Source of the DNA: Candidatus Hydrogenedentota bacterium | GTDB taxonomy: Bacteria > Hydrogenedentota > Hydrogenedentia > Hydrogenedentales > CAITNO01 | DNA length: 43,328 nt | Assembly (NCBI GenBank): GCA_012730045.1 | Contig: JAAYBR010000096.1 | Location: 1-43,328, forward strand | Direction: 5' to 3' | In this document: piece after piece, positions 1 through 43,328 of the stretch | Position numbering within the stretch: position 1 is the stretch's first letter | How the letters are laid out: each line of letters begins with the position of its first letter | Made by a program: the position numbers and the translations under genes | The notes under the pieces: generated by a model | Told to the model about the DNA's origin: nothing | Database searches by the model: none | What the model saw: only the letters and a program-made list of their open reading frames with translations

Positions 1-6
1 AAGAGC

Positions 7-38
7 AACCACCGATGAACACCGATGAACACCGATAA
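7..38. repeat. Short tandem repeat, 10-nt period, left end of window
   Basis: Two exact copies of ACCGATGAAC (11-20, 21-30) followed by a third partial copy (31-38) give a 32-nt block. The exact reverse complement of this block lies at 43224-43255 near the other end of the window. No gene is visible between here and the stop codon of the oxidoreductase at 196; bases 89-195 hold nothing I recognise. From memory, similar 10-nt-period intergenic repeats occur in planctomycete-like genomes, but I cannot confirm this here. Confidence 0.85.
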
Positions 39-61
39 TGAAGAGAGAATGGTTTCCACCC

Positions 62-88
62 TCCCATACTTCCCATAACTCCCATCCC
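62..88. repeat. Degenerate tandem repeat, 9-nt period (TCCCATnnn)
   Basis: Three consecutive 9-nt units begin with TCCCAT (62-70, 71-79, 80-88) and differ only in the last three bases. This has the same architecture (six fixed plus three variable bases) as the ATGGACnnn arrays at 31622 and 39012, though with a different core. It is noncoding and lies downstream of the minus-strand oxidoreductase gene. Confidence 0.7.
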
Positions 89-195
89 CGCCTGACCCGC
101 CACAGAGGCGGTACTTTCTTAGCAGCGCAGCGAAGCGACCTCGTGCCCGCCACCGCTCCGCGCGCGCGTCCATTCGAATATCCCGGCACGCCGCC

Positions 196-1560
196 TTACG
201 CCGGCAGTTCCCAGCCCTCGCGGCGGGGCCGCGACAGCAGGGCGTTGCCCTCGTCGCAGTTGGTGAAGCGCTCCTTTTCGGGGTCCCACTGGAGCGCCTT
301 GCCGACCTGGCCGACCTCGCGGGCGATGTTCACCAGGTAGCACAGGCTGGAGCTGCGCTGGCCGTACTCGATGTCGGCGTTGCAGCGGCCGCGCGACTTG
401 ATGCAGTCAATCCAGTTCTGGATGTGCGGCTCCGTCTCGTTCACCGACAGCTTCGGCGGGCGGTCCGCCCCGCTGATGAGCTCCGGATTGTCCGAGGAGA
501 TGGCGTCGCGGTTGATCTCAATGCGGCCTTTCTCGCCCACAAAAACCGCGCCGAGGCCGGGGGCGAAGTCGCCGTCCATGTTGAGCAGCAGCTCGGTGCC
601 CGACGCCATCTTCATGCGCACCTTCGCGCGGGGGCCAACCTGGTCCTTCGCCATGCCGTAATAAGGCGCACCCGTCTCATCGGGGGAAATCTCGCGCTTC
701 TCGAACTTGCCGCAGGGAATGAGCTGGACCGGCTCCTCCAGCAGCACCTCCACCGGGCCGGTCTCGCTGGTGCCCAGGCCGCGCTGGATCTGGTCGTAGC
801 TGTGGGTGCCCCAGCCGGTCACGCCGTAGCAGCGGCCGCCGCCGTCGTAGTCCCACCACTGCGCCCAGTTGCGGTGGAGCTGCGTGTGGTAGGGGCGGAA
901 CCCCGACTGGTTGGTCCAGATGTCCCACCAGCCCTCGTCGCCGCCCTCGGGGAGGGGCTCGCCGGGCTGGTCCTTCCACGGATCGGGGCTCATGAAGTTC
1001 GGCGCGAGCACCTCCTTGACCTTCCCCAGGGCGCCGTTCTTCACCAGGTCGCTTGCCCAGTTGTTCAGGGCGATGGAGCGCTGCTGCGTGCCGACCTGCG
1101 TGACGCGCTTGTATTTCCGGGCGACGTTCACCATGTGGCGGCCCTCGGCGATGGTCAGGCACATGGGCTTCTCAATGTACGCGTCCACGCCCATGGCCAT
1201 GGCATGGCAGGCGATCCAGGCCCGCGCGTGGGTCGTGGTCTCCACCATCACGCCGTCGAGCTTCTCCTTCTCAATCATCTCGCGGAAGTCCGTGTAGCCC
1301 TTCGCCTGCACGCCGTTCTTCTCCAGGTAGGCGAGGCTGGAGTCCACCCGCGGACGGAAACAGTCGCACACTGCGGCAACCCGGATCCCCTTCATGCCGA
1401 GGCAGGCGATGGCGATGTCGTTGCAGCGCCCCCCGAGGCCGATGAAGGCCACGTTCACAATGTCGTTCGCCCCCGGCGATGTCGCCCCCAGGGCGTCGGC
1501 GGAGATGATCAGCGGCGCGGAGGCGGCCACGGTCTTCAGGAAGGTGCGGCGGGTAATCAT
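196..1560 (-). CDS. Tat-exported Gfo/Idh/MocA family oxidoreductase
   Basis: 454 aa. The N-terminus is a twin-arginine signal (RRTFLK at residues 4-9, then a short hydrophobic stretch), so the folded, probably cofactor-loaded enzyme is expected outside the cytoplasm. A Rossmann NAD(P)-binding segment (GLGGRCND) follows, then the family's EKP motif (EKPMCLTIAEG), whose lysine is the usual catalytic or cofactor-contacting residue. The rest resembles the large alpha/beta substrate domain of planctomycete-type members, which act on sugars, inositols or sugar-nucleotides; the substrate cannot be read from sequence. The start is supported by AAAGGAG eight bases upstream. The gene stands alone with its own weak promoter. 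A second family member lies at 10777. Confidence 0.9.
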   Translation of the reverse strand: MITRRTFLKTVAASAPLIISADALGATSPGANDIVNVAFIGLGGRCNDIAIACLGMKGIRVAAVCDCFRPRVDSSLAYLEKNGVQAKGYTDFREMIEKEKLDGVMVETTTHARAWIACHAMAMGVDAYIEKPMCLTIAEGRHMVNVARKYKRVTQVGTQQRSIALNNWASDLVKNGALGKVKEVLAPNFMSPDPWKDQPGEPLPEGGDEGWWDIWTNQSGFRPYHTQLHRNWAQWWDYDGGGRCYGVTGWGTHSYDQIQRGLGTSETGPVEVLLEEPVQLIPCGKFEKREISPDETGAPYYGMAKDQVGPRAKVRMKMASGTELLLNMDGDFAPGLGAVFVGEKGRIEINRDAISSDNPELISGADRPPKLSVNETEPHIQNWIDCIKSRGRCNADIEYGQRSSSLCYLVNIAREVGQVGKALQWDPEKERFTNCDEGNALLSRPRREGWELPA

Positions 1561-1584
1561 GGGACAGACTCCTTTAGGTTGTGC

Positions 1585-1631
1585 GCGTCCACGGACGCCC
1601 GGTCACTATAACACAACCGCCCGGGAGTCAA
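1585..1631 (-). promoter_or_regulatory. Possible promoter and leader hairpin of the Tat oxidoreductase
   Basis: On the minus strand, TTGACT (1626-1631) and TATAGT (1605-1610) resemble sigma-70 boxes but are separated by only 15 bases, which is short. Just downstream, GCGTCC and GGACGC (1585-1590 and 1593-1598) form a small perfect inverted repeat in what would be the 5' leader. The functional reading is tentative. Confidence 0.4.
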
Positions 1632-1651
1632 AAAAGCGGAACATGTCCCAG

Positions 1652-1730
1652 GTGTTGCACAGCGCGAAGCGCCTTGGAGTGCGGTGGCTTGCCGCCGCCT
1701 TTCTTCCCGCAAGCCCTGCTTGCGGGCGGC
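1652..1730. repeat. Intergenic cluster of three small hairpins, probable dispersed repeat
   Basis: Between the ends of the oxidoreductase leader and acr3 lie three consecutive inverted repeats: GCGC-GAA-GCGC (1662-1672), GGTGGC-TT-GCCGCC (1683-1696) and CCCGCAAGC-cct-GCTTGCGGG (1706-1726, nine perfect pairs). Read in one frame the block spells the peptide string ECGGLPP, which I recall from many spurious hypothetical proteins in planctomycete and verrucomicrobial annotations; this suggests a dispersed element. The last hairpin could also end the ars transcript, but no T-run follows it on the minus strand. Confidence 0.55.
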
Positions 1731-1734
1731 GCGC

Positions 1735-2880
1735 TCAGGCGAACCAGCCGGCGGTCCGTTTGCAGAATCCAACGAGCATAAGCATGACGGGCACCTCGAT
1801 CAGCACGCCGACCACGGTGGCCAGGGCGGCCCCGGAGGAGAGCCCGAACAGCATGACCGCCGTGGCGATGGCGACCTCGAAATGGTTGGAGGCGCCGATC
1901 ATGGCGGCCGGGGCCGCGTCCTCGTAGCGCAGCCCCAGCACTTTCGCCAGCCCGTAGCCCAGCGCAAAAATCAGGCAGGTCTGGAGGAACAGCGGCACAG
2001 CAATCCACACGATCGTGAGCGGATTCGCCGCGATAATCTCGCCCTTGAAGGAGAACAGGAGCACGAGGGTCAGCAGCAGCGCCGCGATGGTCACGGGCGT
2101 CAGGACGTGCAGAAACTTCTCGCGGAACCACACCTCGCCCTTCGCCGCGAGGATCCAGCGGCGGGTGAGGTACCCCGCCACGAGGGGCAGCGCCACATAG
2201 ACCGCGATGGACAGCAGCAGGGCCTGCCACGGCACGGGCAGCCGCCCCACGCCCAGCAGGAACCCGCCCAGCACTCCGTAGAGCACGAGCATGGTCAGGG
2301 AGTTCACGGCCACCATCACGAGCGTCAGGCCGTCGTTGCCGCGGGCAAGGTATCCCCAGACCAGCACCATGGCCGTGCAGGGGGCGACGCCCAGCAGAAT
2401 GCACCCAGCCAGATAGCTGCGCCACAGGGGAATCTGGAGCATCTTGACGCCGTCCGCCATCACTACCACGCCCGCGCCGTGTTCCGCGCCCACCGGCAGG
2501 TCCAGTCCGAAGGGCATTTTCACCAGGTCCACCGCCTCCGCGCCAATGAGACCCCGGAACAGGGTGCCCAGGAACAGCAGGGCGATGGCGTACATGGTGA
2601 AGGGTTTCACGCACCAGTTGACGAAGAGGGTCAGCAGCACGGGTTTTCCGCTTTTCCCTGCCCGAACCACGCTGGCAAAGTCTATCTTGACCATGATGGG
2701 GTACATCATGAAAAAGAGGCACACGGCGATGGGGACGGACACCACGGGCGCCCCGTTGACATTCAGGGACAGGCTGTCCAGATACCCGGCCAGGCCGGGG
2801 GCCACCTTCCCCAGCACAATGCCCCCGACAATGCAGAGGCCCACCCAGAGCGTCAGGTAGCGCTCAAAAATGCTGGTCAT
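1735..2880 (-). CDS. acr3: Arsenite efflux permease, ACR3 family
   Basis: 381 aa, the usual length for the family, with about ten hydrophobic membrane segments. It expels arsenite, and possibly antimonite, across the inner membrane using the proton gradient. The diagnostic segment [16 protein letters not shown] contains the conserved cysteine of the ACR3 transport helix, and a second typical stretch ([14 protein letters not shown]) lies near the C-terminus. The reading frame is open further upstream to 3006, but ATG 2880, starting [14 protein letters not shown], matches the normal ACR3 N-terminus; the upstream extension is not protein-like. This is the last gene of the ars operon, 40 bases after arsM. 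Confidence 0.95.
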
Positions 2881-2920
2881 TTTCCGCTCTTCCACCGGCG
2901 GGTGCGCGCATTCCACGATG

Positions 2921-3730
2921 CTACTCCTTTGTTGCCGTGATGCTGGCCGAGGCAACGAAATTCTCCACGCCGGAACCGGGCAGCCACTGGCCCACAATCG
3001 CCGCACTGTCGGATTTGATCTCCACCGTCACGGTGGAGAATCCGGCGTCCCGCAGCAGCTTCTCCAGTTCCTGAACGGGCACCGCCCCGGACACGCACCC
3101 ACAATAGGCCGCCCCGTCCCCCGCCAGGGCGGACGGCAGGGTGCCGGTCCGCACCACGTCGGACACCGCCAGCCGTCCGCCGGGCTTCAGCACGCGGAAC
3201 GCCTCGCGGAAGACCTGGCCCTTCTCGGGCGACAGGTTGATGACGCAGTTGGAGATGATCACGTCCACCGAGGCGTCGGCCACGGGCAGGTGTTCGATCT
3301 CGCCGAGCCGAAAGGCTACGTTTTCCACGCCGCCCTTCCGGGCGTTCTCGCGGGCCCTGGCCACCATCTCGGGCGTCATGTCCACGCCGATGACCCGTCC
3401 GGACGGCCCCACCCGGCGCGCGGCGAGGAAGCAGTCGAAACCGCCCCCGCACCCCAGGTCCAGCACCGTCTCTCCGGGCCGGAGCCCCGCGAGGGCCTGC
3501 GGGTTCCCGCAGCCGAGGCCGAGATAGGCCCCGTCCGGCGCCGCATCGGCGTCTCCTGCGGTATATCCCAGCGTCTCCGCCGCCACGGCGGGCGGGGTCG
3601 GGGCGCCCGAACAGCATCCGCCGGCCTTGGCCGTCCCTCCGCCGCCGCAGCACGACCCGCCACCGGTGGCCGTCTCCGCATAGGTTTTGCGCACCAGGTC
3701 GCGCAGGGCGTCGTTCTCCCGGTCACTCAT
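2921..3730 (-). CDS. arsM: Arsenite S-adenosylmethionine methyltransferase
   Basis: 269 aa. It methylates As(III) with SAM in the cytoplasm to methylarsenicals. The N-terminus has the cysteine/glycine-rich stretch common in bacterial ArsM (CC at 27-28 and 39-40). The SAM-binding loop DLGCGGGF is at 91-98. Two cysteine positions that bind arsenic in characterised enzymes are present: the NC of SNCVINL (161-162) and YCGC (209-212). The start at 3730 overlaps the end of arsC by eight bases, and the open frame upstream is simply the arsC shadow, so translational coupling is likely. Methylated products could be exported by the ArsP-type permease encoded earlier in the operon. Confidence 0.94.
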
Positions 3731-4181
3731 GGGGAATGTTCCTTTCTTCCAGCGATTCAGGCAGGCCCTCGACAAAGGCGCGTATCTCGTCGCGGACCCG
3801 CCGGTAGCAATCCAGCTTGGCCTCCTCCCCCTCGACCGCCTCCGCCAGCCGGGGCGGGTCGTCAAATCCCACATGCACCACGCGGGCCTTTCCGGGAGAC
3901 AGGGGGCAGTGCTCGTGGGCGTGGCCGCAGACGGTGACCACATAGTCGAAGTCCCGGGTCGGCAGTTCGGCGACGGTCTTCGAGCTTCCGCCCGAAATGT
4001 CCACCCCCGCCTCCGCCATCACACGGACGGCGTGGGGGTTCATCCCGTGCTTCTCAATGCCCGCAGACCATGCCTCGACCCGGTCGCCCTTCAGGTGACG
4101 GGTCCAGCCCTCGGCCATCTGGCTCCGGCAGGAGTTGCCGGTGCATAGAAAAAGCACCCGGCGCCTTCCCGGATTCGCCAT
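3723..4181 (-). CDS. arsC: Arsenate reductase, thioredoxin-coupled (low-molecular-weight phosphatase fold)
   Basis: 152 aa. It reduces arsenate to arsenite in the cytoplasm. The phosphatase-like loop CTGNSCRS starts at Cys13 (CX5R), and the resolving pair Cys85/Cys92 (VCGHAHEHC) plus the FDDPP segment place it in the thioredoxin-dependent ArsC class rather than the glutaredoxin class. ATG 4181 is preferred over the in-frame ATG at 4199 because GGAAAGGAA lies just upstream of it. A thioredoxin-type reductant is required; the operon's own small thioredoxin-like protein is an obvious candidate. It follows the CcdA-like gene by 21 bases and overlaps arsM. Confidence 0.95.
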   Translation of the reverse strand: MANPGRRRVLFLCTGNSCRSQMAEGWTRHLKGDRVEAWSAGIEKHGMNPHAVRVMAEAGVDISGGSSKTVAELPTRDFDYVVTVCGHAHEHCPLSPGKARVVHVGFDDPPRLAEAVEGEEAKLDCYRRVRDEIRAFVEGLPESLEERNIPHE

Positions 4182-4202
4182 GCCAAAGTTCCTTTCCACC
4201 GT

Positions 4203-4904
4203 TCACGGCGCGGTGTGGATCATCCAAAAACCGCCCAGAATCACCAGCACGCCGCAGACGCGCCTCACCCAGACGGCGCCCCGCGACTGCTCGCTCCAGT
4301 TCAGATACCGCTGCACCCCCTCCGTGGAGGTGCCCGCCGCGACGATGACGGAGCAGTGCCCCACGCCGTAGGCCAGCAGCAGGGCCGCCGCGTACAGGGG
4401 ATGCTCCGCGCCCGTGCGGAAGGCCACGCCCAGCACGGGGGCCATGAAGGCGAAGGTGCACGGCCCCAGTGCCACGCCAAACACCAGACCCAGCACCAGC
4501 GCGGCGAGAAGCCCCCGGCGCTTCATGCCCACCTGACCGGGTCCGGACCACGGCAGGGGGATCACCCCGAGAAGATGCAGCCCGACCACGAAAAAGATCA
4601 CCGCCACAAACCAGTTTCCATAGCGTCCCACGTCGCCCATCATGCGCCCGGCGGCGGCGGTGGCCGCGCCGATCAGGCCGATGGTCACGAGGATGCCCGA
4701 CGCGAAGAGCAGCGAGACCAAAAAGGCCCGCGCGGTGGACATGCGCCCCTGGCTGTCAATGAAGCCGACGATCAGGGGAATGCTCGCGAGGTGGCAGGGA
4801 CTCAGCAGGATGCTCAGGACACCCCAACCCGCCGCCGCGGCCAGGGCGACAGCCGCCGATCCCTCGACGGCCTGCGACAGGGTCGTGAAAAGCTGCTCCA
4901 ACAC
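4203..4904 (-). CDS. CcdA/DsbD-type thiol electron-transfer membrane protein
   Basis: 233 aa, six predicted membrane helices. The two family-defining cysteine motifs are present: SPCHLASIP in the first helix and GPCTFAFMAP in the fourth, each with a proline that allows the helix to bend. CcdA proteins carry reducing equivalents from cytoplasmic thioredoxin across the inner membrane to extracytoplasmic thiol proteins. I chose GTG 4904 because a perfect GGAGG sits five bases upstream and the start lies 13 bases after the stop of the preceding gene; the longer open frame to 5015 is out-of-frame overlap with that gene. Lying between a secreted thioredoxin-domain lipoprotein and arsC, it probably energises that lipoprotein. 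Confidence 0.88.
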   Translation of the reverse strand: MLEQLFTTLSQAVEGSAAVALAAAAGWGVLSILLSPCHLASIPLIVGFIDSQGRMSTARAFLVSLLFASGILVTIGLIGAATAAAGRMMGDVGRYGNWFVAVIFFVVGLHLLGVIPLPWSGPGQVGMKRRGLLAALVLGLVFGVALGPCTFAFMAPVLGVAFRTGAEHPLYAAALLLAYGVGHCSVIVAAGTSTEGVQRYLNWSEQSRGAVWVRRVCGVLVILGGFWMIHTAP

Positions 4905-4917
4905 AAATTCCTCCGGC

Positions 4918-5742
4918 CTATTTCTTGGCGTCCAGGTCCACCGCAAGTTCCTTCCACTTCGCCAGGATGTCCTCCTTGGCGTAGAAGCCCTCGTGGCGGA
5001 ACAGCTCTTTTCCATCGGCGTCCAGGAAGAGCTGCACCGGAATCATCCGGATTCTGTGCTTCTTCCCCTCCTCCGGATTCTTCCAGACGTCAATAAACTG
5101 CACGTTCAGGCGTCCGGGGTATTCCTTCCTCAGCGCGTCCAGCACCGGCACCATGGCCCTGCAGGGCACGCACTTGTCCGCGCCCAGTTCCATCAGGGTG
5201 GGCAGGCCGGCGGTCGTCCCGGCCGCCGCCTCCGCCTTCACGGGCGCGCTCCCCGCCGGGGCGGCGGGGCTTGCGGCGTTGCCGGCCCCGGTCTCCGCCA
5301 GAAACTCCCGAATCTCGGCGCGGATGTACTCCAGGAACTTCACCTCGTCATCGAGAAGCTCCCAGACTTCCTCCAAATTCTTCCACCGGGTCTCCCGACC
5401 GTCCCGGGTGTCCGACAGCACCACGGACTGCGTGTTCAGGCGATAGTCCTTGTCAAAATGGGCGTTTCCCGGCTCGTCCAGATTCGACACCTTCAGCGCG
5501 ATCCGGCCCGACTCCAGCTCCACGGGGAATCCGTCGTTGACGGCGCGTTTGGTCCATTCCTCGATGGTCAGACAGGAGGGGCACCGCAGGGTCCGGTGGA
5601 AATAGTAGACGACCAGCACCGGCGTTGCCGGAGCGGCCGCAGACTCCTTTTTCGCCTCCGGCGCGGACGCTGCAGGCGTCTCCGAGCAGGCTAGGACGGC
5701 GAGTCCGCCGGCCAAAAGCAACAGAAAGATCGCATTCTTCAT
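4918..5742 (-). CDS. Lipoprotein fusing an ArsF-like domain to a thioredoxin domain
   Basis: 274 aa. A lipoprotein signal peptide ends at Cys19 (AVLAC), so the protein should be anchored outside the inner membrane. The first domain (about residues 40-150) carries CPSC at 54-57 in VYYFHRTLRCPSC and resembles the family annotated as 'nitrophenyl compound nitroreductase subunit ArsF'. After an Ala/Pro linker (155-180) comes a thioredoxin fold with CVPC (191-194) and a cis-proline at about 235 (RMIPVQLF). Each domain has a redox-competent CxxC pair. Directly followed by the CcdA-like gene, it is the likely acceptor of electrons moved across the membrane. The final substrate (an arsenical, the permease or another protein) is unknown. 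Confidence 0.8.
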   Translation of the reverse strand: MKNAIFLLLLAGGLAVLACSETPAASAPEAKKESAAAPATPVLVVYYFHRTLRCPSCLTIEEWTKRAVNDGFPVELESGRIALKVSNLDEPGNAHFDKDYRLNTQSVVLSDTRDGRETRWKNLEEVWELLDDEVKFLEYIRAEIREFLAETGAGNAASPAAPAGSAPVKAEAAAGTTAGLPTLMELGADKCVPCRAMVPVLDALRKEYPGRLNVQFIDVWKNPEEGKKHRIRMIPVQLFLDADGKELFRHEGFYAKEDILAKWKELAVDLDAKK

Positions 5743-5751
5743 GGGGGTCCC

Positions 5752-6132
5752 TTAGCAGCCCAGCAGGGGCCGGGCCAGTTCGAGCACTTTCTGGAGGTTC
5801 TCCTCCGTGGCGGGGGAGGCGCCCTTCTCGAACCCGTGGTCCGTCAGGCGCAGATGGGCCGCACCCTCAAATCCGGCCTTCTCCAGCGTCTTCTTCACGC
5901 AGTCCATGGGGCACCCGTCCAGCGCGAGCAGCTTCGCCGCCGACGCGGTGTTTGCCAGAATGGGCTCCACCCCGCCGCCGACCCCGGCCAGGCAGTACAT
6001 CTTCCCGGCGCCCTCGCGGGTCAGGGCGCGCGCCGCGTGGTCGCACAGTTCCCCGACGTCCGCGGCGCCCGAACACGAGAAGACAAGTTTCGGCGCCGTG
6101 CTGCAGCAGCAGTCCCTCTTTTCTTCTGACAT
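5752..6132 (-). CDS. DGC-domain putative zinc-binding protein
   Basis: 126 aa, cytoplasmic. It shows the DGC signature (LDGCPMDC, Asp-Gly-Cys at 72-74 with a further Cys at 78), an N-terminal CCC cluster (8-10), FSCSG (Cys20), and single cysteines at 30 and 47. The family is named for this motif and is predicted to bind metal through its cysteines; its biochemical role is not established. Members often sit beside ArsP-type permeases and small thioredoxins, as here. The gene lies 30 bases after the thioredoxin-like gene and nine bases before the ArsF-like lipoprotein. It could be a metalloid-binding chaperone or a thiol carrier; that is inference only. Confidence 0.8.
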   Translation of the reverse strand: MSEEKRDCCCSTAPKLVFSCSGAADVGELCDHAARALTREGAGKMYCLAGVGGGVEPILANTASAAKLLALDGCPMDCVKKTLEKAGFEGAAHLRLTDHGFEKGASPATEENLQKVLELARPLLGC

Positions 6133-6162
6133 GGGTCTGTCCCTTCCCTGGTGGCGCCGGCC

Positions 6163-6396
6163 TCAGGCCAGCAGTTTCACGATTTCCACGGGTTCGGGGA
6201 CCTTACCCGCAACCTTCACCACGCCGTCCACGGCGAGGGCGGGGGTCATCATAACCCCGAAGGCCATGATGGCATTAAGGTCTGTCACTTTTTCCATCTC
6301 GTAGTCCACCCCCGCCGACTTGGCGGCGGCTTCGGCGTTTTCCGCCAGTTTCTTGCACTTGGGGCACCCCGTGCCCAGTATCTGAATCTTCTTCAT
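6163..6396 (-). CDS. Small thioredoxin-like redox protein
   Basis: 77 aa, cytoplasmic, matching the family called 'redox-active disulfide protein 2' or small thioredoxin. The active-site pair is CPKC (11-14) in LGTGCPKCKKL, and the cis-proline follows TP at 51-52. GGAAAGGA precedes the ATG. The open frame extends far upstream only because it overlaps the permease in another frame; this start gives the normal family length. Within the ars operon it could reduce ArsC after each catalytic cycle or load the CcdA-like protein on its cytoplasmic side. Confidence 0.85.
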   Translation of the reverse strand: MKKIQILGTGCPKCKKLAENAEAAAKSAGVDYEMEKVTDLNAIMAFGVMMTPALAVDGVVKVAGKVPEPVEIVKLLA

Positions 6397-6440
6397 CGCA
6401 TCGTCCTTTCCAGGCTGTTTCCGCAAGCGGAGACGGGCGG

Positions 6441-7751
6441 CTAGACACCCGCCAGGGCCCCGAAGATCATCCCCGCGGCGGTGGACAGCACCACCACGAG
6501 GAAGCAAAACACAAAGGTCTTTTTGAATCCCATGACGCTGTAGATGACCAGCATGCTGGGCAGCGAGAGCGCCGGTCCAGCCAGCAGCAACGCCAGCGCA
6601 GGCCCCTTGCCCATGCCGGAGCCGATAAGACCCTGAACGATCGGCACCTCCGTCAGGGTGGCAAAATACATGAACGCCCCGAGCAGGGCCGCCAGAAAAT
6701 TCGCGGCCGGGGAGTTGCCGCCCACCGCCCAGGCCACCCAGGCGTTGGGAATCAGCCCCTCGTGGCCCGGACGGCCCAGCAGCGCCCCCGCCACCAGCAC
6801 GCCGAACAGGAGCAGCGGCAGAATCTGCTTGGCAAACCCCCAGGTCACACCGAACCACTCGCCCATCTCGCCGCCGCTGGTGGCCGTGGCCACGGCGAGG
6901 CCCACGGACCCGGCGGCAAAGGCCAGCTCCGGACGGCCGGGGAACAGCACCGCCAGCAGGGCCGTGGGGAGCGCCACCAGCGCCGTTTTTCCCCAGGGCA
7001 GGCCAAACCACAGGGTCAGCACCCCACCGAACCCCGCGGCGCACCCGGCGGTCACCGCCCACTTGGCGCTGTACAGGACGTGCCAGAGCCCGGCCTCTTC
7101 GGCGGGCCTGCCCCAGTTCGCGAAGACCAGAATGGCGACCATCAGGGCGAAGTAGACCGCATTCTGCCAGAGGGGCCGCGTCACTTCGGCGTCGGGCATC
7201 GCCGCCTGCACGGCCGCCTTCTCCTGCTCCTCCCGGCGGAAGATCAAATGCATCAGGAGGCCGATCACCACGCTGAAGCCGACCGCGCCCACGGCGCGGG
7301 CGACGCCCAGCTCCATGCCGAGCACGCGCGCGGTCAGCACGATGGCCAGCACATTGATGGCGGGGCCGGAATACAGGAAGGCCGTGGCCGGTCCCAGCCC
7401 CGCCCCCATCCGCCAGATCCCCGTGAAGAGGGGCAGGACCGTGCAGGAGCAGACGGCCAGAATGGTGCCCGACACGGAAGCCACGCCGTAGGCCAGCACC
7501 TTGGGCGCGCCGGCGCCGAGGTACTTCATCACGGAGGCCTGGCTGACAAAGACGGATATGGCCCCGGCAATGAAAAACGCCGGGATCAGGCACAGGAGCA
7601 CATGCTCCCGCGCGTACCAGCGGACCAGGTGCAGGGACTCCATGACCGCGTTGTCGAAACGGGCCGCCCCCACGGGCAGGTAAAAACAGGCGAGGAACAC
7701 CCCGACAATCAGCGCCAGGGCTTTTCCTTCTTTTCTCCAGTCATCTGTCAC
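6441..7751 (-). CDS. ArsP/DUF318-type permease
   Basis: 436 aa, about ten membrane segments. It contains the conserved segments of the PF03773 permease family: FFIAGAISVFVS (59-70), the cysteine motif CSCTVLPLF (101-109), and a second-half repeat with NSPAANFLAALLG and TEVPIVQGLIGSGMGKGPALA. Characterised relatives (ArsP) export trivalent methylated and aromatic arsenicals; other relatives are linked to copper or zinc efflux. Encoding it with an ArsM in the same operon favours methylarsenical export. It starts 16 bases after arsR. Confidence 0.88.
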   Translation of the reverse strand: MTDDWRKEGKALALIVGVFLACFYLPVGAARFDNAVMESLHLVRWYAREHVLLCLIPAFFIAGAISVFVSQASVMKYLGAGAPKVLAYGVASVSGTILAVCSCTVLPLFTGIWRMGAGLGPATAFLYSGPAINVLAIVLTARVLGMELGVARAVGAVGFSVVIGLLMHLIFRREEQEKAAVQAAMPDAEVTRPLWQNAVYFALMVAILVFANWGRPAEEAGLWHVLYSAKWAVTAGCAAGFGGVLTLWFGLPWGKTALVALPTALLAVLFPGRPELAFAAGSVGLAVATATSGGEMGEWFGVTWGFAKQILPLLLFGVLVAGALLGRPGHEGLIPNAWVAWAVGGNSPAANFLAALLGAFMYFATLTEVPIVQGLIGSGMGKGPALALLLAGPALSLPSMLVIYSVMGFKKTFVFCFLVVVLSTAAGMIFGALAGV

Positions 7752-7767
7752 TTCAGTCCCGTCCCGC

Positions 7768-8091
7768 TCACCTGCCCAGCGCCGCGAGTTGGCGGTCCAC
7801 GTTCTGCTGGATCACGTTCTCCACGCACCCCAGGAAGGACAGGATGCAGGGGCAGCGCAGCCGGTAGAAGACCTGAAGCCCCCGTTTCTCATCCTCCACG
7901 ATCCCCGCGTTCTTCAGCACCGAGAGGTGCTTGGACACGGTGGAAAAGTCCGCCCCCGTGCCCGCATGAAGCTCGCAGACACAGCGCTCCCCCTGGGCGA
8001 GTTCCTCCAAGATATAGAGGCGTGTGGGGTGCGCCATGGCCTTGAGAATGTCCGCGCGGGCGGTGAGTGCCTGCTTCCGTTGTGCGTCCAC
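7768..8091 (-). CDS. arsR: ArsR-family metalloid-responsive repressor
   Basis: 107 aa from a GTG start with AAGGAG seven bases upstream. It is a winged-helix dimeric repressor: residues 12-70 form the helix-turn-helix (TVSKHLSVLKNAGIV as recognition helix). Candidate As(III) ligands are Cys37/Cys39 (ERCVCEL, the classical ArsR position in helix alpha-3) and Cys80/Cys82/Cys89 (LRCPC...GC) near the C-terminal dimerisation helix; which set binds is not decidable here. It is the first gene of the nine-gene ars operon and presumably represses it until arsenite or a methylarsenite binds. Confidence 0.95.
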   Translation of the reverse strand: MDAQRKQALTARADILKAMAHPTRLYILEELAQGERCVCELHAGTGADFSTVSKHLSVLKNAGIVEDEKRGLQVFYRLRCPCILSFLGCVENVIQQNVDRQLAALGR

Positions 8092-8115
8092 GGTCGGCTC
8101 CTTCTGGTTGCCTGC

Positions 8116-8150
8116 TTGGCAGTATAACCAAATAGCCAAACAGCTGTCAA
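8116..8150 (-). promoter_or_regulatory. Promoter and likely ArsR operator of the ars operon
   Basis: On the minus strand TTGACA (8145-8150) is followed after 18 bases by TATACT (8121-8126), a near-consensus sigma-70 promoter. An inverted repeat TTGGC-N14-GCCAA (8135-8139 and 8116-8120) covers the -10 box, exactly where a repressor would block RNA polymerase. Its position immediately upstream of arsR makes it the best candidate ArsR operator; the assignment to ArsR is inference. Confidence 0.75.
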
Positions 8151-8305
8151 GCCCCCGGTTCTTCCCGACTCCGGGTTTCTTGCACTTTTTTTTCTTTTGC
8201 GCAGGGGTTTGCGCTATCCTACCCCGGTCTTTTTCCGCGCGCGTCCGCGGACCGGGAGGGCCCGGCCCTGCGGCGCGCGCCCCATTGGGAGAGAACGCGG
8301 AAATC

Positions 8306-9841
8306 ATGATGACCATACCCCAGCTGCTGGACGACCGGGCGCGCATGCATGGCGACCGCGTCATGGTGGTGTTTGACGACCAGGAGCACACCTACCGCGA
8401 CTTCTGCGACCGGGCCGGCCGGGTGGCCGGAAACCTCAAGAAGCGGGGCGTGGGCCCGGGGGACAAGGTGGCCCTGCTCCTGGGCAACTGCCCGGAATAC
8501 CTCTACTGTTTCCTGGGGCTGGGGCGGATCGGGGCCGTCATGGTCCCCGTCAACCCCACCCTCACCTTCGAGGAATATGTCTACATTGTCGGGAATGCCG
8601 AGGCTTCCGTGATGGTGGTGGTCCCCGAGTTCCTCCCGTCCCTCCAGACGATTCTCGCGTCGCTCCCCCTGGTGCGCCGGGTGTTCGTGGTGGGTGAGGC
8701 GGGCTGGGGCGCCGAGTCCTTTGACGACCTGCTGGAACCGGTGGATATCCCCGAAATCATCGTTGACGAGACCAGTGACGCGGCGATCATCTACACCTCC
8801 GGCACAACGGGAGACCCCAAGGGGGTGGAGCTGACCCACGGCAACTACCTGTGGGACACCCTGTCCATGTTCCGGTCCAACGACCTGAACGAAAACGACC
8901 GTTTTCTGTGCATCCTGCCGCTGTTCCATGTGAACGCGCAGGTGGTTTCCGTGCTCACGCCCATAATGGCCGGCGCGACCATCGTTCTTGGGGGGGGGCA
9001 GTTCAACCCCTACGCCATCCTTCCGATGATCGAAAAACACCGGATCACCATCATGAGCGCCGTGCCGACCATCTACGGGCTGCTGGCACGCCTGCCCAAG
9101 GCAGAATCCCACGATGTCAGCTCGGTCCGCTTCTTCGTGTCCGGCGCGGCCCCCCTGTCCGAGGCCATCTACCAGGCGGTGCAGCGGGTCTTCAAAAAGC
9201 CCCTCATCATGGGGTATGGCCTGACGGAGGCCACCTGCGCCAGCGCCGTGGCCGACCACGCCGACCCGGTCCGCTGGAACTCCGTGGGGCCGCCCCTGCG
9301 CTACACCAGCGTGCGGATTGTGGACGAGCAGGGCCTGGACATGCCCATCGGCGAGGCGGGGGAAATCCTGATCGCGGGCCCCACGGTCATGAAGGGCTAC
9401 TACAAGAACCCGGCGGCCACCGCCGAGGTCATGGTGGACGGCTGGCTCAAGACGGGCGACATCGGCCGGGTGGACAGGGACGGGTACCTGTACATTCTGG
9501 ACCGGGTGAAGGACATGATCATCCGGGGCGGGCTCAACATCTACTCGGCCCAGCTGGAGCATGTTGTCATGCGCATGCCCGAGGTGGACGAGGTGGCCGT
9601 GATCGGCGTGGAGGAGCCCACCTGGGGCCAGGAGGTCCTCGCGGTGGTCAAGCTCAAGGCCGAATGCACCCTCACGGAGCGGCAGGTCATTGATTTCTGC
9701 AAGGAGCACCTCGCGGCGTACAAGGTGCCCCGCTATGTCCGCTTTGCGGACGCGCTGCCCAAGACCCCGATCGGCAAGGTGCGCAAGAACGAGCTCGTGC
9801 GCCAGTACGCCGACGTCGCGCTGCGCCGTTCGGGCGGCTGA
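8306..9841 (+). CDS. AMP-forming acyl-CoA ligase (class I adenylate-forming enzyme)
   Basis: 511 aa, soluble. It activates a carboxylic acid, probably a fatty acid, to an acyl-adenylate and then a CoA thioester. The P-loop-like motif TSGTTGDPKG (164-173), the GYGLTEATC segment, GWLKTGDIGRVDRDGYLYILDR, the GGLNIY hinge and the C-terminal lysine in PIGKVRK (about 491) are all present. Two tandem ATGs (8306, 8309) open the frame; the longer upstream frame overlaps the arsR promoter and is not protein-like. A run of nine Gs (8990-8998) lies in frame. It is divergent from the ars operon and 49 bases before the next gene; the substrate is unknown. Confidence 0.92.
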   Translation: MMTIPQLLDDRARMHGDRVMVVFDDQEHTYRDFCDRAGRVAGNLKKRGVGPGDKVALLLGNCPEYLYCFLGLGRIGAVMVPVNPTLTFEEYVYIVGNAEASVMVVVPEFLPSLQTILASLPLVRRVFVVGEAGWGAESFDDLLEPVDIPEIIVDETSDAAIIYTSGTTGDPKGVELTHGNYLWDTLSMFRSNDLNENDRFLCILPLFHVNAQVVSVLTPIMAGATIVLGGGQFNPYAILPMIEKHRITIMSAVPTIYGLLARLPKAESHDVSSVRFFVSGAAPLSEAIYQAVQRVFKKPLIMGYGLTEATCASAVADHADPVRWNSVGPPLRYTSVRIVDEQGLDMPIGEAGEILIAGPTVMKGYYKNPAATAEVMVDGWLKTGDIGRVDRDGYLYILDRVKDMIIRGGLNIYSAQLEHVVMRMPEVDEVAVIGVEEPTWGQEVLAVVKLKAECTLTERQVIDFCKEHLAAYKVPRYVRFADALPKTPIGKVRKNELVRQYADVALRRSGG

Positions 9842-9890
9842 GGAAACAACTCCCGGCGGACGCCGGGGTGAACGCAAGGAGGAAGACAGG

Positions 9891-10766
9891 ATGGACCGGT
9901 GCACAAGAAGGGGTTTCCTGGGACAGGCCGCGTGCCTCGCGGGCGCGGCGGCGCTGGGGTTCAGCGCCCGGGCCGGGGGCGGGGCGGCCCCCCGTATCGG
10001 CGCCTGCGACTGGTCCATGGGCATGGGCTTCGACCCCGGGGTGATGGCGGTGGCCAAGGCCATCGGCCTCGACGGGGTGGAACTCTCCGCCGGCACCCCG
10101 CAGGACACCCTGGAAATCGCCGACCCGGCGCTCCGGGAGAAGTACAAGGCGGCGATGGCCGAGACGGGAATCACGGCCTGCTCCATGGCCATGGGGTTCC
10201 TGAACAATTCGCCGCTCGCCACGGACCCGCGCGGACCCGCCTGGCTGGAACAGTCCATTGACGCCTGCGGCGATCTGGGTGCCAAGACCCTGCTGATGGC
10301 CTTCTTCGGCAACGGCGACCTCCGCAAGCGGCGCAAACTGAAGGAGGGGGAGATGAAGTCGGCCGCAGAGCGCATCCGCGCCGCCGCCCCCCGCGCGGCG
10401 GACAAGGGCGTTGTCCTGGCCGTGGAAAACACCCTCTCCGGCGCGGACAACGTGAAGTTCCTCGACATGATCAACGCGCCCTCGGTGCGCGTCTACTACG
10501 ACATCGGCAACTCCACCTACAACGACTACGACGTGCCGGCGGAAATCCGCGCCCTTGGCGGAAAGATCGCCCAGATCCACTTCAAGGACGGGGCGAACTA
10601 CCTCGGCAAGGGCGAGGTGGACGTGGCGGCGGCGGTGAAGGCCATCAGGGAAATCGGCTACGCCGGCTGGATCATTCTGGAAACGGCGAAGCCCTCGGGC
10701 GACATGCAGGCTGATTTCAAGGCGAACCTCGAGTACACAAAAGGCGTTTTCGCCGCCAACGCATGA
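9891..10766 (+). CDS. Tat-exported sugar-phosphate isomerase/epimerase-like TIM-barrel protein
   Basis: 291 aa. A Tat-like signal (RRGFLGQ, then an alanine-rich hydrophobic stretch) precedes an AP-endonuclease-2/xylose-isomerase-like TIM barrel. Likely metal or substrate residues lie in GVELSAG, AVENTLSG, VYYDIGN, IHFKDG and ILETA, in the normal order for this superfamily. The start is fixed by AAGGAGGAA five bases upstream. Ten bases separate it from a Tat-exported Gfo/Idh/MocA oxidoreductase. Such pairs are common in planctomycete-like bacteria and probably process sugars or cyclitols outside the cytoplasm; the substrate is not determinable. Confidence 0.87.
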   Translation: MDRCTRRGFLGQAACLAGAAALGFSARAGGGAAPRIGACDWSMGMGFDPGVMAVAKAIGLDGVELSAGTPQDTLEIADPALREKYKAAMAETGITACSMAMGFLNNSPLATDPRGPAWLEQSIDACGDLGAKTLLMAFFGNGDLRKRRKLKEGEMKSAAERIRAAAPRAADKGVVLAVENTLSGADNVKFLDMINAPSVRVYYDIGNSTYNDYDVPAEIRALGGKIAQIHFKDGANYLGKGEVDVAAAVKAIREIGYAGWIILETAKPSGDMQADFKANLEYTKGVFAANA

Positions 10767-10776
10767 GGAAGAATCC

Positions 10777-11979
10777 ATGAGCATCGGAAGACGTGAATTT
10801 CTGTCGAAATCGGCCGCTGCGGCCGCGTTCACCATTGTCTCCGCGGGCGCGGCAAGCAGCTACGCGCAGAACGCCAAGATCGCCCTCGGCCTGTCCGGCT
10901 GCGGGGGGCGGGGCCGCTGGATCGGCCGCCTGTTCCAGGAGTTTTCCGACTTCAAGGTCGTCGCGGCGCATGACTACTTCCGCGACCGGGCCCGCCAGGC
11001 CGCCCGGGACATCGAGATTCCGGAGGAGAAGCTGTTCACCGGCCTGGACGGCCACCAGGCCCTGCTCGCGGAGCCGGTGGACGCGGTGGCCATCATCACG
11101 CCGCCGTATTTCCACCCGGACCAGGCCGTGAACACCCTGGCGGCGGGCAAGCACCTGTATCTGGCGAAGCCGGTGGCGGTGGACACCGTCGGGTGCCTGC
11201 GCGTGCTGGAGGCGGCGGACAAGGCGAAGAACCTCTGCACCCTGGTGGACTTCCAGACCCGCAACAACGAGTTCTACCGCGAGGCCGCGAAAAAGGTGCA
11301 CGCCGGGGCAATCGGCGCACCGGTGCTCGCCCAGGTCTTCTACCACTGCGGCCGCCTGAACCCGCAGTCCAAGGCGGACACCGAGACCGCCCGCCTGCGG
11401 AACTGGGTGTTTGACAAGGCCCTCTCCGGTGACATCATCGTCGAGCAGAACATCCACGTCATTGACGTGGCCAACTGGCTGCTGAACGGCCATCCCCTGT
11501 CCGCCACGGGCACCGGGGGCCGGAAGGCGCGGGTGGACGTGGGCGACTGCTGGGACCACTTCGTGGTCACCTTCCGCTACGCGGACGACGTGGTGGCGGA
11601 TTTCAGCTCGGTGCAGTTCCAGCTCGGCTCGACGGACGACCTGTTCGTGAAGGTCTACGGCACCGAGGGCACCGTCGAGACGCACTATGGCGGGCAGGTT
11701 TCCATCGGCGGCAAAAAGGAGAACTGGCCCGGGGGCAGCACGGCGACCATCTACCAGGACGGCGCGGTGAACAACATCCGCGACTTCCACGCGGCCATCA
11801 CATCGGGCAATCCGGTCAACAACGCGCGCACGGCCGTGGAGAGCAACCTGTCCTCCATCCTCGGGCGCAAGGCCGCCTACGAGCAGCGGACCGTGACCTG
11901 GGACGAGATGATGGCCGACCTCACGCCGCTGGACGCGAAGCTCCGCCTGCCCGGGGACGGGCCGGACACGAAGGCCTGA
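10777..11979 (+). CDS. Tat-exported Gfo/Idh/MocA family oxidoreductase with altered EKP motif
   Basis: 400 aa. It has a Tat signal (RREFLSKSAAAAAF), a Rossmann NAD(P) site (LSGCGGRGRW) and the family substrate domain with the segment ...DNVNNARTAVESNLSSILG near the end in the form GNPVNNARTAVESNL. The signature EKP is AKP here (LAKPVAVD): the lysine is kept and the preceding glutamate lost. It is co-transcribed with the isomerase-like gene (10-base gap) and convergent with iorB, whose stop lies ten bases away. Probably extracytoplasmic sugar or polyol oxidation or epimerisation; substrate unknown. Confidence 0.9.
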   Translation: MSIGRREFLSKSAAAAAFTIVSAGAASSYAQNAKIALGLSGCGGRGRWIGRLFQEFSDFKVVAAHDYFRDRARQAARDIEIPEEKLFTGLDGHQALLAEPVDAVAIITPPYFHPDQAVNTLAAGKHLYLAKPVAVDTVGCLRVLEAADKAKNLCTLVDFQTRNNEFYREAAKKVHAGAIGAPVLAQVFYHCGRLNPQSKADTETARLRNWVFDKALSGDIIVEQNIHVIDVANWLLNGHPLSATGTGGRKARVDVGDCWDHFVVTFRYADDVVADFSSVQFQLGSTDDLFVKVYGTEGTVETHYGGQVSIGGKKENWPGGSTATIYQDGAVNNIRDFHAAITSGNPVNNARTAVESNLSSILGRKAAYEQRTVTWDEMMADLTPLDAKLRLPGDGPDTKA

Positions 11980-11988
11980 CCCGGCGCC

Positions 11989-12513
11989 TCAGCCGGCGGT
12001 CAGCGTCCTGCCGTAGGCGAAGGCCGCCTCGTTCTCCGCGTGGAACTTCGGCGCGAGATGGCGGTGGATCGCCTCGATCCACGCCTTCTCCGGAATCGGG
12101 AGCAGGGCGCTCAGCGTCCCCAGCAGCCCGACGTTGAAGTTCCGGGACGTGAGCGGGGTGGCGTCCTTGTCGAGGTCTTCCAGATTCTCGCTGTTCCCGA
12201 GAATCAGTTTGGTCGAGACCAGCACCCCGCCCTCCCGCAGGAGATGGCGGTTGTTTTCCAGCTGCGTCGGGTGGAGAACGAGCAGGAACCCGGCCCCGCC
12301 CGTCGGCACCATGGGGCTGTGCACGCACGCGCCGAAGCGCACATCGCTCGTCACCGAGCCGCCGCGCTGGCTCATGCCGTGGATTTCGCTCTGCCTCACG
12401 TCCGCGCCGGAGAGGAAGGCCGCCTCCGCGAGAATGTCCGCCGCGCGGATTACGCCCTGCCCGCCGAGCCCCGCAACCACCACATCGGTCACACCGCCGC
12501 TATTTGTCGTCAT
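11989..12513 (-). CDS. iorB: Indolepyruvate:ferredoxin oxidoreductase beta subunit
   Basis: 174 aa. It belongs to the gamma-type domain of 2-oxoacid:ferredoxin oxidoreductases (VVVAGLGGQGVIRAADILAEAA near the N-terminus; QSEIHGMSQRGGSV around residue 48). With IorA it oxidatively decarboxylates aryl-pyruvates from aromatic amino-acid transamination to aryl-acetyl-CoA. ATG 12513 starts the family-typical MTTN...VTDVVVAG; the frame opens eight codons earlier, but that lies within iorA. It overlaps the end of iorA by 14 bases, so translation is probably coupled. Confidence 0.92.
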   Translation of the reverse strand: MTTNSGGVTDVVVAGLGGQGVIRAADILAEAAFLSGADVRQSEIHGMSQRGGSVTSDVRFGACVHSPMVPTGGAGFLLVLHPTQLENNRHLLREGGVLVSTKLILGNSENLEDLDKDATPLTSRNFNVGLLGTLSALLPIPEKAWIEAIHRHLAPKFHAENEAAFAYGRTLTAG

Positions 12514-14095
12514 GGCACTTCTCCCGGTCGGCTTCAAGGGCCTTGATCCGCTTTTCCGCCAGGCGGCAGACGCGGCGCATGATGATGAGGGACAGCTCGT
12601 CCTTCGACAGGGCGCCGGTGATGGCGGCCTCCAGCGCGGGCGGATGCTCCACCACGGTGACGTTCGTCACGCCCATGGCCCGGGCAACCTCCTCGACCTT
12701 CACCTGGTTGGTCCAGGTGTGGTCCAGTTTCCGCCCCGTGCCGGGGTGCTCCTGCATGCCCGTCATGGCGGTGGTGCCGTTGTCCAGAATGATGACCACA
12801 TGCCCCGTCTTCGGCGGGTTGTACACCATCTCGGCCAGGCCCGTGAGCCCGCTGTGCATGAAGGTGCTGTCGCCGATGACGCTGACCACGCGGCGCGCCT
12901 TGTCGTCCGGAAGGGCGTGGCGCAGCCCCAGGCCCACGCCGATGCTCGCGCCCATGCACACGCAGGTGTCCATCGTCTCGAAGGGCGGCAGCACGCTCAG
13001 GGTGTAGCACCCGATGTCCCCCGCGATGACGCAGTCGTGCTTCTTGAGCACGGCGAAGGCCATGCGGTGCGGGCAGCCCACGCACAGTTGCGGCGGCTTG
13101 CCGCGCGGGGCCATGGGCTCGGGGCTGCCGTCGCCCGCGATGATCCGGCGCACCCGCGTGACGTTCAGCTCGCCGAAGCGGTACATGTCCAGCTTGTCCT
13201 CGCAGGCGATCCCCTCGGTGCGCAGCTGCTCGACGAGGTAGGGGTCGCCCTCCTCGATCACCACGCAGCGGTCCACCGTCTGCGCGAAGGCGCGGATCTG
13301 GTGGATCGGCAGCGGGTGGCTCATGCCCACCTTGAACACGCTGGCATCGGGGACCGCCTCGCGCACGTGCAGGTAGCACACGCCGGAGGTGACGATGCCG
13401 AGGGACTTGGACCCCTTCACGACGCGGTTGACCGGGGCGTGCTCGTTCCAGTCGGTGATCTTCTCCAGTTTCGCGCGCAGGCGGCGGTGGGCCGGACGCG
13501 CGTAGGCGGGCACCATCACATAGGACTGGAAATCGCGCACGAATTCCAGGGGCTTCTCGGAGGGCGACGGCCCCTTCGGCGTCACGATGCTCTTGGAGTG
13601 GCACACCCGGGTGGTCACCCGCAGCATCACCGGCAGGTTCCAGGTCTCCGAAAGCTCAAATGCGGTGCGCGTGAAGTCGTAGGCCTCCTGCGCGTCCGCG
13701 GGCTCCAGCATCATCACCCCCGCCGCCTTCGCGTAGCGCCGGTTGTCCTGCTCGTTCTGGCTGGAGGCCATGCCGGGGTCGTCGGCCGACACCAGCACCA
13801 GCGCCCCGCGCACCCCCGTGTAGGCCAGCGTGAACAGCGGGTCCGCCGCCACATTCACCCCGACGTGCTTCATGGTGACCAGGGCGCGCGCGCCCCCGTA
13901 GGCCACGCCGATGCCGACCTCCAGGGCCACTTTCTCGTTGGGCGCCCACTGGGCGCGTCCGCCGAGGGCGGAGTACCGCTCCAATATTTCCGTGGACGGG
14001 GTGCCGGGATAGCCGGTCCCCAGGGAGACTCCCATGTGCAGCGCGGCGAGGGCAATGGCCTCGTTGCCGCTCAGCAATTGACGTTCTTCGGTCAT
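12500..14095 (-). CDS. iorA: Indolepyruvate:ferredoxin oxidoreductase alpha subunit lacking the C-terminal ferredoxin domain
   Basis: 531 aa. It contains the pyrimidine-binding domain (LLSGNEAIALAALHMGV..., GYPGTPSTEI at 28-37) and the thiamine-diphosphate domain (LCVGCPHR, GDIGCYTLS, MGASIGVGLGL, GDSTFMHSG). Well-studied IorA proteins run to about 590-650 aa and end in a 2x[4Fe-4S] ferredoxin-like domain that hands electrons to ferredoxin. Here the protein stops at ...EKRIKALEADREKCHDDK, with no CxxCxxC motif, and iorB begins immediately, so no remnant of the domain follows. An external iron-sulfur partner would be needed. It is the first gene of the iorAB pair. Confidence 0.92.
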   Translation of the reverse strand: MTEERQLLSGNEAIALAALHMGVSLGTGYPGTPSTEILERYSALGGRAQWAPNEKVALEVGIGVAYGGARALVTMKHVGVNVAADPLFTLAYTGVRGALVLVSADDPGMASSQNEQDNRRYAKAAGVMMLEPADAQEAYDFTRTAFELSETWNLPVMLRVTTRVCHSKSIVTPKGPSPSEKPLEFVRDFQSYVMVPAYARPAHRRLRAKLEKITDWNEHAPVNRVVKGSKSLGIVTSGVCYLHVREAVPDASVFKVGMSHPLPIHQIRAFAQTVDRCVVIEEGDPYLVEQLRTEGIACEDKLDMYRFGELNVTRVRRIIAGDGSPEPMAPRGKPPQLCVGCPHRMAFAVLKKHDCVIAGDIGCYTLSVLPPFETMDTCVCMGASIGVGLGLRHALPDDKARRVVSVIGDSTFMHSGLTGLAEMVYNPPKTGHVVIILDNGTTAMTGMQEHPGTGRKLDHTWTNQVKVEEVARAMGVTNVTVVEHPPALEAAITGALSKDELSLIIMRRVCRLAEKRIKALEADREKCHDDK

Positions 14096-14230
14096 ACAGA
14101 ACTCCTGGCCACCCGGACCCCTGTTTCAGGGGGATGGCAGCGTTGCCCGCCGCGTCGCCGCCCACGCTGCGGCTTCTTCCCAAAATACCCTCCGGGTGCT
14201 CTCCCGAAGGTTGCCGGATTTTACCATATT

Positions 14231-14243
14231 TTCCACAGTGGAA
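14231..14243. promoter_or_regulatory. Perfect 13-nt palindrome upstream of iorAB
   Basis: TTCCACaGTGGAA is a perfect inverted repeat with a one-base centre, lying seven bases past the stop of the GH20 gene and about 140 bases upstream of iorA. TAAAAT on the minus strand close by could be a -10 box for iorAB, but no convincing -35 was seen. It could be an operator or chance. Confidence 0.35.
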
Positions 14244-14249
14244 GGGGCG

Positions 14250-16133
14250 TCAGCGCTCCAGAAGGGCCAGCAGCGCCTCCATGCGTCCGGCGCTCTCGCG
14301 CAGACCACCGGGCCGGTTCCGCTCCATCCACACCGCGCGGTGGCGCGCGATGATGTCGCGGAGCCGTTCGGCCAGTTTGCCCTTCACCGCCGCGGGAAGC
14401 CCGGCGGTGGGCACGTTCCCCGCAAGAATGCGCTCGCGCCCCAGGTCCAGCGCCAGCAGCGCCAGGTCGGTGTTCAGGGCAAACTCCCGCTTCACCAGTT
14501 CCGCGTCCGGGCGGGCCATCGCGCTGTCCTGCACCCGGGCCAGGGCATCGCGCAACATCGTCTGCGCCGCCTCGGCGGAGGCCACGGTGAGGTTCTTCGC
14601 CGGCCCCTTGGCCGGAGACCCGCCCAGGGCGTTGAGCAGGAGCGCGTAGTACACCGTGTTGTTCCCGATGACCACCCCCGTCTTCGTGTGGGCGTTGCCG
14701 AGGTCCAGCGCCGCCTGTCCCGTCTTTCCCGCGGCGTCCATAAACACGTGCCGGTCGAGCGCCCTCGCCAGCGGCAGGTCCAGGTTGGCCGTCTGGCACC
14801 AGCTCACCGCCGCGCCGTAGGCGAAGGGCCCCATCGAGACGGGCAGAGTCTGCCAGTGCCCGTTGTCGCCCCAGTCCGTCGTCAGGAAGCCGACGGCGCC
14901 GTTCGCCAGGCCGTTGACCGCCGCATTGCGCAGGTTGGCCAGCGCGTTGTCCGTGCGCCCCAGCAGGGAGTTCCAGGCCGACGTGCCCGGCACCACATAG
15001 AACGGAATGCCGGAGGCGGCGAATTTCTTGCCGTGGTCGGCGAAGGGATGGTCCGCCTCGTAGCCCCACTCCATGGCGATGACGGGCCGCGGCAGTTCGG
15101 GGATCAGCTCCGGGTGCAGCATGATGATGTCGCCCCAGAACTGCATGGTCTTCCCGTGGCCGGACACAATCTTGTGGATTTCCTTGAGGAAGGAAAGGTA
15201 GACGGGGCCCACGCCCTGGGCGTCCACGGCCGCCTTGCTGCGGCCCTTGCCCAGGCTCCACGTCTCGTCGCACCCAACGTTCACCTGCCCGCTGGTGAAG
15301 TTCGGCAGCAGGTCGGCGTACATCCCGCGCAGCAGCTCCACGCTGGCGGGGTCCACCGGGCACAGGTCGCCGGAACCGGGCTTCTCGGCGAGATGCGCGT
15401 ATTCCGGGTGGTCAAGCCACCGCCCCATGTGGCCGAAAGAGTTCTGGTTGGGCACCAGCTCGATGAACCGCTCCCCGCAGTACGCGTCGAAGGCGCGGAT
15501 GTCCTCCGGCGTCATGGGCGACGCATCCCTCCAGACGGTCTCGTGGCCCTGGTAGGCGAAAGTGTGCTCCGTGTACAGCTGGATTTGGTTGCACTTCATC
15601 TCCGCGAAAAGGTCAGCCAGCATGCGCAGGGTGTCCATCGTCGGCACCTTGTCCCGCGCCACGTCCAGCATCACCCCGCGGTTCGGGAAATCCGGCCAGT
15701 CCTCGACGCGCACCCGGGGCAGATAGCCCGCCGGATACTGCCGTGCCAGCTGTTTCAGCGTCTGCCGCGCGTAGAAGGCCCCCGCGGCGTCATGCGCCGT
15801 CACCTTCGGCGCGGCCCCCTCCCCCACCTCCAGGAGGTACCCCTGCGCGTGCGGCATCACCGCCGCGTCCACCGCCACCACCGGCGCCGCCGCGTCCGCC
15901 TTCACGGGCGCACCCTCAAGAAACGCCAGCGACCGCGGCATAGGCAGGAGGATCAGGTCTTCGTTCGCGGGAAAAGTGGCGGGCTTCGTTTCCAGGTCCA
16001 CCGTGGGCGCGGCCGTGGTGTGCATCTCCCCCTCCCCCGCCGCCTGCGGCGGCGTGCCCACACCCGTCTGGCACCCCGACAACCCCGCCGCCAGAAAAAG
16101 GCCCGCACTCAATACGACAACCAGGTGCTTCAT
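14250..16133 (-). CDS. Secreted GH20-family beta-hexosaminidase-like lipoprotein
   Basis: 627 aa. The signal peptide ends in a lipobox at Cys21 (GLSGC). Residues 60-135 resemble the small GH20b domain; the TIM barrel follows from about 150 (FPNRGVMLDVARDKVP). The catalytic Asp-Glu pair of retaining GH20 enzymes is D289-E290 in VNVGCDETW; the usual HxGGDE has become NVGCDE. It would release N-acetylhexosamines from glycans or chitin/peptidoglycan fragments outside the cytoplasm. The start at 16133 has GGAGGAGCG upstream; the open frame further upstream runs into repeat-rich DNA. Confidence 0.88.
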   Translation of the reverse strand: MKHLVVVLSAGLFLAAGLSGCQTGVGTPPQAAGEGEMHTTAAPTVDLETKPATFPANEDLILLPMPRSLAFLEGAPVKADAAAPVVAVDAAVMPHAQGYLLEVGEGAAPKVTAHDAAGAFYARQTLKQLARQYPAGYLPRVRVEDWPDFPNRGVMLDVARDKVPTMDTLRMLADLFAEMKCNQIQLYTEHTFAYQGHETVWRDASPMTPEDIRAFDAYCGERFIELVPNQNSFGHMGRWLDHPEYAHLAEKPGSGDLCPVDPASVELLRGMYADLLPNFTSGQVNVGCDETWSLGKGRSKAAVDAQGVGPVYLSFLKEIHKIVSGHGKTMQFWGDIIMLHPELIPELPRPVIAMEWGYEADHPFADHGKKFAASGIPFYVVPGTSAWNSLLGRTDNALANLRNAAVNGLANGAVGFLTTDWGDNGHWQTLPVSMGPFAYGAAVSWCQTANLDLPLARALDRHVFMDAAGKTGQAALDLGNAHTKTGVVIGNNTVYYALLLNALGGSPAKGPAKNLTVASAEAAQTMLRDALARVQDSAMARPDAELVKREFALNTDLALLALDLGRERILAGNVPTAGLPAAVKGKLAERLRDIIARHRAVWMERNRPGGLRESAGRMEALLALLER

Positions 16134-16271
16134 GGTTCCACGCTCCTCCGGTTGGGGAAACCCGCCCGCCGGGATTCCCCTGTGAGACCGCAAGTATATC
16201 GGCGGAGAAGCATGTGTTGCGAGTCGGAACGGATCATTGCACGCCAACGGCTTTGGCGGGCATTAAGACCT
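16134..16271. other. Intergenic region upstream of the GH20 gene, no gene seen
   Basis: Together with the repeat element at 16272-16430 and the bases to 16566, this forms a 433-base gap between divergent genes. I see no coding signal in it; it must hold the GH20 promoter but I could not identify clear boxes. Bases 16431-16566 are AT-richer than the surroundings and lead into the hypothetical gene at 16567. Confidence 0.5.
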
Positions 16272-16430
16272 GCCAGGCTAGAGCCTGGCGATCCCAGGGG
16301 GCGCGCGGTTCGGGGAAACGAAGGGCCGATGGTCTAGGACATTCCGACGCCGCCTCAACAGAAGAAAGACCAGAACTCAAGGGACACCCGGGAGCGGACG
16401 CCCCCTGGGAGCGCCAGGCTCCAGCCTGGC
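16272..16430. repeat. REP/MITE-like element, copy 1
   Basis: A 159-bp unit bounded by 32-nt arms (16272-16303 and 16399-16430) that are inverted repeats matching at 30 of 32 positions. Each arm itself is a hairpin with GCCAGG and CCTGGC flanks. Copies 2 (17232-17391) and 3 (18047-18150) share the arms and parts of the interior (CGATGGTC-like stretch after the left arm). It probably belongs to the element family mobilised by the adjacent RAYT gene. Confidence 0.85.
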
Positions 16431-16566
16431 CTCTTGAGGTTTTCGAGAATAGACACCCCACAACACCAAGAGCCGCTTCTCACCACAGAGCTATCAAGGC
16501 AACAAAAGAGTTGCCAATACCATCGCGCAGAACCTATCATCGAGACAAACAAGGGGAGTCCCGCTT

Positions 16567-17226
16567 TTGGATGATTCAGTTCACATCGTACGGGTGGAAC
16601 GGCCCGAGGGCACCGTCACCGTCCGGTTCACCCCGATGTTGGCGGAGGTGGTGCCGGAGTTTCGCGGGTTTGTGGAGGCCATGCTGTCTGCGGAAGGCGT
16701 GCGCTGGCCCGGGGAGGTGTTCATGTGCATGGAGGACGAACCGACGCCCTGCGGAACGGAAGCCGCTGTGATGGTCTTTCCCGAGTGGTTCCGGGAGAAG
16801 GCGGAAAAGCACCTTAGTCTTTGTAGAAAGCGGCCATTCTATATGTTCTTCGCAGGAATGCCGGTCGACAGTTTTTCGATGCCCATGGACGTTTCCCGTG
16901 TGACTGCGCATTACCTTGGCTACTATCTGCCGCAAGGAGCTGGAACGCAAGAAAGACTCTTTGGTGCCCTCTTTGAGCGACATGCCTGGAAGTGGCGAAC
17001 CCTGATCGTGATCCCTGTTTTATCTCTACAGATGATGGTGAAAGCACTGTTGCCGGGGAACTCGGGAAGGATCTCGCGATGGCGACTCCGGGAATTGTAT
17101 AGGGGAATGCTTCAGAAAGAGAAACCGCTTGACGAGGTGGAAAAGACGTCCGAGTCCCTCGGCGAGAAACCGGAAACCCCATTAAGGAAAGGGAACAATC
17201 TGGACTGCGGTGGCGATGACCAATAA
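16567..17226 (+). CDS. Hypothetical protein between two repeat elements
   Basis: 219 aa, not recognised. It starts at TTG with AAGGGGAG eight bases upstream; no ATG in frame gives a better start near the 5' end. The N-terminal part (1-60) is acidic and has a short beta-rich look (VHIVRVERPEGTVTVRFT). One hydrophobic stretch (TLIVIPVLSLQMMV, about 145-158) could be a membrane helix, and the last 45 residues are highly charged. Base composition from about 16800 is visibly AT-richer than neighbouring genes. It is bracketed by copies 1 and 2 of the repeat element, copy 2 beginning five bases after its stop, which suggests acquired or passenger DNA. Confidence 0.6.
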   Translation: MDDSVHIVRVERPEGTVTVRFTPMLAEVVPEFRGFVEAMLSAEGVRWPGEVFMCMEDEPTPCGTEAAVMVFPEWFREKAEKHLSLCRKRPFYMFFAGMPVDSFSMPMDVSRVTAHYLGYYLPQGAGTQERLFGALFERHAWKWRTLIVIPVLSLQMMVKALLPGNSGRISRWRLRELYRGMLQKEKPLDEVEKTSESLGEKPETPLRKGNNLDCGGDDQ

Positions 17227-17231
17227 GAAGA

Positions 17232-17391
17232 GCCAGGGGGAAGCCCGGCGATCCCAGGGGGCGCGCGCTTTGGGCAAAGGAGGGACCGATGGTCGGGAAG
17301 CATTCGCCGACCTCCCGATACGGGATTGGCGGGAACTCAGGGGATAACCCCAGAGCGAGCGCACCCTGGGAGCGCCAGGCTCCAGCCTGGC
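17232..17391. repeat. REP/MITE-like element, copy 2
   Basis: 160 bp, the same length as copy 1, with 32-nt inverted arms at 17232-17263 and 17360-17391. The right arm ends 28 bases before the RAYT start codon and is nearly identical to that of copy 1 (one difference seen in 32). The left arm is somewhat diverged in its outer half (GCCAGGGGGAAGCCCGGC) but retains the inner GATCCCAGGGGGCG. Confidence 0.85.
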
Positions 17392-17419
17392 ATCTTCTGC
17401 TTTTCCTGGAGGCAACACC

Positions 17420-18028
17420 ATGACGGAGATCACACAGCCTCACTGGCATTCCCGGGGCTATCTGCCGCATTTCGACTGTCCAAACACCGTGCAGCATGTC
17501 ACCTTCCGGCTTGCGGACAGTCTGCCCGCCGCCGCCCTGACCCGGATGGAGGGGGAACTCTTTCTTCTGCCGGAGGAACAGCGGGATCCGGAGCGCAGAA
17601 AGTCGCTGGAGGAACTTGCGGACGCCGGCCACGGTTCTTGCATCCTGCGGCGGCCCGACGCCGCCCTTCTTGTGCAGAGTGCCCTGCTGATGTTTGACGG
17701 GGACAGGTACCGGATGCTGGCCTGGGTGGTCATGCCGAACCATGTGCATGCGCTGATGGAGCCCTTGAACGGCTGGACGCTGGGGAAAATTGTGTGGTCA
17801 TGGAAGTCTTTCACCGGAAGGCGTCTGGCCCCGTTGTTGGGCAATGTATCCGCTGGCAGAGTCTGGCACCGGGAGTATTGGGACCGTTTTGTCAGGAACG
17901 CAGACCATTTCCGCAATGTCGTGGAATACATCCACTGGAATCCCGTAAAGGCGGGGCTGGCGCGGTCTCCGCAGGAGTATGAATGGAGCAGTGCCGGACG
18001 GGGTGTCCTCCGCTATGGAGGAGAGTGA
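17420..18028 (+). CDS. REP-associated tyrosine transposase (RAYT), Y1/HUH family
   Basis: 202 aa. It contains the IS200-like single-strand transposase core: the HUH-type metal motif HVH (108-110) in WVVMPNHVHALMEP, a likely catalytic tyrosine at 153 (WHREYWDRFVRN), and the RAYT-typical YIHWNPVKAGL (170-180). RAYTs cleave single-stranded REP hairpins and are thought to spread them without moving their own gene as a classical insertion sequence. GGAGG lies eight bases before the ATG. The gene sits exactly between repeat copy 2 (ends 17391) and the left arm of copy 3 (starts 18047), the arrangement seen for RAYT genes with their own REPs. It looks intact. Confidence 0.93.
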   Translation: MTEITQPHWHSRGYLPHFDCPNTVQHVTFRLADSLPAAALTRMEGELFLLPEEQRDPERRKSLEELADAGHGSCILRRPDAALLVQSALLMFDGDRYRMLAWVVMPNHVHALMEPLNGWTLGKIVWSWKSFTGRRLAPLLGNVSAGRVWHREYWDRFVRNADHFRNVVEYIHWNPVKAGLARSPQEYEWSSAGRGVLRYGGE

Positions 18029-18046
18029 ATACAAGGAGAAAGACCT

Positions 18047-18150
18047 GCCGGGGGGAAGCCTGGCGATCCCAGGGGGCGCGCGGTTTAGGGAAATGAAGGG
18101 CCGACGGTCTCGGCATAACTCCAGAGCGTGCGCCTCCTGGCGGCATGCGA
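18047..18150. repeat. REP/MITE-like element, copy 3 (truncated)
   Basis: The left arm (18047-18078) matches those of copies 1 and 2. The interior is shortened by about 50 bases compared with copy 2: the stretch after GGTC jumps to one resembling ATAACnCCAGAGCG. The right arm is degenerate (GCGCCTCCTGGCGGC...) and no longer a good inverted match. It begins 18 bases after the RAYT stop codon. A further arm fragment (GGCTCCAGCCTGGCC) is seen at 18823-18837. Confidence 0.75.
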
Positions 18151-18185
18151 GAACGCGAAGGGGGAAGGGCTGCCCGCACATCCTG

Positions 18186-18668
18186 TCACAGCGCTCCGAG
18201 GATCTCCTCCTTCCCTTTCAGGTACTCCTCTTCGGTGATGATCCCATCCTTGTAAAGCTGGTGCAGCTTTCTCAGCTTCTCGTCGAAATCCGGGTTGTCG
18301 GCATTCTCCGGCGGCGCGCTTCCCAGACGGATGCCTGTCTCCTCCACCGCATCCTTGATCACGCCGCCCGCCATTCTGGCCCAGGGTTCCACGTCCTCCC
18401 GCGCCCGCTGCGGATCAAGAACCAAGCCGGACCCGGCCAGCCCCCGGGAGCCGATGCCCGCAAGAACCATCCCCACCATCATCATGCCCAAGCCTCCGAA
18501 GGCCCGTATCATGATGGATTTCGCGATGACTTGCATGTGGGTGAAGTCCCCAAAGTGTGTGATGAACGACACAAAGGTGGATCCAAAACTCAGGAAACCC
18601 AGGATAATCAGCGTCAGGCCAACGTAGTAGACCGTCTTTCGCTCCGGCGAGATGTTTTGCCTCTTCAT
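18186..18668 (-). CDS. Membrane protein with C-terminal SHOCT domain
   Basis: 160 aa. Two membrane helices are predicted (about 14-36 and 52-72; VYYVGLTLIILGFLSFG and FGGLGMMMVGMVLAGIG). The last 30 residues form a SHOCT domain (FDEKLRKLHQLYKDGIITEEEYLKGKEEIL), a short helical module that often ends membrane or DUF proteins and probably mediates oligomerisation. ATG 18668 has AAGGAGGGG upstream; a GTG immediately before it (18671) is an alternative. It lies between the RAYT region and the sigma-factor gene and has no obvious partner. Confidence 0.82.
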   Translation of the reverse strand: MKRQNISPERKTVYYVGLTLIILGFLSFGSTFVSFITHFGDFTHMQVIAKSIMIRAFGGLGMMMVGMVLAGIGSRGLAGSGLVLDPQRAREDVEPWARMAGGVIKDAVEETGIRLGSAPPENADNPDFDEKLRKLHQLYKDGIITEEEYLKGKEEILGAL

Positions 18669-18954
18669 CACTCCCCTCCTTCATACGGCTGAGACCTGTT
18701 TTCACCCGGGCGCGCCACAAGCGGCACCCACACACCGCAAACCAGGATACGGCAGAGGCGGCAGAAAATCAAGCGCCGTTTCCTCCACGGACCAGTCAAC
18801 GAAACTACTGTTGGGGAGATTTGGCTCCAGCCTGGCCGCTTTTTTTCCCGTGATGTCCTCTCGTGAATCCCATCCACGACTTGTCGCATTCCGTCCCCCC
18901 GGCGGCATCCTTATAATGGAGGCCGGAAACACCGGCCGAACCGGGAGCGCTGGC
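18669..18954. other. Intergenic region with repeat fragment and possible -10 box
   Basis: No gene is seen in this divergent gap. It holds a REP-arm fragment at 18823-18837 and a consensus TATAAT at 18912-18917, 38 bases before the sigma-factor start codon. No good -35 hexamer lies at 16-18 bases from that box, so the promoter assignment is weak or the promoter may use another sigma factor. Confidence 0.4.
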
Positions 18955-21900
18955 ATGAACGAGTCGGAACTGGTCACACGGATCCTTGCGGGCGAGGAAA
19001 GCCTGTTCGCGCAGATTGTGTCCCGCTACAGCGGGTGCGTGTGGGCGGTCTGCTCCAGCTATGTGCGGAACCCGAGCGAGTGCGAGGACGTGGCGCAGGA
19101 GGTGTTCGTGCAGGGATACCGGCGGCTGGACACGCTGCGCAACCCGCGCGCCCTCGGCGCGTGGCTGTGCCAGCTGGCGCGCCGCCATTCGCTGATGTGG
19201 CTGCGGGGCGCGGCGCGGCGCGAGCACTCCCTGGCCCGCTACGGGGAGACGCTTCCCGCGCCCGTGCCGGACAGCGGGTCCGGGGCGCGCGGGGAACTGG
19301 AGGAGGCGGTCTGGGACGCCCTGCACGGGCTGCCGGAGCTGTACCGGGAGGCGCTCCTGCTGCGCTACGCCGAGGGCTATTCAACGGAGCAGGCTGCGGC
19401 GGCCCTGGGCATATCGGCCGCCGCCCTGCGAAAACGCACCGAACGCGCGAGGAACCTGCTGCGCGACGCCCTGTGGGAGCGCATGACCCCGGCGCTGGAG
19501 AAGCGCAGGCACAGCGGGGACTTGGAGAGGGGCATTCTGGCCGCCATTCCGTTCGGCACCGCGCCCTGGCTGGGTGCGGCGGGAACGGGGGGCGCGGCCG
19601 TGTCAGTAACCTCAATGAAGGGAGGGACCAGCACTATGTTCGGAAAGATCACCCTGATGGCGGGCGCCATCGCACTCACCCTGCTCGGGGGAAAGGCGGC
19701 GTTGCAGTTCGCTTCCGCCCCGGATGCCGCGACACCGCCACCCCTCGCGATGCAGACGGATCAAACGGATCAGTCGGAGGCGGCCCCCGCCGTTTCCGCA
19801 ACCCCCGAACCGGCCGACGCGGCCGCCGCGTTGCCGTCCCCGGAAGCGGTCCCCGGTGTCACGCCTGCGGCGGAGACCGCGTCCCCCGCGCCCGCCGTCG
19901 CGCGGGAAATCCATGCCGCACCGGCCCATGTGTCCGGACGCGTCACTGACGGCGAGGGCAATCCCCTTGCGAACGCGGATGTGTTCCTGGAGGTGGGCCG
20001 GGGACTGGACCGGAACGATGTGTGTGGGCACTATCATACCCGGACCGGCCAGGACGGCCGATACCAGATCGCCGGAGTGGGGGACTTTGGGCCGGGGGTG
20101 CTGTACGCCGTCGCTGACGGATTCTGCATGGCGTTTCACCTCTGCGACCCGTCGGAGGGCGGCAGCCTGCGGGGGGTGAACGTGGAACTGTCCCCGGCGG
20201 TCCATTTCGTGGCGGGCCGGGTCGTTGACGGGAACGGCGCGCCGGTGCCCGGGGCCTCCGTGGACTGCCTGTACTATGGATACGATCTGGAGGGCCTCGC
20301 GGAAACCGCGAAAACGGGCGTGACCACGGGAAACATTGGGGGCGTCAAGCTAGTCTTCACCGCCTCCAGCGAGGACGGGGCGTTCCGCGTCGCCCTGCCG
20401 CATGGCGGCCTGTGCGATTTCCGCGTGGTCGGGGAGGGGCATGGAACGGGTTTCTTCCCCAGGGTGCCGACAGGGGAAGAGAACGCGATGTTCGCCCTGA
20501 ACCCCGGCGGGGTGCTCTCCGGCACCGTGACCGACACCGAGGGACGGCCCGTGCCCAACGTCCCCGTCCGCATTGCCGGGGAGGCACGGCCCGGCGGTCT
20601 GTCCCTCGTTCTGGCGAAGATTCAGCCGCTGCCGGCGCCCCCCGTCACCGTTGTGACCGGGGCCGACGGCGGTTACCGGGCGGCGGACCTGGGCGCGGAT
20701 TTCTCCTATTCGGTGGCCGTTATCCCCCCCGAACAGGAGGACACCGGAACGCTTCCCACGGAACAGGGGGTGCGCCGGATTGCCGAAATGATGCGCCAAC
20801 ACGACCAATCCATGCATGTTGAGGAGGTTTCCGCGGGGAAGAAAGGGCTCCGGGTGCAGGCAGGGCGGGAGACGGCGGGAGCAGACCTCATCCTCGGGGC
20901 GACCTCCTTCGCCACGCTGCGCGGACGGGTCACCGACCGCACCACGGGCCGGCCGGCATGCCCCGTGGTCGTCACAGCTGCCGTCTACGGCGGCGGCGCG
21001 AAAGACTATTTCCAGGCGAAGCGGGGCTGTTCCGCCGTGACGCTTCCGGACGGCCGCTATGAGCTGCGCCTCTCGAACCTGACCGCGCCCGTGGAGTTCA
21101 GCGTGGGGCACCTGTACATGACGGAGGGCGGCAGCGCCTGGGACCAGCCGGAAGAGGAACTCGCCACGGTCACCCTGGGCCCCGGGGAAACGCGGGAGCT
21201 GGACCTGGCGGTGGATGCGCCCGTCACCGCCCCGGTGCGCTATGTGGGCCTGGACGGCAAACCGCGGCAGGGCATTGCGGCCGCCATGCGCATGGCGGGC
21301 GCCCGGGGAGGGTGCGGCGGAGCGCTGGTCTCCGGCGCGGACGGGCGGGTGGTCTTCCACGGCCTGCGGCCCGGCGTGAGCCTTGAGGCCCTCGCCTGGC
21401 TGGGCACCGGATCAAGGACCGACACCATCGGTGTGAGCGGGGCGTTCACGGGAAAACCGGGCGAGACGGTGCCCGAGGTCACCGTGGTCTGCCGTCTTGC
21501 CGGAGGCGTGGAAGGCCTGCTCACCTATCCCGACGGACGCCCTGCGGCAAACACGGCACTGCGGTGCCGCTTGCAGGAGGGGGAAGCCAACACCGCCGGG
21601 GCCTCCGCCACCACCGATGCTTCGGGCTACTTCCAGCTCCCCGCCAGTTTGCCTGAAGGCCGGCATCCGGGCATCGTGGTGGAGTTCCTCGACCGGGAAA
21701 CCGCCACGGCCTATACGGACACAGCCGAAGAGGTGGAGATCGCCGCCGGGACGCTGACCAGCCTAGGAACGCTGGCGGCGGCGGCGGAAACGGATTTGGC
21801 GCGGGTTGTGGACGCCGTGGGCTGGGACCACACCTCCAACACTGCCATCGCGCAGAACTACACGCCGGAGGCGCTCGGTACCCTTCCAGATCCGGACGCG

Positions 21901-22209
21901 GTGCTGAAGACAGGGCTTGCCCTCTACGACCTGGAGCGCTATGAGGAGGCCCTCGGCGTATTCGGCCTGCTGGAGGAAGAATCGCGGGACACCCCCCTTC
22001 TCCGGGCTTCGGCCCTCATTTGGCAGGGATATCTGCTGGACCTGCTGGGGCGGCGCGAGGAGGCCCTCGCCGCCTACGACGCGGCGGCGGACACCGGGGC
22101 AGCCGGTGTCATGCGTCATGACCAGTTCGGGATCTCCTACGAACCCGCCCGGGAGGCCGAGGCGCGGCGGACCGCGCCCTTCGTGCGGGTGGAGAACCTT
22201 GAAAAATAA
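18955..22209 (+). CDS. ECF sigma factor fused to a membrane anchor, carboxypeptidase-regulatory-like domains and TPR-like tail
   Basis: 1084 aa. Residues 17-83 are sigma-70 region 2 (ESLFAQIVSRYSG...), 116-170 region 4 (LPELYREALLLRYAEGYS..., helix-turn-helix TEQAAAALGISAAALRKR). A single membrane helix follows (231-249), then an Ala/Pro linker (about 255-320) and at least five carboxypeptidase-regulatory-like/beta-sandwich repeats starting near 326, 419, 521, 656 and 850 (e.g. VSGRVTDGEGNPLANADVF). The C-terminus (about 980-1050) looks like TPR helices. The sigma part would face the cytoplasm and the rest the outside. ATG 18955 has GGGAGCGC upstream; ATG 18916 is in frame but falls inside a -10-like box. 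A strong internal ribosome-binding site precedes Met228. No separate anti-sigma gene is nearby. Confidence 0.87.
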   Translation: MNESELVTRILAGEESLFAQIVSRYSGCVWAVCSSYVRNPSECEDVAQEVFVQGYRRLDTLRNPRALGAWLCQLARRHSLMWLRGAARREHSLARYGETLPAPVPDSGSGARGELEEAVWDALHGLPELYREALLLRYAEGYSTEQAAAALGISAAALRKRTERARNLLRDALWERMTPALEKRRHSGDLERGILAAIPFGTAPWLGAAGTGGAAVSVTSMKGGTSTMFGKITLMAGAIALTLLGGKAALQFASAPDAATPPPLAMQTDQTDQSEAAPAVSATPEPADAAAALPSPEAVPGVTPAAETASPAPAVAREIHAAPAHVSGRVTDGEGNPLANADVFLEVGRGLDRNDVCGHYHTRTGQDGRYQIAGVGDFGPGVLYAVADGFCMAFHLCDPSEGGSLRGVNVELSPAVHFVAGRVVDGNGAPVPGASVDCLYYGYDLEGLAETAKTGVTTGNIGGVKLVFTASSEDGAFRVALPHGGLCDFRVVGEGHGTGFFPRVPTGEENAMFALNPGGVLSGTVTDTEGRPVPNVPVRIAGEARPGGLSLVLAKIQPLPAPPVTVVTGADGGYRAADLGADFSYSVAVIPPEQEDTGTLPTEQGVRRIAEMMRQHDQSMHVEEVSAGKKGLRVQAGRETAGADLILGATSFATLRGRVTDRTTGRPACPVVVTAAVYGGGAKDYFQAKRGCSAVTLPDGRYELRLSNLTAPVEFSVGHLYMTEGGSAWDQPEEELATVTLGPGETRELDLAVDAPVTAPVRYVGLDGKPRQGIAAAMRMAGARGGCGGALVSGADGRVVFHGLRPGVSLEALAWLGTGSRTDTIGVSGAFTGKPGETVPEVTVVCRLAGGVEGLLTYPDGRPAANTALRCRLQEGEANTAGASATTDASGYFQLPASLPEGRHPGIVVEFLDRETATAYTDTAEEVEIAAGTLTSLGTLAAAAETDLARVVDAVGWDHTSNTAIAQNYTPEALGTLPDPDAVLKTGLALYDLERYEEALGVFGLLEEESRDTPLLRASALIWQGYLLDLLGRREEALAAYDAAADTGAAGVMRHDQFGISYEPAREAEARRTAPFVRVENLEK

Positions 22210-22229
22210 TCCAGGGGAAGCGGACGGGC

Positions 22230-22265
22230 GGGGGGACGGCACGGCTGCCGTCCCCCCTTTCCTTT
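22230..22265 (+). terminator. Strong intrinsic terminator after the sigma-factor fusion gene
   Basis: A perfect 12-bp stem (GGGGGGACGGCA with TGCCGTCCCCCC, 22230-22241 and 22246-22257) with a four-base loop is followed by TTTCCTTT, 20 bases after the stop codon. It separates the sigma-factor gene from the cell-envelope cluster. Confidence 0.88.
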
Positions 22266-22284
22266 CCGCACGCTCCGCCGCTTT

Positions 22285-22313
22285 TTGCGCGGGGCGGCGG
22301 CTTCCGGTAGAAT
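22285..22313 (+). promoter_or_regulatory. Possible promoter of the cell-envelope cluster
   Basis: TTGCGC (22285-22290) and TAGAAT (22308-22313) are 17 bases apart. The implied transcript start near 22320 leaves a leader of about 45 bases before GTG 22367 but none before GTG 22325, which helped me choose the later start of the amidase. Confidence 0.45.
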
Positions 22314-22366
22314 AGCGGCGGTTTGTGCGCCGTCGGGTTGGATTGTCTTCACTGGAGCCCCCCCAA

Positions 22367-23644
22367 GTGCGTCCCCTTGCTGAAAGAAAGCCCTTTGCGC
22401 CGCTGCTTGCGGTGGTGTTTGCCGCCCTGCTGGCGGCGCTCTGCCCGCCCCTTTCCGCGCAGGACGCCGCGAAGACCCCCGCGCGCCTGTCGGCCGCGCA
22501 GCGGGACATCGGCGGCGTGACGTATGTCTCCCTCTCCCAGCTGGCCGACCAGTTGGGGGCGACGGTGCTGGTGGCGAACGGCGGCGTCGAAGTGTCGCTG
22601 GAGGGCGCCAAGGCTGTCGCCCTGCTGAACGACCCCGCCGTATCGGCGGGGCAGACCCGTTTCCCCCTCAACCATCCCCTGATTGCCGAGCAGGGGACCG
22701 CCTTTGTGTCCCTTGCGGACGCCGCGCCGTTTTTCCAGCAGGCCTTCGGGGTGGCGGTTTCGCTCGCCGGGCCCGCCCCCGCGGACACCGCCCTGCTGGC
22801 CCCGTCCACGCCTTTGGAGGCCCCCCTGGAGGAGGAGGATCCCGCCGCCCTGCTGGAAACGGTGGAGCCGTTGACCCCCGCCGCCGAAGCCCCCGCCGCC
22901 GAAGCCCCCCCCGTGGAGGAACCGCCCGCACTGGAACCGCTCGTTCCTGAACCGCCGGAGGCGGCAGACCCGGAGATGACCCCGGCACCCGAAACGCAGC
23001 CCCCCCCGGCGGAGGAGGAATCCGAACGGCCCGCAGTGGAGGTGCTTGTCAAAGGTCCGGTGGTTTCGCTCGTGCTGGACCCCGGCCACGGCGGCTCGGA
23101 TGCCGGCTCCACCGGCCCGAACGGCCTCCAGGAAAAGGGCGTGACCCTGGCACTGGCCCAGCGCGTGGCCGCAAAGTTCGCGGAGCTTTCCCAAATCCCC
23201 GCAGCCCTCACGCGGGCCGACGACCAGACCATGACCGCCGGCGAGCGGACGGTGGCGCAGGGGGTGCGGCCCGGCGCGCTGATCGTAAGCATCCACATCG
23301 GCGCCTCCTCAGCGCCCGCAGCCCCGGTCACCGTGCTGCATCCCGCCGTGCGCGGGGAGGGCGGCGACGCCGACGGTCTCGCGGCGCGCGCGGCGGATCT
23401 GGCCGCCGGCCTGGCGGCCGCCCTCACCGGCGCAAACCAGCCGGCCGCCGTGCACAGCGCCCCCCTGCGGGTGCAGACGGCGGCGGCGGTGCCCTGCATC
23501 CTCCTGGAGTGCGGCACCCTGGCCACGGCGGAGGGCGAGGCCGCCCTGACGGATGAGGCGGCGGCCGCAAGCCTCGCGGACGCCCTGGCGGCCGCCCTGG
23601 CGCAGACCCTGGAGGCGTTCAACGCCCGGGAACAAACCCCGTGA
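22367..23644 (+). CDS. N-acetylmuramoyl-L-alanine amidase (Amidase_3) with N-terminal copper-amine-oxidase-like domain
   Basis: 425 aa. A signal peptide (about 1-32) is followed by a small 'copper amine oxidase N-terminal-like' domain (45-130), a long Pro/Glu-rich spacer (135-228) and a zinc amidase domain (232-425). Likely zinc ligands are H241 (LDPGHGG), E256 (LQEKG) and H310 (SIHIG), and the catalytic glutamate is E380 (LLECGT). It cleaves the bond between muramic acid and the stem peptide in the periplasm, as in cell separation. GTG 22367 with GGAG upstream is preferred; GTG 22325 is in frame. It begins a run of envelope genes with very short gaps. Confidence 0.88.
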   Translation: MRPLAERKPFAPLLAVVFAALLAALCPPLSAQDAAKTPARLSAAQRDIGGVTYVSLSQLADQLGATVLVANGGVEVSLEGAKAVALLNDPAVSAGQTRFPLNHPLIAEQGTAFVSLADAAPFFQQAFGVAVSLAGPAPADTALLAPSTPLEAPLEEEDPAALLETVEPLTPAAEAPAAEAPPVEEPPALEPLVPEPPEAADPEMTPAPETQPPPAEEESERPAVEVLVKGPVVSLVLDPGHGGSDAGSTGPNGLQEKGVTLALAQRVAAKFAELSQIPAALTRADDQTMTAGERTVAQGVRPGALIVSIHIGASSAPAAPVTVLHPAVRGEGGDADGLAARAADLAAGLAAALTGANQPAAVHSAPLRVQTAAAVPCILLECGTLATAEGEAALTDEAAAASLADALAAALAQTLEAFNAREQTP

Positions 23645-23663
23645 CAAAAGGCATGGTACACAC

Positions 23664-24329
23664 GTGAAGAGCGGAGCGAAAAAGAGCATCCTGTTCCGGC
23701 TGGCCCTTTCCCTGTGGGCGCTGGCCACGCTGGTGCTGTGCGTGGTCGTCGCGGCGATGGCCGCCGAAATGATCAAGACAGGGCGCAGCCCCATGACGGC
23801 GCTCACCGCCCCCCTCCCCGCCGGGGACGCGGCCGGGGAGCGGGCTGCGAACGCAACGCCCGAGACGTTGAAAACCGCCCAGTTGTATTTCGCCGCCGAG
23901 GACGAGAGCGGGCTCGCGCCCGAGCCGGCCTCGCTGGAGTGGGGCCCCCGCACGGTGGAGAACTGCCGCAGGGCCCTGACGGCGCTGGTGGCGGGGCCCC
24001 GCCAGCCGGGACTGGCCGCCGTGTTCCCCGAGGGCACGCGCGTCCGCGGCGTCTATCTGCTGGACGGCGGCGAGCTGGTGGTGGACTTCTCGAACGAGAT
24101 TTCGCTGGGCGCGATGCGCCAGCGCAGCGCCGCCCGCGAGGCCCTGCTGACCCAGGCCATCGCGACCACCCTCGTGCAGGAGGCCCTGCGCGGCACGGAC
24201 GACCAAAGCCTCCGGTCCGTGCGCATTCTGATCGAGGGTGCCCCGCCCCTGGAGCAGTTCCCCGCGCATCTGGACTGGTCGCAGCCCGTCCTGCCCGACC
24301 CCGGCTGGGTGCAGGCGCAGATGCAATGA
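23664..24329 (+). CDS. GerMN-domain membrane-anchored protein
   Basis: 221 aa. One N-terminal membrane segment (about 8-34: FRLALSLWALATLVLCVVVAAMA) anchors an extracytoplasmic GerMN domain (about 60-180: AQLYFAAED..., LDGGELVVDFSNEI). GerMN modules were named from the Bacillus spore protein GerM and frequently accompany amidases, suggesting a role in peptidoglycan remodelling; no sporulation is implied. The GTG start is chosen because it directly precedes the positively charged n-region; AAAAGGC lies upstream. It lies 19 bases after the amidase, and its stop overlaps the murI start codon (ATGA). Confidence 0.84.
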   Translation: MKSGAKKSILFRLALSLWALATLVLCVVVAAMAAEMIKTGRSPMTALTAPLPAGDAAGERAANATPETLKTAQLYFAAEDESGLAPEPASLEWGPRTVENCRRALTALVAGPRQPGLAAVFPEGTRVRGVYLLDGGELVVDFSNEISLGAMRQRSAAREALLTQAIATTLVQEALRGTDDQSLRSVRILIEGAPPLEQFPAHLDWSQPVLPDPGWVQAQMQ

Positions 24330-25144
24330 GCGGGGGGGGCCCCAAAGAGCCCGCCATCGGCGTGTTCGATTCCGGGGTCGGCGGGCTGACGGTCTTCCGC
24401 CGCATCGCCGAGGCCCTCCCCCGCGAGCATCTCTGCTACTTGGGCGACACCGCCCGGGTGCCCTACGGCACCAAGTCGGCCGACACGGTCATCCGCTACG
24501 CCCGCTCCTGCGCCGCCCACCTCCGGGCCCGGGGCATCAAGATGCTGGTCGTCGCCTGCAACACCGCCTCCGCCTACGCGCTGGAAGTCCTCCGCGATGA
24601 GCTGCCCCTTCCCGTGATCGGCGTGGTCGAACCCGGCGCGCGCGCCGCCATCGCCCGCACCAAGACGGGCCGCGTGGGCGTCATCGGCACCCCGGGCACG
24701 GTTGCCAGCGGCGCCTATGTCCGCGCCATTGCCGCCCTCTCCCCGGACATCCGGGTCTATTCCCAGGCCTGCCCGCTGTTCGTCCCGCTGGTGGAGGACG
24801 GCTGGACCACCGGTCCCGTCCCCGAAGCCGTGGCATCGCGGTATTTGGACAGACTGGCCGCAAGGGGGGTGGACACTCTGGTGCTGGGATGCACCCACTA
24901 CCCCCTCCTGCGCGGGGTCATTGCCAAGGCCATGGGTCCGAAGGTTTGCCTCGTGGACAGCGCCAAAGAAACAGCCAAGGCGGTTGTGGAAACCCTCCAG
25001 GACCGGGCAATGCTCCAGACGGGAACCCGCCCTGGCCGCCGGGAGTTTTACGCGAGTGACGCCCCGGAGAGTTTTGCCAAGGTGGGGGCCCGGATGCTGG
25101 GCCCGCGCACCCCCCTCGCGCAGGTGGAATGGGTGGATGTTTAG
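24326..25144 (+). CDS. murI: Glutamate racemase
   Basis: 272 aa, cytoplasmic. It makes D-glutamate for the peptidoglycan stem peptide. Both catalytic cysteines are present in their usual contexts: C78 in VACNTASA and C189 in LGCTHYPLL. The N-terminal IGVFDSGVGGLTV and the segment YLGDTARVPYGTKS are typical. The start codon overlaps the stop of the GerMN gene by four bases. The seven codons after the start include a run of eight Gs (24332-24339). Confidence 0.96.
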   Translation: MSGGGPKEPAIGVFDSGVGGLTVFRRIAEALPREHLCYLGDTARVPYGTKSADTVIRYARSCAAHLRARGIKMLVVACNTASAYALEVLRDELPLPVIGVVEPGARAAIARTKTGRVGVIGTPGTVASGAYVRAIAALSPDIRVYSQACPLFVPLVEDGWTTGPVPEAVASRYLDRLAARGVDTLVLGCTHYPLLRGVIAKAMGPKVCLVDSAKETAKAVVETLQDRAMLQTGTRPGRREFYASDAPESFAKVGARMLGPRTPLAQVEWVDV

Positions 25145-26801
25145 ATTCATGCCGCCCAGTTTGTTGCCAAAAACACACATGTTTGTGTTTATTATTGTCT
25201 TTATTTGCCTGTTAGTACCCGCTGGCCATGCCGATGACCCAACAAGCGCATCCGCCATTGCGCAACGCTGCCACGTCCTGTTGGAAGGGCTGGGCTATGC
25301 CCCGGACACCATCCGGGAGGGCCGTGTGGATGCGTCCGACTCCTTTGTTCTCAACGCACCCTTTTCCGGGGCGCGCTCTTGGGGTGACACCCGGGCGGCG
25401 TTTGTGGCGGAATTCGTCCGTTTGGGGGTGACGGTGGTGGAGGCACCCGGGCTGGACGACTATGCCGCCCTGCATCTCTTCCGGGGGGGGCAGTTGATCG
25501 GGGAGGTGGTGTTTCTCCCGGTGGAGATGACCGAAGAGCCCGAAGAGACGGAGGTGCCCGAGGAGGTCCCCGCCGTTGTGAAAGCACCGCCTGAACCGCC
25601 AACTGCCGCTCAGGAAGCGCTTTCCCTCCCTCCGGACCCGGACCCCGAAAGCTCCTCCCCCCCCCTCGAGGAACCCGAATCCGCGCCGACCGATCCTTCG
25701 GCCTGTGAAGCCGTCACGGACCTGGTCCGTCATGTCCTCCTGACAGGCGGTGTTCCGGAGGACCATTTTGCTCCCGAAGGGCAGTCCCCGGCGGCGCAGC
25801 CGCCGAAATTAACCGTCACCCTTCCGCCGGAAATCGCCGTGGAACAGGTGGCCGAATGGGTGGAATCCGCGACCGCCGAATACGGGTTCTATTTGGAGAC
25901 CTATCAGGGGGGGCCCCACCGGGCCATCCTCCGGGTAAGCCAGGAGCACAGCTCCTGCCTGGAGCTCGTCTGCGTGACGGAGGCGCAGGAGCCTTGGGCG
26001 GTGGCGGGCACCGCCGCCGAACCCGTGCCGCCTGCATCCCCGCCCCCCGCGCCCCTTCCGGAGCCGGTTCCGCCCGCACAAGAAAGCGCCCCTCCGCTGG
26101 TGCCCGCACCGGCGAAAAAGGCCCCCCCCGCCGGGGGGAAGGGGCCGGTTCGGGTGGCCATCATCCTCGACGATGGCGGTTGGGGCGGCCCGGAGACGCG
26201 CCGGGTGCTGACGCTGGACAACCGGCTGACGCTGGCGATCCTGCCGAACGCGCCAAAGACGGAGGCGCTGGCGAGGGAGGCGGCGGAGAAGGGCTTCGAG
26301 GTGATGCTGCACATGCCGATGGAATCCAGCCTGACGGCGCGGAAATTCCCCGGCCAGGTTGAGACGTCCATGGACCGGGAAACCATCCACCGGCTCGCCC
26401 GCGAGGCCGTGGCCCAAGTTCCGGGACTCGTGGGGGTGAACAACCACACCGGCACCCTGTTCACGCAGGACGCGGAGCGGATGGGCTGGTTCATGGAGGT
26501 GCTGCGGGAGAAGAACCTGTACTTCGTGGACAGCATGACCACCGCCAAGTCTGCGGCCCACGCCGCCGCCGGGGCGGCGGGGCTCAAGGCGGCGCGCCGG
26601 GATGTGTTCCTGGACAACGACGCCAGCCTTCCCTACATCCGCAACCAGGTGCGGGAGCTGGTCAAGCGCGCGCGGACGCGCGGCAGCGCCGTGGCCATCG
26701 GCCACTTCCGCCGAAACACCGTCACCGTGCTGGAGGAAATCCTTCCGGGACTGGAAAAGGAGGGCGTGGTGTTGACACGCATGTCGGAGCTGGTGCAATG
26801 A
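25137..26801 (+). CDS. Secreted divergent polysaccharide deacetylase (YibQ-like) with long proline-rich linker
   Basis: 554 aa. A signal peptide (hydrophobic core FVFIIVFICLLV) precedes a region of unclear fold (about 35-125), acidic/proline-rich stretches, a second small domain (about 185-290), another proline-rich linker and the 'divergent polysaccharide deacetylase' domain from about residue 336 (VAIILDDGG...; LHMPMES; NNHTGTLFT; IGHFRRNTV). The DD and HxP-type motifs suggest metal-dependent deacetylation of a glycan, possibly peptidoglycan; the family is poorly characterised. ATG 25137 overlaps the end of murI by eight bases; ATG 25149 and 25179 are in-frame alternatives. Its stop overlaps the tsaD start. 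Confidence 0.85.
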   Translation: MFRFMPPSLLPKTHMFVFIIVFICLLVPAGHADDPTSASAIAQRCHVLLEGLGYAPDTIREGRVDASDSFVLNAPFSGARSWGDTRAAFVAEFVRLGVTVVEAPGLDDYAALHLFRGGQLIGEVVFLPVEMTEEPEETEVPEEVPAVVKAPPEPPTAAQEALSLPPDPDPESSSPPLEEPESAPTDPSACEAVTDLVRHVLLTGGVPEDHFAPEGQSPAAQPPKLTVTLPPEIAVEQVAEWVESATAEYGFYLETYQGGPHRAILRVSQEHSSCLELVCVTEAQEPWAVAGTAAEPVPPASPPPAPLPEPVPPAQESAPPLVPAPAKKAPPAGGKGPVRVAIILDDGGWGGPETRRVLTLDNRLTLAILPNAPKTEALAREAAEKGFEVMLHMPMESSLTARKFPGQVETSMDRETIHRLAREAVAQVPGLVGVNNHTGTLFTQDAERMGWFMEVLREKNLYFVDSMTTAKSAAHAAAGAAGLKAARRDVFLDNDASLPYIRNQVRELVKRARTRGSAVAIGHFRRNTVTVLEEILPGLEKEGVVLTRMSELVQ

Positions 26802-27814
26802 GCGTGGTGCTTGCCTTTGAGAGTTCCTGCGATGAGACCGGCGTGGCCGTGGTGGAAAACGGCCGGACCGTGCGGTCCAACCTGGTGATCTCGCAGATTG
26901 AGATCCACCGCGTCTTCGGCGGGGTGGTCCCCGAGATCGCGTCGCGCCAGCACATCAAGGCCATATACCCCCTGGCCGTCGCCGCGCTGGACGAGGCCGG
27001 ACTGACGCCCGCCCCCGGCGAAACCCCGGCGGTGGACGCCGTCGCGGCGACCAACGGCCCCGGCCTGATGGGGTCGCTGCTGGTGGGGCTGGGCTTCGCC
27101 AAGGCACTGGCCTACGCATGGAAAAAGCCCTTCATCCCCGTCCACCACATTGAGGGGCACCTGTTCTCCGCATTCCTCGACGCCGAGCCGCCGAAGTTCC
27201 CCTTCCTCGCGCTGGTGGTCAGCGGCGGGCACACCCAGCTCATCGAATGCGGCCGCCCGCACCACTATGTCCTGTTGGGCACCACGCGCGACGACGCCGT
27301 GGGCGAGTGCTTTGACAAGGTGGCCCGCCTGCTGGACCTGCCCTACCCCGGCGGGCCGTCCATCCAGCGCGCGGCGGAGGGGGGCAACCCGAAGGCCTTC
27401 AAGTTTCCCCGGGCCATGCTCCGCGACGAGAGCCTGGACTTCAGTTACAGCGGGCTGAAGACGGCGGTGCTGTACACCCTGCGCGACCACCCCGACGCCG
27501 GCCGGGCCGACCTGGCGGCGAGTTTCCAGGAGGCGGCGGTGGACCTGCTGATCGCCAAGACGGAGCGCGCCCTCGACCGGACGGGCGCGGAGCGCCTCGT
27601 GATCGCGGGGGGCGTGGCGGCCAACCGCCTGCTGCGCGAGCGCGCGGCGCGGCTGCCTGCGGAGCTGTTCCTCCCGCCCATGAAGTACTGCGTGGACAAC
27701 GCCGCCATGATCGGCGCCGCCGCCGCGTCCCGGCTGGAGCACGGCCTCGTCGAGGGGGGGCTGGACACGGCGGCGGACCCGTCCCTGCCCCTGTGCGCGT
27801 CCCGGGAAGACTGA
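26798..27814 (+). CDS. tsaD: tRNA N6-threonylcarbamoyladenosine transferase subunit
   Basis: 338 aa, cytoplasmic. It transfers the threonylcarbamoyl group to A37 of ANN-decoding tRNAs. The metal-binding HHIEGH motif (H117, H121), SGGHTQL, and the C-terminal GGVAANRLLR and DNAAMIG segments are all canonical, and the length is normal. It overlaps the deacetylase gene by four bases (ATGA), so it is translationally coupled to the envelope cluster although its role is in tRNA modification. The partner genes tsaB, tsaC and tsaE are not in the window. Confidence 0.97.
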   Translation: MSVVLAFESSCDETGVAVVENGRTVRSNLVISQIEIHRVFGGVVPEIASRQHIKAIYPLAVAALDEAGLTPAPGETPAVDAVAATNGPGLMGSLLVGLGFAKALAYAWKKPFIPVHHIEGHLFSAFLDAEPPKFPFLALVVSGGHTQLIECGRPHHYVLLGTTRDDAVGECFDKVARLLDLPYPGGPSIQRAAEGGNPKAFKFPRAMLRDESLDFSYSGLKTAVLYTLRDHPDAGRADLAASFQEAAVDLLIAKTERALDRTGAERLVIAGGVAANRLLRERAARLPAELFLPPMKYCVDNAAMIGAAAASRLEHGLVEGGLDTAADPSLPLCASRED

Positions 27815-27909
27815 GTCCCTTTCCGATTGACTTGACCGCCGCCGCTTCGTATGCTGGTGGACGAAACAGCGGCCGGCGCGCCGCAGGCAACCCCAAGGAG
27901 GAGCGAACC

Positions 27910-29028
27910 ATGGCAGCATCCAAGAAGAATCACAGCCCCAACGACCTGCGCAGGCGCGTGGGAAACATGGACCAGATCGCGGGGGTCCGCATGGTGGCGC
28001 TGGAGGATGGCAACGAGCGGCCCAGCCGCGCGGCGGTCTTCCACACCGGCTCGGGCCTGGAGTTCACGGTCATGCTGGACCGGTGCCTGGACATCTCCGC
28101 CGCGAGTTTCTGCGGCAAGGCGATGGGCTGGCGCTCGGTGTGCGGCGACGTGGCGCCGCAGTACTACGAGCCCGAGGGCTTCCGCTGGCTGCGCAGCTAT
28201 TTCGGCGGCCTGCTCACCACCTGCGGCCTCTCCAATGTGGGGGGGCCCGCGGCGGACAGCGCCGTGAGCGGCGTGGGCCTGCACGGCCGCATCGGCAACG
28301 CCCCGGCGCGGAACGTCCAGGTGGAGCAGGACTGGGATGAGGACGGCTACTACCTCCTCTCTGTCGAGGGCACGATGCGCGAGGCCGTGGTTTTCGGCGA
28401 AAACCTCACCCTCACCCGCAACGTCTTCACCGTGATGGGCGAGAAGCGCTTCTGGGTGCAGGACACGCTCACCAACGAGGGCTTCCGCCGGTCGCCGTTC
28501 ATGCTGCTGTACCACTGCAACGTGGGGTGGCCCGCCGTGGACGGCGGGTCGCGGCTCTACGCGCCCAGCCGCCGGGTGGCGCCGGTCACGGACCACGCGC
28601 GCGACGGCCAGGAGAAGCACAACGTCATGGACCCGCCCACGCCGGACTATGCCGAGAAATGCTACTACCACGACATGGAGCCCGACGAGGAGGGCGCGGT
28701 CACGGCGGCCATCGTCAACAGGGACGGCTTCGGCGTCTATGTGAAGTACTTCAAGGACGAGCTGCCGCGCTTCGTGCAGTGGAAGATGATGGGCGAGCAG
28801 GACTACGTCTGCGGGCTGGAGCCGTGCACCTCCGGCGTGGCGGGGCGCGCCGAGACGGAGAAACAGGGCCTGCTGGAATATCTGGAGCCCGGCGAGTCGC
28901 GGGCCTTCGGCCTGGAGTTCGGCGTTGTGGAGTCGCCGGAGGAGCTCGAGGCGCTGCGCAAGATGCGGCGGCGCGTCAAAACCGAATATGTCCGCAAACC
29001 CCTCGACCTGCTCAAGGGCGGCAAATAG
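27910..29028 (+). CDS. DUF4432 family protein, galactose-mutarotase-like fold
   Basis: 372 aa, no signal peptide. It belongs to the DUF4432/aldose-1-epimerase-like superfamily: all-beta, with typical segments LDRCLDISAASFCGKAMGW, LHGRIGNAP and LYHCNVGWPAVDGG. The His in LLYHCNVG and Glu in CGLEPCTS occupy positions resembling mutarotase catalytic residues. AAGGAGGAGCG precedes the ATG. It lies 42 bases upstream of a galactokinase, supporting a role in anomer interconversion of a galactose-like sugar; this is inference. Confidence 0.85.
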   Translation: MAASKKNHSPNDLRRRVGNMDQIAGVRMVALEDGNERPSRAAVFHTGSGLEFTVMLDRCLDISAASFCGKAMGWRSVCGDVAPQYYEPEGFRWLRSYFGGLLTTCGLSNVGGPAADSAVSGVGLHGRIGNAPARNVQVEQDWDEDGYYLLSVEGTMREAVVFGENLTLTRNVFTVMGEKRFWVQDTLTNEGFRRSPFMLLYHCNVGWPAVDGGSRLYAPSRRVAPVTDHARDGQEKHNVMDPPTPDYAEKCYYHDMEPDEEGAVTAAIVNRDGFGVYVKYFKDELPRFVQWKMMGEQDYVCGLEPCTSGVAGRAETEKQGLLEYLEPGESRAFGLEFGVVESPEELEALRKMRRRVKTEYVRKPLDLLKGGK

Positions 29029-29070
29029 CGCGCGGCGGGAGGCGGAATCCGCACCGAGGTTCTTTTTTCA

Positions 29071-30426
29071 GTGAACGACACGGCAGTCCATTCAGAGGAG
29101 ACGCTCAGGGGGGCGTTTCAGCGGCTCTTCCCCGGGGAGACGCCGCGTCTCGCGCGCGCCCCCGGCAGGGTCAACCTGATCGGGGAGCACACCGACTACA
29201 ACGGCCTTCCCGTCCTCCCCATGACGCTGGCGCACGAGGTGCGCCTGCTCTTCTCCCCCCGCGCCGACACCCGGGTGCTGCTGCGCAACCTGCGGCCCGA
29301 ATACCCGCCTGTGGAGTTTGACGGCGCCGGCAAGCCGTCCCCCTCCCCCGCCGGGTCGTGGGAGAACTATGTGAAGGCCGCGCTTCTCGGGGCGCGCCAG
29401 TATGCCCCCGGCCTGCCGGACGCCGGACTGAACCTGCTGGTGGACGCCACCCTGCCCGCCGGGGCGGGCCTGAGTTCGTCCACCGCCCTGGTGGTGGCCG
29501 CTGCCCTCGCCTTTCTGGACGCCGCCGGCCGCGCCCCGGCAACGATCCGGGACCGGCTGCGGCTGGCCTCCGCCCTGGCGGAGGCGGAGCATTTCGTGGG
29601 CACGCGCGGAGGCGGCATGGACCACGCGGTCCTCCTGCTCGGGAGCGCGGGCCACGCCTGCAAGATAGACTTCTTCCCCCTGCGCGTGGAGCACGCGCCC
29701 CTGCCCGACGACTGCGCCGTGGTGGTGTGCGACTCCCTGGTGAAGGCGGAGAAGAGCGGCGCGGCGCGGGGCAAATACAACCTTAACCCGCGCCTGTGCG
29801 CCCTGGCCTGCGCGTTGGTGCGCCGGCAGCTCCGCGAGGACTTCGGCGAGGAGGTGCCCCTGGAACGTTTGGGCGACCTGTGGTCCGGCCCCCTCTGCCT
29901 CACCACGCGCGAGGCGGAAAACCTGTTCATGAGCGCCATCCCCGAGGGGCGGCTTACCCTGCCGGAAATCGCGCGGCTCCTGGGCCTCTCCCCCGAAGAC
30001 GCGGCGCGGAAACACCTCCCGGACGTCACCGTGCCCCCTGAAGGGGTGGACCTGCACGCCCGGGTCACCCACCAGGCCGCCGAGTACCGCCGGGTGGAGC
30101 ATGCCCGCGACGCCCTCATCGCGAACGACCCGGAGGCCTTCGGCCGCCTCATGGTCGCCTCGCACGACAGCTGCCGCGACAACCTCGGCGTGAGCTGCCC
30201 CGAACTCGACCGGCTGGTGGACACGGCCCTCAAGGCGGGGGCCCTGGGCGCGCGCCTGACCGGAGCGGGTTTCGGCGGCGCCACCGTCAACCTCGTCTGG
30301 CGCGAGAAGACCTTCTCCTTCATTGAGCAAATGGCCCGCGTCTGCTATTCGGGACACCCCGGCCCGCCGCCGGTCTTCATCGCCGAGACCGCGCCCCCCG
30401 CCGGTGTGGGGGAATTGCACGGGTAG
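29071..30426 (+). CDS. galK: Galactokinase (GHMP kinase family)
   Basis: 451 aa, cytoplasmic. It phosphorylates the C1 hydroxyl of galactose or a related sugar. It has the galactokinase signature RVNLIGEHTDYNG (33-45), the ATP-binding loop LPAGAGLSSSTAL (128-140), the catalytic Asp184 (GGMDHAV) and motif 3 LTGAGFGG. It is longer than the E. coli enzyme (382 aa); specificity could extend to N-acetylgalactosamine or galacturonate. The GTG start follows GAGGT. galT and galE are not in the window. Probably co-transcribed with the DUF4432 gene. Confidence 0.9.
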   Translation: MNDTAVHSEETLRGAFQRLFPGETPRLARAPGRVNLIGEHTDYNGLPVLPMTLAHEVRLLFSPRADTRVLLRNLRPEYPPVEFDGAGKPSPSPAGSWENYVKAALLGARQYAPGLPDAGLNLLVDATLPAGAGLSSSTALVVAAALAFLDAAGRAPATIRDRLRLASALAEAEHFVGTRGGGMDHAVLLLGSAGHACKIDFFPLRVEHAPLPDDCAVVVCDSLVKAEKSGAARGKYNLNPRLCALACALVRRQLREDFGEEVPLERLGDLWSGPLCLTTREAENLFMSAIPEGRLTLPEIARLLGLSPEDAARKHLPDVTVPPEGVDLHARVTHQAAEYRRVEHARDALIANDPEAFGRLMVASHDSCRDNLGVSCPELDRLVDTALKAGALGARLTGAGFGGATVNLVWREKTFSFIEQMARVCYSGHPGPPPVFIAETAPPAGVGELHG

Positions 30427-30450
30427 CCGCGCACCGCTCCGGGTCTTTCC

Positions 30451-31530
30451 CTAACGCGCCGGGCGCACCGGAAACGCCGCAAGCACCCCGGCGGTGGCCG
30501 CTGTCATTCCCTGCGTGTAGGCCCCGGGGTCCCGGACCTCGAAGCGCATCATTTCCCGCGCCCCGGCCCCATATCGGACAAACCCGTCGCCGGTCACGGA
30601 GACGCGCACGGGGGAAAAGGTGAAGAGGTCGTTGGCGGGCACGGTGGCGGCATCCCCGCCGGGCCGGACCGCATATCCCGCGTCCGTCTTGACGATGGGC
30701 TGCCCGCACAGGGCCGCAAACACGGCGGTGCACCACAGGTTGCGCGTTTCCGCGAAGAGTTTGTCGCGGCGCGCCGGGTCCACCGGCTGGCGCAGGAAGG
30801 CAAGGGGATCGTCGGTCTCCTTTTCCAGGGCGTAGATAAAGAACTGCACCAGCTCCGGCGGCGCGCCGCGCAGCAGGTCCCCGTGGTTCGCCTGCCAGAA
30901 CGAGGCGTGGCCCTGGTTCTGCCACGCGCCGCCGTCAAAACAGGGCACCCAGTAGACCGGCAACCCGGAACGCATCAGGCCGACATAGGCCTGCGGGTCA
31001 ATCATGACGTTGTACTCGACGAAGTCGGGGCTGGAAGCGTCGCCGATGAAGGCACCAATGCGGCGGATCTTTTTGCGGCACAGCTCCGGATCCCGGTTGA
31101 ACGCCGCCACCACGTCGCGGATGCTTCCCACGGACAGCACGACCACAGGCTCGGGGCTCTCCCGCAGCGTCTTCAAGATCAGCTCCACACCCCCCTGCCA
31201 TTCCGGCCCCCGGTCCAGCCCCTTGTCATCGGGACTCGTGAGCGCGGGCCAGAGCCCCGCGGCCACGGGAACCTTCCTTCCCGTGAGGGCGTTCATCTGC
31301 CCCACGGGGATGGCGCCGGGCCGCCGGGCCTGCTCCCCTTTCATGCCCTGATCCAGCACAATCCCCAGAATCCTGACGCCCGGCAGGGCATACAAAGTCG
31401 CCACATCGAAGTGGTCGTCGGGGTCGTCGTGGGGATGAAAGAGGTCGGTGCAATAGAGCACCGGCACGTCACCAGCCGCTGCGGACAGGGAGAGGGCGCA
31501 CACAACAAACACGGCTGACAACAAACGCAT
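30451..31530 (-). CDS. Secreted nucleoside-hydrolase-like protein
   Basis: 359 aa. A signal peptide (about 1-20, MRLLSAVFVVCALSLSAAAG) is followed by an inosine/uridine-preferring nucleoside hydrolase-like fold. The usual DxDxxxDD calcium motif appears in modified form as HDDPDDHFDVATLYAL. Segments VVVLSVGSIRDVVAAF and IRRIGAFIGDAS match the family's second and third strands. Extracytoplasmic members are common in planctomycete-like genomes and may act on other N-glycosides. AGGAGGTTCCC precedes the ATG. It is convergent with galK. Confidence 0.75.
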   Translation of the reverse strand: MRLLSAVFVVCALSLSAAAGDVPVLYCTDLFHPHDDPDDHFDVATLYALPGVRILGIVLDQGMKGEQARRPGAIPVGQMNALTGRKVPVAAGLWPALTSPDDKGLDRGPEWQGGVELILKTLRESPEPVVVLSVGSIRDVVAAFNRDPELCRKKIRRIGAFIGDASSPDFVEYNVMIDPQAYVGLMRSGLPVYWVPCFDGGAWQNQGHASFWQANHGDLLRGAPPELVQFFIYALEKETDDPLAFLRQPVDPARRDKLFAETRNLWCTAVFAALCGQPIVKTDAGYAVRPGGDAATVPANDLFTFSPVRVSVTGDGFVRYGAGAREMMRFEVRDPGAYTQGMTAATAGVLAAFPVRPAR

Positions 31531-31621
31531 GGGAACCTCCTGGGCGGCGGCGGTGGACCGCGCGCCGCGGGGGCATTTTACCGCATGCGGAGCCGCCGCG
31601 GCGAAGTGCCGGAGAGGGAGG

Positions 31622-31657
31622 ATGGACGAGATGGACCCTATGGACGGCATGGACAAC
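31622..31657 (+). repeat. Tandem ATGGACnnn repeat, four units
   Basis: Four consecutive 9-nt units, each ATGGAC plus three variable bases (31622-31630, 31631-31639, 31640-31648, 31649-31657). A degenerate four-unit array of the same pattern lies at 39012-39047. Read as protein it spells MDEMDPMDGMDN. It lies in the gap between divergent genes (31531-31778), which otherwise holds nothing I recognise. Confidence 0.85.
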
Positions 31658-31778
31658 GCGAACCGGGGAAGTTCCCCTCCGGCCGACATGGCATCCGCGC
31701 GTTCTCATGCACTAAAATACACGCGGCCCGACGGCCCCGCCGTTTCCCCCAAAACATCCTTTCCGGACAGGTGTTCTT

Positions 31779-33830
31779 TTGCCCTCCATCGAAAAGCTTC
31801 TTGCAGGCCTCAATCCGCCCCAGCGCGCCGCTGTCGAACAGACGGAGGGGCCCGTGCTGACGCTGGCGGGGGCGGGCAGCGGGAAGACCCGGGTGATCAC
31901 GCGGCGCATCGCCTATCTGGTCGCCTCCGGGCTCGCCGCGCCGGAGAACATCCTCGCGGTGACCTTCACGAACAAGGCGGCGGGCGAGATGCGCGAGCGG
32001 GTGGCGGAGCTGATCGGGCGCGACGCGGCGGCCCGGGCGGTGGTCAGCACCTTCCACTCCTTCTGCGTGCGGGTGCTGCGCCGGGAAATCACGGCGCTGG
32101 GCTACCGGTCCAACTTCACGATCAGCAGCGAGAGCGACGCGCGCACCCTGCTGCGGCGCGTGCTGGACGACCTGGGCGCGCAGCACGAGCGTTTCGACCC
32201 CGGCCTGTTCCTGTCCGCCATCAGCCTCGCCAAGAACACGGGCAAGTCCCTGGACCAGGCGGCGGACGGCGCCGCAGGAAAGGACGAGAAGTACGCCCAG
32301 TACATGCGGGAGGTCTTCACGCGCTACGACTCCGCCCTGCGGGCGGCGAACAGCCTGGACTTCGACGACCTGCTGTCGCTGACCCTGCGGCTGTGGACCG
32401 AGCACCCGGACTCGCTGGCCGCCCTGCAGAAACGGTTCCGCTACGTCATGGTGGACGAGTACCAGGACACGAACAAGGTGCAGTACGAGCTGCTGACCGC
32501 CCTGGTCCGGAAGCGCCGCAACCTTTTCGTCGTGGGGGACGACGACCAGTCCATCTACGGCTGGCGCGGGGCGGATGTGCGCAACATCCTGGGGTTTGAG
32601 AAGGACTTCCCCGAGGCCCGCGTCATCACCCTGGACCAGAACTACCGGTCCACGGAGACGATTCTCGCCGCGGCAAACCAGGTGATCGGGCACAACACCG
32701 CGCGCCGCCCCAAGAACCTCTGGTCGGCCCTGGGCAAGGGGCGCCCGCTGGACCATTTTGTGGTGGCGGACGAGGAGGAGGAGGCGCGGGCGGTGGTGGA
32801 ATGGCTCGGCACCATCCGCGAGAAGGCCGGGGCGAAGCCCGCCGACTTCGCCATTCTCTACCGGTCCAACCTCCAGTCGCGCCCCTTTGAAATCGCCCTG
32901 CGCCGCGCGGGTGTCCCCTACGCCGTCTACGGCGGCCAGGAGTTCTTTGAACGCGCCGAGGTGAAGGACATTCTCTCCTACCTGAAGATCATCGCGAACC
33001 CCCGGGACGAGGCGGCCTTCCTGCGGGTGGTCAACATGCCCCGGCGCGGCATCGGGGACGCGGTGCTCCACCAGGCCCACGACCTCTGCCGCGCCGAGGG
33101 GAAATCGCTGGGCATGGCGCTGGCCGCCATGCTGGAGCGCGGAAGCGCCCCCAGGGCGGCGGAGATGGGCATCCGCCGTTTCCTCTCCATTTTGGCGCAT
33201 TTCCGAAAACGCTTCCGGGAACGCGACGGGGCCATGGGCGCCATCCTGCGCGACCTGGTCGCCGAGATCGGCTATCTGGAGGAGCTGGAGCGCACCAGCC
33301 GCACGCCGGAACAGTACGAGGCCCGCAAGGAATGCGTGGAGGCGGTGGTCAACGCCGCCGCCCTCTACGAGGCCGACACGGACCACCCCTCTCTTTCCGG
33401 GTTCCTGGACACCTCCAGCCTGAACGGAGGCGACCGGCCCGACCGCAACGGGGACCAGCGGCAGGACGCTGTGTCACTGATGACCATCCACAGCGCGAAG
33501 GGCCTCGAGTTCCCCTTCGTGTTCATCGTGGGTATGGAGGAGGGCACCCTCCCCCACGACCGCAGCGTTAAGGAGGGCGGCCTGGAGGAGGAGCGCCGGC
33601 TCTTCTACGTGGCCCTCACCCGCGGACAGCGCCATGTGACGCTGTTTGAGGCCGTGCTGCGCACCATCCGGGGCCGGGAGAAAACCACGAAACCCAGCCG
33701 TTTCCTGCTGGAATTGCCGCAGGAACTGGTGAACACCCGTGTGCAGGCCGCGCGCACGCTCATGGAACCGGCCCCTGCCGACACGCCGCCGCCGCGCAAG
33801 CGAAAATCCGGCCCGCGGCGACAGCGGTGA
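31779..33830 (+). CDS. UvrD/Rep/PcrA-type superfamily 1A DNA helicase
   Basis: 683 aa, cytoplasmic. It translocates 3' to 5' on single-stranded DNA with ATP. Motifs in order: Walker A GAGSGKT (31-37), TFHSFC (91-96), Walker B DEYQDTN (226-232), DDDQSIYGWRGA, QNYRS, and near the C-terminus TIHSAKGLEFPFVF and VALTRGQ. The length and the basic tail (RKRKSGPRRQR) suit Rep/PcrA. It begins at TTG with GGACAGGTG just upstream; no ATG alternative exists near the conserved N-terminus. Likely a housekeeping repair or replication-restart enzyme. Confidence 0.94.
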   Translation: MPSIEKLLAGLNPPQRAAVEQTEGPVLTLAGAGSGKTRVITRRIAYLVASGLAAPENILAVTFTNKAAGEMRERVAELIGRDAAARAVVSTFHSFCVRVLRREITALGYRSNFTISSESDARTLLRRVLDDLGAQHERFDPGLFLSAISLAKNTGKSLDQAADGAAGKDEKYAQYMREVFTRYDSALRAANSLDFDDLLSLTLRLWTEHPDSLAALQKRFRYVMVDEYQDTNKVQYELLTALVRKRRNLFVVGDDDQSIYGWRGADVRNILGFEKDFPEARVITLDQNYRSTETILAAANQVIGHNTARRPKNLWSALGKGRPLDHFVVADEEEEARAVVEWLGTIREKAGAKPADFAILYRSNLQSRPFEIALRRAGVPYAVYGGQEFFERAEVKDILSYLKIIANPRDEAAFLRVVNMPRRGIGDAVLHQAHDLCRAEGKSLGMALAAMLERGSAPRAAEMGIRRFLSILAHFRKRFRERDGAMGAILRDLVAEIGYLEELERTSRTPEQYEARKECVEAVVNAAALYEADTDHPSLSGFLDTSSLNGGDRPDRNGDQRQDAVSLMTIHSAKGLEFPFVFIVGMEEGTLPHDRSVKEGGLEEERRLFYVALTRGQRHVTLFEAVLRTIRGREKTTKPSRFLLELPQELVNTRVQAARTLMEPAPADTPPPRKRKSGPRRQR

Positions 33831-33866
33831 CTCCGGGCAGAGGAGCACCCTGAAAATGCGGCGATC

Positions 33867-33905
33867 TTCAGCCAGACGCCTGCATTGCCCCCGGATCTGG
33901 CTGAA
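33867..33905. repeat. Inverted repeat downstream of the helicase gene
   Basis: TTCAGCCAGA (33867-33876) and TCTGGCTGAA (33896-33905) are a perfect 10-bp inverted repeat separated by 19 bases, about 35 bases after the UvrD-like stop codon. It can form a stem in either transcript and lies just ahead of a terminator-like hairpin. Confidence 0.7.
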
Positions 33906-33919
33906 TGACGCCTTTGCCC

Positions 33920-33949
33920 CCGGCAGCCTCCCGGCTGCCGGTGTTCTTT
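33920..33949 (+). terminator. Probable terminator of the UvrD-like gene
   Basis: A perfect nine-pair stem (CCGGCAGCC with GGCTGCCGG, 33920-33928 and 33933-33941) with a four-base loop is followed by TGTTCTTT. The tail is only moderately T-rich. Confidence 0.65.
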
Positions 33950-33966
33950 GGCAAACGCACCGCGTC

Positions 33967-33996
33967 TTTCGCGCCAAACCGGCCATCTGCTATACT
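33967..33996 (+). promoter_or_regulatory. Probable promoter of sat
   Basis: TATACT (33991-33996) is a strong -10 match 42 bases before the sat start; the -35 region (TTTCGC, 33967-33972, 18-base spacer) is weak. TTTGGC and GCCAAA (33947-33952 and 33973-33978) form an inverted repeat across the -35 region and might be an activator or repressor site. Confidence 0.5.
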
Positions 33997-34037
33997 CCCC
34001 TTTTCGCCCTCGGCCTTTCACCGTTAGGAGAAACCAC

Positions 34038-35204
34038 ATGTCCATACAGCCCCACGGGGGAACGCTTGTCAACCGTTTTCTGCCCGCCGACGCGGCCGCA
34101 CACATCGTTGAATCCGCCGCCGGCATGGCCAGCATTCAGGTGGACGCGTACACCGCCTTTGACATGGACTGCATTGCCAAGGGCATCTTCAGCCCCCTGA
34201 CCGGGTTCATGAACGAAGAGCAGACCCGGCGGGTGCTGGACACGATGGAGCTGGCTGCGGGGATTCCGTGGACCATTCCGATCCTGCTGGCCGTGTCCGC
34301 GGAGCAGGCGGACAGGCTGGAGACCGGCGCGCCCGTACTCATCCGGGACGACCGGGACGAGGCGGTGGCGGTGCTGCACCTGGCGGAGAAGTTCTCCCTC
34401 GACAAGGGGGAGGTCTCGGAGAAGGTGTACCGCACCCGGGACACGGCGCATCCGGGCGTGGCGTACACGATGGGGCTGGGCGACGTGTTTCTGTCGGGGG
34501 AACTCGACGTGCTGAAGGACCGCCGCGTGGAGCATCAGGAGCACAACCTGACGCCCGTGGAGACCAGGGCGGCCTTCGCGGAGCGCGGGTGGCGGCGCAT
34601 CGTGGCGTTCCAGACGCGCAACCCGATCCACCGGGCGCATGAGTACATCACCAAGTGCGCGCTGGAGACCTGCGACGGCCTGCTGATCCACCCGCTCATG
34701 GGCACGACAAAGAGCGACGACATCCCCGGCGACGTGCGCATGAAATGCTACGAGGTGCTCATGGAGCACTACTATCCCCGCGAGCACGTCATGCTGTCCA
34801 TCATGCCGGTGAACATGCGCTATGCGGGGCCCCGCGAGGCGGTGATGCACGCCATCGTGCGCAAGAACTACGGCTGCACCCACTTCATCGTCGGCCGCGA
34901 CCACGCGGGCGTCGGCAACTATTACGGCACCTATGACGCGCATCACATCTTCGACGAGATTGACCCGGCGGCGCTGGCGATCACGCCCATGTTTTTCGAC
35001 CACTCCTTCTACTCGAAGCGCACGGGGGAAATGGCGACCTCCAAGACGGCCCCGGGCGGCCCGGAGGACCGCGTCACCCTGAGCGGGACCAAGGTGCGGG
35101 AGATGCTCGCGCGCGGCGAGATGCCGCCGGCCGAGTTCACACGCCCCGAGGTGGCCAGCGTGCTGATCGAGTGGGCGCGGGGGGCAAACGGGTCCGCGAC
35201 CTGA
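34038..35204 (+). CDS. sat: Sulfate adenylyltransferase (ATP sulfurylase)
   Basis: 388 aa, cytoplasmic, homo-oligomeric type. It forms adenosine 5'-phosphosulfate from sulfate and ATP (or the reverse). The active-site motif QTRNPIHRAH (192-201) and GRDHAGVGNYYG are intact; a typical PUA-like N-terminal domain precedes them. AGGAG lies seven bases before the ATG; the open frame upstream is leader. No aprAB, dsr, cysC or cysH genes are nearby, so direction and pathway (assimilation or dissimilation) cannot be decided. The next gene begins 19 bases after the stop. Confidence 0.95.
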   Translation: MSIQPHGGTLVNRFLPADAAAHIVESAAGMASIQVDAYTAFDMDCIAKGIFSPLTGFMNEEQTRRVLDTMELAAGIPWTIPILLAVSAEQADRLETGAPVLIRDDRDEAVAVLHLAEKFSLDKGEVSEKVYRTRDTAHPGVAYTMGLGDVFLSGELDVLKDRRVEHQEHNLTPVETRAAFAERGWRRIVAFQTRNPIHRAHEYITKCALETCDGLLIHPLMGTTKSDDIPGDVRMKCYEVLMEHYYPREHVMLSIMPVNMRYAGPREAVMHAIVRKNYGCTHFIVGRDHAGVGNYYGTYDAHHIFDEIDPAALAITPMFFDHSFYSKRTGEMATSKTAPGGPEDRVTLSGTKVREMLARGEMPPAEFTRPEVASVLIEWARGANGSAT

Positions 35205-35223
35205 CACGGCGGAAAGAGACTGC

Positions 35224-36291
35224 ATGCTGCTTGGTGTTTGCACGGCCAACGACGCGACCCTGCGTGCCGGCGCGGTGGAGAACCCGCTGGAGGCCGAGTA
35301 CCTCGCCCGCACAGTCGAGGCGCTTGCCGCCAAACACGCGGACATTGAATGCCGGGTTTTCTCGGGGGTCGCCCCCGGAGGCCCGGCGGGGGACGGTGTG
35401 ACACCGGTTTCCCCGCGTGTCGTTTTCCCTTTTTCCCGTTCCTACCGGCCCGGTCTCCGCAGGGCCGCGTCCGCCGCGCGGGTGGATGTGCTGGTCGCGC
35501 ATCCCTCCGTGCTGTCCGCCGGAAAGGCCGACCACGACCGGGTGGCGTTCATCTTCGACCTCCTCCCCTGGCGAAAGCGCACGGGGCCGTCCGGCGTGGT
35601 GGAATACGCGCTGCCCCGGCATGTGGCGAAAGTCTGCCGGGACGCGCAGGGCATTGTCTGCCCCTCGCGGGAGGCGCAGCGCATCTGCGCGGGCCTGCTG
35701 GGCGTCGGGCTGGAGCGCATTACCGTGGCCCCGCCGGGGGTGCATCCCCTGTTTTCCGAGCCGATGCCGCCCCTGGTGGCCCCGCCCTACTGCGTGACCG
35801 CGCTCACCCCCTACACCGCCCCCCTGCTCCCGGCGGTCCTTGAAACGGCGAAGAAGCGCCCCGAGCTTTTTCCTCCCACCCTGGTGGTGACCGGCCCCCC
35901 GATGCCGGACGAGCCCAAGGACTGGGGCATGCCCGTGATCCGGGTGGAGTCGTGCCCGCCGCGCGCGCGCGCGGCCCTGCTGCAGCACGCCGCGTTTTTC
36001 CTCTACCCCGCGCTGCACGACCTGTCGGGCATGCCCGTGCTGGAAGCGCTGCGCGCCGGGACGCCCGTGGTCACATCACGCGCGGGGGCGCTCCCCGAGG
36101 TGTCCGGCAGCGTGCCGTTCTTCTGCGACCCGGAGAGCAGCGCGTCCCTCGTGCAGACCCTCCGGCGGCTGGCGGAGGAGACGCCGCGCGAGCGGCGGGA
36201 GCGCGTCGCCACGGGGCGGGTGGTCGCGCAGGACCACGAATGGGGGCGGTGCGCGTGGAAACTGCTGTCGGCGGCCAAGCGGGCCGGTTGA
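35224..36291 (+). CDS. GT4-like glycosyltransferase
   Basis: 355 aa, no signal peptide or obvious membrane helix. Two Rossmann-like halves; the C-terminal half carries the GT4 nucleotide-sugar segment ALHDLSGMPVLEALRAGTPVVTSRAGALPEV (given in parts: LHDLSGMPVLEAL, then GTPVVTSRAGALPEV), with the conserved glutamate of the E-x7-E-type motif at PVLEA. VAFIFDLLPWRKR and GIVCPSREAQRI in the first half are typical. It transfers a sugar from a nucleotide donor to an unknown acceptor, perhaps in envelope polysaccharide synthesis. Preceded by GGAAAGAG and possibly co-transcribed with sat. Confidence 0.82.
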   Translation: MLLGVCTANDATLRAGAVENPLEAEYLARTVEALAAKHADIECRVFSGVAPGGPAGDGVTPVSPRVVFPFSRSYRPGLRRAASAARVDVLVAHPSVLSAGKADHDRVAFIFDLLPWRKRTGPSGVVEYALPRHVAKVCRDAQGIVCPSREAQRICAGLLGVGLERITVAPPGVHPLFSEPMPPLVAPPYCVTALTPYTAPLLPAVLETAKKRPELFPPTLVVTGPPMPDEPKDWGMPVIRVESCPPRARAALLQHAAFFLYPALHDLSGMPVLEALRAGTPVVTSRAGALPEVSGSVPFFCDPESSASLVQTLRRLAEETPRERRERVATGRVVAQDHEWGRCAWKLLSAAKRAG

Positions 36292-36316
36292 CATTTCCCC
36301 GCCAATGCACCAGAAT
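36288..36316 (+). promoter_or_regulatory. Possible promoter directly before the small lipoprotein gene
   Basis: TTGACA (36288-36293), overlapping the stop codon of the glycosyltransferase, is followed after exactly 17 bases by CAGAAT (36311-36316, four of six consensus bases). The predicted transcript start falls at or next to the tandem ATGs at 36323 and 36326, implying a leaderless mRNA. Confidence 0.45.
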
Positions 36317-36322
36317 ACCGGC

Positions 36323-36868
36323 ATGATGACACGGCTGGCCACACGCGCCCTGTTCCTCTGCCTGCTGCTGACGGCGGCGGGCTGCTCCCTGCCCGGGTTC
36401 CAGGACCCGATCCTGTCGCTGGGCGAGTGGGGGGACGAGGAGACGCGGGTGGACTTCCGGCTGAGCCGGTTCACCCTGGACTTTGCCTTCTCGGCGGGAA
36501 CGTTCACCGTGGTCGGCGACTACACCGTGAACCCCGACGCCAATCCGAAAGAGGTGGATTTCACCGCGCGCAAAATCAGGTACACCCTCTCCGGAGACGG
36601 GGGCAGGAAGGGAACCTGGCGGCGGCTCTCCATTGTTCAGGCAAACGAGCTCCACCAGGAAATGCTCGCGGCCGCCGAAACCTCGGCGGATGTGCACGCG
36701 GCGCAGAAACTGCTTGTGTTTCTGGAGAGTCTCGCCTCCGGACTGCCCGCGCCGGGCATCTACAGCATTGAGGTCACCTTCGGCACCTATCTCTCCCTCG
36801 GCTACAACCGCCCGGCCACCGGCCGGCCCTGGGACATGGAGGCCGCGCTGGTCCGCGAGGACTACTGA
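36323..36868 (+). CDS. Small lipoprotein of unknown function
   Basis: 181 aa. A lipoprotein signal with lipobox ending at Cys21 (LTAAGC) is clear; the mature part (about 160 aa) has a beta-rich N-half (VDFRLSRFTLDFAFSAGTFTVVGDY) and a helical middle (VQANELHQEMLAAAETSADVHAAQKLLVFLESLA). I do not recognise the family. ATG 36323 is chosen (ATG 36326 follows directly; an upstream ATG at 36305 is in frame). No ribosome-binding site is seen, consistent with a leaderless start. Its last seven bases overlap the end of the convergent SDR gene. Confidence 0.7.
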   Translation: MMTRLATRALFLCLLLTAAGCSLPGFQDPILSLGEWGDEETRVDFRLSRFTLDFAFSAGTFTVVGDYTVNPDANPKEVDFTARKIRYTLSGDGGRKGTWRRLSIVQANELHQEMLAAAETSADVHAAQKLLVFLESLASGLPAPGIYSIEVTFGTYLSLGYNRPATGRPWDMEAALVREDY

Positions 36869-37722
36869 GCGCTTCCCGTCATCAGCGCGCCGTAGCCGTC
36901 CCGCCATGTCGGGAAGCGAAACGCATAGCCCGCCCCCCGCAGCCGCCCGTTCGAGACGCGGCGGCACCCCCCGTGCATGACCGGCGCCCCCGTTTCGGCC
37001 GGGGACGCGTCCACCGAAAGTGTCACACCCGCCCGCGCGGCCAGCCAGGAGAACACCTCGGCGCGCGGCGCGGGCGCATCGTCCACGGCGCAATAGACGG
37101 GCGTGGGCGCGTCCTGCGCCGCCAGAAAGGCCAGCGCCCCCGCGCAGTCGTCACGGTGGACCAGATTGAGGATGCGGCGCTCGTGGGGACAAATCACCGC
37201 CCGACCCGAGCGCACCTCATCCAGAAGCCGGGTGCGGCCCGGGCCGTAGATGCCCGCCAGCCGGACCACCGTGGCGGGAAAGGGGCCCTCCAGAAAGACA
37301 CGTTCCCCCTCCAGAAGCATCTGTCCGGAGAAGGTCTGGGGTTCTGTGGGCGACGTCTCGTCCACCCATTCGCCGTCCTGCTGGTGGTAAACCCCGGTGC
37401 TGGAGGTGAAGAGGACCCGCCGGGGGGACTGTCCCGCCGCAGCGAGGGCGCGCAGGAGGCTGCGCGGTCCGTCCACGTAGGCCCGCCGGTAGGCCTCGGG
37501 CGTGGAGGCGTCCGCCGAGGCCGTGTAGAAGACCCAGTCCAGCGGAACATCGGGCAGGGGCGGCCCACCCGCCGCGCACAGGTCGCCGGTCAGGATGCGG
37601 ACACCGTCACCGCGCGTTTCGGCGCGGCGGCGCAGCCCCCAGACGGTGTGGCCTGAAACGGTCAGGGCGGCGCCCAGCGCCGCCCCGACATATCCAAACC
37701 CGGCAATGTAGGCATTCGCCAT
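36862..37722 (-). CDS. NAD-dependent epimerase/dehydratase-like SDR (YeeZ-type)
   Basis: 286 aa, cytoplasmic. The dinucleotide site is at the extreme N-terminus (IAGFGYVGAALGAAL), followed by FTSSTGVYHQQDGEWVDE with the serine and tyrosine region of extended SDRs and VVRLAGIYGPGRTRLLDEV. The usual YxxxK is not obvious; the tyrosine in STGVYHQQ lacks a lysine four residues on, as in YeeZ-like atypical SDRs. Substrate unknown. It starts 26 bases after serC ends and is probably co-transcribed with it. Confidence 0.82.
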   Translation of the reverse strand: MANAYIAGFGYVGAALGAALTVSGHTVWGLRRRAETRGDGVRILTGDLCAAGGPPLPDVPLDWVFYTASADASTPEAYRRAYVDGPRSLLRALAAAGQSPRRVLFTSSTGVYHQQDGEWVDETSPTEPQTFSGQMLLEGERVFLEGPFPATVVRLAGIYGPGRTRLLDEVRSGRAVICPHERRILNLVHRDDCAGALAFLAAQDAPTPVYCAVDDAPAPRAEVFSWLAARAGVTLSVDASPAETGAPVMHGGCRRVSNGRLRGAGYAFRFPTWRDGYGALMTGSAQ

Positions 37723-37748
37723 GCGCGGGTGTCTCCCGGTTCTCCGCG

Positions 37749-38834
37749 TCAGCCGTTGACGCGCTGGAACTCGGCCATGAAGTCGCAGAGGGTCCTGACC
37801 CCCTCGACGGGCATGGCGTTGTAGATGGACGCGCGCACGCCGCCGACGGAACGGTGGCCCTTCAGCCCGTCCAGGCCCGCCTTCTTCGCCTGGTCAATGA
37901 ACAGCGCCTCCTGCTCCTCGGTCCCGGCGCGGAAGGTCACGTTCATGATCGAACGGTGCGCCTTTTCGGCGTGGCCGCGGTAGAAGCCGCCGCTGTTGTC
38001 AATGGCGTCGTACACCATCGCCGCCTTCATCCGGTTGAGCTCGCCCATCTTCTCCAGCCCGCCGATCTCGTCGCGGAGCCACTTCATGACCAGGCCGATG
38101 ATGTAGATGGTGAAGGTGGACGGCGTGTTGTACATGGAGTCGTTCTCGACCAGCACCTTGTAGTCGAGGAGCGGCGGCAGGTTGGCCGGAACGCGCTCCA
38201 GCATGTCCGCCCGCAGCAGCACGACCGCCGTGCCCGAGGGCCCGACGTTCTTCTGGGCGCCGGCGTACATGAGGGCGTACTTGCGCGGGTCAAAGGGGCG
38301 GCACAGGAAGTCGGACGAGGCGTCGCAGAAGAGCGGCTTGCCCTTCACGTCGGGCTCGGCGGCGAACTGGATGCCCTGGATGGTCTCGTTGGAGGTCATG
38401 TGGACGTATTCGGCCCCGGGGTCGAGGTCCAGCTCGGCATCGCCGGGCATGCGCACGAAGTTGTCCGCCTTGCCGGACCACGCGGCGCGGACCGCGCCGA
38501 AGCGCCCGGCGTCCTTCATGGCCTTGGAGGCCCAGGAGCCGACGTGCAGATAGTCCGCCTTCTTCCCCGCGAGGAAATTCATCGCCAGCATGGTGAACTG
38601 CTGCGTCGCGCCGCCGGGGGTGAAGAGCACATGGTAATCGTCGGAAAGGCCGAGCAGGGACTTCAGGTCCGCCTGGGTCTCCTCCAGAATCTTGAGGAAG
38701 GTCTTGGACCGGTGGCTGATCTCCATGATGGAGGCGCCCGCCCCCGGAAGAACCGGAAGGTCGGCCTTGGCCTGTTCGATCACTGGAAGGGGCAGGGTGG
38801 CGGGGCCGGCGGAAAAGTTAAAAACGCGTGCCAT
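37749..38834 (-). CDS. serC: Phosphoserine aminotransferase
   Basis: 361 aa, cytoplasmic, class V PLP aminotransferase. It converts 3-phosphohydroxypyruvate and glutamate to phosphoserine, and can serve in pyridoxal phosphate synthesis. The N-terminus FNFSAGPATLP and HRSKTF segment are diagnostic; the PLP lysine is K195 in AGAQKNVGPSG; HRSVGGVRASIYNA lies near the C-terminus. The frame stays open far upstream (to 40067) only as a shadow; ATG 38834 gives the normal protein. It has its own promoter and a structured leader. Confidence 0.97.
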   Translation of the reverse strand: MARVFNFSAGPATLPLPVIEQAKADLPVLPGAGASIMEISHRSKTFLKILEETQADLKSLLGLSDDYHVLFTPGGATQQFTMLAMNFLAGKKADYLHVGSWASKAMKDAGRFGAVRAAWSGKADNFVRMPGDAELDLDPGAEYVHMTSNETIQGIQFAAEPDVKGKPLFCDASSDFLCRPFDPRKYALMYAGAQKNVGPSGTAVVLLRADMLERVPANLPPLLDYKVLVENDSMYNTPSTFTIYIIGLVMKWLRDEIGGLEKMGELNRMKAAMVYDAIDNSGGFYRGHAEKAHRSIMNVTFRAGTEEQEALFIDQAKKAGLDGLKGHRSVGGVRASIYNAMPVEGVRTLCDFMAEFQRVNG

Positions 38835-38878
38835 CTGTGGGGGTCTCCCTGTTGTTCGTGCGGGTTGGCGCGGAGATC

Positions 38879-38937
38879 GGTCACCCGTCCCGCCTCCCGG
38901 CGGTGCCGGAAGGGAGTGACCAGCCCCAAGGGCGGGA
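38879..38937 (-). ncRNA. Candidate structured leader RNA of serC
   Basis: Two perfect inverted repeats interleave: GGTCAC/GTGACC (38879-38884 with 38916-38921) and TCCCGCC/GGCGGGA (38888-38894 with 38931-38937). In the minus-strand transcript this order (b, a, b', a') is that of an H-type pseudoknot, or of two mutually exclusive stems. A further hairpin (CCGGC/GCCGG) lies inside. It sits between the predicted transcript start (about 38958) and the serC start codon. I do not recognise a known riboswitch class. Confidence 0.45.
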
Positions 38938-38964
38938 TGGCCGTCGCCGCGCTGAATGGGCGGA

Positions 38965-38994
38965 ATTATACCCCAGTGTTCCCTCCGTTCCCAA
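38965..38994 (-). promoter_or_regulatory. Promoter of serC
   Basis: On the minus strand TTGGGA (38989-38994) and a consensus TATAAT (38965-38970) are 18 bases apart. The transcript would begin near 38958, leaving a leader of about 124 bases. The rest of the 345-base divergent gap (38835-39179) holds the structured leader, the tandem repeat at 39012 and the upstream region of the ADP-ribosylglycohydrolase gene. Confidence 0.7.
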
Positions 38995-39011
38995 GTTGAC
39001 GCTTCGCCGGC

Positions 39012-39047
39012 GTGGACGAGGGGGACGGCATGGACAAGATGTACGGG
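39012..39047 (+). repeat. Tandem ATGGACnnn repeat, degenerate second array
   Basis: Four 9-nt units: GTGGACGAG, GGGGACGGC, ATGGACAAG and ATGTACGGG. Two of four keep the ATGGAC or GTGGAC core exactly, the others differ by one or two bases. It has the same strand and period as the array at 31622-31657, and similarly lies in the noncoding space upstream of a plus-strand gene. Confidence 0.65.
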
Positions 39048-39179
39048 GGGGCGGGCATCTTGCGCCTCCCTGTCCGCGTTTTCCGCGCGCGCGGCGTTAT
39101 GCCGGGCGGAACGTGCTATCATGGACGGGCGGCACTGCCCGGGGCATGGTCTGGGGCCTTGAATGTGGAGGATGGACCG

Positions 39180-40136
39180 GTGGCAAAGGACATGGGTGTG
39201 GATGCGGCCCGGCTGGACCGGGCGCGGGGGTGTCTGCTGGGGCAGCTCGCGGGGGACTCTCTGGGATCGCTGGTGGAGTTCATGCGGCCGGGGGAAATCC
39301 GGGAGGAGCACCCGGACGGGGTGTGGGATCTGGAGGACGGCGGCTCCTGGAACACCCTGGCGGGGCAGCCGACGGACGACTCGGAAATGGCCCTGGCCCT
39401 GGCGCGGTCGCTGGCGGAGCGGGGTGTCTTCAACCCGGGCGCGGTGCGCGGGGCGTATGTGGACTGGCTGCACTCCCACCCCTTTGACATCGGGAACACG
39501 GTCTCCTCGGGGCTGCGCGGCTTTCTGAACCGGGACAGCCAGGCGAACGGGGCCCTGATGCGCGTGAGCCCGCTGGGCATCTTCGGCGCGGGCCGGCCGG
39601 AGGATGATGTGGCGGCGTGGGCCGCCGCGGACGCCGCCCTCACGCACCCCCACCCCGTCTGCGTCGGGGCCAATGTGCTGTACACCCTGGCCGTCGCGCA
39701 CGCCGTGGACGCGGGGCCCGCCCCGGACGCGCTGTACGCCCGCATGCTCGCGTGGGCAAAGGAATGGAAAGTGCCGGCGCCGCTCCGCGACGCCCTCACG
39801 GCCGCCGCCGACAACCCGCCCGCCGAGTACCTTTCCCAGATGGGGTGGGTGCTCATTGCGTTTCAGAACGCCGTGTGGCAGATGCTCCACGCCCCCTCGC
39901 TGGAGGACGGAATCGTGGACACGGTCATGCGGGGCGGGGACACGGACACCAACGCGGCCATCTGCGGCGCCCTGCTGGGCGCGGTGCACGGGCTGGACGC
40001 CGTGCCCCAGCGGTGGGTGGACGACATCCTGGACTGCCGCCCCGAAGCCGGCAGGCCGGGCGTGCACCGCGCGCGGCCGGAATGCTACTGGCCCGTGGAC
40101 GCCCTGGAACTGGCGGAGGCCCTCCTCGCGCGGTAG
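39180..40136 (+). CDS. ADP-ribosylglycohydrolase (DraG-like)
   Basis: 318 aa, cytoplasmic, all-alpha. It belongs to the family that removes ADP-ribose from proteins or hydrolyses related N-glycosides. The two metal-binding signatures are intact: GQLAGDSLG (21-29) with PTDDSEM (64-70), and RGGDTDTNAAICGALLGA (given as RGGDTDTNAA at 251-260). GTG 39180 is preferred because GGAGG lies nine bases upstream; ATG 39192 is in frame but too close to AAAGGA. No ADP-ribosyltransferase (DraT or toxin) is encoded nearby, so the target is unknown. It converges on the Hel308-like gene, four bases apart. Confidence 0.9.
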   Translation: MAKDMGVDAARLDRARGCLLGQLAGDSLGSLVEFMRPGEIREEHPDGVWDLEDGGSWNTLAGQPTDDSEMALALARSLAERGVFNPGAVRGAYVDWLHSHPFDIGNTVSSGLRGFLNRDSQANGALMRVSPLGIFGAGRPEDDVAAWAAADAALTHPHPVCVGANVLYTLAVAHAVDAGPAPDALYARMLAWAKEWKVPAPLRDALTAAADNPPAEYLSQMGWVLIAFQNAVWQMLHAPSLEDGIVDTVMRGGDTDTNAAICGALLGAVHGLDAVPQRWVDDILDCRPEAGRPGVHRARPECYWPVDALELAEALLAR

Positions 40137-40140
40137 GCGG

Positions 40141-42759
40141 TCACGCCACGCCGTCCAGCAGCAGGCAACGGACCTGTTCGGGCGGCAGTTCCAGCAGAAA
40201 GCCCCGCCGGGGCACGGTGCGGATGACGCCGCGCCAGTCCCCCGCCGCCGCGGCGATCCGCTTGAGCAGCATGTTCTTCTGGAAGTGCATCTGGTTGTCC
40301 TCCACCACCGCGTCCCCCCACACCTCGCCGTAGAGCCGGTCGTAGGGCACGCACTCGCCCGGGGCCGCCGCCAGCGCGCGGATGAGCCGGTACTGCTTGT
40401 CCTGAAGGAGCACGACCCGGCCGCGGATGCGGATTTCCCCCGGCCGCCGGTCGTCCACCACCAGCACGGCCTCCGGGGGGGCCGTCTCCGGCGCGGCGGA
40501 TTCGGGGGTGCCCGCCCATTTGCGCAGGGCCGCCGCCTGCGCCGGGTTCAGCAGCCGCCCCAGCGCCTCGTCGGACACGGCATGCACCGCCTCCGGCGTG
40601 GTCAGCCCGGCGGCGCCCAGCGCGAGAAGCGCGGCGCGGTCCAGCGGCGCGCCCACCCCGCGCGCGAGGGCCAGCGCGGCGTCCCCCACGCCGCGCGCCA
40701 GCCGCGCGGACAGGCCGTCGAGCCGGTCCACCAGCGCCTGCGGCGCGGCGAGGGCGTCGGCCAGGCCCGCGGCGGCGTCGGCCAGCCAGGCGGCCTGCTC
40801 CGCCGACGCGAGCACCTGCCCCGCCGTGGTCTCCAGGGCCTCCTCGATGTCCGCGAGGGACGTTTCGCGCAGCCACTCGTCGAGCATGAGGGCGGCCTTC
40901 ACGGCGCGCACCTCGTCAAAAAACGGCGTGAGGCGGCAGGACCGCAGGCGGTTGAGCGGCGTGTCGGCCTGCATCTCCTGCGAGGCCGCCGCGCACTTGA
41001 TCCGTCCCGGATAGTCGGCGTGCTCGTACTCCCGCGCCGTGAGGGTCACATGCAGCATGCGGCCCTCCGCCGTCAATCCCGCCGCCAGCAGGAAGTCGAG
41101 GTCAAGCCAGGTCCGGTCGCCGGACAGGCGCACCCACCGGCGCAGCGCGTCCGCCGTGGCCAGGCTGATCCCCCGCGCCGCCGTCACCCGCCCGAAGGGC
41201 GTGGTCTCCAGGGGCGTCTCCCGCGAAAAGGCCGCGTCCGCCGCCGCGCGGCCCTCCCCGGCGGCCGTCCGCAGCGCCCCCGCCTCCATGCAGCGCCGCA
41301 CGGCGTTTTCCACGCGGAACCCCAGCTCCTCCGGACGCCGCTTCCCGGCCCAGGCCACCCGGGCCGCCAGGGTGCGCGCGAAAAAAGCCTCCAGTTCCGC
41401 GGCGGAACGGCACATCCGCGCGGCCACCAGCCGCAGGGAGAGGTCGTCCAGGGGCGCGCCGGCCAGCGGCGTCTCCAGCGCGGGCCGCGCCGCCTGCACA
41501 TAGCACCGCCACAGGCTCTCCTGGTCGAAGGGCGCCGCCGCCACCAGCACGGAGCGCCCGAAGGCGCGCCCCGCGCCGAAACGGCCCGCGCGGCCGCTCA
41601 TGTTCTCGTACTCGCCGTACTCGATGGGGGCGCGCCAGGGCAGCTCGAAGCGGGGGTGGTAAATCCACTTGTCCGCGCTGAGGAACACGTTGGCCGCGGG
41701 CAGGTTCATCCCCGCCGCCAGCGTGCCGGTGGACACGAGGATGCGCGCCTCCCCGGAGCGGAAGGCCGCCTCCACCACCCGGCGCTCGGCGGGCGTCAGG
41801 TCCGTGTTGTGGAAGGCGACCCCGCCGTTCAGCGTGTGGCGCAGCAGGTCGCGGCAGCGCGTGGGCTCCAGCGCGGACAGCGCCTCCTGCGCCGCAGGCG
41901 CGGCGGGCAGGCGCACCCGCCCCGCCAGCAGCTCCGCGCCCCGGCGCGCCTCGTATTTCGACTTCACAAAGACCAGGCAGCCCTCCCCCGCCTCCGCCAG
42001 GGCGCGCACGTTCTGCGTGAGGGCCTCCCAGGTGGACGCGCCGGGCGTCTCCACCAGGCGCTCCTCGCCCTCCGACCGGTCGTTGTGCGTCCGGTACTTG
42101 TACACCCCGTCGTGCAGCACGCCGTAGCGCAGTTCCACGGGCCGCCGCTCCTCGCGCAGCAGCCGCGCCCCCAGCCACTCCGCCGCCCGGTCCGCCCCGC
42201 CCAGCGAGGCCGACAGGCCGATCACCCGCCGCCCCGACACCGCCAGGGCCGTCAGCAGCACCTCCGCCTCCGCGCCCCGGTCCGGGTCCGCCAGCAGGTC
42301 CATCTCGTCCGCCACCACCACCCCCAGCTCGTTCAGCCGCTCCGGCCGCGTGGTCAGCAGCTGGGCGAACTTCTCATACACCGCCACGGCCAGGTCGAAC
42401 CCGCCCCTGGAAAAGGCCTCGTCATGCTCGCGGTGGTCCCGCGACGAGACGATCACCCGGAGCCCCAGCGCGCCGTAGCGCTCGCGGAACAGGGTGAACT
42501 TCTCCTCCGCCAGCGCCTTCAGCGGCACCAGATACACCGCCTTGCCCCGGCTCATGGCCGCGTCCACCGCCGCCATCTCGCCGATGAAGGTCTTCCCCGA
42601 ACTCGTCGGCGCCTGCACCAGCAGGTTGCCCCCCCGGAACAGGTCATACTCCGTCACCGCCCGCGCCTGCAGCGGCAGCAGCCGCTCCCCCTGCGTCTCC
42701 CGCCACCGCGCCACCGCGCGTCCCGAAGCCCCGTATTCCGCCAGCCGCATCATGTCCAT
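40141..42759 (-). CDS. Hel308-like (Ski2-type) helicase with C-terminal OmpR/PhoB-type winged helix
   Basis: 872 aa. Helicase domain 1 has Walker A APTSSGKT (50-57) and DEMD (151-154) in place of the DExH box; domain 2 includes LVFVKSKYEARRG, STGTLAAGMNLPA and the motif VI region YENMSGRAGRFG. A winged-helix and helical-bundle region follows, then a helix-hairpin-helix-like segment (about 700-735). Residues about 772-858 match the response-regulator effector domain: L-Q-D-K-Q-Y-R-LIRALAAAPGECVPYDRLYGEVWG and IRTVPRRGFLLEL, the latter equivalent to the wing. This fusion is not a Hel308 architecture I know. ATG 42759 has GGAGGAT eight bases upstream. It is transcribed from a consensus promoter with a palindromic spacer. 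Confidence 0.88.
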   Translation of the reverse strand: MDMMRLAEYGASGRAVARWRETQGERLLPLQARAVTEYDLFRGGNLLVQAPTSSGKTFIGEMAAVDAAMSRGKAVYLVPLKALAEEKFTLFRERYGALGLRVIVSSRDHREHDEAFSRGGFDLAVAVYEKFAQLLTTRPERLNELGVVVADEMDLLADPDRGAEAEVLLTALAVSGRRVIGLSASLGGADRAAEWLGARLLREERRPVELRYGVLHDGVYKYRTHNDRSEGEERLVETPGASTWEALTQNVRALAEAGEGCLVFVKSKYEARRGAELLAGRVRLPAAPAAQEALSALEPTRCRDLLRHTLNGGVAFHNTDLTPAERRVVEAAFRSGEARILVSTGTLAAGMNLPAANVFLSADKWIYHPRFELPWRAPIEYGEYENMSGRAGRFGAGRAFGRSVLVAAAPFDQESLWRCYVQAARPALETPLAGAPLDDLSLRLVAARMCRSAAELEAFFARTLAARVAWAGKRRPEELGFRVENAVRRCMEAGALRTAAGEGRAAADAAFSRETPLETTPFGRVTAARGISLATADALRRWVRLSGDRTWLDLDFLLAAGLTAEGRMLHVTLTAREYEHADYPGRIKCAAASQEMQADTPLNRLRSCRLTPFFDEVRAVKAALMLDEWLRETSLADIEEALETTAGQVLASAEQAAWLADAAAGLADALAAPQALVDRLDGLSARLARGVGDAALALARGVGAPLDRAALLALGAAGLTTPEAVHAVSDEALGRLLNPAQAAALRKWAGTPESAAPETAPPEAVLVVDDRRPGEIRIRGRVVLLQDKQYRLIRALAAAPGECVPYDRLYGEVWGDAVVEDNQMHFQKNMLLKRIAAAAGDWRGVIRTVPRRGFLLELPPEQVRCLLLDGVA

Positions 42760-42809
42760 TGCACCATCCTCCAGAGCCGCCCGCACCCCGCGGCCGGCGT
42801 CCAAAGGGT

Positions 42810-42838
42810 AGTATACTGAAAATCCTTTCAGTTGTCAA
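42810..42838 (-). promoter_or_regulatory. Consensus promoter with palindromic spacer, Hel308-like gene
   Basis: On the minus strand TTGACA (42833-42838) and TATACT (42810-42815) are separated by exactly 17 bases. Sixteen of those spacer bases (42816-42831) form the perfect inverted repeat CTGAAA-N4-TTTCAG, filling the space between the boxes. This is a strong operator candidate: a bound dimer there would exclude RNA polymerase. The binding protein is unknown; the winged helix of the encoded protein is one possibility. Confidence 0.8.
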
Positions 42839-42893
42839 GAAGAATGCGCGGCCCAGAGTGCCGGACAGGAGGACAGCCGTCGTCTACGCTCCA

Positions 42894-42986
42894 GGGCGCA
42901 GCAAGCAGCGCCCCTGCAAGAGGATGGCCCGGTGTTTTCGTGTATGCCCGGGGCATGGGCTGGTAGAGGCGCTGCTTGCCGCGCCC
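42894..42986. repeat. Long imperfect inverted repeat A
   Basis: Two 39-nt arms (42894-42932 and 42948-42986) are inverted repeats matching at about 31 positions, the outer 19 nearly perfectly (GCAAGCAGCGCC is shared exactly). The loop is 15 bases. No open frame with protein character covers it. It could be a MITE, the remnant of an insertion element, or a structured RNA. Confidence 0.7.
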
Positions 42987-43033
42987 TCTTCATTTCACGG
43001 CGTGACCGTCTCACGCGCTAAAAAAAAGACAAG

Positions 43034-43105
43034 GCCGGCGGGACGCCGACGGTACGGAGGAGGCCTGCGGGGCGCGCTCCCGTACCGCAGGCATCCCGCC
43101 AGCCG
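43034..43105. repeat. Imperfect inverted repeat B
   Basis: Two 25-nt arms (43034-43058 and 43081-43105) match at about 21 positions in inverted orientation (GGCGGGA/TCCCGCC and CGGTACGG/CCGTACCG are exact). The loop is 22 bases. It lies 47 bases after repeat A in the 490-base gene-free end of the window (42839-43328), with no coding signal in between. Confidence 0.65.
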
Positions 43106-43223
43106 AGTCCCCTCCGTTCCCGCAGCGGCAACCGCGTCATGGCGAGCCCCAGACCGCCGAAGGCGGGAATGTTGTTGAAGAAAGGGCTCCTCTGGCCCCG
43201 CCCCCCCCCTGCCTCCGCACGCT

Positions 43224-43255
43224 TTATCGGTGTTCATCGGTGTTCATCGGTGGTT
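43224..43255. repeat. 10-nt-period tandem repeat, inverted copy of 7-38
   Basis: Exact reverse complement, over 32 bases, of the block at 7-38. The core unit here reads ATCGGTGTTC. The remaining 73 bases to the end of the window hold nothing I recognise. Confidence 0.85.
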
Positions 43256-43328
43256 CCCCCCTCCGGAACCACTCGCACAATAGGGGGGAGCCGCCAAGGC
43301 ATGCCTGCGCCCTTAGTCGCGTGCGGGG

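Follow-up and report, generated by a model that had tools for sequence, protein, structure and literature searches.

The window analysed here, a stretch of 43,328 nucleotides that makes up one entire contig of a 4.46 Mb Candidatus Hydrogenedentota genome, carries on its forward strand a single open frame that runs for 1084 amino acids without a stop. Domain searches and structure models showed this one chain to run from ECF sigma regions 2 and 4 through a single membrane helix and beta domains to a helical tail, in agreement with the original prediction for the locus (Table 1). The same frame stays open 5' of 18955 and has an ATG at 18652 as well; we take 18955 to be the correct start because orthologues begin at the corresponding position, with MNE(S/A)EL or MSDSEI. 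Just upstream lie an IS200-like (Y1) transposase-family protein (17420-18028) and a small SHOCT-domain protein (18186-18671) on the opposite strand.

Table 1. Features of the sigma-sensor fusion gene and its upstream region, in window coordinates.
Feature	Position	Strand	Basis
Bipartite promoter-like element TGTCGC-N16-GGCATC-N-TTATAAT, 5' of gene (putative function)	18882..18917	+	Orthologue alignment
Complete 1084-aa fusion of sigma part, membrane helix and extracytoplasmic region	18955..22209	+	Open frame; orthologues with same start
Sigma-70 region 2, residues 22-89	19018..19221	+	Pfam PF04542 Sigma70_r2, E 6.8e-11; AlphaFold
Sigma-70 region 4, residues 117-167	19303..19455	+	Pfam PF08281 Sigma70_r4_2, E 5.2e-13; AlphaFold
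Short linker helix (residues 188-197) with which the orthologue-conserved ILAAIPFGTAPW segment begins	19516..19545	+	AlphaFold, moderate confidence
Internal Shine-Dalgarno AAGGGAGGG	19618..19626	+	Read directly; duplex energy; orthologue codons
Candidate internal start codon ATG, Met228	19636..19638	+	Orthologue invariance; start-site signature across fusions
Predicted second product, 857 aa: anchor/signal segment and extracytoplasmic region, no sigma	19636..22209	+	Predicted from the internal start
Membrane helix, residues 230-254	19642..19716	+	AlphaFold helix; hydropathy
Pro/Ala-rich stalk, residues 253-322	19711..19920	+	Sequence; unstructured, low confidence in model
Carboxypeptidase-regulatory/Ig-like beta-domain array, residues 324-941	19924..21777	+	Pfam PF13620; strands in model; Foldseek
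Helical TPR-like tail, residues 948-1073	21796..22173	+	Helices in model; weak TPR matches, E 0.02

With regions 2 and 4 present and little else, the sigma part is of the ECF (group 4) kind, and its score against the sigma70-ECF model TIGR02937 (74.1 bits) lies above the cut-off of 42.9. Scores fell below the cut-off for the Rhodopirellula/Verrucomicrobium family TIGR02989 (75.8 against 124.55 bits) and for Planctomycetaceae subfamily 1, TIGR02984 (41.1 against 183.75 bits). A full-length AlphaFold model built from six sequences had low confidence in the sigma part, and because it was weak there we remodelled residues 1-255 from 30 diverse relatives. In this second model the sigma domains have pLDDT values of mostly 96-98 and are followed by a disordered linker and the membrane helix; its best matches among solved structures were ECF sigma factors, with SigW-RsiW on top. 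About a third of the fusions carry an IMxxxxAxPxAW-like linker segment, as judged with a simple pattern. No Pfam match to FecR or another anti-sigma domain was found in the 1084-aa protein up to E 0.1, and between the sigma part and the helix there was neither a match to a ZAS-type zinc finger at the same threshold nor a linker domain of that sort in the model.

The membrane helix is of modest hydropathy (mean 1.71 over 19 residues). Beyond it the full-length model has strands over residues 324-941, and helices follow over residues 948-1073. Four stretches of the beta array match CarboxypepD_reg (PF13620, E 2.1e-25), and Foldseek matched the array to tandem Ig-like pilin proteins with low TM-scores. 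The tail, proposed to be TPR-like, is helical in the model, and its TPR match in sequence is weak (E 0.022).

Searching related genomes for conserved fusions returned intact orthologues in six of them. Three are full-length and come from genomes of the same family (G002, 67% identity; G012, 62%; G015, 60%), one is full-length and comes from another family (G051, 48%), a further one in G060 has the same fusion, and that of G054 (41%) is shorter and matches up to residue 948. Hydrogenedentota, sampled here as 68 genomes all of one order and all with sigma matches, hold about 128 related fusions (one sigma match, G000:C100, was left out of this count, the stretch giving no long frame on translation). 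Many of the genomes encode numerous fusions, with at least 17 in G054 by open-frame length, and looser relatives occur in Sumerlaeota, Verrucomicrobiota and Planctomycetota. In a set of 43 diverse fusions, Pfam found sigma regions 2 and 4 in all 43, CarboxypepD_reg in 32 and CarbopepD_reg_2 in 29. The original prediction had set the protein beside the C-terminally extended ECF factors of planctomycetes; the architecture turns out to be very common in Hydrogenedentota and to occur in other phyla as well.

Two genes wrongly merged near 19600, through an error of sequencing or assembly, would give the appearance of such a fusion, and the original prediction had itself named this as grounds for abandoning its reading. 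Every genome used is a draft assembly, and one relative has its two parts in different frames. Against this, orthologues from several further genomes have the fusion intact and many related fusions exist, and we regard the chance of a merging error as negligible. Thus, we conclude that the frame from 18955 to 22209 is not a sequencing error, because orthologues carry the same fusion intact; the fusion, its domain order and its conservation, and likewise the start-site signature described below, can be read directly from the sequences.

Several other arrangements were met among the relatives. In the one just mentioned, L022 (G058:C167), the sigma part and the sensor part lie in two different frames, which represents a frameshift, a pseudogene or an assembly error; it had been considered as a stand-alone homologue without sigma, and this was rejected when the sigma part was found upstream in the other frame. 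In a second type of fusion, about 530-590 aa or more in length, the single helix and the beta array are replaced by several hydrophobic segments behind the sigma part, with members in Hydrogenedentota (L031, L124, L160) and in Verrucomicrobia and others (L042, L044, L051, L056). One Verrucomicrobiales contig carries five tandem sigma-membrane fusions (L338, G074:C113:1200-10200), and many more lie elsewhere in that genome. In alignment A4, 3 of the 43 fusions have a match to STN, a domain of secretins and TonB-dependent transducers; this hints at a connection with signalling at the outer membrane.

Directly 5' of the membrane helix the frame reads AAG GGA GGG ACC AGC ACT ATG TTC GGA AAG. The original prediction had not noticed that this joint holds an internal ribosome-binding site with a start codon behind it: the Shine-Dalgarno sequence (SD) AAGGGAGGG pairs with the anti-SD at a duplex energy of -11.8 kcal/mol. 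Orthologue joints have a similar SD-ATG arrangement directly ahead of the membrane helix. Met228 is one of two invariant Met residues across six orthologues, and a purine is retained at the third position of both Gly codons within the SD, as happens in only 7 of 78 invariant Gly columns when four orthologues are compared. Within the clade of the window gene, Met and SD are kept in 9 of 10 members. For the window gene taken alone, the synonymous-codon test was marginal (p 0.076). Over the whole tree the Met/SD trait shows at least ten changes on well-supported branches, so the junction start has been gained or lost often.

We therefore turn to the fusions as a group, defining a junction Met as a Met among the nine residues up to and including the last charged one ahead of the helix. 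Such a Met occurs in 32 of 85 fusions, against 13 expected. At junction Mets the SD exceeds what synonymous codon choice would give (mean z -1.01 over 36 sites), and at Mets elsewhere in the frames there is no SD excess (z +0.12, n=253); the signal peaks at the junction Met and is absent, with z of about 0, at 55 junctions that have no Met. The pattern recurred in 43 held-out fusions not used before (z of -1.17 for the 8 that have a Met and -0.11 for the other 35), although several of these have more than 70% sigma identity to earlier fusions and their independence is partial. When fusions were clustered at 50% sigma identity, a strong SD was present in 12 of 16 clusters with a junction Met, and the paired difference in SD energy had p 7.6e-5. 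As a control, membrane-helix kinases yielded only 6-7 usable cases, none of which has a junction Met.

Junction starts also resemble the genuine starts of sigma genes in each property compared. SD energies were -7.70 kcal/mol at junction starts and -7.32 at genuine sigma starts, against -3.03 at other internal Mets. The change in GC3 over the next six codons was -0.069, -0.095 and +0.010 for the same three groups, and the reduction in mRNA structure +0.87, +0.94 and -0.10, or +0.61, +0.66 and -0.04 when the upstream codons were held fixed. Because junction starts match genuine starts, and because orthologues keep both the SD and the ATG of the joint, the gene probably makes two proteins: the sigma factor in its tethered form and, with no sigma part, a membrane-targeted sensor 857 aa long. 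The idea of a sigma factor held at the membrane with a large extracytoplasmic part thus stands, but its description as a one-protein system is probably incomplete given the conserved joint start. No junction Met is present in 90 of the 128 Hydrogenedentota fusions, so the architecture does not depend on the short form.

Beyond Hydrogenedentota we collected 43 fusions from Sumerlaeaceae, Verrucomicrobia, Phycisphaerae, Planctomycetota and one other bacterial genome, and 28 of them carry a junction Met where 5-6 would be expected. The Sumerlaeota genome has five Met junctions, each with an SD, low GC3 and low structure, which for so small a number is suggestive of the same junction-start signal. 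In the Verrucomicrobiales genome most junction Mets are without SD, with just two genuine starts available for comparison.

An SD-like sequence placed just 5' of a membrane helix could also serve to slow the ribosome for insertion of that helix, with no initiation taking place, and SD-like pausing has been proposed for membrane targeting. Such a role is disfavoured because the SD signal is absent at the 55 junctions that have the same helix and no Met, a result repeated in the 35 held-out junctions of this kind. Moreover, the spacing of the SD fits the Met, and the codons that follow are start-like in GC3 and in their low structure. Pausing for membrane insertion is thus unsupported, and we consider it very improbable.

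A different account accepts the SD and ATG as start signals, but of the past: only the full-length protein would be made, and the signals at the joint would be relics of once-separate, neighbouring sigma and sensor genes. Sigma and anti-sigma genes are usually adjacent (PMC8103513), which favours such an origin. The frequency of the junction Met across phyla even where there is no SD, as in the fusions beyond Hydrogenedentota, is what an old start codon would leave, and its absence from most fusions looks like decay. A relic would be expected to erode, however, and the SD, GC3 and structure signals are still at the level of genuine starts; likewise, in the orthologues of the window gene, the Met and SD codons persist at 41-67% protein identity, as few other Gly third positions do. 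We judge that the joint is rather unlikely to be such a relic, though the idea keeps appreciable weight.

Our preferred model, which we hold with fair confidence, is that of a tethered ECF sigma factor with a probable sigma-less second product, in which proteolysis releases the sigma factor and the short form tunes the response. Sigma domains 2 and 4 would lie in the cytoplasm, and the linker and single membrane helix would lead to an extracytoplasmic beta array that ends in the helical module. The sigma domains would be kept inactive at the membrane, by tethering or by the short linker helix, no recognised anti-sigma domain being present, until the arrival of what we infer to be an envelope signal. 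This signal would trigger proteolytic release, by an S41/DegS-type protease first and then by one of the M50/RseP type. Ribosomes would also start at the joint ATG and so produce the same anchor and sensor with no sigma, and this form would have ligand, partners or proteases in common with the tethered one and may in that way tune the response. Alternatively, the sigma-less form could be the main structural protein and the fusion a minority reporter. We lean slightly towards the wider proposition that one gene gives both a tethered sigma factor and its sensor twin, that their ratio sets sensitivity, and that this arrangement arose or was kept in many Hydrogenedentota lineages and in Sumerlaeota.

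Intramembrane proteolytic release is plausible because the genome encodes M50 and S41 proteases, whose presence indicates a possibility only. A conformational change with no proteolysis might instead allow the membrane-bound sigma factor to recruit RNA polymerase in place. Other membrane-bound transcription regulators act without release, and Pfam recognised neither an anti-sigma domain nor a protease-target domain in the protein. However, suitable proteases are encoded in the genome, IutY needs proteolysis (PMC5411451) and the data for SCO4117 support a proteolysis model (PMC8999054). Activation in place therefore seems to us unlikely.

Judged by its sequence, the protein would be one that works like IutY and SCO4117 and, by the domains tested, is a member of neither group. 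IutY of Pseudomonas putida (ECF243) is a sigma/anti-sigma hybrid that undergoes sequential proteolysis by Prc and RseP (PMC5411451, PMC8999054), and as in the window protein, its ECF sigma domain in the cytoplasm, a single membrane segment and a regulatory part in the periplasm belong to one chain. In IutY, however, this part is an anti-sigma (FecR-like) domain that works with an outer-membrane receptor, where the window protein has its beta array and helical tail. SCO4117 of Streptomyces coelicolor (ECF52) and the groups ECF48 and ECF53 (PMC8999054) share with it a sigma domain, a membrane helix, a Pro-rich extracytoplasmic stretch and an outer domain. These groups carry a ZAS-type zinc-finger region to which the window protein has no match, and SCO4117, from a different phylum, ends in a carbohydrate-binding domain. 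ECF57 and other planctomycete ECF factors (PMC8999054), likened here by description only, have a sigma part with a long C-terminal extension and come from a lineage rich in them.

In-frame internal starts are known from Escherichia coli and Salmonella, in mrcB, arcB, clpB and other genes (PMC11005335), where, as proposed here, one frame gives two products and the shorter differs in localisation or function. The terms 'internal start' and 'translation' are absent from the IutY paper (PMC5411451), and a literature search of incomplete coverage returned no report of an internal start lying between a sigma factor and its membrane sensor. Membrane-tethered sigma fusions are already known, and the new part is apparently the internal start at the joint. 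According to a 2022 review, IutY is the only sigma fusion whose proteolytic activation has been characterised (PMC8999054). Fusions of sigma factors to membrane sensors are known from few proteins, yet they are very numerous in the uncultured Hydrogenedentota. If the model is right, dividing sensor from sigma by a start within the frame would let the reporter-to-sensor ratio be set in a compact manner, and annotation may record a single protein for frames of this kind where two are made.

Upstream of the gene, the bipartite element in the form TGTCGC-N14/15-CGGCATC-N-TTAT is conserved ahead of five aligned orthologues and of the one in G060. A scan of the 68 genomes for the exact pattern located it 5' of six of the orthologues and at just two further sites, G015:C155:84-115 (L305), at a contig edge, and G008:C69:2465-2495 (L300). 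Used on the window's own genome to look for target promoters, the strict pattern returned only the gene itself, and a looser pattern gave five matches, all of which were without the TTAT part. The element suggests autoregulation because it resembles the ECF41-type promoter, TGTCACA-N16-CGTC (PMC3426412), which is similarly bipartite although the letters at -35 and -10 differ (TGTCGC ... GGCATC). ECF41 factors also differ in that their C-terminal domain is soluble, whereas the extension of the window protein spans the membrane. A different reading of the element is possible, as it contains a TATAAT-like box.

The region 3' of the gene (22325-26801) encodes an Amidase_3 protein, a GerMN-domain protein, an Asp/Glu racemase and a divergent polysaccharide deacetylase. 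Outside the window, this order of cell-wall genes recurs only in G001, a genome of the same genus, and tblastn found none of them near the orthologues in G002, G012, G015, G051 and G054, where some of the stretches are short. We infer no regulon from these neighbours, because the neighbourhood is not kept near orthologues. Further along the window, a frame of 1071 aa with no Pfam match (39604-42819) overlaps one of 887 aa on the opposite strand (40141-42804).
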